Assembly (NCBI RefSeq): GCF_004340525.1
Contig: NZ_SLWX01000009.1
Location: 62,001 to 126,000 of the forward strand
Direction of reading: 5' to 3'
Source of the DNA: Chromatocurvus halotolerans
Lineage (GTDB): Bacteria; Pseudomonadota; Gammaproteobacteria; Pseudomonadales; Halieaceae
Length of the DNA stretch: 64,000 nucleotides
How positions within the stretch are numbered: position 1 is the first letter of the stretch; every line of letters starts with the position of its first letter. Below, in pieces: positions 1 to 64,000 of the stretch. The notes beneath the pieces were generated by a model. That model saw nothing but the letters and a program-made list of their open reading frames with translations. It did no database searches and had not been told where the DNA came from. Position numbers and translations under genes: made by a program.

Positions 1-104
1 AGCCGCCGTCGAGCCGCCAGGGACGGCTTTACGGCGAGTCTCGAAAGCCTTCTGCGGTGGAGAGGCCGTTCGACGCAGTGCGATAACTGGTGGTCGGGAC
101 CGGC

Positions 105-764
105 TCAGGCGCCGCGCAGGCTGATGATTCGCCAGCCATTGTCCCGGGCATGCGCCGCGAGCGTGGGGTCGGGATCCACGGCGACCGGGTTGTCGACCAG
201 CTGCAGCAGCGGCAGATCGTTGTGCGAGTCGCTGTAGAACGTTGCACCGGTCAATGATTCCCCCTTGTCCGCCAGCCAGTCCTGCAGGCGCACCACCTTG
301 CCCTCGCGATAGCTTGGGGTTCCCGTCGGCGCCCCCGTGTAGCGCCCCTCAGCCACTTCCACGCCGCAGGCGATCAGGTTGTCGATGCCCAGTTGCCTGA
401 CGATGGGCCCGGCCACCACTTCGTTGGTGGCGGTGATGACAAGCAGCGTATCGCCCCGCTGACGGTGACTGTCAATCAGCGCGCGCGCTTGCGGCAGCAT
501 GATGTGCGCGATCTTGTCCTGCAGGAAGGCGGCCTGCCAGCTGGCGATCTCCCCGGTGCTGCGGCCCGCTATCGGCCGCAGCGCGAAGCGCAGATAGGCC
601 GCGATATCCAGTGATCCCGCCTTGTAGTCGGCGTAGAACTGCTCGTTCGCCGAGGCGTGCGCGGCCGCGTTTACCCGTCCCTGCTCGCACAGCCAGGCTC
701 CCCAGAGGTGATCGCTATCGCCGGCGAGCAGCGTATCGTCAAGATCGAAAATGGCCAGTGGCAT
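105..764 (-). CDS. HAD-IB family phosphatase (SerB-like)
   Basis: Haloacid-dehalogenase-type phosphohydrolase of subfamily IB, probably acting on a small cytosolic phosphomonoester. Motif I is the N-terminal FDLDDTLLAGDSD (nucleophile and acid/base Asp). A Thr-containing motif II (LVITATNE), a Lys in SYREGKVV and the late FYSDSHNDLPLL motif (metal ligands) follow. The ATG at 764 is chosen because it puts the motif-I strand at the N-terminus and has AGGAG just upstream; the open frame continues further upstream without homology. Related proteins sit beside rppH in Pseudomonas. The substrate cannot be told from sequence; phosphoserine is only one possibility. A plausible minus-strand promoter lies just upstream. 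Confidence 0.85.
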   Translation of the reverse strand: MPLAIFDLDDTLLAGDSDHLWGAWLCEQGRVNAAAHASANEQFYADYKAGSLDIAAYLRFALRPIAGRSTGEIASWQAAFLQDKIAHIMLPQARALIDSHRQRGDTLLVITATNEVVAGPIVRQLGIDNLIACGVEVAEGRYTGAPTGTPSYREGKVVRLQDWLADKGESLTGATFYSDSHNDLPLLQLVDNPVAVDPDPTLAAHARDNGWRIISLRGA

Positions 765-790
765 GCTGTTCTCCTCAAGTGCGGCGCGGG

Positions 791-819
791 AGAATATAAC
801 GGTCGGGTGCGCGAGACAA
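791..819 (-). promoter_or_regulatory. Putative sigma-70 promoter of the HAD phosphatase
   Basis: On the minus strand, TTGTCT (814-819) and TATTCT (791-796) are separated by 17 bases and point toward the start codon at 764. Seen by eye only. Confidence 0.35.
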
Positions 820-877
820 TTTCTCTGGCTGCGCAAAGTATGGAACAATGACTGGCTGATATGTGGATACAGTGGCA

Positions 878-1378
878 ATGATTGACGCACAGGGTTTCCG
901 GCCAAACGTCGGCATCGTGATCGCCAACGACAGCGGCCAGTTGCTCTGGGCGCGTCGCATTGGCGGGCGCGACGCCTGGCAGTTTCCCCAGGGCGGCATC
1001 AACCCCGGTGAAAAGCCCGAACACGCGCTGTATCGCGAGCTCGAGGAAGAGGTTGGCCTGCCACCATCCGCCGTGGATGTCATTGCCTGCACCCGGGGCT
1101 GGCTGCGCTACCGACTGCCAAAGCGCTACATCCGCAAGGGGCAGGAGCCGGTGTGCATTGGCCAGAAGCAGAAATGGTATCTGCTCAGGCTGATTGCCGA
1201 CGAATCCAGCATCAGCCTCACCGACAACCCGAAGCCCGAGTTCGATCACTGGCAGTGGGTGAGCTACTGGTATCCCCTGAATCAGGTCGTGTATTTCAAG
1301 CGTGAAGTGTACCGGCGTGCGCTGCGCGAGCTCGCGCAGCCTCTGGGCGGCCTGGTCGCCGCCAGCGAGCAGGCCTGA
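878..1378 (+). CDS. rppH: RNA pyrophosphohydrolase RppH (Nudix)
   Basis: Removes pyrophosphate from the 5' end of triphosphorylated mRNA, which starts RNase E-dependent decay in the cytosol. The protein is 166 aa, normal for RppH. The N-terminus [13 protein letters not shown] is typical, so the ATG at 878 is preferred over the in-frame GTG at 863. The Nudix box (G-x5-E-x7-RE-x2-EE-x-G) covers residues 39-61 (GGINPGEKP ... [10 protein letters not shown]). The family signature WQFPQGG and later YRLPKRYIR are present. It is followed after 4 nt by ptsP, so the two are probably co-transcribed, as in many gammaproteobacteria. Confidence 0.95.
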
Positions 1379-1382
1379 CGCC

Positions 1383-3656
1383 GTGCTGGAAGTCCTGCGG
1401 GCCATAGTCCAGGAGGTAAACGCCGCCGAGAGCCTCGATCAGGCGCTGGGCATTATTGTATCCCGCGTCAAGAACGCGATGGGCACGCAGGTCTGCAGTG
1501 TCTACATGCGCGATCGCGGCGGCGAGCGCTTTGTCTTTCGCGCCACCGAGGGACTCAATGCGGCGCAGATCGGTTTCGCCAGCCTGGCTCCGGGGGAGGG
1601 TCTGGTCGGCCTCGTGGCAGAGCGCGAGGAGCCGGTAAATCTCGAGGACGCCGAAAGTCACCCCAATTTCCAGTTCCTGCCGGATATCGGCGAGGAGCCC
1701 TTTCACGCCTTCCTCGGCGTGCCGATTATCCACCAGCGCCAGGTGCTGGGAGTACTGGTTGTCCAGCAATCGGAGCGTCGGCGCTTTGATGAAAGCGAGG
1801 AGGCCTTCCTGGTGACGATGTCGGCGCAGCTTGCCGGCGTCATTGCCCATGCCCAGGTTACCGGCGAGGTACCGGATGCGCTGGTGGCGGGAGCCGTGCA
1901 GATGTCAACCCGGATAGCCGGGCTGCCCGGTGCGCCCGGCATTGGCATCGGCGTCGCGGTGGTGAAGTCACCCGTGGCGGATCTGTACACGGTGCCCCGG
2001 CGCCAGGCAAAGGACCGTCGCGCCGAATTGCGCAGTTTCAAGCACGCGCTGGAGCAGGTCCGTCTCGATGTCCAGTCTGTCGCCGATAATCTGCGCGATG
2101 AGTTGAGCGCCGAAGATCACGCCCTGTTCGACGTCTACCTCGGCATACTGGGTGACTCCGCCATCGGCGGCGAGGTGGCGGCACGAATCAAGGCGGGCGA
2201 GTGGGCGCAGGGTGCGCTCAGTCAGGTCATGATCGAGCACATCCGGCACTTTGAGCGGATGGAGCACAGCTACCTTCGCGAGCGTGCAGTCGATGTCAAG
2301 GACCTCGGCACGCGGGTGCTCGGGTATCTGCAGGCTGACGGGCGCGACGAGACCGACTTTCCGGAGCAGACCATCCTGGTCAGTGAAGAGCTCACTGCCT
2401 CGATGCTGGGCGAGATCCCGCGCAACCGGCTCGCCGGCATGATATCCGTGCGCGGCTCTGGCAACTCGCATGTCGCCATTCTCGCCCGCGCCATGGGTGT
2501 GCCTACGGTGATGGGCGCGGTGGATCTGCCCTATACCCGCCTGCGTGACATGACGGTGGTCGTCGACGGGTATAACGGTGCGGTGCACCTGAACCCGCCG
2601 GAGGAGGCGCTCGATCGCTATCAGGCCCTCGCCGACCAGGATTCTGCGCTGAATCGCGACCTGGAAACGCTGCGGGACGAAGCCTGTGAAACCCTGGATG
2701 GCCACCGCCTGCGCCTGTGGGTGAATACCGGCCTGATGGTGGATGTGGCCCGTTCACTCGAGCGCGGCGCCGAGGGCGTCGGCCTGTACCGCACCGAGGT
2801 GCCGTTTCTGCTGCGCGAGCGCTTCCCGACCGAGGAGGAGCAGCGGCAGATCTACCGTGAACAGCTGGAAGCCTTTGCGCCGCGGCCCGTAACCATGCGC
2901 ACACTGGATATCGGCGGCGACAAGGCACTCAGTTATTTTCCCATCGAAGAAGAGAACCCTTTCCTCGGCTGGCGCGGTATCCGGGTCACGCTGGATCATC
3001 CGGAGATTCTGCTTGCCCAGGTGCGCGCCATGCTCAAGGCCAACGCCGGTCTGGGCAACCTGCGCATCATGCTGCCTATGGTGAGCAACGTGGTTGAGCT
3101 CGATGAGGCGCTGGTGCTGATTCATCGCAGTCATCGCGAACTGGTGCAGGAAGGCCTGGACATTCCCCTGCCGCCGGTGGGTGTGATGGTCGAGGTGCCG
3201 GCGGCGGTCTATCAGGCCGCGGCGTTTGCCCGTCGCGTGGACTTTCTCTCTGTCGGCAGCAACGATCTCACGCAATACCTGCTGGCGGTCGACCGCAACA
3301 ATGCCCGAGTGTCCGACCTTTACCACGCATTTCATCCGGCGGTGCTCGAGGCGCTGGTCGCGGTGGTTGCCGGTGGTCGGAGCGAGGGCAAGCCGGTAAA
3401 TATCTGTGGTGAACTCGCGGGGGATCCACTGGCGTCCGTACTGCTGCTCGCCATGGGCTTTGACGTGCTGTCCATGAATGCGACCAGTCTGCCGCGGGTC
3501 AAGAAGGCCATACGCAGCATCAGCCATGCGGAGGCTGTCGAGGTGCTCGCAGAGGTGCGCGGCCTCGACAACAGTCGCGATGTGCAGCGACGTCTCGAGA
3601 CGCTGCTGATGGATCGCGGACTGCAGCAGTTCATACCGCCACCGATGGACGCCTGA
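1383..3656 (+). CDS. ptsP: PTS phosphoenolpyruvate-protein phosphotransferase PtsP (EI-Ntr)
   Basis: First enzyme of the nitrogen-related PTS: takes phosphate from PEP and passes it to NPr. It has an N-terminal GAF domain (about residues 15-165), the PEP-utilizer N domain, the swivelling phosphohistidine domain with GSGNSHVAILARAMG (His363 probably phosphorylated) and the C-terminal PEP-binding TIM barrel (LYRTEVPFL, GWRGIR, GSNDLTQYLLAVDR, CGELAGD). The GTG at 1383 gives VLEVLRAIVQEVN, the usual family start, four bases after the rppH stop; an upstream ATG in the same frame lies inside rppH. Length of 757 aa is normal. No NPr or EIIA-Ntr gene is in the window. Confidence 0.95.
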   Translation: MLEVLRAIVQEVNAAESLDQALGIIVSRVKNAMGTQVCSVYMRDRGGERFVFRATEGLNAAQIGFASLAPGEGLVGLVAEREEPVNLEDAESHPNFQFLPDIGEEPFHAFLGVPIIHQRQVLGVLVVQQSERRRFDESEEAFLVTMSAQLAGVIAHAQVTGEVPDALVAGAVQMSTRIAGLPGAPGIGIGVAVVKSPVADLYTVPRRQAKDRRAELRSFKHALEQVRLDVQSVADNLRDELSAEDHALFDVYLGILGDSAIGGEVAARIKAGEWAQGALSQVMIEHIRHFERMEHSYLRERAVDVKDLGTRVLGYLQADGRDETDFPEQTILVSEELTASMLGEIPRNRLAGMISVRGSGNSHVAILARAMGVPTVMGAVDLPYTRLRDMTVVVDGYNGAVHLNPPEEALDRYQALADQDSALNRDLETLRDEACETLDGHRLRLWVNTGLMVDVARSLERGAEGVGLYRTEVPFLLRERFPTEEEQRQIYREQLEAFAPRPVTMRTLDIGGDKALSYFPIEEENPFLGWRGIRVTLDHPEILLAQVRAMLKANAGLGNLRIMLPMVSNVVELDEALVLIHRSHRELVQEGLDIPLPPVGVMVEVPAAVYQAAAFARRVDFLSVGSNDLTQYLLAVDRNNARVSDLYHAFHPAVLEALVAVVAGGRSEGKPVNICGELAGDPLASVLLLAMGFDVLSMNATSLPRVKKAIRSISHAEAVEVLAEVRGLDNSRDVQRRLETLLMDRGLQQFIPPPMDA

Positions 3657-3660
3657 TCCC

Positions 3661-4467
3661 ATGCTCGCTTATCCTGATATCGACCCCGTGGCCATTTCTC
3701 TGGGGCCTCTCAACATTCACTGGTACGGGCTGACCTATCTCGGTGGTCTGGCCTTCGCCTGGTGGCTGGCGGCGCGCCGCAGCCGGCGTTCCGACGCCGT
3801 GCTGACGCGACGCCAGGTCGACGACCTGATTTTCTGGGCGGCGATGGGTATCGTGCTCGGCGGACGTATCGGCTACGCCCTGTTCTATGGCGGTGACCGG
3901 CTGGTCGAGGACCCGACCTGGATTCTGCGGGTCTGGCAGGGCGGCATGTCCTTCCACGGTGGATTCCTTGGCGTAGTCGCGGCGAGTTTCCTGTTTGCGC
4001 GTCGCCACGGCGTGTCGTTTCCCGATTTGCTGGATTTTGTCGCCCCGCTGGCGCCGCTGGGGCTGGCGCTGGGGCGCCTCGGGAACTTCATCGGCCAGGA
4101 GCTGTGGGGGCGAGCGGCGGACGTGCCCTGGGCGATGGTCTTCCCGAACGATCCGCTGCAGATTCCGCGGCACCCGTCCCAGCTCTACCAGTTTGCCCTG
4201 GAGGGAATGCTGCTTCTTTTTATCATGCTCTGGTTCACACGCCGGCCGCGGCCCACCTTCGCCGCGTCCGGGGTGTTTTCCCTGGGTTATGGCGTTCTGC
4301 GGTTTACCGCGGAATTCTTCCGGGAGCCCGATGCGCACCTGGGCTTCCAGGCGTTTGGCTGGATGACCCGCGGTCAGCTGCTGTGCATTCCCATGATCCT
4401 TCTCGGGCTTTATCTGCTGTTTCACGCCTACCGGGGCGGCAGCGCTGCGGCCCGATCAACGCGGTAA
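3661..4467 (+). CDS. lgt: Prolipoprotein diacylglyceryl transferase Lgt
   Basis: Inner-membrane enzyme that moves diacylglycerol from phosphatidylglycerol to the lipobox Cys of prolipoproteins. The 268-aa protein has about seven hydrophobic segments, the conserved HGGFLG motif (near residue 100), the Lgt signature [14 protein letters not shown] and HPSQLYQ. Signature position NFING reads NFIGQ here, a tolerated variant. The ATG at 3661 is 4 nt after the ptsP stop. It would process the lipoprotein encoded at 32704 among others. Confidence 0.96.
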
Positions 4468-4471
4468 CGAC

Positions 4472-5305
4472 ATGCGCCAGTACCTCGATCTGCTCCAGGA
4501 CATCCTCGACAACGGCGTGCGCAAGGACGATCGCACTGGCACCGGCACCCTGTCGGTGTTCGGGCGGCAGTTCCGTCACGACCTCGCCGACGGGTTTCCG
4601 CTGTTGACGACCAAGAAACTGCACTTTCGCAGTATTGCCAATGAGCTGCTGTGGTTCCTGCGCGGCGATACCAACACTGCATGGCTGAAAGAGCGCGGCG
4701 TGAGTATCTGGAACGAGTGGGCCACCGAAGAGGGTGAGCTCGGGCCACTGTACGGCGCGCAGTGGACCGCCTGGCCCACCCGCGACGGTGGCAGCATCAA
4801 CCAGATCGATTACGTGCTGGATTGCCTGCGCCACCGACCGGACAGTCGGCGCATCCTGTTTCACGGCTGGAATGTCGAATACCTGCCCGATGAGAAACAG
4901 AGTCCACAGGACAACGCGCGCGCGGGCCGCATGGCGCTTCCGCCCTGTCATCTGCTCTATCAGTTCTACGTTGCCGGAGACCGTCTGTCGTCACAGCTGT
5001 ATATCCGCTCCAGCGACTCGTTTCTCGGCCTGCCCTACAACATGGCCAGTCTCGCGCTGCTGACGCATATGCTGGCCCAGCAGTGCGACCTGCAGCCGGG
5101 AGAGATTGTGATCACGACCGGTGATTCGCATCTGTATATGAACCACCTCGAGCAGGTTTCCCGGCAGCTGCAGCGCGAGCCGCGGCCGCTGCCGTCGCTG
5201 CATTTTCGCCGACGTCCCGAGAATCTCTACGCTTACTGCTTCGAGGACTTCGAAATCCGCAATTACGATCCGCATGCTCACATTCCCGCGCCGGTGGCGG
5301 TTTGA
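4472..5305 (+). CDS. thyA: Thymidylate synthase ThyA
   Basis: Methylates dUMP to dTMP using methylene-tetrahydrofolate. The protein is 277 aa. Visible motifs are the folate/dUMP-binding start ([13 protein letters not shown]), the nucleophile in [12 protein letters not shown] (Cys159) and [16 protein letters not shown]. An insertion relative to the 264-aa E. coli enzyme lies around residues 85-115, as in the pseudomonad type. It starts 4 nt after lgt and touches folA, so it sits in one rppH-ptsP-lgt-thyA-folA transcription unit. The dihydrofolate it makes is recycled by the adjacent folA product. Confidence 0.97.
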
Positions 5306-5328
5306 GCCCCCGGGATGTCACGGCGAGC

Positions 5329-5820
5329 ATGATTGTTGCGGCAGCCCGCAATGGCACCATCGGCCGCGACAACACCCTGCCCTGGCGGCTGTCGGATGAC
5401 CTTCGCTATTTCCGGCGGGTCACCATGGGCAAGCCGGTGATCATGGGCCGGCGGACCTACGATTCGATCGGGCGCCCGCTGCCTGGTCGTGACAACATCG
5501 TTGTTTCTCGGAATCCGGCATTCGCGGCCGCGGGCGTGCACGTTGCGCCTGGCATTGACGAGGCGTTTACCCTCGCGGTGGCATCGGCCCGGGCCTCCGG
5601 CGCCGGGGAGCTCATGTTGCTGGGCGGCGCGCAGCTTTACGTCGAAGCCCTGCCGCTGATACAGCGCATTTACCTGACACGGGTGCATGCCGACGTCGCG
5701 GGGGATGCCTACCTGCCGGCGCTGGCAGCGGAAGATTGGCGGGAAATTTCCCGGGAAGACCATCCTGCGGACAGCAGGAACGATTTTCCCTTCAGCTTTA
5801 TTGTTCTGCAGCGGATCTGA
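5329..5820 (+). CDS. folA: Dihydrofolate reductase FolA
   Basis: Reduces dihydrofolate to tetrahydrofolate with NADPH, pairing with ThyA next door. Motifs: GTIGRDNTLPWRLSDDLRYF, MGRRTYDSIGRPLPGRDNIVVSR and GGAQLYVEALP. The ATG at 5329 gives the standard start at the first beta strand (MIVAAARNG). An in-frame TTG at 5302 overlaps the thyA stop and would add nine residues; that alternative cannot be excluded. At 163 aa the size is normal for a chromosomal DHFR. Last gene of the housekeeping run. Confidence 0.95.
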   Translation: MIVAAARNGTIGRDNTLPWRLSDDLRYFRRVTMGKPVIMGRRTYDSIGRPLPGRDNIVVSRNPAFAAAGVHVAPGIDEAFTLAVASARASGAGELMLLGGAQLYVEALPLIQRIYLTRVHADVAGDAYLPALAAEDWREISREDHPADSRNDFPFSFIVLQRI

Positions 5821-6115
5821 GTATCCTGCCGTGGAGGGTGATCGTCGGGCGCTTTGGCCATCCCGCCACCTCCCGTTTCCTGTGGCTAAACGTCTCTGTG
5901 TTACCTTTCCCTGGGAAAAGGAAAGCAAGTGTTACGATATTGCACATGTTTGCTTTCTCCCGCAGGCCATTTCGCAACGTGTTTGAAATGATCTGTGTTA
6001 TCTGGTTTCATCTGAACTCGTTCGCTCGACTCGGCGTGATCAATATGAAGAGAGCGTCACCGGGTCTCTCCCCATCAGCCCAAAAACATTTATGGATATA
6101 GGAAGCACGATTCCC
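5821..6115. other. Intergenic region before the TonB2 operon
   Basis: About 295 bases more AT-rich than its surroundings, separating folA from the TonB2-type operon. It holds a short TTTCCC/GGGAAA inverted repeat near 5906-5918 and a weak promoter-like pair (TTGAAA near 5982, TTTCAT 17 bases on). I see no Fur-box-like sequence. It probably contains the operon promoter, but I cannot place it with confidence. Confidence 0.4.
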
Positions 6116-6901
6116 ATGACTACCTATCGACTGAAGAATGTGCTGCTGACAACAATAGTGTCCTGCCTGGCCCTCGTGGGTGCGGTGAGCACTGTGCAGT
6201 CAAGCACGCTGGACTCCATCCTCAAAGTGAGCGAGGAGAAAAATGAAGCCGCGCGGGAATCTCAGGCACGGGTTGACCGGCTTGCGGATGAGGCACGTGA
6301 TCTGTTGAGTGACTACAAGTCGGTCATGAAACAGGTTGATGGCCTCAAGGTCTACAACGCGCGCCTGCAGCGTCAGATCGATAACCAGAACCGGCGAATC
6401 GCGAATATCGATGAGTCGATTGAGCAGGTCACCGTCATCCAGCGCCAGATGACGCCCCTGGTCATCCGCATGGTTGACGGTCTGGAGCGATTCGTCGAGC
6501 TGGACGTGCCGTTTCACATGGAAGAGAGGGAGCGACGTATTGAATTCCTGCGCGAGAATCTGGATCGCTCAGATGTGAGCGTCGCCGAGAAATTCCGCCA
6601 GGTCCTCGAAGCCTACAAGATCGAAAACGAGTACGGCCGGAAGCTGGACGCCTACAAGGGTAGTGTCGAAATCGACGGTGCCGAGCGGGACGTCAACTTC
6701 CTGCGTGTGGGCCGCATTGCCCTGTTGTACCAGACCACCGATACTGAATTATCCGGCGCCTGGGACCAGGAAAACCGTACCTGGGTCTCCCTTGACCGGG
6801 GAGAGTATCGCTCGGCTATCATGCAGGGCCTGCGCATCGCGCGCCAGGAAGCCTCCATTGATCTGATGAACATGCCCATTCCCGCGCCGGAGGCCAAGTA
6901 A
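6116..6901 (+). CDS. DUF3450 protein, first gene of TonB2-type operon
   Basis: Secreted coiled-coil protein. The first 25-30 residues form a signal peptide, followed by a long helical region (about 35-115) rich in E, R, Q and K with LQRQIDNQNRR typical of coiled coil. DUF3450 proteins precede TtpC/ExbB2/ExbD2/TonB2 genes in Vibrio, Shewanella and relatives, and are thought to act in the periplasm with that system; the exact role is unknown. The ATG at 6116 is preferred because AGGAAG lies 10 bases before it and the signal peptide starts there. An upstream in-frame ATG (6092) would add eight residues. The stop codon abuts the next start (6902). Confidence 0.85.
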   Translation: MTTYRLKNVLLTTIVSCLALVGAVSTVQSSTLDSILKVSEEKNEAARESQARVDRLADEARDLLSDYKSVMKQVDGLKVYNARLQRQIDNQNRRIANIDESIEQVTVIQRQMTPLVIRMVDGLERFVELDVPFHMEERERRIEFLRENLDRSDVSVAEKFRQVLEAYKIENEYGRKLDAYKGSVEIDGAERDVNFLRVGRIALLYQTTDTELSGAWDQENRTWVSLDRGEYRSAIMQGLRIARQEASIDLMNMPIPAPEAK

Positions 6902-8338
6902 ATGATTAAGCAATTCGTATCCGCTGCCGCACTCACCCTGTGTGGCGTATTGACACTCAGCGCGGTCCCCCTCAGTGCGCAGGAAGACGCTGCGGCACAG
7001 GCGTCTGAGGCAGGCACTTCGGAAGAGGATGATGCGCAGTCCCTCGAGCAGCTGCTGGAGTTTGTCAAGCAGGGCCAGACGACGGAAATGCAGGAAAACC
7101 GGCGGCGCGAGCAGCGATTCCGTCAGAATAAGGAAGACCAGGCTGCTGAGCTCAAGGCTGCGGAGGATGAGCGAACCCGTCAGGAAAACATCAGTTCCCA
7201 GCTGGAAAATGAATTCGAGGAAAACGAAGTCACTATCGCCCAGAAGCAGGAAGTGTTGCGCGATCGACTGGGGACATTGTCCGAGCTGTTCGGCCATCTG
7301 ACCTCCACCGCCGGCGACCTCGCGAGCAATCTCGAGTTCTCCATCACCAGCGCCGAGTTCCCGAATCGCGAGGAGTATCTCAACCAGCTGATCAAGAAGA
7401 TGAGCGCCAGCGATCAGCTGCCGAGCATTGAGGAGATCGAGCGCGTCTGGTTTGAGCTTCAGCGCGAGATGATCGAGTCGGGCAAGGTGGTCAAGTTCGA
7501 AGCCGAAGTGGCGAAGCCAAATGGCGACAAGGTCATGCAGGACGTTGTCCGCGTCGGGGTGTTCAACGTGGTGTCCGAAGAAGGGCAATATCTGACCTAT
7601 GTGCCATCCAAGGGAACCCTGGAAGAATTGGCCCGGCAGCCCTCCGGCAACTACACGGACCTCGCAGAAGCGCTGGCCAATGCCGACAGCGGCATGAAGC
7701 GCTTTGGCGTGGACCCCACGGGCCCCACGGGTGGTTCATACCTCGCGGCTATGATCAACAGCCCCACGCTTGAAGAGCGCTGGCACCAGGGGGGTTACAT
7801 CGGCTACGCCATTACGGCCGTCGGTGTCTTTGCCTTCATTCTGGCGATCTTCCGCCTGATCGTGCTCTCTGCAGTTGGCTCTAAAGTGAACTCCCAGCTC
7901 AAGAGCGACAAGGCAAACGACAACAACCCACTGGGCCGCGTCCTCAAGATCCACGAAGACAACCCTTCCATGGATACGGAGACGCTGGAGCTCAAGCTGT
8001 CCGAGGGCATTCTCAAGGAAACGCCAAAGCTGGAAAGTGGTCTTACCCTCCTGAAGATCATTGCGGCGGTGGCACCGCTGATGGGTCTGCTGGGTACCGT
8101 CACAGGCATGATCGTGACCTTCCAGGCAATCACCATCTTCGGTGCAGGTGATCCCAAAGCCATGGCGGGCGGTATTTCCGGCGCCCTGGTAACAACGGTA
8201 CTCGGCCTCCTTGTGGCGATCCCGACAGTGCTCCTGCACACCGTGGTCAATGGCCGTGCACAGCGGATTATCCATATCCTGAACGAGCAGAGCACGGGCA
8301 TTGTCGCCGAGCACACCGAGTCAAACCTGGGGAAGTGA
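6902..8338 (+). CDS. TtpC-like ExbB-family protein with periplasmic coiled coil
   Basis: A 478-aa MotA/TolQ/ExbB proton-channel protein with a long N-terminal extension. A signal peptide ends near SAVPLSAQ, a charged coiled coil spans about residues 45-125, a periplasmic domain follows, then a transmembrane helix near 305 and the MotA/ExbB domain at about 375-470 (GLLGTVTGMIVTFQ, MAGGISGALVTTVLGLLVAIPTVLLH). This layout matches TtpC, the fourth component required by the Vibrio TonB2 system. It is placed between DUF3450 and a standard ExbB, which supports the call. The next ATG follows its stop by one base. Confidence 0.88.
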   Translation: MIKQFVSAAALTLCGVLTLSAVPLSAQEDAAAQASEAGTSEEDDAQSLEQLLEFVKQGQTTEMQENRRREQRFRQNKEDQAAELKAAEDERTRQENISSQLENEFEENEVTIAQKQEVLRDRLGTLSELFGHLTSTAGDLASNLEFSITSAEFPNREEYLNQLIKKMSASDQLPSIEEIERVWFELQREMIESGKVVKFEAEVAKPNGDKVMQDVVRVGVFNVVSEEGQYLTYVPSKGTLEELARQPSGNYTDLAEALANADSGMKRFGVDPTGPTGGSYLAAMINSPTLEERWHQGGYIGYAITAVGVFAFILAIFRLIVLSAVGSKVNSQLKSDKANDNNPLGRVLKIHEDNPSMDTETLELKLSEGILKETPKLESGLTLLKIIAAVAPLMGLLGTVTGMIVTFQAITIFGAGDPKAMAGGISGALVTTVLGLLVAIPTVLLHTVVNGRAQRIIHILNEQSTGIVAEHTESNLGK

Positions 8339-8339
8339 C

Positions 8340-8870
8340 ATGATGTTCTGGTTGGAAAATGCGACTCAGGCAGTCAACCGCTTCATGGACATGGGTGGCA
8401 ATGTCCTCTGGCTCATTGCCGTCCTGTTGTTCTTCATGTGGATGCTGATCTTCGAGCGCATCTGGTTCTTCAAGCTGAACTGGAAGCACGAAGTCGCCCG
8501 GGTCATCGGTGATTGGGAGGCACGTCCCGAGCGACGCTCCTGGGCCGCACACCGGGTCCGCGAGAAGCTGGTCTCGGAAGCCCGCCTCCAGATCAACCAG
8601 AACCTGTCAGTGATCAAGACGCTGGTGGCGTTGTGCCCCTTGCTGGGTCTGTTGGGCACAGTGACCGGTATGATCGAGGTGTTCAACATCATGGCGGTTA
8701 CCGGTGGCGGCGACGCAAAGTCCATGGCCGGAGGTGTATCGCGAGCCACGATACCCACAATGGCCGGGATGGTCGCCGCACTGTCCGGCGTTTTCGGTAA
8801 TACTTACGTTCAGCGGATTGCCCAGCGTGAAAGCGAATTGCTGGCCGACAATCTGACTACCGATCATTAA
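8340..8870 (+). CDS. exbB: ExbB-type proton channel subunit (ExbB2)
   Basis: A 176-aa short ExbB with three expected membrane segments: near residues 20-40 (VLWLIAVLLFFMWMLIF), 100-120 (LVALCPLLGLLGTVTGMIEVF) and 140-160. The conserved GLLGTVTGM and MAGGVSRATIPTMAGM motifs that line the channel are present. With ExbD it would use the proton gradient to energise TonB. The ATG at 8340 is tightly coupled to the preceding gene. The short length fits TonB2-type ExbB rather than the 240-aa ExbB1. Confidence 0.93.
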   Translation: MMFWLENATQAVNRFMDMGGNVLWLIAVLLFFMWMLIFERIWFFKLNWKHEVARVIGDWEARPERRSWAAHRVREKLVSEARLQINQNLSVIKTLVALCPLLGLLGTVTGMIEVFNIMAVTGGGDAKSMAGGVSRATIPTMAGMVAALSGVFGNTYVQRIAQRESELLADNLTTDH

Positions 8871-8882
8871 GAGAGCACAGCT

Positions 8883-9287
8883 ATGCGCAGAAACAGGCAG
8901 GTAGTAGCAGAAGATGAAGCCCAGATCGACCTCACGCCGATGCTGGACGTGGTTTTCATCATGTTGATTTTCTTCATCGTCACCGCGACCTTCATCAAGG
9001 AAGCTGGGGTCGAGGTTAATCGCCCGGAGGCGTCCACTGCCCAACCCAAGGATAACGTGAATATCCTGGTGGCGATAAACGCCACCAATGAAATCTGGAT
9101 GGACAAGCGCCGCATTGACGAGCGCGCCGTAAGGGCTAACATTGAGCGGCTGCACGCGGAAAACCCTAAGGGTGCCGTGGTCATTCAGGCCGACAACAAG
9201 TCGAACACGGAGACGGTTGCGGCGGTTCTTGATGCGGCCCGTGAAGCTGGCGTCTACGACGTCTCTCTCGCCACCGACAAGAAGTAG
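8883..9287 (+). CDS. exbD: ExbD-type energy transducer subunit (ExbD2)
   Basis: A 134-aa protein with one N-terminal transmembrane helix. The motif DLTPMLDVVFIMLIFFIVTA carries the Asp residue that is essential for proton coupling in the ExbD/TolR family. A small periplasmic domain follows. It lies 12 nt after exbB and 12 nt before tonB, so the three are co-transcribed. It forms the ion-driven motor with ExbB and TonB. Confidence 0.94.
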   Translation: MRRNRQVVAEDEAQIDLTPMLDVVFIMLIFFIVTATFIKEAGVEVNRPEASTAQPKDNVNILVAINATNEIWMDKRRIDERAVRANIERLHAENPKGAVVIQADNKSNTETVAAVLDAAREAGVYDVSLATDKK

Positions 9288-9299
9288 TGAAGCCCTATT

Positions 9300-9908
9300 A
9301 TGCCTAAAAGTCTGACCAGGATTGTTTTTGGCGCCCTCCTTGCCTTACCCGTGGCAGGGGGCCTGTTCTTCCTCATGCAGTACCTGATCGCTACCGCGAA
9401 TCCGGATATCGACGAGGAAGAGCGAACACGCCTTGCCGACATTGTCATGCCGGAGCGGGACATTGATACCAATGTCGAGCAAAAGAAGCCGGAAAAGATT
9501 GAGGATCCGGAAGAACCGCCGCCGGATATGGATACGCCCGACATGGATACCGATGTCGATGCCAATGCGGTAAACACAGCGCCCCAGTCCACGGTTGAGA
9601 TTAATATCGCCAGTAGCGGGATGGGAGGCGGCGATGGCGAGTATCTGCCGATTGTCAAGGTCGCGCCGATTTACCCGCGTCGTGCGCAGTCGCGGGGTAT
9701 TACAGGATACTGCATTGTTGAATATACAGTGACGCGAAACGGATCCATTCGGGACCCGCAGGCTGTGGATTGCTCGCCGTCCGGTGTCTTTGAGAGAGCG
9801 TCTGTGAAGGCAGCGGAAAAGTTCAAATACAAGCCGCGCGTGGTGGATGGTGAACCAATCGAGGTTGCAGGTGTTCAAAACAAGTTCACGTTCGAACTCG
9901 AGAACTAA
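9300..9908 (+). CDS. tonB: TonB2-type energy transducer
   Basis: TonB spans the periplasm and passes motor energy to outer-membrane receptors. This 202-aa protein has an N-terminal membrane anchor (about residues 8-28), a short acidic linker (EEPPPDMDTPDMDTDVD) instead of the long Pro-Lys linker of E. coli TonB, and a C-terminal TonB domain (VKVAPIYPRRAQSRGITGYC, then VEYTVTRNGS and the final KFTFELEN). The short acidic linker is typical of TonB2-like proteins. A likely client in the window is the receptor at 23256. Confidence 0.92.
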   Translation: MPKSLTRIVFGALLALPVAGGLFFLMQYLIATANPDIDEEERTRLADIVMPERDIDTNVEQKKPEKIEDPEEPPPDMDTPDMDTDVDANAVNTAPQSTVEINIASSGMGGGDGEYLPIVKVAPIYPRRAQSRGITGYCIVEYTVTRNGSIRDPQAVDCSPSGVFERASVKAAEKFKYKPRVVDGEPIEVAGVQNKFTFELEN

Positions 9909-9926
9909 TCGCTGGAGGGTCATCCC

Positions 9927-11258
9927 ATGACCATGACACGTACATTGTTCAGTGCAACAGCCCTGGCTGTTGCGCTCACCGCGGCGCAGTCCGGATTGAG
10001 CCAGCTATCCGCCGAGAGTCCCCTTGCGTCTCTGGGTCTCAGCACGGCCCAGGCGCAGGAGCAGGAGGAGCGCGAAACCCGCAAGACACCGGCGCTGCGA
10101 AATTCGGTCTATGAAAAGCTCTCGGAGGCCCAGACTGCGGCGGAAGAAAAGGATCTCGCGACCGCTCAGCAGGTCTTGAACGAGATGATTGCCGACCGTG
10201 GCCGTAATGAGCTCAACAGCTATGAGCTTGCCAATGTCTACAACCTGATGGCGTTCATTCATTATTCGCGTGAAGACTATGCCAGCGCACTCCAGGCCTA
10301 TGAAAACGTGGTCAGTCAGCCGGATATACCGCTCGCCATGGAAATCAACACGCGCTACACCGTAGCGCAGCTGCATTTCGTGCAGGAGAACTGGCGTGAG
10401 GGGATCGATGCACTGCTGAAGTGGTTCGATATGAGCGAGAATGCCCCGGCCAATGCCTACGTTCTGCTGGCACAGGGGTACTATCAGCTTGAGGATTACC
10501 CCAAGTCGCTGGAAAACGTCGAGACGGCGATTGAGATATACCGTGAAAAGGACAAAACCCCGAAAGAGCAGTGGTACAACCTCGCACGCTTCCTCTACAC
10601 AGATCGCGGCGACGTTGACAGCGCACTGGCGGTGCTGGAGGAGTTGTTGACCCATTACCCCAAGAAGGATTACTGGGTTCAACTCGGCTACATGTATTCG
10701 GAAAAGGGTAACGAGAAGCGGCAGCTGGGCTCTATGGAGACCGCCTACGTCCAGGACATGCTGGACAAGGATGGCGAATTGCGCAACCTCGCATCGCTGT
10801 ATCTCAGCCAGGGCGTTCCCTACAAGGCCGGCAAAGTGCTCGAGAAGGGTTTTGAAGATGGGCTCGTCGAGGACGACGTCAAGAATTATGAGCTACTGGC
10901 AGGCTCCTGGAGACAGGCGCAGGAAGTGGAGAAGGCCATTCCGGTGATGGAGACTGCCGCGTCAAAATCCGATTCCGGGGAGCTCTACTCACAGCTGGGT
11001 AACATCTACCTGGATGGGGATCAGTTCGAAAAGGCCGTTGACGCCATCAACACCGCACTTCAGCGGGGCGGGGTGAAGCGGCCCGATACGGCGCGTCTCG
11101 TCCTGGGGATGGCGCATTTCAACCTTGAAGAGTACGAACAGGCCCGCGAGGCATTCAGGGCGGCAGGGCGCGACGAGCGTTCCGAGCAGTATGCCAAGCA
11201 GTGGATCAGGTACATGGACTCGGAAATCGATCGACAGCAGAAGCTCGCTGAAGGTTGA
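9927..11258 (+). CDS. TPR-repeat periplasmic protein of TonB2 operon
   Basis: 443-aa protein with an N-terminal signal peptide (MTRTLFSATALAVALTAAQ) and at least six tetratricopeptide-like helical repeats, for example YELANVYNLMAFIHYSREDY, AYVLLAQGYYQLEDYPKSLE and LYSQLGNIYLDGDQFEKAVD. A TPR protein is the usual last gene of DUF3450-TtpC-ExbB2-ExbD2-TonB2 clusters. It probably acts as a periplasmic scaffold, but its partner is not known. GGAGGG lies before the ATG at 9927. The transcript probably ends at the hairpin at 11302. Confidence 0.88.
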   Translation: MTMTRTLFSATALAVALTAAQSGLSQLSAESPLASLGLSTAQAQEQEERETRKTPALRNSVYEKLSEAQTAAEEKDLATAQQVLNEMIADRGRNELNSYELANVYNLMAFIHYSREDYASALQAYENVVSQPDIPLAMEINTRYTVAQLHFVQENWREGIDALLKWFDMSENAPANAYVLLAQGYYQLEDYPKSLENVETAIEIYREKDKTPKEQWYNLARFLYTDRGDVDSALAVLEELLTHYPKKDYWVQLGYMYSEKGNEKRQLGSMETAYVQDMLDKDGELRNLASLYLSQGVPYKAGKVLEKGFEDGLVEDDVKNYELLAGSWRQAQEVEKAIPVMETAASKSDSGELYSQLGNIYLDGDQFEKAVDAINTALQRGGVKRPDTARLVLGMAHFNLEEYEQAREAFRAAGRDERSEQYAKQWIRYMDSEIDRQQKLAEG

Positions 11259-11301
11259 TGATGGTTGTGGCGCCAAGCGCCACGTCCGACAGACAAGAGA
11301 C

Positions 11302-11329
11302 AAAAAAGGAGCCGACAGGCTCCTTTTTT
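11302..11329. terminator. Bidirectional rho-independent terminator
   Basis: Perfect 12-bp inverted repeat (AAAAAAGGAGCC / GGCTCCTTTTTT) with a GACA loop. The A-run on one side and T-run on the other let it stop transcription from the TonB2 operon (+) and from the cold-shock gene (-). Confidence 0.93.
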
Positions 11330-11357
11330 GCTCATTCTATATCATTGACGTTGTTCG

Positions 11358-11564
11358 TCAGACAGGCACAACATTCTCTGCCTGAGGCCCCTTCTGACCG
11401 TCAGCCACGGTAAACTCAACTTTCTGCCCATCGGTCAGCGTGCGAAACCCATCGCCTTTGATGGCGCTGAAGTGAACGAAGACATCTGGACCACCTTCCT
11501 GCTCAATAAAGCCGTATCCCTTGCTCTCGTTAAACCACTTTACCGTACCGGTTACTGTAGACAT
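11358..11564 (-). CDS. Cold-shock protein (CspA family)
   Basis: 68-aa single CSD domain that binds single-stranded nucleic acid and acts as an RNA chaperone. RNP1 (KGYGFIEQ) and RNP2 (VFVHFSAI) motifs are both present, as is the N-terminal [11 protein letters not shown]. The ATG at 11564 follows a run of GTAT repeats with AAAGG upstream. A long leader (about 150 nt to the suggested promoter) is in line with the long 5' UTRs of csp genes, which often control translation by temperature. Sequence alone does not show whether this paralogue is cold-induced. Confidence 0.95.
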
Positions 11565-11731
11565 ACATACATACCTTTCTAACTGTATATGACGACCGTG
11601 GCCGCCGCTTTACTGTTGACTATTTATGGTTGACGAACAGAGGAACAGGACTGATCTTCGCTCGCATTCATAAACAAACTGATGCACACCACGCCCGATA
11701 AAACCCTGACAATTGTGTGTGCAACACTATG

Positions 11732-11740
11732 AGTGTAGCA
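11732..11740 (-). promoter_or_regulatory. Possible extended -10 promoter for the cold-shock gene
   Basis: On the minus strand this reads TGCTACACT, an extended -10 element (TG-N-TACACT) with no clear -35. A start a few bases downstream would give a leader of about 150-165 nt. The rest of 11565-11794 shows no gene. Confidence 0.3.
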
Positions 11741-11794
11741 CTCTGGTAAGGACTGGGTAGTTGTCGGTCAAAAAAGCTGCAAAATTTACATTGC

Positions 11795-13243
11795 CTAATC
11801 AACGCGTACGATTTTCATGATGTTGGTGCCGCCTGCCCGTCCATGCTCATCGCCCATGGAAAGGAGAATGTCGTCACCGCCCTGCAGGTAATCGAGATCG
11901 CGCAGGAAGGCGATGGCGCGTGTCTCCAGAGAGCCCCGGTCCTCGTCATTCGCCGGGAAATACAGCGGTATGACTCCACGGCACAGCGACAGCTGTTGCA
12001 GGGTCTGCGCATTGTTTGCCAGGCCGAAGATCGGCAGCCCGGAGCTCAGCCTGGACATCAGCCGCGGCGTCGCCCCGGATTCGGTGAGGCAGGCAATACC
12101 GCGAACGTTGCGATAGTGATTCGCCGCATAGATGGCCGACATGGCGATGGTTTCCTGGGCGGAATGGAACTCCCGATCAATGCGGTAACGCGAGGTGCGC
12201 GCCACGGGATGGCGCTCAGCCCCCATCGCGGCGTCGGACATTGCGGCAACCACAGCGACGGGGTATCGCCCCACGGCCGTTTCTGCCGAGAGCATGACCG
12301 CATCGGTGCCGTCGAGTACAGCGTTGGCAACGTCGAAGACCTCGGCCCGGGTCGGCATGGCGTTGCTGATCATCGACTCCATCATCTGCGTTGCGGTGAT
12401 GACCAGCCGGTTGGCGCGCCGCGCCCGCGAGATCAGATCTTTCTGAATCCCGATCAGCTCCGCATCGCCCACCTCGACACCGAGGTCGCCGCGGGCGACC
12501 ATGATGCCGGCGGAGGCCTGCAGGATGTCATCCAGAATCGTCGCGTCGGCGACGACCTCGGCGCGCTCGATCTTGGCAATGATGGAAGCGTCGAGCCCGT
12601 GGCGCGAGAGCAGCGCCTGCGTATGCTCGATATCGCGAATGTGTGACACGAAGGAAACCGCGACAAAGTCGGGATCCACCGACCCCAGGGACTCGATATC
12701 GGCAATGTCCTTCGCGGTGAGCGCCGGCGCAGCAATGCCGCCCCCAAGGCGATTGATGCCCTTGTGGGAGCCGAGCTGTCCGCCTACGAGGACCGTGCAG
12801 TCCGCGGCGTTCTGCTCAACATGATCCACCGTCAGCTGTATGCGGCCATCATCGAGCAGCAGGGTGTCCCTCGGGCGCAGATACTGCGTGAGTGCCTCAA
12901 AGCTGAAGCCGACCGCCTGCTGATCGCCTTCTCTATCATCTACCCGGGCGTCGAGGCGGAAGCGCCGTCCCTGTGTCAGCTCGACACTGCCATCGCGAAA
13001 GCCGCCGATGCGGATCTTGGGTCCCTGCAGGTCGGCGAGAATGCCGACGTGCCTGCCAGCGAGAGCGGCCTGATGGCGGATTCGCCGGGCGCTGGCGGCG
13101 TGATGTCCGGGCTCGCCATGACTGAAATTGAGGCGAAAGACATCCACGCCGGCCCGCAGCAGCTGGGCGATTGTGGTGTCGCTGTCGCTGGCGGGACCGA
13201 GGGTGGCGACAATCTTGGTGCGCCGGCTGACGGGCCGGCTCAT
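11795..13243 (-). CDS. pyk: Pyruvate kinase
   Basis: Glycolytic enzyme making pyruvate and ATP from PEP and ADP. The 482-aa protein starts with RTKIVATLGPAS and has MRLNFSHG-like VFRLNFSHGEPGHH, the metal/PEP site IIAKIERAEV and MVARGDLGVEV, then ITATQMMESMI. The C-terminal allosteric domain (about 355-480) is complete. The downstream part of the B domain looks normal. The ATG at 13243 is immediately followed by the first beta strand. PykA and PykF types cannot be told apart here. It lies 43 nt downstream of glpQ on the same strand. Confidence 0.96.
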   Translation of the reverse strand: MSRPVSRRTKIVATLGPASDSDTTIAQLLRAGVDVFRLNFSHGEPGHHAASARRIRHQAALAGRHVGILADLQGPKIRIGGFRDGSVELTQGRRFRLDARVDDREGDQQAVGFSFEALTQYLRPRDTLLLDDGRIQLTVDHVEQNAADCTVLVGGQLGSHKGINRLGGGIAAPALTAKDIADIESLGSVDPDFVAVSFVSHIRDIEHTQALLSRHGLDASIIAKIERAEVVADATILDDILQASAGIMVARGDLGVEVGDAELIGIQKDLISRARRANRLVITATQMMESMISNAMPTRAEVFDVANAVLDGTDAVMLSAETAVGRYPVAVVAAMSDAAMGAERHPVARTSRYRIDREFHSAQETIAMSAIYAANHYRNVRGIACLTESGATPRLMSRLSSGLPIFGLANNAQTLQQLSLCRGVIPLYFPANDEDRGSLETRAIAFLRDLDYLQGGDDILLSMGDEHGRAGGTNIMKIVRVD

Positions 13244-13286
13244 GCTACCGCGCCTGCAGGGCGGTTGGGCGGCAAAGGTATGCGGA

Positions 13287-14366
13287 TCATGGGGTGGTAA
13301 CAGACTCCAGGTAGTTGACGGTCAGGTCAGGGAAGTCGGTGAAGACGCCGTCCACGCCGACCTGGCCGATGAAGAGTTCGAGCAGTTCCCGATACGTGCT
13401 GATGCCGGGAGGCAGGGCATCACGACGAAAAGTGAAGGGGTGCACAAGCAGGCCGGCGCGATGGGCCCGTGCCACCAGGTCGGTGACCATGGCCTCACCG
13501 CTTTCGTCCCTGCCACTGTAGATCTGCAGTATCCAGGGGCCTATGCCATCGGCGTACCGTGCTATCTCTGCAAGGCCCTCGTCCGTGCGCAGATAATCGT
13601 AATTGGTGTCCCCGTCCTCGCCCCAGCTGTTGTCGCCGATCAGCTGAATGAGTGGCAGTGAGGTCTGGAGCGTGTCCTTCAGGTATTGCAGGGTTGGCGG
13701 ATCGAAGCACTGCAGGTAGATTCGGTCACTTGCTTCGGCCAGTCCCGCGTCCTTGAGGACATCCAGCACCGCCCGGGCAATGTCCATGCCCTCGGCCTTG
13801 TGGAACTGTGGCGCCTTGAGCTCGATATACAGGCCGGTGCGCATGCCACGGCTGCGGTTGAGGCCCTCGATAAGCTGTATCTCCTCGGCCAGCGTCGGTA
13901 CGCCGGAGAGCCCTGGGCCTGCGGGGAATCGGGCGGGAAAAGCCGTGCTGTCACCCTCGCCCGGTGCGCGGCGTTCGTGGGCGCGCAGCTCGCGGATCTC
14001 GGTCAGCGTGAAGTCGATGGCATAGAAATGACCATCGGCCCGTGCCCGGTCAGGAAAAACAGTGGCGACGTTGGTAGTGCTGTCCAGCAGGATATCGTGC
14101 AGTACTATCGGTACCGCGTCCTTGGTCAGGACAATATCCTGCTCCAGGAAGTCGGCACCCATACCGTGCGCCAGCGCCTTTGCCGGCAGCGTGTGCTCCG
14201 GCAGATAGCCACTGGCTCCGCGGTGGGCGATGACAATGGGCCGGGTTTCCGCTGTCATGGGTTTCCCGTCCTCCCGCCTGGCGTCCGCTGCCGCACCAAA
14301 GGCCGCCGTACACGCGAGGGACAGCAGCACGCCAAGAACGCGCGTAACATAGGAGGGGCATCGCAT
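13287..14366 (-). CDS. glpQ: Periplasmic glycerophosphodiester phosphodiesterase GlpQ
   Basis: Hydrolyses glycerophosphodiesters (from phospholipid turnover) to glycerol-3-phosphate and an alcohol in the periplasm. The 359-aa protein has a signal peptide (residues 1-25, ending near AAFGAAADA), then the GDPD motifs IAHRGASGYLPEHT, DFLEQDIVLTKD and the catalytic HD of IVLHDILLD. Later motifs YIELKAPQ and the C-terminal DGVFTDFPD complete the TIM barrel. It follows the aldehyde dehydrogenase gene by 12 nt, so the two are likely co-transcribed. No glpT transporter is nearby. Confidence 0.93.
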   Translation of the reverse strand: MRCPSYVTRVLGVLLSLACTAAFGAAADARREDGKPMTAETRPIVIAHRGASGYLPEHTLPAKALAHGMGADFLEQDIVLTKDAVPIVLHDILLDSTTNVATVFPDRARADGHFYAIDFTLTEIRELRAHERRAPGEGDSTAFPARFPAGPGLSGVPTLAEEIQLIEGLNRSRGMRTGLYIELKAPQFHKAEGMDIARAVLDVLKDAGLAEASDRIYLQCFDPPTLQYLKDTLQTSLPLIQLIGDNSWGEDGDTNYDYLRTDEGLAEIARYADGIGPWILQIYSGRDESGEAMVTDLVARAHRAGLLVHPFTFRRDALPPGISTYRELLELFIGQVGVDGVFTDFPDLTVNYLESVTTP

Positions 14367-14378
14367 ACGGGGCTCACC

Positions 14379-15839
14379 TCAGGGCTTGACCTGCATCTTG
14401 ATGGTTTTTTCGGTGGCAGGGCCGTAAGGAGGCAGCATGCCGCCAATGCGCCCGATGTTGAGCTTTGTCTGGCGGTAGATTGCCTTGGCGTGGCTGAAGC
14501 GGCGGAAGCCGTCCTCACCGTGGTAGGCCCCCATGCCGCTGGGGCCGACACCGCCGAAGGGCAGGTCTTCCTGCATCACGTGCATCATCACATCGTTGAT
14601 ACAGACGCCGCCGGAGGTCGTGCGCTCCAGCACAGCGCGCTCTTCCTCGCCGTCGCTGCCGAAATAATACGCCGCCAGCGGTCTCGGCTGGCTGTTGATG
14701 TGGCGGATGGTCTCGTCGAAGTCCTTGTAGGTCATGATCGGCAGCAGCGGGCCGAACAGCTCCTCCTGCATGACGGCCGTGTCCAGCGGTGGCTGCGGGA
14801 TCAGCGTCGGTGCGATCTTGCGCGATCCCTGCTGCACGTCGAAATCCTCGTCGGCCGGGTTGATGACCACGGTACTGACACCGCGTTCGGCGATTTCCGC
14901 CAGGTAGCCGGTGAGGCGCTGGTAGTGGCGGTCGTTGACGATGGCGGTGTACTCCGGGTTGTCCAGCAGGCGCGGGTACATGCGCTGCACCGCTGCCTGC
15001 GCCGCGGCGACCACCTCTTCCAGCTTCTCTTCCGGCACCAGCAGGTAGTCCGGCGCCAGGCAGATCTGCCCGGCGTTCAGCGTCTTGCCGAGCATGACGC
15101 GCTCCATGGCGCTGTCGATATCCGCGCTGCGCGAGACGATCACCGGCGACTTGCCGCCCAGCTCCAGCGTGACCGGCACCAGGTTCTTCGCTGCGGCCGC
15201 CATGATGTGACGCGCGACGCCGGTAGCGCCGGTGAACAGCAGGTGGTCAAAGGGCAGCGCCGAGAAGGCCTGGCCCACCTCGGGCCCGCCAGTGGCGATA
15301 GCCACCTCTTCCGGTGACCAGGCGCTCGCCACCATCTCCGCCATCAGCTCGGCCGTGGCGGGCGTGAATTCGGAGGGCTTGATCATGGCGCGGTTGCCGG
15401 CAGCCAGAATGCCCGCCAATGGCCCGAAGGTCAGGTTGACCGGGAAGTTCCAGGGCGAAATCACGCCGACCACGCCCAGGGGCTGGTACTCCACCCGCGA
15501 GCGACCGCCGAGCAGGTTCAGCGGGAACATCGTGGAGCGTTTCTCGCCACGCATCCAGTCGCGAAGGTGCTTGCGTGCGTGCTTGAGGGGGCCGAGCGAG
15601 GCGGCGACATCGGTCATCAGCGTCACTTCCCGGGACCGGCAGCTGAAGTCACTGTTCAGTGCCTCCACAATGCGGTCGCGATTGGCATAGACCACGTCGA
15701 TGCCGCGGTCGATGCGGTCGATCCGCGCCTCTGCGCTGACGGCACCCTCGGCGAGGTAGGCCTCCTGCTGGCGCTTGAGCATGGCCTGCAGTTCGTGTGC
15801 GATATCGTTATCCTGGGTCGCTGATGCTGGCGCGTTCAT
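14379..15839 (-). CDS. Aldehyde dehydrogenase, coniferyl-aldehyde type
   Basis: 486-aa NAD(P)-dependent aldehyde dehydrogenase. Motifs: PWNFPVNLTFGPLAGILAAG, the glutamate-bearing LELGGKSP and the catalytic Cys in NAGQICLAPDY. The APDY after the Cys, the short N-terminus and LTFGPL resemble CalB/coniferyl-aldehyde and fatty-aldehyde dehydrogenases that lack a long N-terminal arm. It oxidises an aromatic or long-chain aldehyde; the true substrate is not known. First gene of a minus-strand run with glpQ and perhaps pyk. Confidence 0.9.
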   Translation of the reverse strand: MNAPASATQDNDIAHELQAMLKRQQEAYLAEGAVSAEARIDRIDRGIDVVYANRDRIVEALNSDFSCRSREVTLMTDVAASLGPLKHARKHLRDWMRGEKRSTMFPLNLLGGRSRVEYQPLGVVGVISPWNFPVNLTFGPLAGILAAGNRAMIKPSEFTPATAELMAEMVASAWSPEEVAIATGGPEVGQAFSALPFDHLLFTGATGVARHIMAAAAKNLVPVTLELGGKSPVIVSRSADIDSAMERVMLGKTLNAGQICLAPDYLLVPEEKLEEVVAAAQAAVQRMYPRLLDNPEYTAIVNDRHYQRLTGYLAEIAERGVSTVVINPADEDFDVQQGSRKIAPTLIPQPPLDTAVMQEELFGPLLPIMTYKDFDETIRHINSQPRPLAAYYFGSDGEEERAVLERTTSGGVCINDVMMHVMQEDLPFGGVGPSGMGAYHGEDGFRRFSHAKAIYRQTKLNIGRIGGMLPPYGPATEKTIKMQVKP

Positions 15840-15994
15840 GACTGCCCTCCTGGGCCCGTTATCGGGAAGATGACGATTGCTGTTCTGGCACTGAGTTTTT
15901 CAGTATAGGCCCTGCAGCGTGGCAGGTTAACCCGCCACTGTGTTTAACTTGATGCGGTAGTTCGCCGCACCGATACAGGACCCTGACAGAGACC

Positions 15995-16330
15995 ATGCCG
16001 ACACAGGACACGCGCACCCCGTCACCCCCTTTCGGTTACTCGCGGGAGTGCCACTACGACCGCGACAAGCAGGTGCGCATTGTCGCTGAGTTTCACGCCA
16101 ACAAGATCCGCCCCAGCCGCATTGCCTACCGCGTTGGCATTGATATTGCGCTGATCGAGGCACTGATTGCCGGTGAGGAAGAGCCCGAGCGCTTTCCCCG
16201 GCTCGTGGCGCACTATCGCCGGCAGCGCTTTCGCGATCGCCTGGGCTCGCTGTCGCGGGACCGCGGCGCCCGGCGCTTCGAGGCGGAAATGCGTATTACC
16301 CGGGAATTCCAGTCCGAGCAGGAGCTTTAG
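15995..16330 (+). CDS. Small conserved-looking protein with possible HTH, function unknown
   Basis: 111-aa basic protein I do not recognise. The stretch KQVRIVAEFHANKIRPSRIA followed by YRVGIDIALIEALIAGEEEP has the spacing of a helix-turn-helix used by transposase-type or phage-type DNA binders, and the C-terminal half is rich in Arg (YRRQRFRDRLGSLSRDRG). Codon use is like its neighbours. It stands alone between the divergent aldehyde dehydrogenase and the S10 peptidase, so it may be transcribed by itself. A DNA- or RNA-binding role is only inferred from charge. Confidence 0.7.
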   Translation: MPTQDTRTPSPPFGYSRECHYDRDKQVRIVAEFHANKIRPSRIAYRVGIDIALIEALIAGEEEPERFPRLVAHYRRQRFRDRLGSLSRDRGARRFEAEMRITREFQSEQEL

Positions 16331-16442
16331 CGGGCCTCGCAGTGAATTCGCCAGGGCCGCGCTCGTCATGATTGCCGCGCTCTGCAACCCCCCCGAGGCT
16401 CCTGCTACACTCCGTTTCACCTCAACACCAAGAGACCCTGAT

Positions 16443-17999
16443 ATGACACCAGTCCTGCAACGATCCCTGCTGCTGCCCTTCGCACTGCTGCTGGCGCTGT
16501 CCAGCCCGCTGTATGCCGATCATCACGATGACAGTCATGGTGAGAAGCCTGCAGGCAAGCATGAATCCCCTGCCGCCGACATGCCCGAGCCACTGCACGC
16601 CGAGAGCAGCGGCAGTGTGCGTATCGATGGCAGGACCATCGATTACACCGCCACCGCCGGCACGCTGGTCATGAAAAATGATGACGGCGACCCCATTGCG
16701 CACTTTGGCTACACCGCCTATACCCGCGATGGCGTCGACAAGGGTGAGCGTCCCATTCTGTTTGCCTACAACGGCGGGCCCGGCTCCGCTTCCATGTGGC
16801 TGCACATGGGGATTCTCGGGCCGAAGCGTGCCGACGTGGAAGACACGGCCTTCACTACCAACGGCCCGTTCCGGTCGGTGAACAACGAGTTCAGCATTCT
16901 CGACCGCGCCGATCTGGTGATGATCGACCCGGTGGGCACCGGGTTTTCCCGCGCGGTGGGCAAGGGCGACAGCAAGGACTTCTGGGGGGTCGATAACGAT
17001 ATCCGCAGCGTGTCCGACTTTATCGCGCGCTACGTCACCGAGGCCGGCCGCTGGGCGTCACCGAAGTACCTGCTGGGCGAAAGTTACGGCGGTATTCGCA
17101 GCGGCGGTGTCTCCTACGACCTGCTGTCCCGTCACAGTATCGCGCTTGAAGGTGTAATCCTGGTGTCGCCATACATGGATTACATCGCCGGTAACGCGGG
17201 TACAGCAAACGATCTGCCCTATATCAACTACATCAGCACCTATGCGGCCACCGCCTGGTATCACGGCGTGAGCGAGTTCCGCCCCGATGACCTGCAGACC
17301 ATGCTGGACGAGGCGGAAGCCTTTGCCATGGATACCTATGCCCCGGTGCTGATGAAGGGGCGGCGCGCCACTGACGAGGAGCGTCAGGCCGCCCTTGACG
17401 GGCTGCAGCGCCTGACCGGTATCAGCGCCGACTACTGGGACCGCGCCAACCTGCGCATCGACGAGTCACGCTTCGCCAAGGAACTGCTGCGCGATCAGCG
17501 CAAGACGGTCGGACGCATCGATTCCCGCTTTGTCGGCGATGCCCTGAATCACATCGGCGAGCGCTTCAGCTACGATCCGTTTTTCCCCTCGGTGGGTCCG
17601 GCCTTCGTTGCGGCCTTCAACGATTACTACCGCGAAGTCCTCGGCGTGAAGACCGACATGACCTATGTCACCTCCGCCGGCCTGTGGCGCGACTGGGGGC
17701 AGGAACACCGCCATCCCGGGCCGGTAGGCATGCAGCCGGTGGGCAACACCGCGGTGGACCTGGCCTACGCCATGACGCAGAACCCGAACATGCGCCTGCT
17801 GATCCAGCAGGGCTACTTCGACCTGGCTACGCCGGTGGGCGCGACGCGCTATTTCCTCGACCACATGGAACTGCCGGAGTCCCTGCGCGGGAATATCACT
17901 GAGGCCTACTACGAGGCGGGCCACATGATGTACCTGCACAAGCCGTCACTGGAGAAGTACCGGCGTGATCTGGCGGCGTTCATCCGCGCCGCGGATTGA
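16443..17999 (+). CDS. Secreted S10-family serine carboxypeptidase
   Basis: 518-aa exported peptidase of the carboxypeptidase Y clan. A signal peptide (residues 1-22, SSPLYA) is followed by a His/Asp-rich linker. The oxyanion-hole region YNGGPGSASMWLHMG, the nucleophile elbow GESYGGIRS, the Asp in QGYFDLATPVG and the His in AGHMMYLHKPS form a complete Ser-Asp-His triad. It removes C-terminal residues from peptides at acidic or neutral pH in its family. The ATG at 16443 is chosen as it begins the signal peptide. It converges with the TetR gene, 8 nt away. Confidence 0.92.
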   Translation: MTPVLQRSLLLPFALLLALSSPLYADHHDDSHGEKPAGKHESPAADMPEPLHAESSGSVRIDGRTIDYTATAGTLVMKNDDGDPIAHFGYTAYTRDGVDKGERPILFAYNGGPGSASMWLHMGILGPKRADVEDTAFTTNGPFRSVNNEFSILDRADLVMIDPVGTGFSRAVGKGDSKDFWGVDNDIRSVSDFIARYVTEAGRWASPKYLLGESYGGIRSGGVSYDLLSRHSIALEGVILVSPYMDYIAGNAGTANDLPYINYISTYAATAWYHGVSEFRPDDLQTMLDEAEAFAMDTYAPVLMKGRRATDEERQAALDGLQRLTGISADYWDRANLRIDESRFAKELLRDQRKTVGRIDSRFVGDALNHIGERFSYDPFFPSVGPAFVAAFNDYYREVLGVKTDMTYVTSAGLWRDWGQEHRHPGPVGMQPVGNTAVDLAYAMTQNPNMRLLIQQGYFDLATPVGATRYFLDHMELPESLRGNITEAYYEAGHMMYLHKPSLEKYRRDLAAFIRAAD

Positions 18000-18007
18000 A
18001 GCCGGCG

Positions 18008-18676
18008 TTATTCTGCCGGGGCCCCCGCGGTGGCGGGGGCACAGACTTGCCGGAAGCCTGCCGCCACGAAGGGAATCATGTGGTCGTAGGCGGCCTGGAA
18101 ATCCGCCGAGCGACAGGTACCCCCCGACAGTTTGTCGATGCGCCCCGTCTGTGCCAGCGTGAGCGTAAGTGCGCCTGACAGGTTGTTGTAGCACCAGTAC
18201 AGGTTGTCGTCGCTGGCACCGGGCAGGGCCTTGCGCAGCGCGTCGATAAACTCCAGCACCAGGTCATCAAACAGCGATGACATCATCTTGGGGCCCCAGT
18301 AGGGCGAGTTGTTGATATAGGCGATCAGCGCCAGGTAATGGCGCCAGCCCGCGTCGCCGGTTTCCTGTGCCAGCTCCAGCGGCCGCAGAAAGGCCTCGAT
18401 AATCTGCTCCACGCTGGGTCCCTCGACCCCAGCCTCCCGCTGACAGCGCTGCAGCGCCTCGCGTCGCGATTCGTTCAGGTAGGCCGCGCGGCGCTCGAAC
18501 ACCGCCTTGAACAGGTCGAGTTTCTTGCCAAAGTGGTAGCTCGCCAGCGCCACGTCCACCCTGGCACTGGTCGCGATACGTCGCAGGGTGACGCCGTCAT
18601 AGCCGTGCAGGGCGAAGAGTTCCTCCGCAACATCCAGGATGCGTTCCCGCTTGCTGCGATTTCTGGCCACCGTCAT
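18008..18676 (-). CDS. TetR-family repressor of the SSS/TonB-receptor regulon
   Basis: 222-aa regulator. The N-terminal HTH is standard: RERILDVAEELFALHGYDGV, then TLRRIATSARVDVALASYHF. The C-terminal ligand domain (about 75-210) contains several Trp and Tyr residues (YINNSPYWGPKM, NLYWCYNNLSGAL). The ATG at 18676 is chosen since the HTH begins about ten residues later. The gene is divergent from the symporter gene and shares a 26-bp palindrome with it. Two more copies of the palindrome sit on the promoter at 23.1 kb, so it most likely represses both operons and itself until an effector binds. Effector unknown. Confidence 0.92.
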   Translation of the reverse strand: MTVARNRSKRERILDVAEELFALHGYDGVTLRRIATSARVDVALASYHFGKKLDLFKAVFERRAAYLNESRREALQRCQREAGVEGPSVEQIIEAFLRPLELAQETGDAGWRHYLALIAYINNSPYWGPKMMSSLFDDLVLEFIDALRKALPGASDDNLYWCYNNLSGALTLTLAQTGRIDKLSGGTCRSADFQAAYDHMIPFVAAGFRQVCAPATAGAPAE

Positions 18677-18708
18677 GCGCTGTTTCCCTTGCTCCGCGGC
18701 ATTCGTGG

Positions 18709-18737
18709 TTGCGTATTCAACACTTGTTGAATACGCT
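18709..18737 (+). promoter_or_regulatory. TetR operator O1 overlapping the symporter promoter
   Basis: Positions 18711-18736 form a perfect inverted repeat: arms GCGTATTCAACA and TGTTGAATACGC around a CT centre. A -35-like TTGCGT (18709-18714) and -10-like TACGCT (18732-18737) are 17 bases apart, so the operator fills the spacer. The site lies 34 bases upstream of the divergent TetR start codon. Binding would block the symporter promoter and probably TetR's own. Confidence 0.8.
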
Positions 18738-18765
18738 GTCGGAAAATAACACGAGCGCAGTGACG

Positions 18766-20229
18766 ATGACACCTGAATTGTTCAAATACCTGCTGGTTGG
18801 CGGCTACGCGCTGCTGGTCTACGGGCTGTCCATAATCGGCATGCGGCGCACAGATAGCGTGCAGGGCTTTTCCATTGGCAACAAGGACATGAGCCCGGTG
18901 GTGGTGGGTATCACGCTGGCGGCATCGATTGCCTCCACCGCGACCTTTGTCATCAACCCGGGGTTTGTCTACCAGCATGGCCTGTCTGCCTACCTGCATT
19001 TTGGCGTCGCCGGCTCGCTGGGCATTACCGCTGCTTTTCTGGTCCTGACGCGCGGGTTCCTGCGCCTGGGTGAGACGCACAAGGCCCTGACAATACCCCA
19101 GTGGATCTTCTACCGCTACAACCACCGCGGCTTCAGCCTGTTCTTCGCGTTCATCAATCTGCTGTCGGTGACCTTTGTGGTGCTGATCCTGGTCGGCTGC
19201 AGCCTGCTGGTGACGGGCCTGTTCCCGGTGGACCAGAAAACCGCCCTGGTCGGTGTGCTGCTGTTCGTCTTCTCCTACGTGCTCATGGGTGGCACCTACG
19301 CCCACGCCTACACCAACACCCTGCAGGGCATCATGATGCTGCTGGTCACCGTGCTGCTGTTTGTGCTCGGTGTGAAGTATTTCGAGGGAGATTTTCTAGG
19401 CTCTCTCGCGCGAGTGAGCGCTGACTATGCGTCGGCGTTCAACGAGGACAGCTCGCTCTACTTCGATTTCTTCTCCGTGTTTGTCAGCGGCTTCGTGGTG
19501 ACCTTTGCGCTCATGCTGCAGCCCCACATTCTCACCAAGGTGCTATACCTGCGCAGCGAGCGGGATATTGGCTGGTTTATCGGCACCACGGTGGTGGTGG
19601 GTGCGCTGTTCACGCTGATGCTCATGATCGGCTTTTACGCGCGTCTGGCGGGACTGGAGATCGATTCCCAGGACACGGTGGTGCGCGATTATCTGCTGCA
19701 CGAGTTCGGCACATCGGTCTGGGGCGAATACCTGCTGGTCTTCATTTTCGTCACGCTGCTGGCGGCGGGAATGAGCACCCTGGACGGCATCCTGGTGTCC
19801 CTGTCGGCCATGGTGGTCACGGATATCGTCAAGCCCTTTGCCCGCGAGGGCGGCAGCGATGGTCTGGCGCTATCGCGCTGGGTGCTGGTGGGGGTCGGGG
19901 TGATCGGGCTGGCGCTGGCGTGGAACCCACCGCCGCTGATCGGCCTGTTTGCGCAGAAGGGCGTCTACGGGCTGGCCGCCGCATCGCTGGTGCCGGTGCT
20001 GTTCGGGGTGCTGGTGAGGCGGCACATTCCCCTGTGGGTGGTGCTGGGTGCGGCGGCCATCGGGCTCGTGCTGCACCTGCTGTTCAACCTGGCGCTGGGC
20101 GTGGAGAATCCGGCGATCTCCGCCACCTATGGCATTCTTGCGTCGCTGGCCTTCGGGCTGATGGGATTGCTGGTGACGCGGCCGATTTCCGCTTACGGGG
20201 TCAGGCCCGAATCTGACCTGACTCCATAG
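18766..20229 (+). CDS. Sodium:solute symporter (SSS family)
   Basis: 487-aa integral membrane transporter with about 13 hydrophobic segments. Family features include the N-terminal YLLVGGYALLVYGLSIIGMR, the SASIASTATF-like ITLAASIASTATFVINPGFV in TM2 and the sodium-site region LAAGMSTLDGILVSLSAMVV. It carries a small organic solute with Na+ into the cytosol; the substrate could be a monocarboxylate or similar. The ATG at 18766 is 29 bases past the -10. The last residues RPESDLTP and the stop codon are encoded by a palindromic repeat (20197-20227), the same tail as in the hydrolase at 27106. Confidence 0.92.
   Translation: MTPELFKYLLVGGYALLVYGLSIIGMRRTDSVQGFSIGNKDMSPVVVGITLAASIASTATFVINPGFVYQHGLSAYLHFGVAGSLGITAAFLVLTRGFLRLGETHKALTIPQWIFYRYNHRGFSLFFAFINLLSVTFVVLILVGCSLLVTGLFPVDQKTALVGVLLFVFSYVLMGGTYAHAYTNTLQGIMMLLVTVLLFVLGVKYFEGDFLGSLARVSADYASAFNEDSSLYFDFFSVFVSGFVVTFALMLQPHILTKVLYLRSERDIGWFIGTTVVVGALFTLMLMIGFYARLAGLEIDSQDTVVRDYLLHEFGTSVWGEYLLVFIFVTLLAAGMSTLDGILVSLSAMVVTDIVKPFAREGGSDGLALSRWVLVGVGVIGLALAWNPPPLIGLFAQKGVYGLAAASLVPVLFGVLVRRHIPLWVVLGAAAIGLVLHLLFNLALGVENPAISATYGILASLAFGLMGLLVTRPISAYGVRPESDLTP
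20197..20227. repeat. GGGTCAGG palindromic repeat, copy 1
   Basis: Imperfect inverted repeat: GGGGTCAGGCC pairs with GACCTGACTCC (9 of 11). It overlaps the 3' end of the symporter gene and supplies its last codons and part of the TAG stop. Same family as the copies at 21021 and 27957. Confidence 0.8.
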
Positions 20230-20276
20230 GTCTGTGCCTCTTGTGAAAATGCGGACACAACCGTGTCAGGTTGCGC

Positions 20277-20305
20277 TTGAAATAAAGTAACTCTCTGAAT
20301 ATACA
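20277..20305 (+). promoter_or_regulatory. Putative sigma-70 promoter of the FAS1 gene
   Basis: TTGAAA (20277-20282) and TATACA (20300-20305) are exactly 17 bases apart in an AT-rich island. This leaves a leader of roughly 150 nt before the FAS1 start codon. By-eye call. Confidence 0.5.
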
Positions 20306-20466
20306 AATAAAAAAATACTTCTGTTGATATTTCCGGCGCACAATCGACTCGCAACCGTGAAGCGTAATCATCAGTGGCTTGCCGTGTTCTGAGGCGTTAT
20401 GACGCATCAGCAACCGGTGATGCCCTTCGAAACCTGTTCTTCATACCAGTGTCAAGGAGATCAAGC

Positions 20467-21006
20467 ATGTCATACAGAAAAACAATCAAGCAGTTCGTCC
20501 TCGGCTCCGCCACTGCAGTGGGCCTGATGGGCGGCGTGCAGGCCCAGGCCAATGAAGCCTTCGCCTCCTGCGTCTCAACGCCGCGTGCCGTATTCAACGG
20601 GAGTGTGGTTGATGCGGCAATTGCGACTCCGGAGCTGTCGACGCTGGTCGACGCCGTTGTTGCCGCCGGACTCGCCGATGCACTGGCCGAGACACAGGAC
20701 ATTACGGTTTACGCACCCACCAACGATGCGTTTGCCGCCCTGCCGCCGGGTGTCCTGGATGCGATCCTCGCGGATCCTGACGTATTGACGCAGGTCCTGA
20801 CTTACCACGTGTCCGCAGGTCGACGCGATCCGCGCCTTCACTGGTCCGCCGTACGGCGCAACACCCTTCTGGAAGGCCAGCGTGTCGCGTACGAGTTCGT
20901 GGATGGTCATACACGGGTGAATGGTGCTGCGGTGACCTGTCAGGGTGTGCGAACGGATAACGGTGTTGTCTGGCTGATCGACAGCGTGTTGCTGCCACAG
21001 TTCTAG
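20467..21006 (+). CDS. Secreted FAS1 (fasciclin) domain protein
   Basis: 179-aa protein: a signal peptide (about residues 1-29, GGVQAQA) and one FAS1 domain. The H1 box ITVYAPTNDAFAALP and the H2-like DNGVVWLIDSVLLPQ are clear, and LTYHVSAG lies between. FAS1 domains mediate cell adhesion or binding to surfaces and small lipids. Two or more Cys residues could form a disulfide in the periplasm. The ATG at 20467 has AGGAG 8 bases ahead. It has its own promoter and is followed by a perfect hairpin (21021), so it is likely monocistronic. Confidence 0.9.
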   Translation: MSYRKTIKQFVLGSATAVGLMGGVQAQANEAFASCVSTPRAVFNGSVVDAAIATPELSTLVDAVVAAGLADALAETQDITVYAPTNDAFAALPPGVLDAILADPDVLTQVLTYHVSAGRRDPRLHWSAVRRNTLLEGQRVAYEFVDGHTRVNGAAVTCQGVRTDNGVVWLIDSVLLPQF

Positions 21007-21020
21007 TCCCCACCCCTGCC

Positions 21021-21046
21021 GGGTCAGGTCCCTCGGGACCTGACCC
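21021..21046. repeat. GGGTCAGG palindromic repeat, copy 2
   Basis: Perfect 12-bp inverted repeat (GGGTCAGGTCCC / GGGACCTGACCC) with a TC centre, 14 bases after the FAS1 stop. There is no T-run, so it is a REP-type hairpin rather than a classical terminator, though it may protect or end the FAS1 mRNA. The rest of 21007-21334 shows no gene. Confidence 0.85.
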
Positions 21047-21334
21047 GCGCTTCAGCCGTCTTCACGCCAGCGGGCGTCCCCCAGCACTGCCCCGAATCCA
21101 CGATCTGGGGCACTTCTTCCATGACGGCACTCATGCGTGTCGACCCGGGTTTTACCGACACTGCGGAACCGCTGCGACCCACGTTCCGTGGCATGCCGCA
21201 GACCGGTGCTGGCGCCGCTTGTGGTATTCTCGGTACCGGCGATGTGTCATCACACTGCGCTAGCGTCAGCTCCGATCCGAACCCCAGGACAGTCAGATTC
21301 AAACCACCCTGCCTCATTAGACAGAAGGCCGCTC

Positions 21335-23017
21335 GTGATAGACAAGATCATCGCCATTATTGGCTTGCCCCGCTCCGGTACCACGCTGGTGACCTCGCTG
21401 CTTGCCGCACACCCCGACGTTGACACCTGTTTTGAGCCATGGAATCGCAATCGCGAGCAGCGTCCATCCCCCGAGCTCAGCCCCGACGCGCTGCTGACGC
21501 ACTTTGAACTTCCTCGCCGCGGCAATGCCCGGGTGCTGGTGCTCAAGGAAACCACGGTGGATTTTCTCGGTATCCAGTGGCTGGCGCGCTTTCTGCAGCA
21601 CAATGAAAGCCGCTGCCGGATTGATGTGCTGTGGACCGTGCGCTGTTATCGCCACTCCTATCTGTCGTTTATCCAGACCGGACGGGAGGAATGGGGGAAC
21701 GAGCAGATGACCCTCAACCCGCGCAGCTATACGCGCTGGGTTACGCGGTCGCGCGAGGCGACGCTGCTGCTTGCGGATCTGTATCGGCGCCATCCCTCCG
21801 CGGTGTACGCCTACGAGGCATTGACCCGCGCCCCGGAGCCGATGCTGCGCCGGCTGTGTGACGCGGTGCGCCTGCCATTTGTTCCGGAAATGCTGGATTT
21901 TCATCGGCTGACGCCGAAGGAGCATGTGCACGGTGATCGCGAGCTGGCCACGGATCCGCAGCCCGTGTCCGAGCGCAGCATCGACCGGCGCGAGCAGCAG
22001 TGGCTGGACGTCCACGACGCGCTCGAGGCCACCGAGATCAACGCGGTTCGCGAGCGCCTGGATGCGTTCTGGCAGGACACTGCGGAGGCAGAGCTGCGCA
22101 CTGGCGATGCCGCACTGGCGCCACTGCAGCGCATGATCGAGCGGTGGCCACGGCCGCTGGCTGGAGGGATAGATCATCAGGATTGCCGCATGGCCTTTGA
22201 CAGTCGCGCGGCCTGGCAGCAGTTCATGGCCCGGAACCGGCGTTTTTACCTGCCTGATGCCGTGAATGCAACGGCACAGGGGGTGCTGGAACAGGGCTTC
22301 CAGTTTGACGGCGACTGGGTACGCCCCTCGGCGATTGAGGGTCTGGGCGAGTCCTATCGGGAAGGGCTGAACGCGCATGGACTCAACTCGCGCCAGCGTG
22401 CGGTTTGGCATGAACTCAAGCGCGAATTGCGCGAGCGTGAGCTGTCGGCGGACTCCGCCCGTGTCTACGCGCCGGAGTACCTGAGCACACTCGCAAGGAG
22501 ACTGCGCGAGCACTATCCGGGCTTTCAGGGTTCTGAGTACCTTGAGGGCAAGCCCGTGCAGCGCCACTTCTCCTCGGTGCCGCACCAAGACCTGGGGCAG
22601 CTGAGTTTTGCCGAGCGCAGCTTCGACGCCGTGCTGGTGAATGACATCTTCGAGCATGTGCCCGACCTGCCGAAGGTGCTTGGCGAAATCCACCGCGTGC
22701 TCGACACCGGCGGGGTGCTGCTGTCCACTTTTCCCTTTGCCTTCAAGCGCGACGAGGGGATAGAGCGGGCGCGCCTGCGCGAGGACGGCAGTATCGAGCA
22801 CCTGCTGCCGCCGGAGTACCACGGCGACCCGGTCAAGCGCGAGGGCGTGCTGGTATTCACGATTCCCGGGTGGAACATCCTCGACCAGTGCCGTGCGGTG
22901 GGCTTTGCCGAGCCGCAGGTGCTTTTTCTGTGCCTGCCCTCCCAGGGCATCATCGGCGGCACCCCGGAGGGGGGGCTGGGCGGTATTATTATCCTGAGAG
23001 CACAACGCACCCGTTGA
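21335..23017 (+). CDS. Sulfotransferase - SAM methyltransferase fusion protein
   Basis: 560-aa two-domain protein. The N-terminal half is a PAPS-dependent sulfotransferase: IIGLPRSGTTLVTSLLAAHP is the 5'-phosphosulfate loop and DVLWTVRCYRHSYLSF resembles the 3'-phosphate region. The C-terminal part (about 390-555) is a class I methyltransferase of type 11: GSEYLEG at the SAM-loop position, SFDAVLVNDIFEHVPDLPKV and LGEIHRVLDTGGVLLSTFPF. A 100-residue linker joins them. The GTG at 21335 starts VIDKIIAIIGLPRSG and follows GAAGG. Possible substrates are a cell-surface glycan or small metabolite; unknown. The neighbours do not help, since both flanking genes look independent. Confidence 0.85.
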   Translation: MIDKIIAIIGLPRSGTTLVTSLLAAHPDVDTCFEPWNRNREQRPSPELSPDALLTHFELPRRGNARVLVLKETTVDFLGIQWLARFLQHNESRCRIDVLWTVRCYRHSYLSFIQTGREEWGNEQMTLNPRSYTRWVTRSREATLLLADLYRRHPSAVYAYEALTRAPEPMLRRLCDAVRLPFVPEMLDFHRLTPKEHVHGDRELATDPQPVSERSIDRREQQWLDVHDALEATEINAVRERLDAFWQDTAEAELRTGDAALAPLQRMIERWPRPLAGGIDHQDCRMAFDSRAAWQQFMARNRRFYLPDAVNATAQGVLEQGFQFDGDWVRPSAIEGLGESYREGLNAHGLNSRQRAVWHELKRELRERELSADSARVYAPEYLSTLARRLREHYPGFQGSEYLEGKPVQRHFSSVPHQDLGQLSFAERSFDAVLVNDIFEHVPDLPKVLGEIHRVLDTGGVLLSTFPFAFKRDEGIERARLREDGSIEHLLPPEYHGDPVKREGVLVFTIPGWNILDQCRAVGFAEPQVLFLCLPSQGIIGGTPEGGLGGIIILRAQRTR

Positions 23018-23090
23018 AAGCGACCTGATTGCCGGGCGTCACGGCGTCCGGCAATGCGCGGGATCATCCGCAAGCTCACCTTCGATCTGC

Positions 23091-23119
23091 TTGACAATTC
23101 AACATGCGTTGAATACGCT
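23091..23119 (+). promoter_or_regulatory. TonB-receptor operon promoter with TetR operator O2 in its spacer
   Basis: TTGACA (23091-23096) and TACGCT (23114-23119) are 17 bases apart. The spacer holds the inverted repeat 23097-23114, arms ATTCAAC and GTTGAAT around ATGC. The right half plus flank, GTTGAATACGC, is identical to that of O1 at 18711, as is the -10 hexamer. This is the same operator-in-spacer design as at the symporter promoter. Confidence 0.78.
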
Positions 23120-23126
23120 CAAGCCA

Positions 23127-23142
23127 TTCAACAACTGTTGAA
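23127..23142. promoter_or_regulatory. TetR operator O3
   Basis: TTCAACA-AC-TGTTGAA, perfect 7-bp arms, centred 29 bases downstream of O2, about three helical turns, and overlapping the expected transcription start. Matches the core of O1. Confidence 0.72.
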
Positions 23143-23160
23143 ACGCGGCCGAAGCGGTCC

Positions 23161-23216
23161 GGCCTGTGCGGCCCAGCCTACGCGGCCCGGCCTGTGCGGC
23201 CCAACCTACGCGGCCC
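23161..23216. repeat. Two tandem 28-bp repeats in the receptor leader
   Basis: Copy 1 (23161-23188) and copy 2 (23189-23216) differ at one base. Each begins GGCCTGTGCGGCC and ends CTACGCGGCCC. They lie in the predicted 5' UTR, 40 bases before the receptor start codon, and are GC-rich enough to fold. Confidence 0.85.
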
Positions 23217-23255
23217 GACCCAATAACGCATAATGCTCGACACAAGGACATCGCC

Positions 23256-25514
23256 ATGACACACAAGCCTGTTAGACAACCGCTCGTCCTCGCCACTGCG
23301 GTGGCTTCTGCGCTGTATCTGCCGACGCTGCCAGCGCTCGCCCAGAGTCCCGGTCTTTCCCTGGAGGAAGTGGTGGTGACCGCGCGTCGTCGCTCGGAAA
23401 ACCTGCAGGATGTGCCGATTGCGGTAACCGCGATCTCGGGCCTTGAGCTGAGACTGCGCGGCGCCTCTGATATCACGGAACTGGCGCAGTCCATACCGAG
23501 CGTGACGCTCGAGCCGTCGCGGGCCACCAACACGACGCTGACCGCCTTCATCCGCGGCATCGGCCAGCAGGACCCGCTGGCAGGTTTCGAACAGGGCGTG
23601 GCCCTCTACCTGGATGATGTGTATCTCGCCCGACCCCAGGGCGCCCTGCTGGATATCTACGATGTCGAGCGCATCGAGGTGCTTCGCGGTCCGCAGGGTA
23701 CACTTTACGGTCGCAACGCGGTCGGCGGTGCCATCAAGTACGTGACACGACGCCTGTCTAACGAACTGGAGGGCAGTGTTCGTGCCTCCTATGGTGACTA
23801 TGATCAGGTGGATCTGGTGGGCACCGTGTCTGTGCCGGTATCGGACACCTTCCGTGTGGGTGCGACCGTGGCCTCGTTTGACCGCGATGGCTTTGGCAAG
23901 AACCTCTTCACCGGCGGCGAACAGTACGACAAGGACATCTTCGGCTACCGCCTTAGCGCCGAGTTCGAGCCAACGGAAAACCTGTTGATCCGCGCCGCCT
24001 ATGACAACACCCAGGACGACTCTTCGCCGGTTGCAGGCTACCGGCCTTTCCCCGGCGCGGTCAGCGGCCAGCCGGTGCTGAACAACGTGCGCGACACCAC
24101 GGCGGGGGCCAGCGTTCTGCCGACCACTGCGGGTATCAATGGCAACAACGAGGTGCAGACCGAGGGCTGGTCCCTGTCCATCGACTACCAGCTCAATGAG
24201 CAGATTACCCTGCGCTCGATTACCTCTGCGCGGGAAGACTACACGGAATCCGTGATCGATTTCGACGGCCTCGCCGTGCCCGACTTCGATGCGCCGGTCA
24301 TCTACGACAACGAGCAGACCAGCCAGGAATTCCAGCTGCTGTTCAACAGTGATCGCTGGAACGCCGTGCTCGGTTACTACTACCTCGACGTCGAGGCGGC
24401 GAACGACTTTGATGTGGTGCTCGGACAGCTCGCCCCCGGCGGCATCACCGCCTACACCGGCGGTACGGTGAAAACCGAGGCCTGGTCGGCGTTTGCCGAC
24501 GTCACCTACAACCTCACGCCGCAGCTGTCGGTATCAGTGGGCGGCCGTTACACCGAGGATCAGCGCGATGCGGATATCTTCCGCGGTAACTATCTCGGGA
24601 CCGGTTCGCCCTTCCTCGGCAACGATAGCGCTGTGCTGCTGGCTGCGACCAGTGATTTCGAGGCCAGCCGGACGTTCTACGATTTCTCTCCACGGGTGAA
24701 CGTCAGCTACCTGCTGAACGACGACATGACCGTGTATGCGGGCTACAGCCAGGGCTGGAAGGCCGGCAGCTTCGATCCCCGGGGCGCCAACTTCGCCACC
24801 CCCGAGGTAGAGCGCGGTTTTGACGCCGAGGAGCTGGATTCCTTTGAGCTGGGCTTCAAGGCCACCTGGCTGGAGGGGCGGGCGATCACCAACATTGCCC
24901 TGTTCTACAGCGAGTATTCGGACATGCAGATTCCGGGGTCGGTCGGTGCGGACAGCGACGGTGATGGCGTCAATGACACCTTTGTCGGCACCGTCACTAA
25001 TGCCGCCGAGTCCACCATTTCCGGCCTGGAAATCGAGGGTAACGTGCTGTTGACCGAAAACTTCAGCATGCAGTTCTCAGCCAGCCTGCTCGACACCTCG
25101 ATTGATGAGTGGCTGGTGAACGGTGTTGATGTCTCGGACCAGCGCGCTATCCAGAACACGCCGGAGGAAATGGCGTTCATCGGCGCCACCTACGTGACCC
25201 CTCTGCGCGACGGTGACCTGCGCCTCATGGCCAACTGGTCCTACAAGGGCGACATTACCCAGTTCGAGTTGCCGGCGCCGGTCATCGACCAGGAGGCCTA
25301 CGACCTGATCAATGCCAGCGTGGTCTGGACCAGCATGGACGAGTCCTGGATGCTTGGCCTGCACGGCAAGAACCTGACTGACGAGGACGTGAAGACTGCC
25401 GGCTACTGTTTCGGTGACGGTGGCTGTCCGTCGAGACTGGGTCTTGAGAACAACACGACGGTGTTCTTCGCGCCACCGCGCACCTGGACGGCCACGGTCG
25501 AGTACCGCTTCTAG
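23256..25514 (+). CDS. TonB-dependent outer-membrane receptor
   Basis: 752-aa receptor that imports a substrate across the outer membrane using TonB energy. A signal peptide ends near LPALAQ, then the TonB box LEEVVVTARRRSE, the plug domain (QDVPIAVTAISG ... ERIEVLRGPQGTLYGRNAVG) and a 22-strand barrel ending TATVEYRF with the terminal aromatic. It resembles the large sphingomonad/Cellvibrionales class that takes up organic compounds rather than siderophores. The ATG at 23256 follows AAGGA. First gene of a TetR-controlled operon with the CoA ligase and hydrolase, which suggests an organic acid or ester. Confidence 0.94.
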   Translation: MTHKPVRQPLVLATAVASALYLPTLPALAQSPGLSLEEVVVTARRRSENLQDVPIAVTAISGLELRLRGASDITELAQSIPSVTLEPSRATNTTLTAFIRGIGQQDPLAGFEQGVALYLDDVYLARPQGALLDIYDVERIEVLRGPQGTLYGRNAVGGAIKYVTRRLSNELEGSVRASYGDYDQVDLVGTVSVPVSDTFRVGATVASFDRDGFGKNLFTGGEQYDKDIFGYRLSAEFEPTENLLIRAAYDNTQDDSSPVAGYRPFPGAVSGQPVLNNVRDTTAGASVLPTTAGINGNNEVQTEGWSLSIDYQLNEQITLRSITSAREDYTESVIDFDGLAVPDFDAPVIYDNEQTSQEFQLLFNSDRWNAVLGYYYLDVEAANDFDVVLGQLAPGGITAYTGGTVKTEAWSAFADVTYNLTPQLSVSVGGRYTEDQRDADIFRGNYLGTGSPFLGNDSAVLLAATSDFEASRTFYDFSPRVNVSYLLNDDMTVYAGYSQGWKAGSFDPRGANFATPEVERGFDAEELDSFELGFKATWLEGRAITNIALFYSEYSDMQIPGSVGADSDGDGVNDTFVGTVTNAAESTISGLEIEGNVLLTENFSMQFSASLLDTSIDEWLVNGVDVSDQRAIQNTPEEMAFIGATYVTPLRDGDLRLMANWSYKGDITQFELPAPVIDQEAYDLINASVVWTSMDESWMLGLHGKNLTDEDVKTAGYCFGDGGCPSRLGLENNTTVFFAPPRTWTATVEYRF

Positions 25515-25532
25515 CCCGCGGGGAGCCACACC

Positions 25533-27113
25533 GTGACAGTCTTTCCTTCTGAGGCCCCGCTGCTGCCCGAGATTCTTGCGCTCCACGGCAAGTGGCGGGG
25601 CAGCCGCGACGCGGTGATCTGCGGCGACGAGCGGCTCGACTGGCGCGCCTTCTGCGCGGCCAACCACCGCTTTGCCCACGGCCTCGCGGCACGGGGCATT
25701 CATCCCGGCGATCGCGTCGGCGTCGTCATGAGCAACGGGTTGCCGATGGTCCAGGCCCTGTTCGGTACTCTGGCCGCAGGCGCGGTCTCCGTGCCGCTGA
25801 ACCTGTCGGTCTCCGATGACGCGATGCTCGCCATGCTCGAGGACGCCGGGGTGCGCGCCCTGGTGGTCACGCCAGACCAGCGGCGACGGGTGGATGCCCT
25901 GCGCGACCGGCTGCCGGCGTCGCTGGTGCTGCTGCTGTGCAGTGATAACGATGGAGCGTATGCATGGGCTGATGGCGGGGCCGATGGCTGGGAGCGCCTG
26001 AGCGCCCTGTGCGAGGGTCAGCCGGCGCATCTGCCAGCCATCGCGCTGGACCCGGAGGCGCCGCTGAACATCATTTACAGCTCGGGCACGACCGGATTGC
26101 CGAAAGGTATTCTGCACACCCATCGAGGTCGGCGTGACTGGGCCTACGACCTGGCCATTGCGCTGCGTTACCACGGGGCAGCGAGAACGCTGCTGACCAT
26201 CGGGCTGTACTCCAACATCTCCTGGGTGGCGATGCTGTGTACGGTGCTTGCCGGTGGCACCCTGGTCGTGCATGAGCGCTTTGATGCGGAGGGTTTCCTG
26301 GATTCAGTGCAGGATCTGGGTATTACCCACACCGCGATGGTGCCGATCCAGTTCCAGCGCGTGGTCGCCGCCCAGCGCGAACGGCCCCGGGACCTGTCCA
26401 GCATGCAGGGCATGATGAGCTGCGGTTCGCCGCTGCACGAGACCCTCAAGCAGGCTATTTTCGCCGAGTTTCCCTGTGGCATTATCGAGCTCTACGGGTT
26501 GACCGAGGGCATTATCACAACGCTGGATCCGGAGGATGCCGAGGGTCGCTGGCAGTCGGTGGGAAGGCCGCTGATCGGAACAGATATCGCCATTATCGAC
26601 GATAATGATGAACATTGTGCGCCGGGGACTGCAGGCGAGATCGTCTCCCGCGGACGCATCACCATGCCCGGTTACTGGCAGCGGGACGCGGCCAATGCCG
26701 ATGCCTGCTACCGGGATGGTGATGGCAGGGTCTGGCTGCGCTCCGGTGATATCGGCTATGTGGATGCCGAGGGCTTTCTGTATATCGTTGATCGCAAGAA
26801 AGACATGATTCTCTCGGGCGGCCAGAACATCTACCCGCAGGATATCGAGGCCGAGCTCTATACCCACCCGGGTGTGGACGACGTCGCTGTTATTGGCGTG
26901 CCCAGCCGCCGCTGGGGTGAGACGCCGCTGGCGCTCGTGGTGGCGGCACAGTCGCTTGTGCCCGCGGAGCTGCTGGACTGGGCCAACCAGCGCCTGGGCA
27001 GGCAGCAGCGCCTGGCGGACCTGCTGCTGGTGGATGAGTTGCCTCGCAACCCGAATGGCAAGATACTCAAACGCGAACTGCGGCAACAATATGGAGAGCG
27101 CGTTTATGAGTGA
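25533..27113 (+). CDS. Acyl-CoA synthetase (AMP-binding family)
   Basis: 526-aa ligase that activates a carboxylic acid to its CoA thioester via an acyl-AMP. Motifs: A3 loop IIYSSGTTGLPKGILHTH, A5 ELYGLTEG, A7 WLRSGDIGYVDAEGF, A8 DRKKDMILSGGQNIYP and the C-terminal lysine in NPNGKILKRELR. The GTG at 25533 lies 18 nt after the receptor. The size fits medium-chain, long-chain or aromatic acid ligases; the substrate is unknown. Its stop overlaps the next start by 8 nt, so the pair is translationally coupled. Confidence 0.93.
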   Translation: MTVFPSEAPLLPEILALHGKWRGSRDAVICGDERLDWRAFCAANHRFAHGLAARGIHPGDRVGVVMSNGLPMVQALFGTLAAGAVSVPLNLSVSDDAMLAMLEDAGVRALVVTPDQRRRVDALRDRLPASLVLLLCSDNDGAYAWADGGADGWERLSALCEGQPAHLPAIALDPEAPLNIIYSSGTTGLPKGILHTHRGRRDWAYDLAIALRYHGAARTLLTIGLYSNISWVAMLCTVLAGGTLVVHERFDAEGFLDSVQDLGITHTAMVPIQFQRVVAAQRERPRDLSSMQGMMSCGSPLHETLKQAIFAEFPCGIIELYGLTEGIITTLDPEDAEGRWQSVGRPLIGTDIAIIDDNDEHCAPGTAGEIVSRGRITMPGYWQRDAANADACYRDGDGRVWLRSGDIGYVDAEGFLYIVDRKKDMILSGGQNIYPQDIEAELYTHPGVDDVAVIGVPSRRWGETPLALVVAAQSLVPAELLDWANQRLGRQQRLADLLLVDELPRNPNGKILKRELRQQYGERVYE

Positions 27114-28005
27114 ATACCGCGACGTTTGGTACCAGAGTCCCGACGGGCTGCGTCTGTACGCCCGGGATTACCCGGGGCCGGCGACCTCCGGGTTGCCGCC
27201 GGTGCTGTGCATGCATGGCCTGTCGCGCAACTCCGCGGATTTCGCGGGAATTGCCGCCACCCTGGCCGCGGATCGCCGGGTAATCGTGGCCGAACAGCGC
27301 GGTCGTGGCCGCTCCGACTACGACAGCAACCCGGCCAACTACACCCCGCTCACCTATGCGGACGACATGTTTCATCTGCTGGACACGCTGGCCATCAACA
27401 AGGTGGTGCTGATCGGGACCTCCATGGGCGGCCTGATGTCATTCATTATGGCGAGCCAGCAGCCCTCGCGTATCGTTGGGATGGTCATCAATGACATCGG
27501 ACCGGAGATCGACCCCAGGGGCCTGGCGCGCATTCAGAATTACGTCGGCAAGGTGGCGCCCGCGCGCAACTGGGACGATGCCGTGGCCCGCACCCGGGAA
27601 ATCAACGGCGAGGCCTTCCCCGACTACACGGATGACGACTGGCTGGCGTTTGCCCGGGCGCTGTATGTGGAGCGCGATGGTGTGCCGGTGCTTGCCTACG
27701 ATCCCGCAATCTCCAAGGCCATGACCGATGCGGATTCCGGCGCGGTGCCTCCGAATCTGTGGCCACTGTTCGAGGCCATTGTCGATATCCCGATGCTGGT
27801 GGTACGCGGCGAGCTCTCCGACATTCTCGCGGCGGATTGTGTCGCGCGCATGCGCGATATGGATTCCGACCTTCAGGTGGTGGAAGTGCCGAGGGTCGGG
27901 CATGCGCCCACGCTCATGGAACCGGTGGCGCTGCAGGCGATACAATCCTTTCTGGTGGGGTCAGGTCCGCATGGGGCTCGGCCCCATTCGGACCTGACCC
28001 CATGA
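27106..28005 (+). CDS. Alpha/beta-hydrolase fold esterase/lactonase
   Basis: 299-aa cytosolic hydrolase. HGLSRNSADF forms the oxyanion region, GTSMGGLMS the nucleophile elbow (Ser), RGELSDIL carries the acid and VGHAPTLMEP the catalytic His. A cap domain sits between. It could cleave an ester or lactone before CoA activation by the preceding ligase. The ATG at 27106 overlaps the ligase stop. The last 15 residues, ending RPHSDLTP, are read from the palindromic repeat at 27957 and look unlike normal protein; without them the protein would end near SFLV, as relatives do. Confidence 0.9.
   Translation: MSEYRDVWYQSPDGLRLYARDYPGPATSGLPPVLCMHGLSRNSADFAGIAATLAADRRVIVAEQRGRGRSDYDSNPANYTPLTYADDMFHLLDTLAINKVVLIGTSMGGLMSFIMASQQPSRIVGMVINDIGPEIDPRGLARIQNYVGKVAPARNWDDAVARTREINGEAFPDYTDDDWLAFARALYVERDGVPVLAYDPAISKAMTDADSGAVPPNLWPLFEAIVDIPMLVVRGELSDILAADCVARMRDMDSDLQVVEVPRVGHAPTLMEPVALQAIQSFLVGSGPHGARPHSDLTP
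27957..28001. repeat. GGGTCAGG palindromic repeat, copy 3
   Basis: Largest copy: outer arms GGGGTCAGGTCCG / CGGACCTGACCCC (13 bp, perfect), one mismatch, inner arms ATGGGGC / GCCCCAT and a TCG loop. It forms the 3' end of the hydrolase gene and contributes its stop region, then a Shine-Dalgarno AAGGAG and the next start follow. Confidence 0.9.
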
Positions 28006-28020
28006 GCCAAGGAGCCAAGC

Positions 28021-28413
28021 ATGCAGGCCATCGACATCTGGCACGAGATTGTCGCCAGCAAGAATACGGCCCGTCTCGGGGAAATCATCTCTGACGACTG
28101 CGTGTTCCATTCGCCGGTGGTGCACACGCCCCAGGTCGGCAAACCACGCACCCTCATGTACCTCACCAGCGCCATGAGCGTGTTCAATGACACCTTCCGC
28201 TACGACAAGGAGGTGGTCACCAAAGACCATGCGGTGCTGGAATTCACCTGCACGGTGGACGGCATCGAGATCAATGGCGTCGACATCATGACTTTTGCGC
28301 CGGATGGCCGTATCTGCGAGTTCAAGGTCATGGTGCGGCCGCTCAAGGGCATGCAGATGCTGCATGCGCACATGGCAAAGATGCTAGAATCCATTGCTGG
28401 CGGAAAACACTAG
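28021..28413 (+). CDS. NTF2-like (SnoaL) protein
   Basis: 130-aa protein of the cone-shaped NTF2 fold: IDIWHEIVASKNTARLGEII at the start, then the strand-rich part with VFHSPVVHTP, VTKDHAVLEFTCTVDG and the final CEFKVMVRPLKGMQ. Members of this fold include ketosteroid isomerases, hydratases and cyclases; catalytic residues cannot be assigned by eye. It has a good AAGGAG before the ATG. It is preceded by the palindromic repeat but follows in the same direction in the receptor operon, so it probably works on the same compound. Confidence 0.85.
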   Translation: MQAIDIWHEIVASKNTARLGEIISDDCVFHSPVVHTPQVGKPRTLMYLTSAMSVFNDTFRYDKEVVTKDHAVLEFTCTVDGIEINGVDIMTFAPDGRICEFKVMVRPLKGMQMLHAHMAKMLESIAGGKH

Positions 28414-28427
28414 CGTCGAATACCCCC

Positions 28428-28991
28428 ATGACCCAGAGAATCATCGTAGGCATCACCGGCGCGTCCGGCATTGCACTTGGCGTTCGCGCACTGGAGCTTC
28501 TGCGCGCCGCGCAGGTGGAGACGCACCTGGTGATGAGCCGCTCGGCGGAACTCACGCTGCATTACGAAATGGAGATGTCCAGCGCCGAGGTGAAAGCACT
28601 GGCCAGTGAGGTTCATGCGGTAAAGAACATCGGTGCGTCCATCGCCAGCGGCTCGTTCATTACCGAGGGCATGCTGATTGCGCCCTGCTCTATCCGCAGC
28701 CTGTCGGAGATCGCGTCCGGTGTGACCTCTACCCTTCTCTCCCGAGCTGCAGACGTGGTGCTCAAAGAGCGGCGACGCCTGGTGTTGATGGTGCGCGAAA
28801 CCCCTCTGCATCTCGGTCACCTGCGCAGCATGACCCAGGTTACCGAAATGGGCGCGATCATCGCCCCGCCAGTGCCGGCGTTCTACAATCGGCCCGATTC
28901 CATCGACGCGATGGTCACCCAGAGCGTGGGGCGCGCACTGGACCTGTTCGGCCTGCACAGCGAGGCGGTATCGCGCTGGCAGGGTGAGTAA
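28428..28991 (+). CDS. ubiX: UbiX-family flavin prenyltransferase
   Basis: 187-aa flavoprotein that makes prenylated FMN, the cofactor of UbiD-type decarboxylases. The FMN-binding start IIVGITGASGIALGVRALEL, SFITEGMLIAPCSIRSLSEI and ERRRLVLMVRETPLHLGHL are typical. It closes the receptor operon, 14 nt after the NTF2-like gene. No ubiD-like gene is in this window, so it may serve ubiquinone synthesis or a decarboxylase elsewhere. The placement in a catabolic operon hints at decarboxylation of an unsaturated or aromatic acid, which is inference. Confidence 0.9.
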   Translation: MTQRIIVGITGASGIALGVRALELLRAAQVETHLVMSRSAELTLHYEMEMSSAEVKALASEVHAVKNIGASIASGSFITEGMLIAPCSIRSLSEIASGVTSTLLSRAADVVLKERRRLVLMVRETPLHLGHLRSMTQVTEMGAIIAPPVPAFYNRPDSIDAMVTQSVGRALDLFGLHSEAVSRWQGE

Positions 28992-29031
28992 CGCGCCCGG
29001 CGTGTGGCCGCAGGTCTTTCTTCAGGCGAGC

Positions 29032-29721
29032 TCAGGCGGCGCGCAGGTAAGCAAATCCGCCTTCCTTGATGAACACCTCGCAGTAGCTGTTCGAGGTCGG
29101 CGTGATGCTGCCGCCCTGCGGCACGCGCAGCCAGCTGTACTGCCCGTAGTGTCCGTGTTCATCACTGAATTCGCCGCGAATGACCAGTATTTCCGCGCCG
29201 CCCGGGAAATTGAGGCGGCCCAGCGATGCCGGCTCGTCCCAGGCCTCCAGGCGTGAGAAGTCCGTATAGGGCTCCTGGGCATAGAGCTTCTTCCAGCTGG
29301 CGCCCTTGCGCACGCTGGAGCGCCAGGGCTGGTCGGCGGTCTGCACAGCAATGCGCTCGCGGTCCTGCCCCGGGTACTGCCTGAGCTTCACGAACAGCAG
29401 ACAACCCTCGCGGGAAAACGGCTTGTGTGAGAAGCCCTCCGGATTCAGCAGGTAGGATCCCGCCGGGTAATCGCCCGTCTCGTCGGAGAAGACGCCCTCA
29501 AGTACCAGGATCTCCTCACCGTCCGGGTGATTGTGCTCGGGGAATTCGGAGTCCGGCAGATACTGTACCAGCGATGTAACCTGCCCCGCTTCCGCGCGAC
29601 CCACCAGGTGAAGCCGCTTTCGGAGCACATGTCCACCCGGGCTCGGTGTCCACTCCATCTTTTCTGTATCGACTGCCACTCGCCGGGAGAAGTCGGCGTT
29701 GAGAAAAACCTTGTCGTCCAT
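29032..29721 (-). CDS. Tandem cupin protein (ChrR-like)
   Basis: 229-aa protein with two cupin domains. The first has a metal-binding set like PEHNHPDGEEILVLEGVFSD and a later His (FSHKPFS); the second (about 140-225) lacks most ligand histidines (GRLNFPGGAEILVIRGEFSD). This double-cupin layout resembles the C-terminal part of the anti-sigma factor ChrR, but the N-terminal zinc anti-sigma domain is absent. It probably binds a small ligand or metal; function is unknown. Divergent from the dehydrogenase at 29815. Confidence 0.82.
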   Translation of the reverse strand: MDDKVFLNADFSRRVAVDTEKMEWTPSPGGHVLRKRLHLVGRAEAGQVTSLVQYLPDSEFPEHNHPDGEEILVLEGVFSDETGDYPAGSYLLNPEGFSHKPFSREGCLLFVKLRQYPGQDRERIAVQTADQPWRSSVRKGASWKKLYAQEPYTDFSRLEAWDEPASLGRLNFPGGAEILVIRGEFSDEHGHYGQYSWLRVPQGGSITPTSNSYCEVFIKEGGFAYLRAA

Positions 29722-29814
29722 AGTGTTGATAACTCGCTATCTCTCGTTGTGGGACCGTGCGACAGACGCCCGGTTCCAGTTATGTTGCGTGGCGGAATAG
29801 GCTAAGCTTCCGCC

Positions 29815-30783
29815 ATGCATAAAGTGTTTGTAACCCATCAGCTCCCCGGCGAGCGTATTCACGCGCTGTGCCAGCAGAGCGACATGAACGTCTGGCTCGG
29901 CCCGGGCCTGCTTCCCGGCGCCGCATTGCGCAAGGAATTGAGCGACGCCGATGGCGTTGTCTGCCTGCTCACTGATCGCATCGACCGCGCACTGCTGGAG
30001 ATGCTCCCGAAACTGCGCTTCATTTCCAGCATGTCGGTGGGAGTCGACCACATAGACCTGACTGCGGCAACAGAACGCGGGATTCCCGTGGGGCATACGC
30101 CCGGCGTTCTGGTGGAGACCACCGCCGACACCACCTTTGCCCTGCTGATGGCGGCCTCGCGCCGCGTGGTCGAGGCCGACCGCTTTATCCGTCAGGGCCA
30201 CTGGACACCGGATAACGCCTGGTCGCCGGACTTCTTTGTCGGCAAGGATATCGCCGGTGCAACACTCGGCATCGTCGGGCTCGGTGCCATCGGAACTGCT
30301 GTAGCGCAGCGCGCGAGCGGTTTCGGCATGCAGGTGCTGGGCTGGAACCGCTCGCCGCGGGATGTGCCGGATGTCACCCGGGTGTCACTGGAAGATCTAT
30401 TGGCACGAAGCGATTTCGTCGTGATAACTGTGGCACTAAGTGATGACACGCGCAACCTTATCAATGCCGACCGTATCGCGCTCATGAAAAGCGATGCGGT
30501 GCTGGTGAACACCGCGCGCGGCGGTATTGTGGATGAGGAGGCCCTGGCCAGCGCTCTCGCCGGCCGCCGCCTGCTGGCTGCGGGTATCGACGTCTTCTCC
30601 CGTGAACCGGCAGCGCAGGATAATCCGCTCCTGACCCTGCCCAATGTGGTGCTCACGCCGCACATCGGCAGTGCAACAGCCGCCACGCGGCGGCGCATGG
30701 CCGATATGGCGGTGGACAACGCGCTGGCGGCACTGTCGGGGGAGCGCATGCCGCATTGCGCGAATGCTTCGGTCTATGACTGA
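29815..30783 (+). CDS. D-2-hydroxyacid dehydrogenase (NAD-dependent)
   Basis: 322-aa oxidoreductase that interconverts a 2-ketoacid and a D-2-hydroxyacid (glyoxylate/hydroxypyruvate reductase type). The Rossmann motif GIVGLGAIGTAVAQRASGFG, the catalytic Arg in LVNTARGGIVDE, Glu in GIDVFSREPA and His in LTPHIGSAT are all there. Substrate is uncertain. The ATG at 29815 is followed at once by the first strand KVFVTHQL. A 9-nt gap to the DUF2805 gene suggests a two-gene unit. Confidence 0.92.
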   Translation: MHKVFVTHQLPGERIHALCQQSDMNVWLGPGLLPGAALRKELSDADGVVCLLTDRIDRALLEMLPKLRFISSMSVGVDHIDLTAATERGIPVGHTPGVLVETTADTTFALLMAASRRVVEADRFIRQGHWTPDNAWSPDFFVGKDIAGATLGIVGLGAIGTAVAQRASGFGMQVLGWNRSPRDVPDVTRVSLEDLLARSDFVVITVALSDDTRNLINADRIALMKSDAVLVNTARGGIVDEEALASALAGRRLLAAGIDVFSREPAAQDNPLLTLPNVVLTPHIGSATAATRRRMADMAVDNALAALSGERMPHCANASVYD

Positions 30784-30792
30784 CGTGCTGTC

Positions 30793-31044
30793 ATGAAACG
30801 TCTTTCCCCCGCCGATACGTCGCGCGTTATCGAAATGGCCTGGGAAGACCGGACGCCGTTTGAAGCCATCGAGGCCCTCTACGGGCTCAATGAGGCCGCT
30901 GTCATCCGACTGATGCGTCGCCAGCTCAAGCCCGGATCCTTTCGGCTGTGGCGCGCGCGGGTAAGTGGTCGCAAGACCAAGCACGGCGCCCTGCGCGATC
31001 CGGCGGTCAGTCGAGGCTACTGCCCGACGCAGTACAAACGCTGA
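30793..31044 (+). CDS. DUF2805 (TIGR03643) protein
   Basis: 83-aa basic protein: RVIEMAWEDRTPFEAIEALY, VIRLMRRQLKPGSFRLWRAR, RVSGRKTKH and the end YCPTQYKR. This short conserved family is widespread in proteobacteria and has no known function; the first half looks like a helix-turn-helix. It follows the dehydrogenase by 9 nt and converges with the histidine kinase gene. Confidence 0.85.
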   Translation: MKRLSPADTSRVIEMAWEDRTPFEAIEALYGLNEAAVIRLMRRQLKPGSFRLWRARVSGRKTKHGALRDPAVSRGYCPTQYKR

Positions 31045-31051
31045 CGCGTGC

Positions 31052-32593
31052 TTATGCCTGCTCTTCGAGTGCCTGCCGCACCATGCGCGCCAGCTCTGCG
31101 CGATGATAGGGTTTGCTCAGCAGGAGCACGCCCTCGTCCAGTCGGCCATGGTGTACGATGGCATTCTGCGTGTAGCCCGACGTGTAAAGAACTTTCAGGC
31201 CCGGGCGCCGCTCGCAGGCCTGGCGTGCCAGGGTCGGACCGTTGATGCCGCCAGGCATGACCACATCCGTGAACAGCAGGTCGATGTCATCGTGCTGGTT
31301 GACGATGTCCATGGCCTCCAGCCCATTGCTTGCGACCATGACGCGATAGCCCAGCATCGACAGCTGCGTGCTGGCGTACTGGCGCACCAGTTCGTCGTCC
31401 TCCACCAGCAGAATGGTTTCCGTGCCGGACTTCGGATTGGCCGGGGGTCGCCGGGTGGTCGGTGCGGCACTCTCCGGAGACGGCGGCAGGTACATGCGCA
31501 CGGTTGTGCCCTCGCCCACTTCGGAATAGATTTTGATATGTCCGCGGGACTGCTTGACGAAACCGAACACCATGGACAGTCCCAGCCCGCTGCCCTTTCC
31601 CGGTCCCTTGGTCGAGAAAAACGGCTCAAAGACTTTCTCGAGGCGGTCTGACGGGATGCCCTCGCCGGTATCCGAGATCGCCACAAGGACATAGTTGCCC
31701 GGGGTGACCTCTGTATGCATGTCAGCATAATCCTGGTCGAGAAAGATGAAGCTGCTCTCGATCGTCAGGTGGCCACTCTCCGGCATGGCGTCGCGAGCGT
31801 TCAGGCAGAGATTAAGAATAGCGGACTCCAGCTGCCCGGTATCGACCAGCGCGGGCGGCAGATCCCTGCCGAGGTCGAGCGTCAGCTGTATGTGTTCGCC
31901 CAGCGTTCTGCCCAGCAGTTCGCGCGTGGTCTCGAGCAGCGTGTTGACGTCGATTGGCTGCGGCTGCAGGGGTTGCTGTCGCGCAAACGCCAGTAGCTGG
32001 TGAGTCAGGTCCGCACCTTTACGCGCTGCGTTGGTCACCGTCTCTGCGAGCACAGCCAGATCCGGCTGGTCCCCCAGCATTTCTGTCAGCAGCTCGCCGT
32101 TGCCGAGAATGACAGTGAGCAGGTTGTTGAAGTCGTGCGCCACGCCGCCGGTGAGCTGCCCGATGGCCTCCATTTTCTGCAGCTGACGGAGCTGTTCCTC
32201 CATCGTCACCTTTTCCGTGACATCCTGCACCAGGGACAGGACCGAGACGACCTCGCCCGACGCATCGGTCAGCACCGAGTTGTACCATTCGCAGTGCAGC
32301 ACCTGACCGTCGCGGGTGTAGTTGCGGTTCTTGCTGATGTTTCTGGGGACCCCGCCGCCGACCAGGTTGCGCATGACCTCGGAGACGGAGGTTTCGTCGT
32401 CCTCGTGCATGAAACGCCAGTCGGTCGGGTGCTTGCCGAGAAGCTCCTCTTCCTGCCAGCCGAAGATCTGCTCCGCCTGACCAGACCAGAAGGTGACGCG
32501 GAAGTCGCGATCCCATTCAACGACAGTCAGCGGCGAATTCTGCAGGTGCGCTGTCAGCGTTTCGAGGATGTGTTTTTTCTGGGCTTGGGGCAT
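31052..32593 (-). CDS. Hybrid sensor histidine kinase (PAS-HisKA-HATPase-REC)
   Basis: 513-aa soluble hybrid kinase. Order: PAS (about 18-130, with FWSGQAEQIFGWQEEELLGK and a PAC segment SVLSLVQDVTEK), dimerisation domain with the phospho-His in GVAHDFNNLLTVILGN, HATPase (LNLCLNARDAMPESG, ISDTGEGIP, GSGLGLSMVFGFV) and a C-terminal receiver (ILLVEDDELVR, LLFTDVVMPG). The HDFNN H-box marks the group that often includes blue-light LOV kinases, but the PAS core lacks the NCRFLQ cysteine motif, so light sensing is not supported. No transmembrane helix. The ATG at 32593 is preferred over an in-frame GTG at 32608. Confidence 0.92.
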   Translation of the reverse strand: MPQAQKKHILETLTAHLQNSPLTVVEWDRDFRVTFWSGQAEQIFGWQEEELLGKHPTDWRFMHEDDETSVSEVMRNLVGGGVPRNISKNRNYTRDGQVLHCEWYNSVLTDASGEVVSVLSLVQDVTEKVTMEEQLRQLQKMEAIGQLTGGVAHDFNNLLTVILGNGELLTEMLGDQPDLAVLAETVTNAARKGADLTHQLLAFARQQPLQPQPIDVNTLLETTRELLGRTLGEHIQLTLDLGRDLPPALVDTGQLESAILNLCLNARDAMPESGHLTIESSFIFLDQDYADMHTEVTPGNYVLVAISDTGEGIPSDRLEKVFEPFFSTKGPGKGSGLGLSMVFGFVKQSRGHIKIYSEVGEGTTVRMYLPPSPESAAPTTRRPPANPKSGTETILLVEDDELVRQYASTQLSMLGYRVMVASNGLEAMDIVNQHDDIDLLFTDVVMPGGINGPTLARQACERRPGLKVLYTSGYTQNAIVHHGRLDEGVLLLSKPYHRAELARMVRQALEEQA

Positions 32594-32703
32594 TTGTGCA
32601 TCCACCACGGCGCGTTTTTGCGCGAGTATAGGTGTTTTCGGCGCTGCCCGCAGTGACAGCGTTACAGGTTACACTGTGCGCGAATTTCCTGCGGGATTGC
32701 ACC

Positions 32704-33171
32704 ATGCGACGGACTCTTTTCCCACTGGCCCTCGGGACGCTGCTGGCCCTGCTGACCGGCTGCGCCACGTCTCTGGTCAATTTTGATGCGCCCGAGATTG
32801 ATCTCGTCGGACTGAAGCCCCTGACGTCCCGCGGCATGGAGGCCCGCTTCGCGGTGCAGCTGCGCGTTCTCAACCCGAATACGCTGCCGCTGAATGTCGA
32901 TGGACTGCACTATCAGGTGTACCTTCGCGACCAGCGAGTATTGTCCGGGGTCAGCGCCGAACCGGTGCGCATTCCCGGCTACGGGGAGGACGTGGTCGAC
33001 CTGGAAGCCAGCGCCGGCGTGCTGGGCTCTCTGGCGCTGCTGCGCGATCTGATGAGCAACCCGCCGCAAAGCGGATTGCCCTACCGGCTGGAGGTGAAGC
33101 TGTCTGTTGACCGCTCGCCGCGTCCACTGCGGATTCAGCGGGAGGGAATGTTGCGCCTGTCAGGGGGCTGA
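32704..33171 (+). CDS. LEA type 2 / WHy-domain lipoprotein
   Basis: 155-aa lipoprotein: signal peptide with the lipobox LLTGC (Cys near residue 20), then a WHy domain (water stress and hypersensitive response): VGLKPLTSRGMEARFAVQLR, VLNPNTLPLNVDGLHYQVYL and the closing RLEVKLSV. The NPNTLPL motif is the family hallmark. Such proteins may protect envelope components during desiccation; the exact role is unproven. Processed by Lgt (3661). Confidence 0.9.
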   Translation: MRRTLFPLALGTLLALLTGCATSLVNFDAPEIDLVGLKPLTSRGMEARFAVQLRVLNPNTLPLNVDGLHYQVYLRDQRVLSGVSAEPVRIPGYGEDVVDLEASAGVLGSLALLRDLMSNPPQSGLPYRLEVKLSVDRSPRPLRIQREGMLRLSGG

Positions 33172-33259
33172 TGGCGCGCATAAACCCCGTTGTCTTCAAA
33201 GCAACAACTGATGTGTTTTACGACATGCTTAATGATCACAGTTTCGTAAGGAGGGCGGC

Positions 33260-33481
33260 ATGCCATCTGTCACCCTGTCCAGCAAGTTCCAGCTGTCTAT
33301 CCCCAAGGCCATTCGCGAGGAGATGCAGCTTCACGCTGGCCAGAAGTTCGCGATCATTACCAAGGGCGACACTATCGTACTGGCACCCATTCGCCGTCTG
33401 GACGAGGTGCGGGGGCTGTTGAAGGGGGCCAATCCCGGTAAATATCGAGACCATGGCGAGCGCCTGGAGCGCTACAAATGA
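33260..33481 (+). CDS. AbrB/MazE-type antitoxin (VapB-like)
   Basis: 73-aa antitoxin with a swapped-hairpin DNA-binding domain: VTLSSKFQLSIPKAIREEMQ and LHAGQKFAIITKGDTIVLAP. The C-terminal tail (LKGANPGKYRDHGERLERYK) would wrap the toxin. AAGGAGGG lies right before the ATG. A TTACGA/TCGTAA inverted repeat (33218-33249) upstream may be its operator. The stop overlaps the start of the downstream PIN remnant, the usual TA arrangement. Confidence 0.9.
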   Translation: MPSVTLSSKFQLSIPKAIREEMQLHAGQKFAIITKGDTIVLAPIRRLDEVRGLLKGANPGKYRDHGERLERYK

Positions 33482-33711
33482 CCCTGGTGGATACCTGCGG
33501 CTGGATCGATTGGCTTACCGAGGGCATATTGGCAGAGAGTTTCACTCCGTACATGCATGACCCCGCAGATCTGTCGCTATCCCACAAGCTCGCTTTTGCC
33601 GATGCGGTCATCTACGCCAGTGCTCGCAAGTACGATGCAGAGCTGGTGACTTCTGATAATCATTTTGAAGGGTTGCCCGGCGTGAGCTACTTCCAGAAAA
33701 AGTCGTTGTAA
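33478..33711 (+). pseudogene. VapC-like PIN-domain toxin with central deletion
   Basis: 77-aa reading frame that keeps the beginning (MTLVDTCGWIDWLTEG, first catalytic Asp) and end (HKLAFADAVIYASARKYDAE, LVTSDNHFEGLPGVSYF) of a VapC toxin. Full-length relatives have about 125-135 aa, so roughly 50 residues between SFTPYMHDP and ADLSLSHKL are missing, including the usual conserved Glu of the second acidic position. The frame is intact across the gap, so it could be translated, but the RNase is unlikely to be active. The antitoxin next door looks whole. Confidence 0.8.
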
Positions 33712-33822
33712 ACGCCCCTGCGTCTGTCCATGGCTCGCCCCAGACATCCGGCCGGTTGAGGACGGTGTCTGGTTGATCCCGGAAGGCTTGATCAGCTGCC
33801 GAAAAACCGTATGCTCCAGCGC

Positions 33823-34443
33823 ATGCCCGATGATTATGACAGTCACGCAGCGGAACGCGCTGCGCGCTACAACGCAATGAATCCGGAAGTCGTTCACGCG
33901 CCCTGGCTCTCGTTGCTGCAGGAGCGAACCACAGGGTTTGCCTGTGACATCGGCGCCGGGTCCGGCCGCGACGCCAACTGGCTGGCGGGAAAGGGCTGGG
34001 ATGTTATCGCCGTGGAACCCAGTGCCGGCATGCGCGAGCAGGCCATGAGTCAATCCCATCCTAACGTCAACTGGCTGGACGACAGCTTGCCGGACCTGAA
34101 GACACTTAGAGCGATGGGACACCGTTTCGACCTGGTGCTGCTGAGTGCCGTGTGGATGCATGTGGCGCCGGGTTCCCGGGAGCGTGCCTTTCGCATCCTC
34201 ACCGAACTGCTGAAGCCCGGTGGGCATTTGATCATTACCCTGCGTCACGGCTCCGACGAGGAAGAAAATCACCGGCGCGGTTTCCATCCGGTGCATGCCG
34301 GGGAAATCGAAAACTTCGCGCGATCCCGCGCCGTGGTCGTAACGCTGCGCGAGCGACGTCCGGACACGAACGGACGTGAACATCTCGAGTGGGAGACGGT
34401 GGTGGTGTTGGTGGGGATCGCCTGCCCTCCGCTGAGACACTGA
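33823..34443 (+). CDS. Class I SAM-dependent methyltransferase
   Basis: 206-aa enzyme. Motif I is ACDIGAGSGRDANWLAGKGW, motif II VIAVEPSAGM, then FDLVLLSAVWMHVAP and LLKPGGHLIITLRHG. The ATG at 33823 (MPDDYDSHAAERAARYNAM) matches the expected start; another ATG lies four codons upstream (33811). Substrate unknown. Its 3' end may be a junction: the last ten residues overlap the unrelated fragment that follows. Confidence 0.85.
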   Translation: MPDDYDSHAAERAARYNAMNPEVVHAPWLSLLQERTTGFACDIGAGSGRDANWLAGKGWDVIAVEPSAGMREQAMSQSHPNVNWLDDSLPDLKTLRAMGHRFDLVLLSAVWMHVAPGSRERAFRILTELLKPGGHLIITLRHGSDEEENHRRGFHPVHAGEIENFARSRAVVVTLRERRPDTNGREHLEWETVVVLVGIACPPLRH

Positions 34444-34649
34444 GCGACGCCCGCGGGCGGATCGTGGACTGGTGGGAAGTGGCTTATGCGACGACAGAAT
34501 GGCAGGAGCGCTTCCGGCTTGAGGCGGTGGCCGCATTGCCCGGCCTGTCGGATTCACCCACGCTGGACGATATCTACCAAGCGATGCGTCACCAGCGTGC
34601 GCGGCTGAAGTCGGATCAGCAGCTGGCGGAGTGGTCGCTGGGCGAGTAA
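34389..34649 (+). pseudogene. Probable C-terminal gene fragment, unrecognised
   Basis: 86-codon frame starting inside the methyltransferase gene in another frame. Only the part after about 34435 looks like real protein: ARGRIVDWWEVAYATTEWQE, then FRLEAVAALPGLSDSPTLDD and a helical end QRARLKSDQQLAEWSL. It has no start of its own outside the overlap and no Shine-Dalgarno, so I read it as the 3' remnant of a longer gene whose front was lost when the methyltransferase came to lie here. The family is not recognised. Confidence 0.5.
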
Positions 34650-34667
34650 CCAGGCGGGCAGCTCGAC

Positions 34668-34753
34668 ATCCGCCAAAGATCTGGGACCAGCAATCTCCGC
34701 GGAGATCTGTATCCGCCACAGATCCCGGACCAAAAATCTCCGCGGAGATTTTC
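34668..34753. repeat. Two tandem 43-bp repeats with an internal palindrome
   Basis: Copy 1 (34668-34710) and copy 2 (34711-34753) share about 35 of 43 bases. Each starts ATCCGCCA and holds the palindrome ATCTCCGCGGAGAT; in copy 2 this extends to AATCTCCGCGGAGATT. No gene is seen on these bases. Confidence 0.85.
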
Positions 34754-35016
34754 ATGCGCCGTTTCCCGAGCATCCCCTGTCTACAGGGTCAGGGAAGGTC
34801 CGGGCGGAACACACGTTCACTCTTTCGCACCTCAACCCCTGCAAACTGTCTGAAGCCCCTAATGCGCTGCCACTGTCGGGCTCGACGGCCAGCCACCGCA
34901 TCTCACCTACCCACGGCATCCAGGCGCTCAGTGCAGAATTCAGCACGCGATCATCGTTGGACGCCTGCAGCAGGCTGGGTTTGACGCCGTCGTCATACCA
35001 GGTTTCAAGCCGCGCC
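34754..35016. other. Gene-poor stretch, possible protein remnant on the minus strand
   Basis: No convincing gene. On the minus strand, right after the ArsC-like stop, one frame reads RLETWYDDGVKPSLL and later MPWVGEMRWLAVEPDSGSAL, which is protein-like but has no start codon or recognisable family. It may be the worn end of a lost gene. Confidence 0.3.
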
Positions 35017-35364
35017 TCAGCGAATCTCCAGCAGGCGCTCGTTAGGTCGGCCAAGTACGGCCTTTTTGCCGTTGATACCGATAGGGCGCTGAATGAGCCT
35101 GGGGTTGGCGGCCATGGCAGCAAAGACCGCATCATCGTCAGCATCGGTGGCCAGCCCTGCAGCTGCGGCATCCTTGTCACGCAGAAACGCCCGGGGGCTC
35201 ACCTTGCCCATCTTGACAGCAATATCCCGCAGTTCTGCTTCACTCAATTGCTCTGTCTTGTTCATGTATTTGCGGATCGTGGGCGCAATACCCTCCGACT
35301 CAAGCAGGGCCAGACCCTTCTTGGAGGATCCACAGCCGGGGTTGTGTATCAAAGTGTAAGTCAT
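35017..35364 (-). CDS. ArsC-family (arsenate reductase-like/Spx-like) protein
   Basis: 115-aa thioredoxin-fold protein of the ArsC/YffB family: MTYTLIHNPGCGSSKKGLAL with the active-site Cys followed by SS rather than the usual CX3S/R arrangement, IRKYMNKTEQLSEAEL, the RPIGINGKKAVLGRP loop and the end ERLLEIR. Glutaredoxin-dependent arsenate reductases use one N-terminal Cys plus the RP loop, both present, but no arsR or arsB gene is nearby, so arsenate reduction is not established. The ATG at 35364 follows GAGAG. Confidence 0.85.
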   Translation of the reverse strand: MTYTLIHNPGCGSSKKGLALLESEGIAPTIRKYMNKTEQLSEAELRDIAVKMGKVSPRAFLRDKDAAAAGLATDADDDAVFAAMAANPRLIQRPIGINGKKAVLGRPNERLLEIR

Positions 35365-35500
35365 GCCGAGCTCTCTCATGTGCTATAGGTGATGGGATTA
35401 CGCATGGCCGGCCGCTTCCGGCACGCGGTGGAACGTATCTGGCGCAACTGGCTTGCTCGGCGCAGTGGTCGAGCGAAGCTGTTCTGTCGACCCTTCATTT

Positions 35501-35556
35501 TACTCGCTACTCGCTACTCGCTACTCGCTACTCGCTACTCGCTACTCGCTACTCGC
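35501..35556. repeat. Heptanucleotide minisatellite (TACTCGC) x8
   Basis: Eight perfect head-to-tail copies of TACTCGC. The minus-strand M20 gene ends inside the array: its TAG stop (35549-35551) and its final Glu codon are repeat units. Copy number is likely variable through slippage. The flanking 35365-35500 holds no gene. Confidence 0.95.
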
Positions 35557-36844
35557 TCAGCGCCAGTACTGCCCGATAGAGCACCTCCGCCCCCTTCGCC
35601 AGCGCCTCCTTGCTTGTGTATTCCCGCGGTGAGTGGCTCACGCCATCCCGGCTGGGCACAAAAATCATCCCCGTCGCCCAACGCGCGGCCATGTTCTGCG
35701 CATCGTGGCCCGCACCGCTTGGCATCGCCATGCTGCTGTAGCCTAGCTCGTCCGCCGCGGCCCGGATTGCCGCCTGAATCTGTGGGTCTGTCGGCGCCGC
35801 AGTATGGGAGAGAGCGTGCTCAATGGTGATCTCCACGTCGCCGGCCTCTGCAATGGCATCGGCGCGTTCGCGGATACGTGAAAAGGCGTCGGCAATCTGC
35901 GTGCTGTCCAGATCGCGCATCTCCAGCACCAGTTCCACGCGGCCGGGCACGATATTGGATACGTTCGGTTGCACTGCAAGCTCACCCACCGTGCCTACCA
36001 GCCGCCCGCCCACGGCGTTCACGGAGTCGTTCACCGCAACCACCAGCTTCGAGGCGGCGAGAAGGGCGTCCTGCCGCGCGTTCATCGGCGTGGTGCCGGC
36101 GTGGTTGGCGCTGCCCTCTACGGTGATGGACCACTGCTCGATACCCACGATGCCCTCGACGACGCCGATATCGATGCCGGCATCGTCGAGGTAGGGACCC
36201 TGCTCGATGTGCAGTTCGATAAAGGCAGCGAGCTCATCCGCCGAGCGCTCGGCCATGGACACCTTCCCGCTCATGCCGCCCACAAAGTCCATGCCCTTGG
36301 CGACGCTGCGGCCGCTGTTGGTGACAAAGTCCAGCTCGTCCGCGGTGAGCTTGCCGATCATCGCGGCGCTGCCGAAGAGCCCATCCTCCTCGGCCACGAA
36401 AACGATCAGCTCCAGGGGATGGCGGGTGGCGATGTCTGCCTCCTTGAGCATGGACATGACCTCCATGGCAGCGACGGTACCGGCCTGCCCGTCGTAACTG
36501 CCCCCGTTGGGCACGGAGTCGATATGCGAGCCGAAAGCGACCGCGGGCAGCTGGGGGTCGGTGCCGGGCCGCGTGGCGATGATATTGCCGGCCGCATCCA
36601 CGCGAATCCTCAGGCCCAGGTTTGCAAGCTCTGGCAGCAGCCATTCCCGCGCCCTTCTGTCCGCTTCGCCAAAGCCCGGCCGGGAGGTGCCACCGTCCGG
36701 CGTGCCGCCGAAGGTTGCGAGCCTGTCGATGCGCGCCTGGATGCGTTCGGGGTCAGCCGCGACCTGAGCGAGGGCAGGGAAGGTGAGCAATGTTGCGAGC
36801 AGAGTCGCGACCGGTGCAACGGTTTTCAGCAGGCAGTCTGGCAT
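35549..36844 (-). CDS. Secreted M20 amidase / N-carbamoyl-amino-acid hydrolase-like
   Basis: 431-aa Zn-dependent amidohydrolase of the M20 family (hydantoinase/carbamoylase, allantoate amidohydrolase branch). A signal peptide ends at LTFPALAQ. Metal ligands: SHIDSVPNGGSYDGQAG (His, Asp), FVAEEDGLFGS (Glu pair), ELHIEQGPYLDD, and a late His in GVSHSPREYTS. The dimerisation lid SANHAGTTPMNARQDAL is present. It would hydrolyse an N-carbamoyl or N-acyl amide; a secreted form is less common than the cytosolic one. An ATCAGATCTGAT palindrome lies 50 bases upstream of its ATG. Confidence 0.9.
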   Translation of the reverse strand: MPDCLLKTVAPVATLLATLLTFPALAQVAADPERIQARIDRLATFGGTPDGGTSRPGFGEADRRAREWLLPELANLGLRIRVDAAGNIIATRPGTDPQLPAVAFGSHIDSVPNGGSYDGQAGTVAAMEVMSMLKEADIATRHPLELIVFVAEEDGLFGSAAMIGKLTADELDFVTNSGRSVAKGMDFVGGMSGKVSMAERSADELAAFIELHIEQGPYLDDAGIDIGVVEGIVGIEQWSITVEGSANHAGTTPMNARQDALLAASKLVVAVNDSVNAVGGRLVGTVGELAVQPNVSNIVPGRVELVLEMRDLDSTQIADAFSRIRERADAIAEAGDVEITIEHALSHTAAPTDPQIQAAIRAAADELGYSSMAMPSGAGHDAQNMAARWATGMIFVPSRDGVSHSPREYTSKEALAKGAEVLYRAVLALSE

Positions 36845-36893
36845 GGCGTTTTTTCCTCGGTGGCTACGGCCAACCAGGGAAACCTTACACCGG

Positions 36894-36905
36894 ATCAGAT
36901 CTGAT
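36894..36905. promoter_or_regulatory. Palindrome ATCAGATCTGAT upstream of the M20 gene
   Basis: Perfect 12-bp palindrome between the AraC-type gene and the M20 gene start (36844, leftward). Position suits an operator or promoter-proximal site; no partner copy was noticed in the window. Confidence 0.35.
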
Positions 36906-36939
36906 GTTCACGGAAATTGTGGCCCTGGTGATACTCACG

Positions 36940-37821
36940 TCACCGTCTTACCGACTCCCGATAACCCTTCGGCGACACACCCACCACCCCCTTGAATGCC
37001 CGCGAGAAATACAGCGCATCCGTATAGCCCAGCTCTTGGGCAATACTGCCGATGCTGCGCCGCGAGGTATCCAGCATGCGGCATGCCGCCTCCATTTTCA
37101 GGTGCAGGAAGTGCTTGATCGGCGAGTAGCCGGTCAGTGCCTTGTAGCGGTTGGCAAAATGAAAGCGCGACAGGTTGGCGAGCCGGGCCAGGTCGTCCAG
37201 TGACAGGGGTTTGTCGATGTTCGCGCGCATGTAGTCCTGCAGGCGCGTGAGGTCCAGTTCGCCGGGCTGCGCGGCGCGACGCTGGCTGGCGGCCAGCGCA
37301 AACTGGGTGAACAGGTGGCGCAGGTGATTGGCAGCGTTGACAAAGGCGGCCAGGCTGTAGCCGGTGCTGCGTACTGCCAGCAGGCTGTCGAAGCTGGCGA
37401 TCAGCGCGGGGTGCACGTCCACCTCGACTACCGGTTTCCCCGGACGATAGCCCAGGTAATCCATGAAGGCGCCGGCATTGTCGCCGCGGCAGTGCACCCA
37501 GTACAGGTGCCAGGGGTCCCGGCTGCTGGCGCGGTACTCGTGGGCAAGCCCCTGGGGCAGCAGCATCAGGCTGCCGGGACCGGCGGCATGGGTTGAGCCG
37601 CCAGCCTGCAGGACACCGTGACCGGCCGTGCAGTAGATCACGAGGTTGTCGTCGTGGCGCTCCCGGCGCATGCGGTGGCCGTGTGCATGCGGATAGAATC
37701 CCATGGCGGTAGGGAAGCAATCCTGGGTCAGGGGGTTGCGCTGCAGGGCCGCCAGGATAAACCCGGGCGAGACGAAGCGTATGCCATTGTGTGGCAGCGG
37801 CCACTCGGATGGTGCACTCAT
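36940..37821 (-). CDS. mmsR: AraC-family regulator (MmsR-like)
   Basis: 293-aa activator: N-terminal AraC-type ligand-binding cupin (about 40-170; YPHAHGHRMRRERHDDNLVI) and C-terminal double HTH (LDDLARLANLSRFHFANRYK, then IGSIAQELGYTDALYFSRAF). It is divergent from mmsA, as MmsR is from mmsAB in Pseudomonas aeruginosa, so it probably activates the valine operon in response to a pathway intermediate such as 3-hydroxyisobutyrate; this is by analogy. The ATG at 37821 is preferred (GGAGAG upstream); the open frame continues upstream to 37905. Confidence 0.88.
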   Translation of the reverse strand: MSAPSEWPLPHNGIRFVSPGFILAALQRNPLTQDCFPTAMGFYPHAHGHRMRRERHDDNLVIYCTAGHGVLQAGGSTHAAGPGSLMLLPQGLAHEYRASSRDPWHLYWVHCRGDNAGAFMDYLGYRPGKPVVEVDVHPALIASFDSLLAVRSTGYSLAAFVNAANHLRHLFTQFALAASQRRAAQPGELDLTRLQDYMRANIDKPLSLDDLARLANLSRFHFANRYKALTGYSPIKHFLHLKMEAACRMLDTSRRSIGSIAQELGYTDALYFSRAFKGVVGVSPKGYRESVRR

Positions 37822-37902
37822 CGTGGGTTCTCTCCCGCTGGCGTGGGCGTCAGCAAGATAGTCCATGTATCCCGCAATTTCGTCAATGGCAGGGGGTCGA
37901 TG

Positions 37903-37935
37903 CAACTGCTAGAGTTGGGTGATTATCACGATAAT
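37903..37935. promoter_or_regulatory. Two inverted repeats in the mmsR-mmsA intergenic region
   Basis: CAACT-GCTAG-AGTTG (37903-37917) and ATTAT-CACG-ATAAT (37922-37935) lie just before the mmsA start at 37952 and between the divergent genes. They may be regulator sites or part of the promoter. By-eye finding. Confidence 0.35.
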
Positions 37936-37951
37936 GTCACAGAGGTGTTGC

Positions 37952-39457
37952 ATGACCCGTCAGGTTCCGCTGTTTATCAACGGCGAGTTCGTCCAGAGTG
38001 CGAGTAACGACAAGCGCGATGTTCTCAATCCCGCCACCCAGGCCGTGCTGGCCGAAGTGCCCTTCGCCACGCCCGATGAGGTGGACGTGGCCGTCGCCAG
38101 CGCAAAGGACGCCTTCCAGACCTGGCGCGATGTGCCGGTGGCGGAGCGCGCGCGCCTGATGATGCGCTACCAGGCGCTGCTCAAGGCGTACCACGACGAA
38201 CTCGGCGAAATCCTTGCCCACGACACGGGCAAGACCTTCGAGGATGCCAAGGGTGACGTCTGGCGCGGCATCGAAGTGGTGGAACAGGCAGCCAATATCC
38301 CGTCCAACATGATGGGTGAGACGGTGGAGAATGTTGCCAACGGCATCGATACCTACACCTATATTCAGCCCTTGGGCGTTTGCGTTGGCATCACGCCGTT
38401 CAACTTTCCGGCCATGATCCCGCTGTGGATGTTCCCGCTGGCCATCGCCGCCGGCAATACCTTCGTGCTCAAGCCCTCCGAGCAGGTTCCTCTTACGCCG
38501 GTGCGGCTGGTGGAACTCTTCATCGAGGCGGGAGCGCCCAAGGGCGTGCTCAACATGGTTCACGGCGGTCCCGACCAGGTCAACCAGCTGCTTGAGCACC
38601 CGGACGTCAGGGCGGCGTCCTTCGTCGGCTCCAGCCATGTGGGCGAGCACATCTACCGCACCGGCACGGCGGCGGGCAAGCGCGTGCAGTGCATGATGGG
38701 CGCCAAGAACCACATGGTAATCATGCCGGACGCAGACCCGAATGCGGTACTGAACGCCCTGGTGGGTTCATCGGTGGGCGCCGGTGGCCAGCGCTGCATG
38801 GGCATCTCGGTCGCCATGTTCGTGGGTGACTCAAGCCAGCTGATCGACGCCCTGGCCGAGCGCCTTGCCACGGCTCAGCCGGGTGTCTGGGACGACGCAT
38901 CGGCGTCTTATGGCCCATTGATTTCTCCGCAGGCGCGCGAGCGCGTGCTGGGGCTGATCAGCAAGGGCACGGAAGAGGGCGCCACCTGCCTGCTGGATGG
39001 CAGTGACTGCACGGTCGACGGTTATCCCGACGGTAACTGGGTTGGGCCCACCCTCTTCAAGGATGTGACTCCCGAGATGAGCATCTATAAGGAAGAGATC
39101 TTTGGCCCGGTGCTGTGCTGCATGCAGGTGGAGACGCTGGAGGAGGCCATCGCCCAGATCAACAGTCTCGAGGTCGGCAATGGGGTTTCCCTGTTCACGG
39201 CCTCAGGCGGTGCGGCGCGCAAGTTCCAGCACGAGATCCTGGTGGGGCAGGTGGGGATCAACATCCCGATTCCGGTACCGCTGCCGTTCTTCTCCTTCAC
39301 CGGCTGGCGCGGTTCCTTCCGCGGCGACCTGCACGCCTACGGCAAGCAGGCGGTTCGCTTCTACACCGAAACCAAGACCATTACCGCGAAGTGGAGCTTC
39401 CAGGAGCCGGCTGCGACTGGGGGTGGGCAGCCGAACATGAGCATCAACCTGCGCTGA
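37952..39457 (+). CDS. mmsA: Methylmalonate-semialdehyde dehydrogenase (CoA-acylating) MmsA
   Basis: 501-aa enzyme that turns methylmalonate semialdehyde plus CoA and NAD into propionyl-CoA, last step of valine breakdown. Motifs: [20 protein letters not shown], a [10 protein letters not shown] stretch, [14 protein letters not shown] and the catalytic Cys282 in [15 protein letters not shown]. The Gln-Arg-Cys-Met sequence is characteristic of MmsA. C-terminal [20 protein letters not shown] is typical. The ATG at 37952 follows AGAGGT. First gene of the valine operon. Confidence 0.95.
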
Positions 39458-39491
39458 AGCCAGGTAAACCAGGCGGGACGGGAGACAATAC

Positions 39492-40652
39492 GTGGATTTT
39501 GCATTGAGTGAAGACCAGCAGGCCTATGTCGACAGCGCCAAGGCCTTTGCGGACAAGGAACTGGCGCCCAACGCGGCGCTCTGGGATGCCGAATCGGTAT
39601 TCCCGAAAGACGTCCTGGCCCGGGCCGGTGAACTCGGCTTCATGGGCATGTACACGCCGGAGTCTGCCGGTGGCCTGGGCATGGGTCGGCTGGATGCCAG
39701 CCTGATCGTGGAGGAGCTGTCCAGGGGCTGCACCACCACCGCGGCCTTCCTGACCATCCACAACATGGCCACCAGCATGATCGGCAAGTACTGCAACGAG
39801 CAGACCATCGAGGAGTGGTGCCCGTCGCTGGTTACCGGCGAAAAGCTGGCCTCCTACTGTCTGACCGAGCCCGGTGCCGGCTCTGACGCGGCCAAGCTGC
39901 GCACCCGCGCCGAGCGCGATGGCGATGACTACGTTATCAACGGTAGCAAGGTGTTCATTTCCGGCGCCGGCGAAACCGACGTGCTGGTGGTGATGCTGCG
40001 CACCGGTGATGAGGGCGCCAAAGGCGTGACCGCCGTGCTCGTGCCAGCCAATGCCGAGGGCATCAGCTACGGCAAGAAGGAAGAGAAGATGGGCTGGAAT
40101 GCCCAGCCGACCCGCGCCGTGACCTTCGACAACGTGCGTGTTCCGGTTCGCTATCGCCTTGGCGAGGAAGGGCAGGGCTTTGCCATCGCCATGGAAGGGC
40201 TGGACGGCGGACGTATCAACATTGCCACCTGCAGCGTCGGCACTGCGCAGCAGGCCCTGGAGGAGGCCGCGGCTTACGTGCAGGAGCGGGAGCAGTTCGG
40301 CCAGTCCATCGCCACCTTCCAGGCCACCCAGTTCAAGCTCGCCGACATGCTCACCGAACTGGTCGCTGCCCGGCAGATGATCCGCCTGGCGGCCAGCAAG
40401 CTGGATAACAAGGCACCCGAGGCGACCACGTATTGTGCCATGGCCAAGCGCTTCGCCACGGACGCCGGTTTCCATATCTGCAACGACGCGTTGCAGCTTT
40501 TCGGGGGCTACGGTTATATCAAGGAATACCCCATGGAGCGGCACGTGCGCGACACCCGCGTGCACCAGATTCTCGAGGGCACCAACGAGATCATGCGCGT
40601 GATTATCAGCCGCCGAATGTTGATGGAAGGGGCGCTGGCGGTGATACGCTAG
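39492..40652 (+). CDS. Isobutyryl-CoA dehydrogenase (acyl-CoA dehydrogenase)
   Basis: 386-aa flavoprotein that oxidises isobutyryl-CoA to methacrylyl-CoA. Motifs: YCLTEPGAGSDAAKLRT, KVFISGAGETDVLVVM, REQFGQSIATFQATQFKLAD, and FGGYGYIKEYPMER with the catalytic base Glu362 in LEGTNEIMRV. Placement between mmsA and the HIBCH-type gene supports a branched-chain substrate. The start is GTG 39492 (MDFALSEDQ). Electrons pass to ETF, not encoded here. Confidence 0.93.
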   Translation: MDFALSEDQQAYVDSAKAFADKELAPNAALWDAESVFPKDVLARAGELGFMGMYTPESAGGLGMGRLDASLIVEELSRGCTTTAAFLTIHNMATSMIGKYCNEQTIEEWCPSLVTGEKLASYCLTEPGAGSDAAKLRTRAERDGDDYVINGSKVFISGAGETDVLVVMLRTGDEGAKGVTAVLVPANAEGISYGKKEEKMGWNAQPTRAVTFDNVRVPVRYRLGEEGQGFAIAMEGLDGGRINIATCSVGTAQQALEEAAAYVQEREQFGQSIATFQATQFKLADMLTELVAARQMIRLAASKLDNKAPEATTYCAMAKRFATDAGFHICNDALQLFGGYGYIKEYPMERHVRDTRVHQILEGTNEIMRVIISRRMLMEGALAVIR

Positions 40653-40704
40653 TTTTCTCCACACGCCAAGTTTCGCGAGACGCCAACAACAGACAGGATA
40701 CGAC

Positions 40705-41817
40705 ATGTCAGATTCACCGGTGCTGATCACCGAACAGGATTCCGCCCAGGGCGCGCTCGGCGTCATCACGCTGAACGTGCCGAAAACGCTCAACTCGCTC
40801 ACGCTGGAGATGGTTGAGTTGATCCAGGGGGCACTGAACCGCTGGCGCCGCGATGACAATATTGCCGCCGTGTTTATCGCCGGTAGCGGCGACCGCGCGC
40901 TGTGCGCCGGCGGCGATGTGCAGGCCCTGCACGCGTCGGCTGTGGAAAAGCCCGGGGGGCCCTGCCTCTACGCAGAGAGTTTCTTCACCCACGAATACCG
41001 CATGAACTACACGCTGCACACCTACCCCAAGCCGATTGTCTGCTGGGGCAGCGGTATCGTCATGGGCGGGGGCCTGGGCATCATGTCCGGCTGTAGCCAC
41101 CGGGTGGTAACGGAGACCACGCGCATTGCGATGCCCGAGATCACCATCGCCCTGTTCCCGGACGTCGGCGGCAGCTGGTTTCTGAATCACATGCCCGGCA
41201 GCATCGGACGCTTTCTCGCCCTCACCGGCGCCCACATCAATGCGGCGGATGCCCTGTATGTCGGTCTGGCAGACCGCTTCATTACCAGTGATCGCTGCAA
41301 CAGCGTCATGGAGCAGCTGCTCGCCCAGAGCTGGACTCAGGACCCCGGGGAGAATCACGGCCTGGTGCAGGATGTGCTGCGCGCGGCGGCGAAGGCGAGT
41401 GCCGCGCAGCAGCCCGAGGGCCAGGTCGCGGCACACCGCGCGCAGATTGCCACCCTGTGCGACGCCAACACGATTCACGGCGTGGTGGACAACATCCTCG
41501 CGCTGGACACCGACGACACGTGGCTGTCCCGGGCGCGGGACAGCCTCGCCAACGGATCACCGCTGGCGGCGCTGCGCATCGACCGTCAGCTCACAGTTAC
41601 CCGTCACAGCTCACTCAAGCAGGTCTTCCAGGCGGAAATCCAGCTGGCCACCCAGATTGTCCGCCATCCGGAATTTGCCGAGGGCGTGCGCGCTCTGCTG
41701 ATCGACAAGGACCGCAATCCGGCCTGGCAGTACGCCACCACCCGTGACGTTCCCGCCGAGGTACTGGACGGGTTCTTTGTCGCGCCCTGGGATACCAACC
41801 CCCTGGTTGATCTCTAG
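40705..41817 (+). CDS. 3-hydroxyisobutyryl-CoA hydrolase (enoyl-CoA hydratase/isomerase family)
   Basis: 370-aa crotonase-fold protein. The length and the sequences CAGGDVQALHAS, GGGLGIMSGCSHRVV and MPEITIALFPDVGGSWFL match HIBYL-CoA hydrolase, in which the Glu and Asp of that last motif are catalytic. It releases 3-hydroxyisobutyrate from the CoA ester, so the next gene (mmsB) can oxidise it. No short-chain enoyl-CoA hydratase for methacrylyl-CoA is seen in this operon; that step may be encoded elsewhere. ACAGGA precedes the ATG. Confidence 0.9.
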   Translation: MSDSPVLITEQDSAQGALGVITLNVPKTLNSLTLEMVELIQGALNRWRRDDNIAAVFIAGSGDRALCAGGDVQALHASAVEKPGGPCLYAESFFTHEYRMNYTLHTYPKPIVCWGSGIVMGGGLGIMSGCSHRVVTETTRIAMPEITIALFPDVGGSWFLNHMPGSIGRFLALTGAHINAADALYVGLADRFITSDRCNSVMEQLLAQSWTQDPGENHGLVQDVLRAAAKASAAQQPEGQVAAHRAQIATLCDANTIHGVVDNILALDTDDTWLSRARDSLANGSPLAALRIDRQLTVTRHSSLKQVFQAEIQLATQIVRHPEFAEGVRALLIDKDRNPAWQYATTRDVPAEVLDGFFVAPWDTNPLVDL

Positions 41818-41818
41818 C

Positions 41819-41842
41819 GCGAGCGCAGCCCGCCGCGCTCGC
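41819..41842. other. GC hairpin between the hydrolase gene and mmsB
   Basis: Perfect 8-bp stem (GCGAGCGC / GCGCTCGC) with an 8-nt loop right after the hydrolase stop. No T-run follows, so it is more likely an mRNA-stabilising or attenuating element than a terminator. Confidence 0.5.
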
Positions 41843-41871
41843 AACCGTCAACAACTTCCGGAGAACAGAAC

Positions 41872-42759
41872 ATGGCACGCGTCGCATTTATCGGTCTTGG
41901 CAATATGGGCGGTCCCATGGCCGGCAACCTGCTGAAAGCCGGCCACGATGTCACTGTCTTCGATCTGTCTGCACAGGCCACTGCAGCTCTGGCGGAGCGC
42001 GGCGCGAGTGTGGCGGAGTCGGCCCTGGCCGCGTCTGCCGACAAGGATTACGTGATTTCCATGCTGCCCGCGGGCAAGCACGTGACCGGAGTCTATCTTG
42101 GTGACGAGGGCCTGCTGGCAGCACTCGACGCACACACCACCGTGCTCGACTGTTCCACTATCGATGCCGGAACCGCGCGGGATGTGGGCGCTGCCGCGGA
42201 AAAGCTGGGCATCGGCTTCATGGACGCGCCAGTCTCCGGCGGCGTTGCAGCGGCGGCTGCCGGCACGCTTGCCTTCATGTGCGGCGGCGACCCCATGACT
42301 TTTGAAAAGGCGCGGCTGATCCTTGCGGACATGGGCAAGAACATTTTTCATGCCGGGCCCGCCGGCGCGGGGCAGGTGGCCAAGGGCTGCAACAACATGC
42401 TGCTGGCGATCCACATGATCGGCACCTGCGAGGCGCTGGAAATGGGCGCGCGTCACGGCCTCGACCCGAAGGTGCTGTCGGAGATCATGAGCGCCAGCTC
42501 CGGGCGCAACTGGTCGCTGGAGGTCTACAACCCCTATCCGGGGGTCATGGATGCAGCGCCGGCGAGCAACGATTACCAGCCGGGGTTCATGGTGGACCTG
42601 ATGGTCAAGGATCTTGGCCTGGCCATGGATATTGCCGAGAGCGGCGGCGTTGCCAACCGCATGGGCCAGCTGGCGCAGGCGCTATACAGCGAACACCAGG
42701 CCGAGGGTAACGGCGCAATGGATTTCTCCAGCATCATGCAGCGCCTGCACACGCGGTAA
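41872..42759 (+). CDS. mmsB: 3-hydroxyisobutyrate dehydrogenase MmsB
   Basis: 295-aa NAD-dependent enzyme converting 3-hydroxyisobutyrate to methylmalonate semialdehyde, the substrate of MmsA. Motifs: FIGLGNMGGPMAGNLLKAGH (NAD), substrate site FMDAPVSGGVAAAAAGTL and catalytic Lys171 in GQVAKGCNNMLLA. The final KDLGLAMDIAE segment is typical. GGAGA lies before the ATG at 41872. The last gene of the mmsA operon, converging with the HD-GYP gene. Confidence 0.95.
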   Translation: MARVAFIGLGNMGGPMAGNLLKAGHDVTVFDLSAQATAALAERGASVAESALAASADKDYVISMLPAGKHVTGVYLGDEGLLAALDAHTTVLDCSTIDAGTARDVGAAAEKLGIGFMDAPVSGGVAAAAAGTLAFMCGGDPMTFEKARLILADMGKNIFHAGPAGAGQVAKGCNNMLLAIHMIGTCEALEMGARHGLDPKVLSEIMSASSGRNWSLEVYNPYPGVMDAAPASNDYQPGFMVDLMVKDLGLAMDIAESGGVANRMGQLAQALYSEHQAEGNGAMDFSSIMQRLHTR

Positions 42760-42788
42760 CAGATACCGACCGCGCTCTGAATGCCGGC

Positions 42789-44069
42789 TTATCGGGCGTT
42801 CAGCGCCTGCGTCGTGTTTTCCAGCCATTCAAGAACAACCGTATCCTTGCGCATGTCCGGGTCGTCCTGTGCGGCCCTGGACAGAATGTCCGTGGCCTCA
42901 CGCGCCTGCCGCAGCCCTTCACGCAGAACACTGCAGGCCTCCAGGTGCGCCTCCGAGTCCGGTTCGCTCGCCTCAAGGTCTTCAATCAGGTCCGGCGCCA
43001 GACCCACGCTGGAAAACGCCCTGCGTATGGCGCGAAAGTCCCGCTCTGCGAGCGTCCACGCCTGTGCCGATGCGTGTTCCTGCACGGCCTCCCAGCCTTC
43101 GAGAATGTCGCTCAGGCGGGCATACAGTGCCGGGATGTCCCGGGTATCGAACGGGTATTTCTCCAGGGGTTCGGCGACATTGAAGTGCTCCCAGAAGACT
43201 CGCGTGATCACCGGATCAAACTGATGCGCATAGGTTCTGATCACGATGGCAAGATGGCGCGCTCCTGCCGACTGGCGTATCCCCAGGCTGAACTCGATGA
43301 ACGACAGAATGCGCCCTGCCAGGCTCATCTGGTCCCCCCGGAGGCCGCCAGGGTAACCGCTGCCGTCCGCGCGCTCATGGTGCTCGAGGACGGCGCGTGA
43401 AACGGCCTTGTCGTAGACATCCAGGGCATCAATGATAGAGCCGCCGATCACCGGATGTGTCTGTACCTGTCGCCGGAGCGCCTCGTCCAGGCGTTCTTTC
43501 GGGTCAAGGATGCGGTGGTCGATGTGCAGCTGGCCGATATCATGCAGCAGCGCTGCGCTCGCAAGATGACGCTCCTCGACCATGTTCATGTCGAGTTTCT
43601 GTCCAAGAAATATCGATCCCATGGTGCACCAGAGGCTGTGATCAATCAGTCGGGGCGCCTGTTCTGCCAGCACCGTGAGCTTGTTGCGAATCGCAGTGGG
43701 AAGCTGCATGTGCCCGAAACAGGCGTGAAGAAAATCGCCGGTTGTCTCTTGCTCGATGAGGGCGGCGAATTCTTTTTGCTCGTTGAGCAACTCCCGAGCC
43801 CGTGATACGAGATAAGCGCTGTCAATGGCGTTTTCCACCACACAGCTGTGGTCAATCGGTTTGAGCAGCTTGTGCCTGAGGAGTTTGTCGAGCAGGCTGC
43901 TGTTGACCTGGTAGCCGGCTGCAAGCAGCTTTACACCACTGGTGCTGCAGATATCCTCGGTGGCGGTGATTGCACGTCGATCACCGACCTCGGTCACATG
44001 CTTCAGGTATTGCTCTACCACACCGTCTTCGCAAGGCACGGCCATGTCCGAATCCTGTTGCTGTGTCAT
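42789..44069 (-). CDS. HD-GYP domain c-di-GMP phosphodiesterase
   Basis: 426-aa protein. The N-terminal 150 residues form an uncharacterised sensory region (VEQYLKHVTEVGDRRAITAT) without transmembrane helices. The HD-GYP domain (about 185-320) has ALLHDIGQLHIDHRILDPKE, the later THPVIGG His and the diagnostic HHERADGSGYPGG, so metal and GYP motifs are intact and activity is likely. It hydrolyses c-di-GMP to pGpG or GMP. It is divergent from the stator/PilZ operon, a sensible place for local c-di-GMP control. The ATG at 44069 is preferred; other starts (44045, 44204) exist. Confidence 0.88.
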   Translation of the reverse strand: MTQQQDSDMAVPCEDGVVEQYLKHVTEVGDRRAITATEDICSTSGVKLLAAGYQVNSSLLDKLLRHKLLKPIDHSCVVENAIDSAYLVSRARELLNEQKEFAALIEQETTGDFLHACFGHMQLPTAIRNKLTVLAEQAPRLIDHSLWCTMGSIFLGQKLDMNMVEERHLASAALLHDIGQLHIDHRILDPKERLDEALRRQVQTHPVIGGSIIDALDVYDKAVSRAVLEHHERADGSGYPGGLRGDQMSLAGRILSFIEFSLGIRQSAGARHLAIVIRTYAHQFDPVITRVFWEHFNVAEPLEKYPFDTRDIPALYARLSDILEGWEAVQEHASAQAWTLAERDFRAIRRAFSSVGLAPDLIEDLEASEPDSEAHLEACSVLREGLRQAREATDILSRAAQDDPDMRKDTVVLEWLENTTQALNAR

Positions 44070-44384
44070 GGGCAACCTGTGTCGTGAAATCAGTGGCTCT
44101 GCGTGGGTTGTCAGGGTCGTGAGTTCTGTCACCAGCTCGGTTTTCTGATACTGCGCCGACAGAAGTCCGCAGCAAGTGATATAAGACTGAGGCAACAGTA
44201 TCAAACTTATCGGTGGGTAAAGCCACCATCATCGTGATGCAGGGCGGCTGTCCCGGTGATGTACTGTCCTCGCCCGCCAAGTGCCATGCCATCAACAATA
44301 CATACCGTGCAGCAGATTGGGATATACTTCTGGGCGTTCACCCTCCGGGCAGTCCGCGGCAAAAAAACAAAGGGAACAGGAAGC
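44070..44384. promoter_or_regulatory. Divergent regulatory region, HD-GYP / pomA
   Basis: 315 bases without a gene. A possible + strand promoter is CCGACA (44156-44161), 18-base spacer, TATAAG (44180-44185) with TG in the extended -10. No sigma-28 type sequence (TAAA-N15-GCCGATAA) was seen, so stator expression may be sigma-70 dependent. Confidence 0.3.
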
Positions 44385-45149
44385 ATGGATCTGGCGACAT
44401 TACTGGGCCTGGTAGGCGCCCTTGGGGTAGTGATGGCTGCCATCATCACGGGTGGTTCTCCCATCATGTTTTTTAATATACCGTCAGTCCTCATCGTGAT
44501 TGCGGGCACCATGCTGGTTGTGATGATCAAGTTCAACATGGCCCATTTTCTCGGCGCCTTCAAAGTCGCCCTTAGGGCATTCTCCAACAAGATGGAGAAC
44601 CCGGAGGAGGTCGTGCAGAAAATCGTCGAACTGGCGACGATTGCCCGCAAGGAAGGTCTTTTGGCGCTCGAGAATGCGCAGATCGACAACGAGTTTCTTC
44701 AGCGTGGCGTACAGATGGTTTCGGATGGCAATTCACCGGAAGTTGTCAGCAATGTCATGACCAAGGACCTGCAGCACACAATCGACCGTCACCAGTGGAG
44801 TGCCAAGGTGTTCACCGCCACGGGTGATGTAGCGCCAGCCATGGGTATGATAGGTACTCTGATCGGTCTCGTTCAGATGCTGTCGACCATGAACGATCCG
44901 AAGACGATCGGGCCGGCCATGGCGGTGGCGCTGTTGACGACCCTTTACGGCGCCATTCTGGCGAATATGGTGGCGTTCCCGATTGCCGACAAACTCAACC
45001 TGCGCAAGGTGGAAGAGGGTCGAATCAAAGCGATCTGTATCGATGGTCTCCTGGCCATTCAGGACGGTCAGAATCCGCGAGTCATCGAGTCAATGCTCAA
45101 AATGTACATAGCGCCTGCAAAACGCAGCAGTGAAGACGTCAACGCATGA
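44385..45149 (+). CDS. pomA: Flagellar stator protein PomA/MotA
   Basis: 254-aa inner-membrane stator protein with four hydrophobic segments (TLLGLVGALGVVMAAIITGG, FFNIPSVLIVIAGTMLVVMI, then GDVAPAMGMIGTLIGLVQML and AMAVALLTTLYGAILANMVA). The cytosolic loop after the second helix holds the charged residues that touch FliG. Similarity to PomA rather than E. coli MotA suggests Na+ may be the coupling ion, though this is not proven. Its stop overlaps the next ATG. AGGAAG precedes the ATG at 44385. Confidence 0.92.
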   Translation: MDLATLLGLVGALGVVMAAIITGGSPIMFFNIPSVLIVIAGTMLVVMIKFNMAHFLGAFKVALRAFSNKMENPEEVVQKIVELATIARKEGLLALENAQIDNEFLQRGVQMVSDGNSPEVVSNVMTKDLQHTIDRHQWSAKVFTATGDVAPAMGMIGTLIGLVQMLSTMNDPKTIGPAMAVALLTTLYGAILANMVAFPIADKLNLRKVEEGRIKAICIDGLLAIQDGQNPRVIESMLKMYIAPAKRSSEDVNA

Positions 45150-46018
45150 TCGACTTCGACCAGGGCGAGGGTGACAATCGCGGCGCTCCAGCCTGGATGG
45201 CGACTTTTGCCGATCTGATGTCGCTACTACTCGCGTTCTTTGTCCTTCTGCTGTCCTTCTCCGAAATGGACCTGGAGCGCTACAAGACCATTGCCGGCTC
45301 AATGAAAATGGCGTTCGGCGTGCAGCAGCAGATCAAGGCAGATGACACGCCCAAGGGTACCAGCGTCATCGCGATGGAATTCAGCCCGGGCCGGACCATC
45401 CCCACCCCGATCCAGCAGATCCAGCAGGTGACCCGGGATAGCAGCCGTTCCTCACTGCAGACGGGCACCCAGGAACAGGCTCAGGCCAAAATGGACGACG
45501 AGCAGGCCCGTGCGCTCCTGGAGCAGAAAGTCGCCACGCTGGAGCAGGAAACCGCTGCCGATGCCCAGCGGCTCCGCGCGCTGTTCGCCGATGAAATCGC
45601 CAACGAAAACATCGATATCGAGTCAGAAGGCCGCTTCATCACTATTCGCATCCGCGAGAACGGATCGTTTCCCTCCGGCTCTGCCAGTCTGACGGACGGT
45701 TTTCTGCCTGTAATAAGCAAACTGCGATCTGCAATGGCGGAGATCCCTGGAAAGGTCGCGATTGAAGGACACACCGACAACGTCCCTATCAGTGGTGGCC
45801 CCTTCCCCACCAACTGGGCCCTGTCGGCCGGCCGCGCCCTGTCGCTTACCCACGAACTGCTGCGCGAGCCCAACCTGGAGGATCGCCGCATGATGGTGGT
45901 GGGTTATGCCGACACACAGCCTCTCGCTGGCAATGACACCGCTGAGGGCCGCGCCAGGAACCGCAGGGTGGAAATCGTCATACGCCAGGCTCTTGCAGAA
46001 TCAGAGGAGTATCTTTGA
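45146..46018 (+). CDS. pomB: Flagellar stator protein PomB/MotB
   Basis: 290-aa partner of PomA. One N-terminal transmembrane helix carries the ion-binding Asp (WMATFADLMSLLLAFFVLLL); a periplasmic linker with coiled-coil stretch (ALLEQKVATLEQETAADAQR) follows; the C-terminal OmpA domain (VAIEGHTDNVPISGG, NWALSAGRALSLTHELL, ARNRRVEIVI) anchors it to peptidoglycan. It overlaps pomA by 4 nt. The PilZ gene starts within its stop codon region. Confidence 0.93.
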   Translation: MIDFDQGEGDNRGAPAWMATFADLMSLLLAFFVLLLSFSEMDLERYKTIAGSMKMAFGVQQQIKADDTPKGTSVIAMEFSPGRTIPTPIQQIQQVTRDSSRSSLQTGTQEQAQAKMDDEQARALLEQKVATLEQETAADAQRLRALFADEIANENIDIESEGRFITIRIRENGSFPSGSASLTDGFLPVISKLRSAMAEIPGKVAIEGHTDNVPISGGPFPTNWALSAGRALSLTHELLREPNLEDRRMMVVGYADTQPLAGNDTAEGRARNRRVEIVIRQALAESEEYL

Positions 46019-46581
46019 GAGTGAGTGAGGAGCGCAGAGAATACTACCGGATCCTTGATCGACTCCCGTTGTACCACACAGCCATTCCGGAACCTGACAC
46101 CGAGAAGCCGCCATCCGACCACGAGGCTATGCTCGTCCATATGGAAGGTGAACTGAGTGATGCCATCAACAAGGTCTTTCGTGCCGACCCGGTGATCGGG
46201 CAGGCTCTTGGCTTGATCAACCGCAAAATCGACATGCTTGGATCGATGCTGCCGGGACAGAGTGCGGCGGAGGGTGAGCGTCACGTTCCCACGCCGGTCA
46301 GCCTGAGTGGCAGTGGAGTTGCGTTCGATAGCGACGAGTCATTTCCGGTGGGCACGCGGCGACGCCTGAGTCTGCTGTTGCAGCCGTCACAGGTACCTTT
46401 GCAGCTGAACTGCACGGTGATGGCAAACGAACCCAGCGAAAATGAGGATCAATCACGCCGAATCCGGCTCGGGTTTGATGAGGACGACGTCGCACGGGAG
46501 CAGATCATCCGCTATGTGGTCCAGCGTCAGGGCATGCGCCAGTCAGAGATGCTGGCCGACGAATCCGGCGATTCCCGTTAG
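46015..46581 (+). CDS. PilZ-domain protein coupled to the stator operon
   Basis: 188-aa protein translationally coupled to pomB: TTG at 46015 overlaps the pomB stop and has GAGGAG six bases upstream; GTG 46021 is an alternative. RREYYR near the N-terminus and VSLSGSGVAF (xSxxG) are PilZ-like c-di-GMP contacts, though the spacing between them is longer than usual (about 85 residues), with helices between (EGELSDAINKVF). The C-terminal barrel strands RRLSLLLQPSQVPLQL and IRLGFDEDD support the fold. It may brake or tune the stator in response to c-di-GMP, as YcgR/FlgZ do; inference. Confidence 0.78.
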   Translation: MRVSEERREYYRILDRLPLYHTAIPEPDTEKPPSDHEAMLVHMEGELSDAINKVFRADPVIGQALGLINRKIDMLGSMLPGQSAAEGERHVPTPVSLSGSGVAFDSDESFPVGTRRRLSLLLQPSQVPLQLNCTVMANEPSENEDQSRRIRLGFDEDDVAREQIIRYVVQRQGMRQSEMLADESGDSR

Positions 46582-46683
46582 AGCAGCCAGTGGCCTCGAG
46601 TGGACCCATGTGTGCTCCCGTGGGCGGTCCTGAAGATGTTGGTGCTCTGCCAGCAGCGCCTTGGTCTCTTGCCTCCGGCCATT

Positions 46684-47565
46684 TCATGCGCTTTGCTCTG
46701 TCGCGCTGTGCCGGTTGACGTAATTGCGCATGGCGAGCACGAGAACAATACAAATAACCAGCGCCACCGGGGTGTTCATGATCATGGGTAGCGACATTTC
46801 CCGGCTGCCGGCAATGGCGACGGCGATGTAGATGGCAGTGCCCTCCTGCCGGATCATGTGCTCAATGCATATGGCGGAGGTTTCCCTGGGATTAAGATGC
46901 GATAACCGGGTGACGCCGAAGGCCAGCGCCAGCACAATGAGATTCGCACCCAGGGTCATCCAGAACAGGACCCAGAAGTTCTGCCTCAGTACGTCAATCT
47001 GGTCGATGAGAATGATGACGAAAGCCGACACCAGCACCACCGTTGCAATCAATTTTAGTTTGCCACGAAGCCACGCCGCCGCGCCCGCCTGAAAGTGCGC
47101 GAATATCAGGCCCAGTGTGACCGGGACCAGCGTGATGCTGAACACCTTCCAGACAAAGCCGCCAAGCGGAACCTCCACAGGTCCGCTGAACCCCATGAAG
47201 AATTGCAGGGCAGCGTAAGCGTAGAGCGGCACGATGAAAATATAAATAAAGCTGACCCCAACACTCATCGAGAGTGACAGGGCGAGATCGCCTTTCGAAA
47301 AGTCAGTCATCAGATTTGACAGCATCCCTCCGGGGCAGGTCGCCAGCAGCACGAAGCCGACTGCCAGTGGCTGGGTCGGAGCAAACAGCACGGCAATGCC
47401 GATGCCGATAACCGGCGGTATGACAAGCATGCTGGCAGACCCCGCCAGGAGCGCACGTCGGTTAGCAAAAATGCGACCGAAATCGTGCAGCGTGAGGCTC
47501 AGTCCCATGGAAAACATGATGAACCAGAGCGAGCCTGGCAGGAGTATGTCGTCGATCAGGTTCAT
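46684..47565 (-). CDS. Bile acid:Na+ symporter family (BASS) transporter
   Basis: 293-aa membrane protein with about ten hydrophobic segments. Family features: SLWFIMFSMGLSLTLHDFGR, VGFVLLATCPGGMLSNLMTD (sodium-site CPGG motif), VGVSFIYIFIVPLYAYAALQ and ICIEHMIRQEGTAIYIAVAI. Despite the name, bacterial members carry various organic anions such as pantoate or 2-ketoacids. Substrate unknown. It lies 52 nt downstream of the DUF4340 gene and may or may not share its transcript. Confidence 0.9.
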   Translation of the reverse strand: MNLIDDILLPGSLWFIMFSMGLSLTLHDFGRIFANRRALLAGSASMLVIPPVIGIGIAVLFAPTQPLAVGFVLLATCPGGMLSNLMTDFSKGDLALSLSMSVGVSFIYIFIVPLYAYAALQFFMGFSGPVEVPLGGFVWKVFSITLVPVTLGLIFAHFQAGAAAWLRGKLKLIATVVLVSAFVIILIDQIDVLRQNFWVLFWMTLGANLIVLALAFGVTRLSHLNPRETSAICIEHMIRQEGTAIYIAVAIAGSREMSLPMIMNTPVALVICIVLVLAMRNYVNRHSATEQSA

Positions 47566-47617
47566 GCGTCTCTCCGTGCGGGTGCGTGCCGCGCCTGTTA
47601 TTCGATGGGAGGCTTAA

Positions 47618-48610
47618 TCAGTCTGGCAACTCTATCGCACGCGTTGTTTCTGCTGTGGTTTTTTCTGCATCAATCTCTGCGCTGAGAATCCTGAGGGCGT
47701 CGGCCAGGCGGTCGTGGTCATAGCGGCTCAGCGCGAACCAGCGATCAAAATCACTGCGATGGATGTAGTTCTCCCCGGCGGTCGATCCGCTTGAAAGACG
47801 CAGGGTAAGGTCCCGGTTATCGTGCCGGATGGTAACCTGATGCGTCACCGTTTCTGCTGCCCCGTCTGCGCGTATCGTTGCCGCAGTGCCGGTGACCTGT
47901 AGTGTGCGAAATGACTGCTCCAGGGCTTGCAGCGCTTCCAGGGCCTGTTCCCCAGGCGGCTGCGCAGCGTCTTTCGAAATCCAGCTGCTATCCGATTTTG
48001 TCCACTCGCTGTTGCCGTAACGCACACGGTCAATCCTTTCCAGTGACAACAGCCTGGGCTCCAGCCAGCCGTCAACCGTTGCCGGCACGTCGAAGGTGCT
48101 GAGCGTGATCGCCTGTATCGCCGTGCTGTCGCCGCGACGCGCATACACCTGGCGGATTCCGGGCGATGTCCCGAGGTAGATCGTTACCGCGTCCATAGTT
48201 TGCCTTTCGCCGGACATCTGCAGGTCAACCGCACCGCTCGCCAGAGTGATGCGGCGCTGGAAGTGCGCGTCATCCACCTCGAATCTTGCACGGGCGCTGT
48301 CGCTGCGCGCCACTGGAAACCCGGTAGAACGCGTAAGCGCGTCGAGAAGCCGATCGACCACGCCTTTGGCTGCTGGCAGCGACGCATTGTCAATGTGCCA
48401 CTGTCCATTCTGACGGAGCACGCTTATCTCCCGGCCGTTGGCGTCGGCGACGGTGATGCGCGTTACGTCCTCACGGGCCAGCGGCAGGAGGTGGGTGTCG
48501 CTCCCGAGAGAATCGGACTCGCGCGTGCTTCCGGGCCAGTGCAGAAACACCACGGCCGACAGCTGCAGGCAGGCGGCAAGGGCCAGCAGCGCAACCAGGC
48601 GCGCGGTCAT
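47618..48610 (-). CDS. DUF4340 protein of the GldG-type ABC system
   Basis: 330-aa protein with one N-terminal membrane anchor (MTARLVALLALAACLQLSAV) and a periplasmic region with repeated DUF4340 strands (ITVADANGREISVLRQNGQW, FEVDDAHFQRRITLASG, ILRPVSA-type C-term). DUF4340 proteins follow GldG-like ABC genes in many bacteria and are probably an accessory part. ATGA overlap (4 nt) with the preceding gene shows coupling. Confidence 0.88.
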   Translation of the reverse strand: MTARLVALLALAACLQLSAVVFLHWPGSTRESDSLGSDTHLLPLAREDVTRITVADANGREISVLRQNGQWHIDNASLPAAKGVVDRLLDALTRSTGFPVARSDSARARFEVDDAHFQRRITLASGAVDLQMSGERQTMDAVTIYLGTSPGIRQVYARRGDSTAIQAITLSTFDVPATVDGWLEPRLLSLERIDRVRYGNSEWTKSDSSWISKDAAQPPGEQALEALQALEQSFRTLQVTGTAATIRADGAAETVTHQVTIRHDNRDLTLRLSSGSTAGENYIHRSDFDRWFALSRYDHDRLADALRILSAEIDAEKTTAETTRAIELPD

Positions 48611-51468
48611 GCGAGTACTCTCCGCCAGTAGGTGCGCCGTCGGCGTTCGCGCAGCCAGTGCAGCAGCCCGAAGACTGCCAGGACGAGCAGTGCTGCCGCG
48701 TAATTGGTGTATTCCAGGCGGGATCGGATACGGCTATCCAGTGGTGGCAGGGTACGGTTGAAGTGGGCGCGGGAGCGAATCTGCAGCAGGCTGCCATCGG
48801 TGAGTGACCAGTCCAGCGTGTTCATCAACAGCGCCACCGGGCTCAGGAATTCCGTGCCGCTGGCGGCGACCAGTCCGCTCATGACCTGGTCGCTGGCGAA
48901 GTCGTTGGAACCGATGACGATCAGGCGCGCCGCGTCCGACGACTGGTTGAGGTGGCTGCGGATTCGCTCGACGCCAAGGGCAGCCGCTCGCTCCTCAACC
49001 CCTGCACTGTCGCCCGGGTCGTCACCGGGCACTTCGCTGAACGCACTGGAAAAGCGTCCCTGCATGAGTAGGCCCAGGGTTTCCCGCTGCGGTTTTCCGT
49101 CGCTGTCTGACCGGGTGTCGTCCTCGATGGCACCGGGCATGACGTTGCGCGCGCTGGATCGCGAGGCGTCGGGGCTGGAGCGCAGCAGCCATTCCGCGCT
49201 GATGTCGCTCCTCTCGCGCGATACTGCCACCGGGGAGCTCCAGGCCAGCGCCAGGCTTGGCAGGCCGCGGGTAATGGGATGCTCGCTGTTCAGCCCGTCA
49301 CCGCGAATATCAATAAGATAGGGATAATCAACGAACTGCATATCGCGAAACTCGTAGCCGCCAACGCGGCGCATGACGGGCACCGGGTATGACCGATGCT
49401 GGCTATCGAGAACCATGGCAGGGGCGATGTCAATGCCATGATGCGCGAGCCACGACGCCAGGCCACTGTCCACCTCGCGCATCTGTAGGTCACCGCCGCG
49501 TGCCTCGACGGAAAATCCGGAGGTGCCAAGAACCACGGTGCCACCCCGCATCAGGAACTGATCCATGGCGTATACCGCGGTGTCGTCGAGGTTCTCGGGG
49601 GCGAGCACCAGCAGCAGGTCGGCGCTGCTGTCGACCTCGCCGTCGCCCAGGTCCTCGCGCACGATGCTGTAGTCGCGGGAAATCTCCTGCTCCAGGGTCT
49701 GGAAGGTATGGACTGCCGGCGCCCTGCCCCGGAACTGTCCGCTGCCCGTTTCGGGAAACACCAGGGCGATGGTTTTGGTAAATCCGCTGGCAAAGCGCTT
49801 CAGCCCGGCATCGAGGGTCTGCTCGAAGGCATCGGGATCAAAGGCGCCGGTGGGCAGTTGCACCACCTGGTGATCGTCCTCCAGCGTCAGATAAAAATAG
49901 AACTCCCGCTGATCATTCAGCGAGGCCAGAAGGGGCTGGAAGCCCCACTCGTCAACGATGCGCTCAGCAACCGCGCCATCGCCTGCCTCGGGCTCGACAA
50001 ACTCGACGCGAAATTTACCCCCGGCACGCGCGACGCGCGCTTCCAGCGTTTTTTCAATGGCCCTGCGGTAGGTCAGAAGCAGCTGCGGCAGCCTGTCGTC
50101 GGCTGACACATAGGCGGTCAGCTGCACGGGACGATCAATCTGCTCAAACAGGTTGCCGCCGGCCTGGTAACTGTGCAGCACATCGCGGATGGCGCGGGTG
50201 ATATCGAACTCCGGATTGCGCAGGGCGACCTCGGGCTGGCTGCCGCTGGCGGTCTTCACCTCGATCAGGTCGGCAAAGCCCAGCGTCTCGTGCTCGCCGC
50301 CATAGGAAACCAGCACGTGGAAAAAGGCGTTGACCAGCGCCGACTGGTAACGATCCGCCACCTGGAAGGGCGTGGGGTCGATAGCGTATTGCTCGCTGGC
50401 TTCCCGCTCCGTCTCAGGGTTCTCCGCCGGGTCGACAAATTCCACCTGCACGCGCTCGCCACCGGCAACGGCGTACTCTCGCAGCAGATCTTTTATCTGC
50501 GGCACCAGCGGGGCGAGCAGAGGGTGGGTGCGCTCGCTGAAATAGCCCCGGATCAACAGCGGTTCCCGCGTCTGCTCAAGCAGGTCACGGGTGGGCTCGG
50601 AAATCGAATACAGACGGCCTTGCGTGACATCCACGCGCAGGCCAGTCAGGGGCTGCAGCCAGATGCCGGCGAGCAGAAGGTTCAGCAGCAGCAACGCAAT
50701 GCCGGCATGCCAGAGACGGTGCCGACGCTGCCGTGAATCTGTCGCCCAGCGCTGCCGGTCCAGCGTGTAGACGTTGAGTGCCAGGAATCCGGTGCAGAGC
50801 GCGGCATAGTAATACAGGTCGCGCAGGTCGATGACCCCGCGGGTGATGCTGTCAAAGCGCGAGCCGCTGCCGAGCAGGCGAAGCAGGGCGGCCGTGTCGT
50901 CATTGAAAAAACCGGTCAGCAGCGGGCTGCCGATCAGGTAGAGTGCGCCGCAGATCAGCACACTGCCTATCAGGCTGAGCATGGCGTTGGCGCTGTGTGC
51001 GGATACAAACAGCCCGATGCTGAGGTAGGCGCAGCCGAGCAGGGCGGCCGCGAGGTAGCCTGCGAGCACCGGGCCCCAGTCCAGGTTGGCGATGGCGGCC
51101 ACCGTGAGCGGCAGCGGCAGCGTGGCCAGCAGCGCAAGACCCAGCAGGACGGCGCAGGCAAGAAACTTGCCGAGCACAAACTGCCACAGGGGAACCGGCT
51201 GGGTCAGCAGGTATTCCAGCGTGCCGTGGCTGCGCTCCTCGCTCCACAGGCGCATGGTGAGTGCCGCGGCAAGGAAGATCAGCATGAGCGGCATCCACTC
51301 GAACAACGGTCGCACATCGGCGATATTGCGCGCAAAAAACGCCTCTACCCAGAAGAAAACAAACAGGCTTGCAAGGAGAAAGACGCCAAGGAAGCTCCAG
51401 CCCACCGGCGAGTTGAAAAACAGTCGCAGCTCTTTCTGCGCCACGCGCAGCGCAGGGAATTCACCCAC
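48607..51468 (-). CDS. ABC-2 permease fused to GldG-like domain (GldF-GldG fusion)
   Basis: 953-aa protein. Residues 1-240 form an ABC-2 permease: six hydrophobic helices with MLIFLAAALTMRLWSEERSH and GTLEYLLTQPVPLWQFVLGK (GldF). A further helix near 265, the periplasmic-facing GldG region (about 280-900) with LRVDVTQGRLYSISEPTRDL, and a final helix near 930 follow. In Bacteroidetes GldF and GldG are separate. The GTG at 51468 (GGGGGG upstream) overlaps the ATPase stop; a TTG at 51486 is an alternative. With the ATPase it forms an export or membrane-remodelling ABC machine; gliding itself is not implied. Confidence 0.88.
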   Translation of the reverse strand: MGEFPALRVAQKELRLFFNSPVGWSFLGVFLLASLFVFFWVEAFFARNIADVRPLFEWMPLMLIFLAAALTMRLWSEERSHGTLEYLLTQPVPLWQFVLGKFLACAVLLGLALLATLPLPLTVAAIANLDWGPVLAGYLAAALLGCAYLSIGLFVSAHSANAMLSLIGSVLICGALYLIGSPLLTGFFNDDTAALLRLLGSGSRFDSITRGVIDLRDLYYYAALCTGFLALNVYTLDRQRWATDSRQRRHRLWHAGIALLLLNLLLAGIWLQPLTGLRVDVTQGRLYSISEPTRDLLEQTREPLLIRGYFSERTHPLLAPLVPQIKDLLREYAVAGGERVQVEFVDPAENPETEREASEQYAIDPTPFQVADRYQSALVNAFFHVLVSYGGEHETLGFADLIEVKTASGSQPEVALRNPEFDITRAIRDVLHSYQAGGNLFEQIDRPVQLTAYVSADDRLPQLLLTYRRAIEKTLEARVARAGGKFRVEFVEPEAGDGAVAERIVDEWGFQPLLASLNDQREFYFYLTLEDDHQVVQLPTGAFDPDAFEQTLDAGLKRFASGFTKTIALVFPETGSGQFRGRAPAVHTFQTLEQEISRDYSIVREDLGDGEVDSSADLLLVLAPENLDDTAVYAMDQFLMRGGTVVLGTSGFSVEARGGDLQMREVDSGLASWLAHHGIDIAPAMVLDSQHRSYPVPVMRRVGGYEFRDMQFVDYPYLIDIRGDGLNSEHPITRGLPSLALAWSSPVAVSRERSDISAEWLLRSSPDASRSSARNVMPGAIEDDTRSDSDGKPQRETLGLLMQGRFSSAFSEVPGDDPGDSAGVEERAAALGVERIRSHLNQSSDAARLIVIGSNDFASDQVMSGLVAASGTEFLSPVALLMNTLDWSLTDGSLLQIRSRAHFNRTLPPLDSRIRSRLEYTNYAAALLVLAVFGLLHWLRERRRRTYWRRVLA

Positions 51469-52402
51469 GAGCCGGCCCCCCTGCAATCAGTTCCTGCAGC
51501 ACGCTGTCGAGATCGCGCAGCAGCGGCCGCAGTTCCAGCAGCCTGGCGCCGGTGCCGACGAGGGCGTGGCTGATGTTGCCGGCCGCGCGGTCGCGCTCAC
51601 TCCCCGGATGCAGTTCCAGCCGCAGCGTGGCTGCATCGCCCTGTGTCGAGTCGATACGGGCATGCAGCACCTGCGGCAGCTGTGAAAGCGTGCGCCGGAT
51701 GGCGGTTGCGTCACCGCTGGCGCGCACCATCAGGGTGTGACTGTCTTTCAGGGTGGCGAGATGCTGGTCCAGCACCAGCTGACCGTTGTGCAGCACCAGC
51801 ACCCGCTCACACACGGCTTCCACCTCCTGCATGATGTGGGTCGACAGAATCACCGTTGCCTCGCTGGCGAGCGCCCGGATGAGGTCGCGCATCTGGGCGG
51901 TCTGACCCGGGTCCAGCCCGTTGGTGGGTTCATCCAGAATCAGCAGGCGAGGCTTGCCCAGCAGTGCCTGGGCCACGCCAGTCCGCTGGCGCAGGCCACG
52001 GGACAGGGTGCCAATGCGGTCGAGGCAGCGGTCGCCAAGATCGGTGAGCGACAGCACACGGCGAATCGCAGCAGGTCTGGCGGCGCGGGAAATGCGCTTG
52101 AGTGCGGCGGCGTAATCGAGGTATTCGGCAACCCGCATGTCCGGATAGACCGGCAGGTGCTCGGGCAGATAGCCGAGCTGGCGCTGCATGACCGGAGCGT
52201 CGGTATCGAGGTCACAGCCATTGACGAACAGAACTCCCGCCGATGGCTCCAGATAGCCACTGAGCATGCGCATCATGGTGCTTTTGCCGGCGCCGTTGTG
52301 GCCCAGCAGGCCGACAACCTCGCGTTCCCCTATCCGGAACGACACGTTGTCTACCGCGATGTGCGCGCCAAAGCGGCGTGTCACGGACTGAACGTCAATC
52401 AT
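51461..52402 (-). CDS. ABC transporter ATP-binding protein (GldA-like)
   Basis: 313-aa ATPase. Walker A is GLLGHNGAGKSTMMRMLSGY, the signature LSRGLRQRTGVAQAL, Walker B LLILDEPTNGLDPGQTAQM and the H-loop STHIMQEVE. The C-terminal 75 residues are the small regulatory extension of this subgroup. It powers the fused permease encoded downstream on the same strand (8-nt overlap). No glutathione or heavy-metal link is visible; the neighbour gor is a separate unit 71 nt away. Confidence 0.94.
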   Translation of the reverse strand: MIDVQSVTRRFGAHIAVDNVSFRIGEREVVGLLGHNGAGKSTMMRMLSGYLEPSAGVLFVNGCDLDTDAPVMQRQLGYLPEHLPVYPDMRVAEYLDYAAALKRISRAARPAAIRRVLSLTDLGDRCLDRIGTLSRGLRQRTGVAQALLGKPRLLILDEPTNGLDPGQTAQMRDLIRALASEATVILSTHIMQEVEAVCERVLVLHNGQLVLDQHLATLKDSHTLMVRASGDATAIRRTLSQLPQVLHARIDSTQGDAATLRLELHPGSERDRAAGNISHALVGTGARLLELRPLLRDLDSVLQELIAGGPARG

Positions 52403-52473
52403 GTGCAGCTACAGCAGGTCCTGTTGCGTCGCGGCGCATTGCGGGGTCTCGGCGGATCACCGGAGTGACAGCG

Positions 52474-53856
52474 TCATCCGTCTGTTACCGAGGTCGTCAC
52501 CGACGGAGCCCAGGGCTCACGCATGGTAACGAATTCCTCGGCGGCGGTGGGATGAATGCCGATGGTGTTGTCAAAGTCTGCCTTGGTGGCGCCGGCTTTC
52601 ATGGCGACGGCGATGCCCTGCATGATCTCGCCGGCGTCCGGGCCCATCATGTGCACGCCCACCACGCGGTCAGTCTTGTCCTCCACGATCAGCTTCATGA
52701 AGGTCTTCTCGTCGCGACCGCTGATCGTGTGCTTCATCGGTCGGAAGGTCGCCTTGTACATCGTGATGTCGCCGAACTCGGCACTGGCTTCTTCTTCGGT
52801 GAAGCCAACCGTGCCGATATTCGGCTGGCTGAAGACCGCGGTGGGGATGAACTCGTAATCCACCTGCGCTTCCCTGTCGCCGAACTCGCGGCGCGCGAAG
52901 GCCATGCCCTCGGCCAGGGCCACCGGCGTCAGCTCCATGCCGCCGATGACGTCGCCCACTGCGTACACGCTGGGTTCGCTGGTGCAGTAGTACTCGTCGA
53001 CTTCGATACTGCCGCGTGCCGTGAGCCTGACATCGACATTCTCGAGTCCCAGTCCATCGAGGTGCGGCGTGCGCCCCGTGGCGTAGAGCACGGCATCGGC
53101 CTCCAGTGTGCTGCCGTCGGTGAGCTTGAGGCGGTAGCTCTTCGACGTGGCTTCAATCGACTCGACGTTGACCTCAAAGCGCAGGTCGACACCCGTCTTG
53201 CGGATTTCCTGGGCAGCGTGGGCGCGGATGTCGGGGTCGAAGCCGCGCAGGAACAGCGGTCCGCGGTAAAGCTGGGTGACCTTCGCGCCGAGCCCGTTGA
53301 AGATCCCGGCGAATTCCACCGCGATGTAGCCCCCGCCGACAATGGCGATACGCTTCGGAAAACTGTCCAGGTCGAAGATCTCGTTGGATGTGAGTGCGTG
53401 CTCACTCCCGGGGAAATCCGGCACCGACGGCCAGCCGCCGGTGGCGATAAGAATCTTGCCGCAGCGGTAGTGTTTCTTGCCCACGGCCACCGTATTGCCA
53501 TCGACAATGCTGGCGCGGCCCTCGAAGACCGTGGCGCCGGCGCCGTTGAGCATCTTGCGGTAGATGGCATTGAGGCGGGCGATCTCGGTTTTCTTGTTGT
53601 CCCGCAGGGTGGCCCAGTCGAAGCCATTCACCGTGGTATTCCAGCCGAACTCCCGGGCATCGGTAAAGCCCTTGCCGTATTCCGCCGCGTACACGTAAAG
53701 CTTTTTCGGAACGCAGCCCACGTTCACGCAGGTGCCGCCCATATAGCGGTCCTCGGCAATGGCAACGCGGGCGCCGAACGACGACGCCATTCGTGCGGCG
53801 CGCACGCCGCCGGAGCCGGCGCCGATAACAAACAGATCGAAATCCAGATTGCTCAT
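52474..53856 (-). CDS. gor: Glutathione reductase
   Basis: 460-aa flavoenzyme reducing GSSG with NADPH. N-terminal FAD site [20 protein letters not shown], redox-active [13 protein letters not shown] (Cys43, Cys48), NADPH site [20 protein letters not shown] and the C-terminal interface [13 protein letters not shown] with the catalytic His-Glu pair. The length is normal. The ATG at 53856 has a strong AGGAGG. It keeps the thiol pool reduced; the nearby ArsC-like protein (35017) could draw on glutathione, but this is not shown. Confidence 0.95.
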
Positions 53857-53948
53857 GAGGTCCTCCTGGTTGTGAATCCCGATTCTATCAGCTTCGGGGC
53901 ATCGCGCGCGTGCATGGTCTATCATCGTGGCCCAGACGGGAGGTAGGC

Positions 53949-55352
53949 ATGGTCAAGTTAAAGGTGTTTTTACTGTCGCTGGTGCTGGCGGGCCTTGCCT
54001 GGTTTGTCTGGCAGGTGCATGTCGCCACGCAGGTGGCGGTTGGCTACAGCGCCAAACAGCTATGCTCCGGTGTGTTCGTATCGGCCATGCCCCGGGATTT
54101 TGTGGTGACGCGCGACATCCTGCCGCGCATGGCAATCCTGGGGCCGGCGCTGGGGCTGCTGTCCCTGGAGGTGGACGAGGCGCGCGGCGAGGCGCGTGCG
54201 TCTCTGCTCGCCGCCAGCGCCGTTGCGGGCTACCAGTCACCGGCCCGGGGCTGCACCCTGCACCTCCCCGGCAATGCGCCTGCCGGCGCAGCGCCAGTGG
54301 CGAATCCGCAGAAGCGGCCGCAGCCGCACTCACCCTTTGTTTTTGCAAAGTCCGCGCCGCTGATGGCGGCGCTGGATGCCGCGTTTATCGAGCCCGCCGA
54401 GGGCGACCGCCAGACCCTGGCCATGCTGGTAGCGCACCGCGGTAGCGTGATAGCAGAGCGCTATGCTGCACCGGTAACCGCGGCGACGCCGCTGCAGGGC
54501 TGGTCCATGAACAAAAGTCTGCTGGCCACGTGGGTGGCGCTGCTGGTGGAGGAGGGCCGCCTGCGTCTCGATCAGCCAGTGGCACCGCGCCTGCGCGAGC
54601 TGGGTGCATCCAGGGATCTCGTTGCCGCGGTGAGTCCGCAGCTGACGCTCGAGCATCTGCTGCGCATGCGCAGTGGCTTTGACTTCGAGGAACGCTACGA
54701 GCCGGGCAGCGATGCGACGCGAATGCTGTATCGTGATCACGCCATGTGGCAGTCAGCGCCGCGCAGCGGTCATGCCCACGCGCCGGGCGCGCGCTTCAAT
54801 TATTCCAGCGGCGACGCCAATCTCACGGCTGCCATCTGGCAGTCTGCACTACCGGTAGATCGCTATGAAGAGTGGCTGGCTACGGCATTTTCACTGCCGC
54901 TCGGGCTTTCATCCCTGGTTGCCGAGGCGGATGCCAGCGGTGTGCAGGTGGGTTCCAGCTACGCCTTTCTCAGCGCCCGGGACTGGCTGACCGTCGGCCA
55001 GCTCTGGCTGGACGCCTGGCATGGGCGCTCTGCGCTGCTCTCTCAGGCCTGGCAGCGCGCCGCGGTGACGCCGACCGGCGATGACGGCAGTTATGGCCGC
55101 AGCTTCTGGCTGAATAGCGACGGCGAGGCCTTCCCGGGACTGCCGGAAACCCTGTTCTACGCCGGAGGCAACGCCGGCCAGTATGTGCTGGTGCTACCGG
55201 AGCAGGAGCTGGTCGTGGTGCGCCTGGGGTTGTCTGATGCGTCCGTGGATACCGGCGTGCCCGCATTTCTCACCGCCCTGGTTGAGGGCTTGACGAATGA
55301 CGTCGTCGACGGGGCAGCCGGTGCGCGGGCCAGGGCGGGAGCGCTGCGCTGA
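53949..55352 (+). CDS. Membrane-anchored serine hydrolase (beta-lactamase / PBP class C fold)
   Basis: 467-aa protein with an N-terminal membrane anchor ([18 protein letters not shown]). The SxxK motif [15 protein letters not shown] and the YxN-like Tyr [10 protein letters not shown] are in place, as is [15 protein letters not shown], typical of 6-aminohexanoate-dimer-hydrolase/esterase-type members. It may be an esterase or peptidase in the periplasm; a role in beta-lactam resistance is not supported. GGAGG precedes the ATG at 53949. It shares one base with the next gene (TGATG), so the two are coupled. Confidence 0.88.
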
Positions 55353-56152
55353 TGGCGGACGGCATGACCCTCAGTGGTCTTTTTATTTACCCCGTGAAAT
55401 CCTGCGCCGGTATTGCGCTGACCGCTGCCACTCTCGACCGGTTCGGCCTCGCTGGCGACCGCCGCTGGCTGCTGGTGGATGCCGCAAACCGCTTTCTGTC
55501 GCAGCGCAGCCTTCCCGCAATGGGGCAGGTGTCGGTAGCCATCCATGCCGACGGGCTGACGCTGGGCCATGGAGATCATGAGTTGAGGGTGCAGACGCCG
55601 GCTGCCGATGCCGAGCGACGGCGTGTTGAAGTCTGGGGCGATGAGGTCGAGGCCCTGGACGCGGGCGAGACGGCGGCGAGGTGGTTCTCTGCGATGCTCG
55701 GGCAACCCTGCCGCCTGGTGTATATGGGCAACGACGCGCAGCGCCGGGTGGACCCAGACTACGCGGCGCATGGCGAGACCGTCAGCTTTGCCGACGGCTT
55801 TCCCCTGCTGCTCACCACCGAAGCCTCGCTGGCAGCCATCAACGCGTCGCTCGATGCGCCAGTGAGCATGCGCCGCTTTCGCCCCAACCTGGTGATCCGC
55901 GGCAGTGCGCCCTTCGCCGAGGACGGCTGGCGACGCCTGCAGATCGGTGAGCACAGCTTTACCGTCGCCAAACCCTGCACGCGCTGCGCCATCCCGGCGC
56001 TGGACCCGGACACGGGGACTGTACATCCGGCCCTGAATCGGGTGCTCGCTGCAACGCGCCGCATCGATGGCGCCGTTCTCTTCGGCCAGAACCTCTTGCA
56101 TGCTGATACTGGCGACCTGCGCCTGGGTGATGCGGTTCGCGTGCTGGACTGA
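55352..56152 (+). CDS. MOSC-domain protein (YcbX-like)
   Basis: 266-aa molybdenum-cofactor sulfurase C-terminal domain protein. The MOSC N-terminal barrel starts GLFIYPVKSCAGIALTAATL; the MOSC core has FADGFPLLLTTEASLAAINA, MRRFRPNLVIRGSAPFAEDG and the conserved Cys in VAKPCTRCAIPALDPDTG. YcbX-type proteins reduce N-hydroxylated compounds with Moco; unlike E. coli YcbX there is no C-terminal ferredoxin domain, so it needs an external electron donor. Coupled to the preceding serine hydrolase, though no shared function is evident. Confidence 0.92.
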   Translation: MADGMTLSGLFIYPVKSCAGIALTAATLDRFGLAGDRRWLLVDAANRFLSQRSLPAMGQVSVAIHADGLTLGHGDHELRVQTPAADAERRRVEVWGDEVEALDAGETAARWFSAMLGQPCRLVYMGNDAQRRVDPDYAAHGETVSFADGFPLLLTTEASLAAINASLDAPVSMRRFRPNLVIRGSAPFAEDGWRRLQIGEHSFTVAKPCTRCAIPALDPDTGTVHPALNRVLAATRRIDGAVLFGQNLLHADTGDLRLGDAVRVLD

Positions 56153-56247
56153 GCGCCACAGAGACTGCCTTCGACGCACTGTTGCGTTTATTCGGCCCTC
56201 GCCATCCGGTACTATGCCGGCTTTTGCCGTCCCTGAGGAACACCGCC

Positions 56248-57282
56248 ATGTCCCGCCGTCGCACGGGCATCATTGCCGCACTGGCCACGTTTTGGCTGGC
56301 TGTCAACGCTGTCGCACAGGAGATGGACCGGGTTGAGCTGAAGAACGGCTCCACGGTGTATGGCGAGGTGGTGGATGCCGAGAACGGAACGCTGAGCGTA
56401 AAGACTGATTTTGCAGGCACGATACAGGTGCGACTCGACCAGATTGCCAGTATGTATACGGAAACGCCTATGGTGCTGCAGATGGCGGATGGCTCTATTA
56501 TCGAGGCGCGCCCACTTGCGGTCGAGGATGAGCGGCTGGTGCTACCGGAAGCCATTGAGGAGGGGGGTGGCAGCTATGCGCTGTCGCAGTTGCTGCGTGT
56601 GAACCCCGAACCCTGGGAGACCGGTGAAGGCTACCGCTGGAACGGCCTCGCCAGCGGTGCCCTGTCCGCGCAGCGCGGTAACACGGAAACCAATGAGCTG
56701 GATTACAACGTGGAGTCGCGCTGGACCGGGCTGGATGATCGCTATTCCACACGGGTGTATGGCCAGGTGCGGGATGTCAACGGTACACGTCGCGCGGAAA
56801 ACGTGACGTTCACGTCCAAGTACGACCGCTTTCTCGACAACGACTGGTACTGGGGCATGAGTGCGTCGGCGGAGCGCGACCAGTTCTCCAACATCGACCT
56901 GCGGGCCTATGTCGGCCCCTATCTCGGCAAAAAGTTCGACCGGACCCCTTTTTTCATACTCGAAACGGAACTTGGCCTGTCCTACGTTTCCGAGCAGTTC
57001 ACCAGTTCACCGGATGAGGAGTATCCCGGTGCGGTGTGGACACTGGATGCAACCAGCCGTTATTTCGGTGACGACCTGCGTGTCTACGTGCGTCAGAACG
57101 GTATCTGGGACCTCGACGACAGGTCGGATGTGGTGATCAATAGTACCGCCGGTATGTCATTCCCCCTGATTGCCGATATTGAAGGGTCTGCCGAGGTCTC
57201 CTGGGAATACGATTCGGGCGCCGTTGCCACGGTTGAGGAACTGAATCAGATCTATCGCTTCCGGATCGGCTATCGCTGGTAG
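56248..57282 (+). CDS. DUF481 outer-membrane protein
   Basis: 344-aa protein: signal peptide (residues 1-24), an SH3-like N-terminal strand module (RVELKNGSTVYGEVVDAENG) and a DUF481 beta barrel whose strands alternate (GALSAQRGNTETNELDYNVE, RYSTRVYGQVRDVNGTRRAE) and which ends IYRFRIGYRW with a terminal aromatic. Members are often salt- or acid-induced outer-membrane proteins (YdiY-like). The ATG at 56248 is chosen because the signal peptide starts there. It is convergent with the transporter gene at 57325; a CAGGAC/GTCCTG repeat (57299-57311) lies between. Confidence 0.87.
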   Translation: MSRRRTGIIAALATFWLAVNAVAQEMDRVELKNGSTVYGEVVDAENGTLSVKTDFAGTIQVRLDQIASMYTETPMVLQMADGSIIEARPLAVEDERLVLPEAIEEGGGSYALSQLLRVNPEPWETGEGYRWNGLASGALSAQRGNTETNELDYNVESRWTGLDDRYSTRVYGQVRDVNGTRRAENVTFTSKYDRFLDNDWYWGMSASAERDQFSNIDLRAYVGPYLGKKFDRTPFFILETELGLSYVSEQFTSSPDEEYPGAVWTLDATSRYFGDDLRVYVRQNGIWDLDDRSDVVINSTAGMSFPLIADIEGSAEVSWEYDSGAVATVEELNQIYRFRIGYRW

Positions 57283-57324
57283 CGCTGGCAGGCGTGCCCA
57301 GGACCGTCCTGCCGGCGGTGACAG

Positions 57325-58797
57325 TCAGGCGCGCCTCCGGGCGCTTTCGCGCTCACGGTTACGGCGCTGCAGGTCCTCCACCCGCGCACGTGTAAGATCC
57401 AGACGCAGCACCAGCAGCAGCGCTATCACGAATCCCGGAAGTGTACCGAGGCCGAAGGCCCAGGCGAGCCCATCCAGCACAGGCGCAGGCACATTGCCGG
57501 GCCGCATGTCTCCCGTCAGGCCGATCACATCCAGAACGACGCCGCCATAGACCGGTCCGAAAATCGATGCAAACTTGTTGACAAAGTTGGCGGCGGCGAA
57601 GAAACCGCCTTCCTGCTTCAGCTCGTGCTCGAATTCATGCTCGTCGGTAATGTCGGCGATGATCGACTGCGTCTGTATGGCGCGCAATAAAAAGCAGTAC
57701 ATGAAGATCAGCATGAAGAGAAAGTTCAGTGCGAAGATCACGGCGGTGCCGTTCGGCGGCAGCAGGTCGAGCATGCGCAGTGGATACAGCCACAGGCAGT
57801 TGAGAATGATGCCGGCCACAGACAGCTGCATGAGCTGGAATTTCTCGAAGCGGCGACTCAGCGGCGTCAGCGTCATCATTACCAGTGCCACCGCCAGCAG
57901 ACTCGGTACAGACAGAATGATGGAGACTTCCCGCGTCGAGAACTCCCAGTAGTAGGTCCACACCAGCATGTTCAGTGTGGCGACGGTGCCATAGGCCACC
58001 ATGTTGGCAATCTCGTAGCCCAGGACGAGGCGAAAGGAGCTGTTGGCCAGGGTGCGCCGGATATCCAGCGTCAGATTACGCAGTGTGCCACGGTTCGCGG
58101 GCGCCCCCGCAATGTCCAGCGAGCTGCGTATGTGTCGACGCGTGCCGACCGTGGTGATGCCAGCCATGAGCCAGACGGCGGCGCAGGAAAGTGCGCCATA
58201 CAACGGATAGTTGTCGCGCTCGAAGCGTCCGTCCGACCCGCCCTCGCCGGTGAAGACCAGAAGCAGCGCGACGGCCGGAATCAGCACCGAGAACAGGAAC
58301 AGAAAGGCCAGCCTGGCGCCGAGTATCTGGCTCCGCTCGTGATAATCGCGGGTAATTTCCGCTGACAGCGCGAGGTGGGGAATGGTGAAGGTGGTGATGA
58401 AAGTGCGTACCCAGAGTGACCAGAAGAGCAGCCAGCCGGCAAGCATGGGCGTACTCGCGGTGACCGTGGTAGGCGGTGAAAACAGGCCGATGAAGCCAAG
58501 GCCCATGGGCAGTATGCTTGCCAGCATGAATGGATGACGACGGCCGAAGCGACTGCGCAAGCGATCGGACAATGTGCCTGCCAGTGGGTCGGAAATGCCA
58601 TCCCACACCAGGCTCAGTGAGATAACGATGCCGGTCATGGTGCCGTTCAGTCCCAGTACCTGGGTATAGAACAGCAGCACAAACATGGTGTACGCGGCTT
58701 CCTTGATGGCGTAGACCGCACCGCCAGCGCCGTAGGCCACGCGGGATTTTATTGTCAGCATGAAACGGTTTCCCAAGAGCTCCCGAAGTCTGGCCAT
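57325..58797 (-). CDS. MFS/GPH-family sugar:cation symporter
   Basis: 490-aa membrane transporter with 12 hydrophobic segments. Glycoside-pentoside-hexuronide family traits: GLNGTMTGIVISLSLVWDGI, SDPLAGTLSDRLRSRFGRRH (the loop 2-3 DR-R-GRR motif) and the pseudo-repeat QTQSIIADITDEHEFEHELK in the second half. It may carry a sugar or other polar solute with H+ or Na+. The ATG at 58797 places the first helix soon after; a longer frame extends upstream (ATG 58869), where the sequence is Arg-rich and unlikely to be translated. Confidence 0.9.
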   Translation of the reverse strand: MARLRELLGNRFMLTIKSRVAYGAGGAVYAIKEAAYTMFVLLFYTQVLGLNGTMTGIVISLSLVWDGISDPLAGTLSDRLRSRFGRRHPFMLASILPMGLGFIGLFSPPTTVTASTPMLAGWLLFWSLWVRTFITTFTIPHLALSAEITRDYHERSQILGARLAFLFLFSVLIPAVALLLVFTGEGGSDGRFERDNYPLYGALSCAAVWLMAGITTVGTRRHIRSSLDIAGAPANRGTLRNLTLDIRRTLANSSFRLVLGYEIANMVAYGTVATLNMLVWTYYWEFSTREVSIILSVPSLLAVALVMMTLTPLSRRFEKFQLMQLSVAGIILNCLWLYPLRMLDLLPPNGTAVIFALNFLFMLIFMYCFLLRAIQTQSIIADITDEHEFEHELKQEGGFFAAANFVNKFASIFGPVYGGVVLDVIGLTGDMRPGNVPAPVLDGLAWAFGLGTLPGFVIALLLVLRLDLTRARVEDLQRRNRERESARRRA

Positions 58798-58920
58798 CGT
58801 CTGACTGCCTGTAAAGCCCTCTGTCAGGCGCCGGTCCGCTTCAGACCTGATCCTGAAAGGGGTGCGCATCCGGCGACGCCTGCGCTGCGTAAAGTCGACA
58901 CGCGAAACAGGGGGATTGCT

Positions 58921-59745
58921 GTGCCAGAGGGACCTGAAATACGCCGCGCCGCTGACCGTATCGAGGCGGTGCTCGCCGGACGCGTCATAGAATCGATCAA
59001 CTTCGGCCTGCCGCGACTGCAGCGCTACGCGAAGATTCTGCGCGGGCAGCGCGTACAGGCGCTGGAAACACGCGGCAAGGCGCTGCTGACGCATTTTGAG
59101 CATGACTGGACGATCTATTCGCATAACCAGCTGTACGGTGTCTGGCGAATCGTTGCGCGGGACTGTCTGCCAGAGACGGGCCGTTCACTGCGTATCGCGC
59201 TGCATACAAAGACCCACAGCGCGTTGCTCTATAGCGCATCCGACATCAGCGTCTGGCCCACGCCCGAGATAAACCAGCACCCGTTCCTGTCGCGAATCGG
59301 ACCGGATATTCTTGCGCCGGATCTGCACTGGCGGGAGGTGGCGGCGCGACTCGCGTCGCCGGAATTCCGCCGCCGTCGACTTGAGGCACTGTATCTGGAT
59401 CAACGCTTTCTGGCGGGCATCGGTAATTACCTGCGTGCGGAAATTCTGTTTGCTGCCGCACTGAACCCGGTGCGCAATGCTGCCAGTCTTGGCCGCGGAG
59501 AGCGAGGTGCGTTGGCGCGTGCAACGCTTGCAGTCAGCCGTCGCAGTTACGCCACCGCCGGCATCACGTTACCGCCCCGCCTCGCAAAACGCCTTGTTTC
59601 ACAGGGTTTTCGGCGCGAGCAGCGACGGTTTTTCGTGTTTGGTCGCGACGGTCAGCCATGCTATCGCTGTGGTGGTGAGATTGCCCGTGCGGAAACCGGC
59701 GGTCGACGACTTTACTGGTGCCCCGGGTGTCAGCCGGCGCTGTAG
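58921..59745 (+). CDS. nei: Endonuclease VIII (Nei) DNA glycosylase
   Basis: 274-aa base-excision repair enzyme that removes oxidised pyrimidines and cleaves the abasic site. After Met removal the chain starts PEGPEIRRAAD, with catalytic Pro and Glu. The helix-two-turn-helix region and QRFLAGIGNYLRAEILFAA follow; the C-terminal zinc finger has CYRCGGEIARAETGG and YWCPGC (four Cys). GTG start at 58921. Standalone gene divergent from the transporter, 124 nt away. Confidence 0.94.
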   Translation: MPEGPEIRRAADRIEAVLAGRVIESINFGLPRLQRYAKILRGQRVQALETRGKALLTHFEHDWTIYSHNQLYGVWRIVARDCLPETGRSLRIALHTKTHSALLYSASDISVWPTPEINQHPFLSRIGPDILAPDLHWREVAARLASPEFRRRRLEALYLDQRFLAGIGNYLRAEILFAAALNPVRNAASLGRGERGALARATLAVSRRSYATAGITLPPRLAKRLVSQGFRREQRRFFVFGRDGQPCYRCGGEIARAETGGRRLYWCPGCQPAL

Positions 59746-59842
59746 TGCCGTTGTCGCTGTTCAGAAAATAACCGTTACTTCTGGGCACATAGCACCTAAA
59801 CTAAGAGGGTGTTTCAGAGCAATAAAACGGAGTTCACACATC

Positions 59843-60589
59843 ATGCTGGATAAAGAAATGGCTCAGGCGACAAAGCTCGCACAACAGGCGAACAAGCGTG
59901 TTGAGAAGTTGCGTGGCCGGCTTCTGAAGGAAACGGAAAAAGCCCACGCAGGACTCAAGCGCGACCTGGCAGCCGCGCGGAAAAAGCACAGTGCGGCCAC
60001 GACACGTCTGAATCAGGCGCGTGCTGCGATGCGCTCGAAGTCCACCAGCGTGAATCAACGCCGCGTTGACGACCTGCTCAAGCAGGTGCAGGAGCTGACA
60101 GACAGCATGGGCAGCATGGCGCGAGCGGCATACGACTACGCAGAACGGCTGGTCCCCATCCGCGCAGACCTGGCACTGGAAACCCGCAGGGCGCAGGCGG
60201 CAGAGCGCGCCGCGGAAGTTGTTGAGAAGGCGGCGAAGCGTCAGCGCAACAGCACGGCGGCTTCCGATACCGCCGCTGTAAAAACGCGCAAAAAGGCGCC
60301 CGCGAAGAAAGCCGCGGCAAAGAAAAAAACCGTGGCGAGCAGGAAAGCCGCGGTAAGCAAGAAAGCGCCGGCGAAGAAAGCGGCAGTGAAAAAGACACCC
60401 GCGAAAAAGACAGCAGTGAAAAAAGCGCCCGCAAAAAAGACGGCGCCGAAGAAAGCGCCGTCAGCGACAGCCGCTGCCAGGGCGGCGGCTGTGAAGAAGA
60501 GCGCAACCGCATCAGCAACGGCAGCACCCGCGAAGCGACGTGGACCGGGACGGCCAAAGGCGGCACCGAAGCAGCCGGAAGACAGCTGA
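59843..60589 (+). CDS. AlgP-like Lys/Ala-rich nucleoid protein
   Basis: 248-aa very basic protein. Residues 1-130 form a coiled coil (MLDKEMAQATKLAQQANKRV, then EKLRGRLLKETEKAHAG). From about residue 150 a low-complexity tail repeats KKAPAKKxA-type units, like histone H1 and AlgP (AlgR3) of Pseudomonas. It closes with an AT-hook-like RRGPGRPKAAP. It should coat DNA and modulate transcription. The repeat DNA (60290-60480) is prone to length change. The ATG at 59843 has ACGGAG 12 bases ahead; a longer frame upstream overlaps nei and is unlikely. Confidence 0.85.
   Translation: MLDKEMAQATKLAQQANKRVEKLRGRLLKETEKAHAGLKRDLAAARKKHSAATTRLNQARAAMRSKSTSVNQRRVDDLLKQVQELTDSMGSMARAAYDYAERLVPIRADLALETRRAQAAERAAEVVEKAAKRQRNSTAASDTAAVKTRKKAPAKKAAAKKKTVASRKAAVSKKAPAKKAAVKKTPAKKTAVKKAPAKKTAPKKAPSATAAARAAAVKKSATASATAAPAKRRGPGRPKAAPKQPEDS
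60290..60480. repeat. Coding repeat tract of AAG/GCG-type codons
   Basis: Imperfect short repeats such as GCGAAGAAAGC and GCAAAAAAGACGGCG, which encode the Lys-Ala-Pro-Ala-Lys tail of the AlgP-like gene. Length polymorphism between strains is likely. Confidence 0.7.
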
Positions 60590-60606
60590 ACGGTTGAGTC
60601 ATCCGT

Positions 60607-60627
60607 GCCTGCCCTGACAGTGCAGGC
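60607..60627. terminator. Possible weak terminator between convergent genes
   Basis: GCCTGC / GCAGGC stem of 6 bp with a 9-nt loop between the AlgP-like gene (+) and the sugar dehydrogenase (-). No T-run, so only a weak candidate. Confidence 0.25.
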
Positions 60628-60668
60628 GCGGCCAGCGCCTTCAATCGTCGCGCCGAATGCTCACTCCG

Positions 60669-61778
60669 TTATTTCCCGGGGATAACGCGAATAAGCCTGC
60701 CGTCGTTACTGTCGGTCAGCAGGTAAAGGTGACCATCCGGCGCAAAGCGCACATCCCGAATCCGCTCACCCACCTCTTCGAATAATGCATGCTCAGCGAT
60801 CACTTCGCCGTTTCGCATGACGAGGCGCCGCACTTCCTGGTCTACCAGCGCGCCCACAAACAGGTCACCCTGCCACTGTGGAAAGTGTTCGCCGCGATAC
60901 AGTGCCATGCCCGAAGGCGCGATGCTCGGAATCCACAGCCAGTCAGGTTGCTGCATGCCGGGTGCTTCGGTGAATGGCGATACGTAGGCGCCGCTGTAAT
61001 CCACGCCATGAGTGATGGCCGGCCAGCCGTAGTTGTTGGCGGGTAGAATGATATTCAGTTCGTCGCCACCCCGAGGTCCGTGTTCGTGCAGATAGACGGT
61101 GCCCGTATCTGCATCGACAACGAGTCCCTGGGGATTGCGATGACCGTAACTCCAGATGCGCTCACTGCCCTCATTGGGAAAAGGGTTGTCCGCGGGAACG
61201 CGGCCATCTTCATGGATACGCAGAACCTTGCCCATTTCACTGCTGAGTGACTGCGCGGACTCGCGGTAGTCGAAGCCTTCACCGGTGGTGAGCAGCAGGG
61301 TGCCGTCGGGCAGAAACGCCAGTCGCCCCCCGTAGTGCTGTGGCGTGTCCTTGCGCGGCGAAACCCTCAGGATCTGTCTTCCATCCACCAGCGCCCCGCC
61401 CTGCAGTCGCGCGCGAAAAACGGCGGTGCTGTTGGCTGCGGCACTGCCGTCGGCATAACTCAGGTAGACCAGCCCATTCTGTGGAAACCCGGGATGCAGA
61501 ACGATATCGAAGAATCCCCCCTGGCCGGCGACATAGGTCTGCGGCACGCCGCGGATGACACGGGTCTGACCGTCTGCATCGATATGCAGCAATTGACCCC
61601 GGCGCTCCGTCACGAGGAATTCCCCCGATGGCAGCTGTGCCATGGACCATGGATGGTGCAGCCCCTCGGCCACGGTTTCCAGCTGATAGTTTTGCGCGCT
61701 GTGTGCAAGTGTTGTCACACCAGACAGCACCAGCAGCAGGAGCATCCCTGCGCGAAACGTCCTTTCTGTTATCGGCAT
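60669..61778 (-). CDS. PQQ-dependent aldose sugar dehydrogenase (YliI/Asd-like)
   Basis: 369-aa secreted six-bladed beta-propeller enzyme. A signal peptide (MPITERTFRAGMLLLLVLSG ... AHS) precedes LETVAEGLHHPWSMAQLPSG. Conserved parts: GGFFDIVLHPGFPQNGLVYL, a PQQ/calcium site around YGGRLAFLPDGTLLLTTGEG and EHGPRGGDELNIILPANNYG. It oxidises aldoses in the periplasm using PQQ; pqq synthesis genes are not in the window. The ATG at 61778 has CGGAG upstream. Convergent with the AlgP-like gene. Confidence 0.92.
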   Translation of the reverse strand: MPITERTFRAGMLLLLVLSGVTTLAHSAQNYQLETVAEGLHHPWSMAQLPSGEFLVTERRGQLLHIDADGQTRVIRGVPQTYVAGQGGFFDIVLHPGFPQNGLVYLSYADGSAAANSTAVFRARLQGGALVDGRQILRVSPRKDTPQHYGGRLAFLPDGTLLLTTGEGFDYRESAQSLSSEMGKVLRIHEDGRVPADNPFPNEGSERIWSYGHRNPQGLVVDADTGTVYLHEHGPRGGDELNIILPANNYGWPAITHGVDYSGAYVSPFTEAPGMQQPDWLWIPSIAPSGMALYRGEHFPQWQGDLFVGALVDQEVRRLVMRNGEVIAEHALFEEVGERIRDVRFAPDGHLYLLTDSNDGRLIRVIPGK

Positions 61779-61821
61779 CGCTTTTCTCCGGTCGCCCGAC
61801 GGGTCATGATAGGGTTGATCT

Positions 61822-62274
61822 GTGTCTGGATTGTCTCGCATGCTGCGTGCGCTCAAAGCCTATGTTGCGTCTGTTTTCATCGCTTATCTGCTGGCCAGTT
61901 TTGCGGCTACGCAGGTCGTGCTGTCGCATGTCTCTGCGATGGGGGTCGGCGTTTCCCTGGCAGATCGCCTGTCCGCCAGCCTTCACGATCTGCTGGGTCT
62001 GGCCTCGAGTTATCTCGTGCTGATCGCTGTGGCCTTTGCTCTGGCAATGCCTGTGGCCGCCGGCCTGTGTCGGCGTCTGTCGCGTCAGCGCGCGCTGCTG
62101 TATACGCTGGCGGGTTTCACGGCGATTGTCGCGCTGCACATGATCATGAAAGCGGTTCTTGGGGTCAGCGGGATCGCGGCGACACGCTCTCTGCCCGGCC
62201 TGTTGTCCCAGGGCGCTGCCGGGGCGATCGGCGGGTTGTGCTTTCAGGCGCTGACACCCCCGCGCGATACCTGA
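61822..62274 (+). CDS. Small four-helix membrane protein, function unknown
   Basis: 150-aa integral membrane protein with four likely helices (residues 13-35, 60-85, 95-112, 125-145; YVASVFIAYLLASFAATQVV, SSYLVLIAVAFALAMPVAAG, ALLYTLAGFTAIVALHMIMK). GTG 61822 is supported by AGGG seven bases ahead; ATG 61840 would drop six residues. I do not recognise a family. Divergent from the sugar dehydrogenase and convergent with the subtilase gene. Confidence 0.75.
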   Translation: MSGLSRMLRALKAYVASVFIAYLLASFAATQVVLSHVSAMGVGVSLADRLSASLHDLLGLASSYLVLIAVAFALAMPVAAGLCRRLSRQRALLYTLAGFTAIVALHMIMKAVLGVSGIAATRSLPGLLSQGAAGAIGGLCFQALTPPRDT

Positions 62275-64000
62275 TTACCGCGCGCGACGCAGCGCGCGTG
62301 CTGCCGACGACGCAGGCGCGACACTTTGTCGGCCGGGTATGGCAATCTGGTATTCCACCGGGAAATCCGCATCGTCGATATCACGGTCCACGCGCAGGCG
62401 CAGCGGCTGGTCCAGCGTCAGCAACGCGCCGCAGGCTTCCCCGGCGTCGCAGATTCTCAGATTGTTGTTGAGGTCGGTGCCGGCAAACAGCAGATAGTCG
62501 CCGGCGGGGACACGCGGGATACGGAATCGATAGCCGTCGCTGCTGCGAGTTGCCGTCTGCGCAGTCACGCTGTCTGCCGCGGGGTCATAGAGCAGTACGT
62601 AAAGCGTGCCGAGCTCGGCGTCCTCACCGCTGCCGACGGCCAGCAGAACCTTGACGCGCCGCGTATTGGCGGTAGATCGCACGAGAATTTCTCCTCGATA
62701 AATGCCATCTTCCAGCGCGCTGCGATTCACCCGGACCTGATAGCGTCCGAGTCCGTCGCCATCCGTGGTCTGCGCGTGCACCGTGAGCCAGTCGGCGTTG
62801 GTCGCCAGTGAGGTCACCCTCGCATTGCCGGTCCCCGCGACCACAAGCTGCAGTGTCTCGGCGCGGCCGCCGAAGTTGAGGACATCGCTGGACACGCTGA
62901 TTGAGGGCGCCTGTGCAATGCTGTCTCCCAGGGCGGCAACAGCAGCGTCGACGGCTTTGCCGGCATTGATAATGCCGATCCCGAAGTCGTCGTCGCGACC
63001 GGGATCACCGGCATCGTCCGTCAGCTCACCGGCTGCCAGCAGGCTGGCCAGGTTGTCGGCGCTCAGCCCCGGGTTGACGCTTTTCATCAGCGCCAGCACC
63101 GCAGACACATGTGGTGCGGCCATTGAGGTGCCGCTGGCAAATGTGTAAGCAAAGCCGCCGTCGGCGGCACCGGTGCTGAGAACGCCGTCGGGATAGCCGT
63201 CCCCGGTAACGTCATTGCCGCTGTCGCCCCCCGGGGCCGCGAGGTCGATGCTGCTGCCACGGTTGGAGTAGGGGGCGACGTTGCGCTGGGCGTCTATCGC
63301 ACTGACGGAGAACACGTCGGCATAGCCTGCGGGGTAGTCCGGTTCGCTGCGACTTTCGTTACCGGCGGCGGCGACCACGCTGATGCCGCGGCGACGTACT
63401 TCCCGGTACAGCTCGCGATTAAACTGACTGAATCCCTCGCCCCCAAGGCTCAGGTTGATGATGTCGGCGCGCTGCGCTGGCAGTGTGCCGGAATCGTTGG
63501 CCAGGCCGGCGGCAAAGCGCACGGCCTGGCCGATATCGTAGCTCGTGCCGGCGCCGTCGGTACCGAGCGCACGCAGCGGCATGACGCGAACGCCCCAGGC
63601 AGCGCCGGCAACACCGATACGGTTATTGCCGGCCGCCGCCACGGTGCCGGTGACGTGGGTGCCATGGAAGTTTCCGCTGAGATTCCCTGTGCCCACGTCT
63701 TCGGGGTCCGGATCGATGCCGTCGCCGTCACCCGCGCTTTCCGGATCGCGGATGAAATCGTAGCCGGGAACGAGTTGTCCCGCGAGATCGGGATGGCCAC
63801 TGAGTATCCCGGTATCGACGACGGCGACGATGACCTCGGGGCTGCCGTTGGTGATGCGCCAGGCGGCGGGCAGATTGATCAGGGGGTAATGCCACTGCAG
63901 CGGGTATGCCTCATCGTTGGGTGTGGCCCGCACAGACACACGGTAGTTCGGTTCGGCGGCTGCGACGCCGGGTTCCCGCGCCAGCCGCTTGATGCTGACC
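62275..64000 (-). CDS. Subtilisin-like serine peptidase (S8), 5' end beyond window
   Basis: Partial gene; at least 574 aa, with the start outside the right edge. The visible N-terminal stretch, VSIKRLAREPGVAAAEPNYR, is the end of an inhibitor-I9-type propeptide. The catalytic Asp (VAVVDTGILSGHPDLAG), His (NFHGTHVTGTVAAAGNN) and Ser (FASGTSMAAPHVSAVLAL) are all present, with the oxyanion Asn in VAAAGNESRSE. After the protease domain, a region of about 190 residues has beta-sandwich-like strands (APSISVSSDVLNFGGRAETL ... YLLFAGTDLNNNLRICDAGE). Secreted extracellular protease; exact target unknown. Confidence 0.93.
   Translation of the reverse strand, partial: VSIKRLAREPGVAAAEPNYRVSVRATPNDEAYPLQWHYPLINLPAAWRITNGSPEVIVAVVDTGILSGHPDLAGQLVPGYDFIRDPESAGDGDGIDPDPEDVGTGNLSGNFHGTHVTGTVAAAGNNRIGVAGAAWGVRVMPLRALGTDGAGTSYDIGQAVRFAAGLANDSGTLPAQRADIINLSLGGEGFSQFNRELYREVRRRGISVVAAAGNESRSEPDYPAGYADVFSVSAIDAQRNVAPYSNRGSSIDLAAPGGDSGNDVTGDGYPDGVLSTGAADGGFAYTFASGTSMAAPHVSAVLALMKSVNPGLSADNLASLLAAGELTDDAGDPGRDDDFGIGIINAGKAVDAAVAALGDSIAQAPSISVSSDVLNFGGRAETLQLVVAGTGNARVTSLATNADWLTVHAQTTDGDGLGRYQVRVNRSALEDGIYRGEILVRSTANTRRVKVLLAVGSGEDAELGTLYVLLYDPAADSVTAQTATRSSDGYRFRIPRVPAGDYLLFAGTDLNNNLRICDAGEACGALLTLDQPLRLRVDRDIDDADFPVEYQIAIPGRQSVAPASSAARALRRAR

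Follow-up and report, generated by a model that had tools for sequence, protein, structure and literature searches.

A PsrA/NicR-like TetR protein and three promoter-embedded palindromes outline a putative local uptake and catabolism regulon in Chromatocurvus halotolerans

The analysis of a 64,000-nucleotide stretch of the C. halotolerans genome (hereafter, the window) indicated that a locally encoded TetR-family protein of the PsrA/NicR type most probably represses an uptake and catabolism unit by means of three palindromes embedded in the promoters of the unit, a reading to which we assign a probability of roughly 0.88. As a conserved local repressor regulon of a known, ordinary kind, this assignment is well supported at the sequence level, and a literature search returned neither a description of the regulon nor anything relevant on receptor-coupled PHB use. 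The regulon provides a precise and testable list of operators and targets for a nutrient-acquisition unit that is conserved in marine Halieaceae and their relatives; the conserved genes gathered around a single sensor open a direct way to its substrate. The features of the region are compiled in table 1.

Table 1. Coordinates of the repressor, the operators, the promoters and the candidate target genes within the window
Feature	Positions	Strand	Details
TetR-family repressor	18008..18676	-	PF17939 (TetR_C_30; PsrA/NicR-like)
Symporter promoter	18709..18737	+	TTGCGT-17-TACGCT, O1 in spacer (counted on sequence)
Operator O1	18711..18736	.	12-bp perfect arms, core TTCAACACTTGTTGAA 18716-18731
Sodium:solute symporter (SSF)	18766..20229	+	PF00474 5.5e-32
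Receptor promoter	23091..23119	+	TTGACA-17-TACGCT, O2 in spacer (counted on sequence)
Operator O2	23097..23114	.	ATTCAAC-N4-GTTGAAT, 7-bp arms around 4 bp
Operator O3	23127..23142	.	TTCAACA-N2-TGTTGAA, 7-bp arms around 2 bp
TonB-dependent receptor	23256..25514	+	PF00593 5.7e-42, PF07715 5.1e-20
AMP-forming acyl-CoA ligase	25533..27113	+	PF00501 3.1e-73; nearest solved: fatty-acyl/feruloyl-CoA synthetases
Alpha/beta hydrolase	27106..28005	+	PF00561 4.8e-19; nearest solved 3bwx 5.7e-69
SnoaL/NTF2-like protein	28021..28413	+	PF12680 9.2e-11; probable operon member
UbiX flavin prenyltransferase	28428..28991	+	NF004685 2.6e-79; doubtful regulon member

The Palindromes Are Restricted to Two Promoter Regions

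The initial annotation had described one palindrome recurring as O1, O2, and O3, and all three copies were found where it had placed them, including the perfect 12-bp arms of O1, which reads GCGTATTCAACA-CT-TGTTGAATACGC. A whole-genome pattern search for TTCAACA-N2-TGTTGAA with up to one mismatch retrieved three sites in the 3.91-Mb genome, namely O1, O2, and O3, against a uniform-base expectation of about 0.6 per genome, and the reversed control pattern produced no match in the whole genome. The palindrome is accordingly not a motif that is common across the genome regardless of promoters: each of its three sites falls at the promoters that the annotation had named, where O1 and O2 overlap the −35/−10 elements of regulator-linked operons. 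Within the window, a search tolerating up to three mismatches yielded four matches, whereas 0.83 were expected from shuffled sequences. Two other matches in the same genome, TTCAGCAACTGATGAA and TTGGACACTTGTTGAA, differ from the pattern at two positions and were discarded, as their core is altered and no recognisable target lies behind them.

Counting on the window sequence also bore out the proposal that the palindrome lies within a 17-bp spacer, followed by the −10 hexamer TACGCT, at both loci. Both −10 hexamers are weak; neither the symporter nor the receptor promoter was listed by a consensus promoter scan, because TACGCT agrees with TATAAT at just three of six bases. Ahead of the receptor gene, the leader that follows O3 contains a GC-rich imperfect tandem repeat at 23145-23225 (GGCCTGTGCGGCCCAGCCTACGC...).

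The Sites Track the TetR Ortholog across Genomes

The comparative sample from the family comprised 140 Halieaceae genomes, 42 of which encode a TetR ortholog at about 63% identity or more, and 98 of which do not. A total of 127 sites was detected in the 42 ortholog-bearing genomes (mean 3.0) versus 39 in the 98 others (mean 0.4), and at least two sites were present in 39/42 of the former versus 6/98 of the latter (Fisher p about 1e-24, a value that exaggerates independence because of the kinship of the genomes). The association was consistent across genera; because related loci share ancestry, the counts do not represent independent events. Two genomes lacking the ortholog (G010 and G052) presented three one-mismatch matches each, which were treated as background, the mismatches breaking the TTCAAC/GTTGAA core.

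This distribution bears on the alternative that a different, global regulator recognizes the palindrome and that the neighboring TetR binds elsewhere. We consider it highly improbable, as three sites in the genome of the window are too few for a global regulator and the sites follow this TetR across the 140 genomes and, in another class, down to 52% identity. The palindrome is conserved at the promoter of tetR itself and at those of its predicted targets, and the local TetR is predicted to bind it.

Most regions fetched around the orthologs displayed the order tetR-O1-symporter-O2-O3-receptor-ligase-hydrolase, and O1 occupied the orthologous position in almost every relative. The unit reaches Spongiibacter, Zhongshania, Dasania, and Sessilibacter, some of which are without the ligase at that place, and the tetR-operator-target layout recurs across many marine bacteria, including gammaproteobacteria beyond Halieaceae. 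In one genome (G001), about 180 kb separate tetR from the receptor and ligase genes and from the operator pair, which has moved with these genes. In Hyphomonadaceae, in which the TetR identity is roughly 52-59%, palindromes precede the hydrolase and the receptor in many loci under a different gene order, either as single sites or as sites 16-17 bp apart. The operators stay with their target genes through moves and inversions, and the unit comprises a clean case of operators following genes through rearrangements. In Hyphomonadaceae, the unit (L186 3453-6953) has an MFS transporter replacing the symporter, and in several cases it also encodes a large protein containing a copper-monooxygenase-like domain.

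A natural deletion was observed in G024 (L195 6328-7389), in which the C-terminal half of TetR is retained with the hydrolase directly after it, and the DNA-binding half of TetR, the symporter, the receptor, the ligase, and all operators have been lost. As one deletion explains all of these losses, this genome was rejected as independent evidence for the link between TetR and the sites.

Promoter Geometry in Relatives Favors Repression

The promoter anatomy was inspected in 46 loci harboring the O2-O3 pair and in 55 loci for O1. A TTGAC motif starts seven bases before O2, sitting one base ahead of it, in 44/46 loci, extending to the full TTGACA in 37, and TAnnnT directly follows O2 in 40/46. 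Among the relatives, the −10 element takes the form TAnnnT and the exact TACGCT is not conserved. One of the two apparent TTGAC exceptions (L134) bears TTGACA-17-TATCGT on the opposite strand, in agreement with the inversion of its receptor gene. The second site lies 25-34 bp downstream of O2 in 45/46 loci.

The initial annotation had placed O2 and O3 about three helical turns apart; here, their centers are separated by 29 bp (2.8 turns), and the relatives usually exhibit 32 bp. A strictly phased cooperative binding or looping between O2 and O3 would find some agreement in 32 bp being the commonest spacing (20/46 loci), but the spread from 25 to 34 bp amounts to almost a full turn, and the single or closely spaced sites of Hyphomonadaceae are also at odds with strict phasing, which we therefore judge unlikely.

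At the O1 promoter, the TTG-17-TAnnnT geometry is kept in about half of the loci (29/55). In the Haliea group, the TTGAAA of O1 itself sits 17 bp before CAGAAT-like sequences, in which case O1 would overlap a possible −35 element instead of filling the spacer. In Hyphomonadaceae, the placement of the operator in the spacer is not kept and a TTGACA-like element is found further upstream, which would leave the operator nearer to the transcript start. What these placements share is that the operator overlaps the promoter core, an arrangement that speaks for repression by steric exclusion.

A different role for TetR, as an activator or mixed regulator that realigns the promoter from within the spacer in the manner of MerR-type regulators, would fit the location of the operators in spacers and the poor −10 hexamers, and PsrA has been described both as a repressor and as an activator of rpoS (PMC13104628). 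Nevertheless, the spacers already measure 17 bp, the optimal length, and the −35 of the receptor promoter is mostly a perfect TTGACA, so that no realignment would be needed; the position of O3 over the start region, where it would cover about +1 to +16 of the receptor transcript, suits blocking, as do the other promoter positions of the sites in Hyphomonadaceae. This role is thus very unlikely in our assessment, and repression remains the preferred reading.

Target Genes and the Limits of the Regulon

Downstream of the receptor promoter, the ligase gene begins 18 bp after that of the receptor and overlaps the hydrolase gene by 8 bp, and the next two gaps measure 15 and 14 bp; these spacings would fit a single transcript. 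The initial annotation had counted the repressor, symporter, receptor, ligase, hydrolase, NTF2-like protein, and UbiX as one regulon. Phylogenetic footprinting over dozens of species sustained the first five members and left the last two in question. The SnoaL/NTF2-like gene closely follows the hydrolase in some relatives only, and its membership is weakly supported, being less doubtful than that of UbiX. The latter is the sole flavin prenyltransferase of the genome (the other Flavoprotein match has a CoaBC-sized frame), the single UbiD is encoded elsewhere, and UbiX is located kilobases downstream in most relatives; on these grounds, a role for it in the pathway was set aside, and it probably serves ubiquinone synthesis.

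In the relatives, the receptor operators begin about 10-120 bp past the symporter stop. Here, 2.9 kb lie between the symporter and the receptor operators, occupied by a FAS1 gene and a sulfotransferase-methyltransferase fusion. This pair was found at that place in no other genome examined, a different, roughly 5-kb insertion being present in G047, and we interpret it from this comparison as a lineage-specific insertion. The annotation had also held that the FAS1 and fusion genes lack the palindrome, and none of the three genomic sites is indeed theirs, an absence that we attribute to their late arrival.

Some further features were recorded in this region. The fusion gene (21335-23017) combines a sulfotransferase-like N-terminus with a class I methyltransferase C-terminus. 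The sequence GGTCAGGCCCGAATCTGACCTGAC (20199-20222) overlaps the end of the symporter gene, and about 12 places in the genome carry REP-like palindromes of a similar kind (GGTCAGGTCCGAATCGGACCTGAC). The C-terminus of the hydrolase carries the peptide SDLTP, similar to the end of the symporter.

The Putative Substrate

The combination of a receptor, a sodium symporter, a hydrolase, and a CoA ligase suggests the import of an ester or oligomer, its hydrolysis, and the activation of the resulting acid. The imported compound is probably an ester or oligomer from which a carboxylic acid or a hydroxy acid is obtained; hydroxyalkanoate oligomers are one possibility.

More specifically, the regulon might serve the use of short-chain polyhydroxyalkanoate or 3-hydroxyacid oligomers, with the receptor taking up oligomers, the symporter, an intracellular oligomer hydrolase, and the CoA ligase acting along with it, and a secreted depolymerase being added in some relatives. 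We regard this as a tentative possibility, compatible with the repressor reading, which leaves the substrate open. Depolymerase-family proteins are joined to the unit in four loci, and all four exceed the cut-off of NF050058 (extracellular short-chain-length polyhydroxyalkanoate depolymerase type 1). In G047 (L190 1501-1553), a secreted depolymerase-family enzyme is encoded behind a second operator pair, which comes with TTGACA-17-CTGCAT; in L146, a homologue (62% identity) stands behind its own TTGACA-operator pair beside tetR, with a spacer of 18 bp; and in L163 and L164, the depolymerase-family genes come next to the hydrolase, after it. Against this, the substrate assignment draws on these four relatives, an operator was nearby only in G047 among the 30 depolymerase-like family loci fetched, and the fold family also contains feruloyl esterases. 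A type 1 depolymerase was looked for in the genome of the window, and none was found. In G047, a flavin monooxygenase gene is divergent to that of the depolymerase-family esterase. The broader proposition that TetR governs an undescribed, widespread regulon for the uptake of polyester-type (hydroxyalkanoate) oligomers via the TonB receptor, acting as a PsrA-related, dedicated acyl or hydroxyacyl sensor, appears rather doubtful.

Proposed Mechanism

In the repressor reading, a TetR dimer would occupy O1, O2, and O3 when the inducer is lacking. As O1 falls within the symporter core promoter and, at the same time, within the region shared with tetR, autorepression would also be expected. In the receptor operon, O2 separates the −35 from the −10 and O3 lies over the presumed start site, so that RNA polymerase would be sterically excluded. 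An inducer, for which an organic acid or acyl-CoA produced by the hydrolase and the ligase is the most likely candidate, would release TetR from the DNA; the receptor, symporter, ligase, and hydrolase would then be made together, and tetR would reset the system.

The Repressor Family and Comparison with Known Systems

The repressor combines an N-terminal TetR helix-turn-helix (Pfam TetR_N 3e-13, above the cut-off) with a helical C-terminal domain (TetR_C_30 1.7e-34) in an all-helical model, as expected of the TetR family, and the genome encodes no other TetR_C_30 protein. Among solved structures, NicR (5fhp/5fgl) and PA3006, which we take to be PsrA, come closest, at about 25% identity. The repressor falls in the PsrA/NicR-like TetR group. 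It scores 90.4 bits against the curated PsrA model, for which the cut-off is 300, and hence is not a PsrA equivalog. Likewise, the core CAAC-N4-GTTG does not conform to the PsrA operator C/GAAAC-N2-4-GTTTG/C, the two motifs being related but distinct. PsrA acts on genes of fatty-acid degradation in response to long-chain fatty acids; no beta-oxidation genes lie behind the three sites described here.

PsrA, the fatty-acid responsive regulator of Pseudomonas, shares the C-terminal family PF17939 with this repressor. In P. putida, its footprint on the rpoS promoter is TTCAAAC-N4-GTTTGAA, and it represses its own gene by occupying the promoter of that gene (PMC13104628); the former resembles the TTCAAC-N4-GTTGAA found here, and the latter the layout proposed for tetR. 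However, the half-sites are one base shorter here, and the large fatty-acid regulon of PsrA is replaced by three local sites with other target genes. NicR, the TetR-family regulator of nicotine/nicotinate degradation in Pseudomonas, provides the nearest fold match but has other targets, and no nicotinate genes were recognised in the unit. In the TetR/tetO system, a local TetR repressor has its operator inside the promoter and sterically blocks RNA polymerase. The divergent regulator and transporter genes with a shared operator, as well as the steric block that we propose, follow the same scheme, to which the system described here adds a second operon that carries two operators in tandem and includes an outer-membrane receptor.
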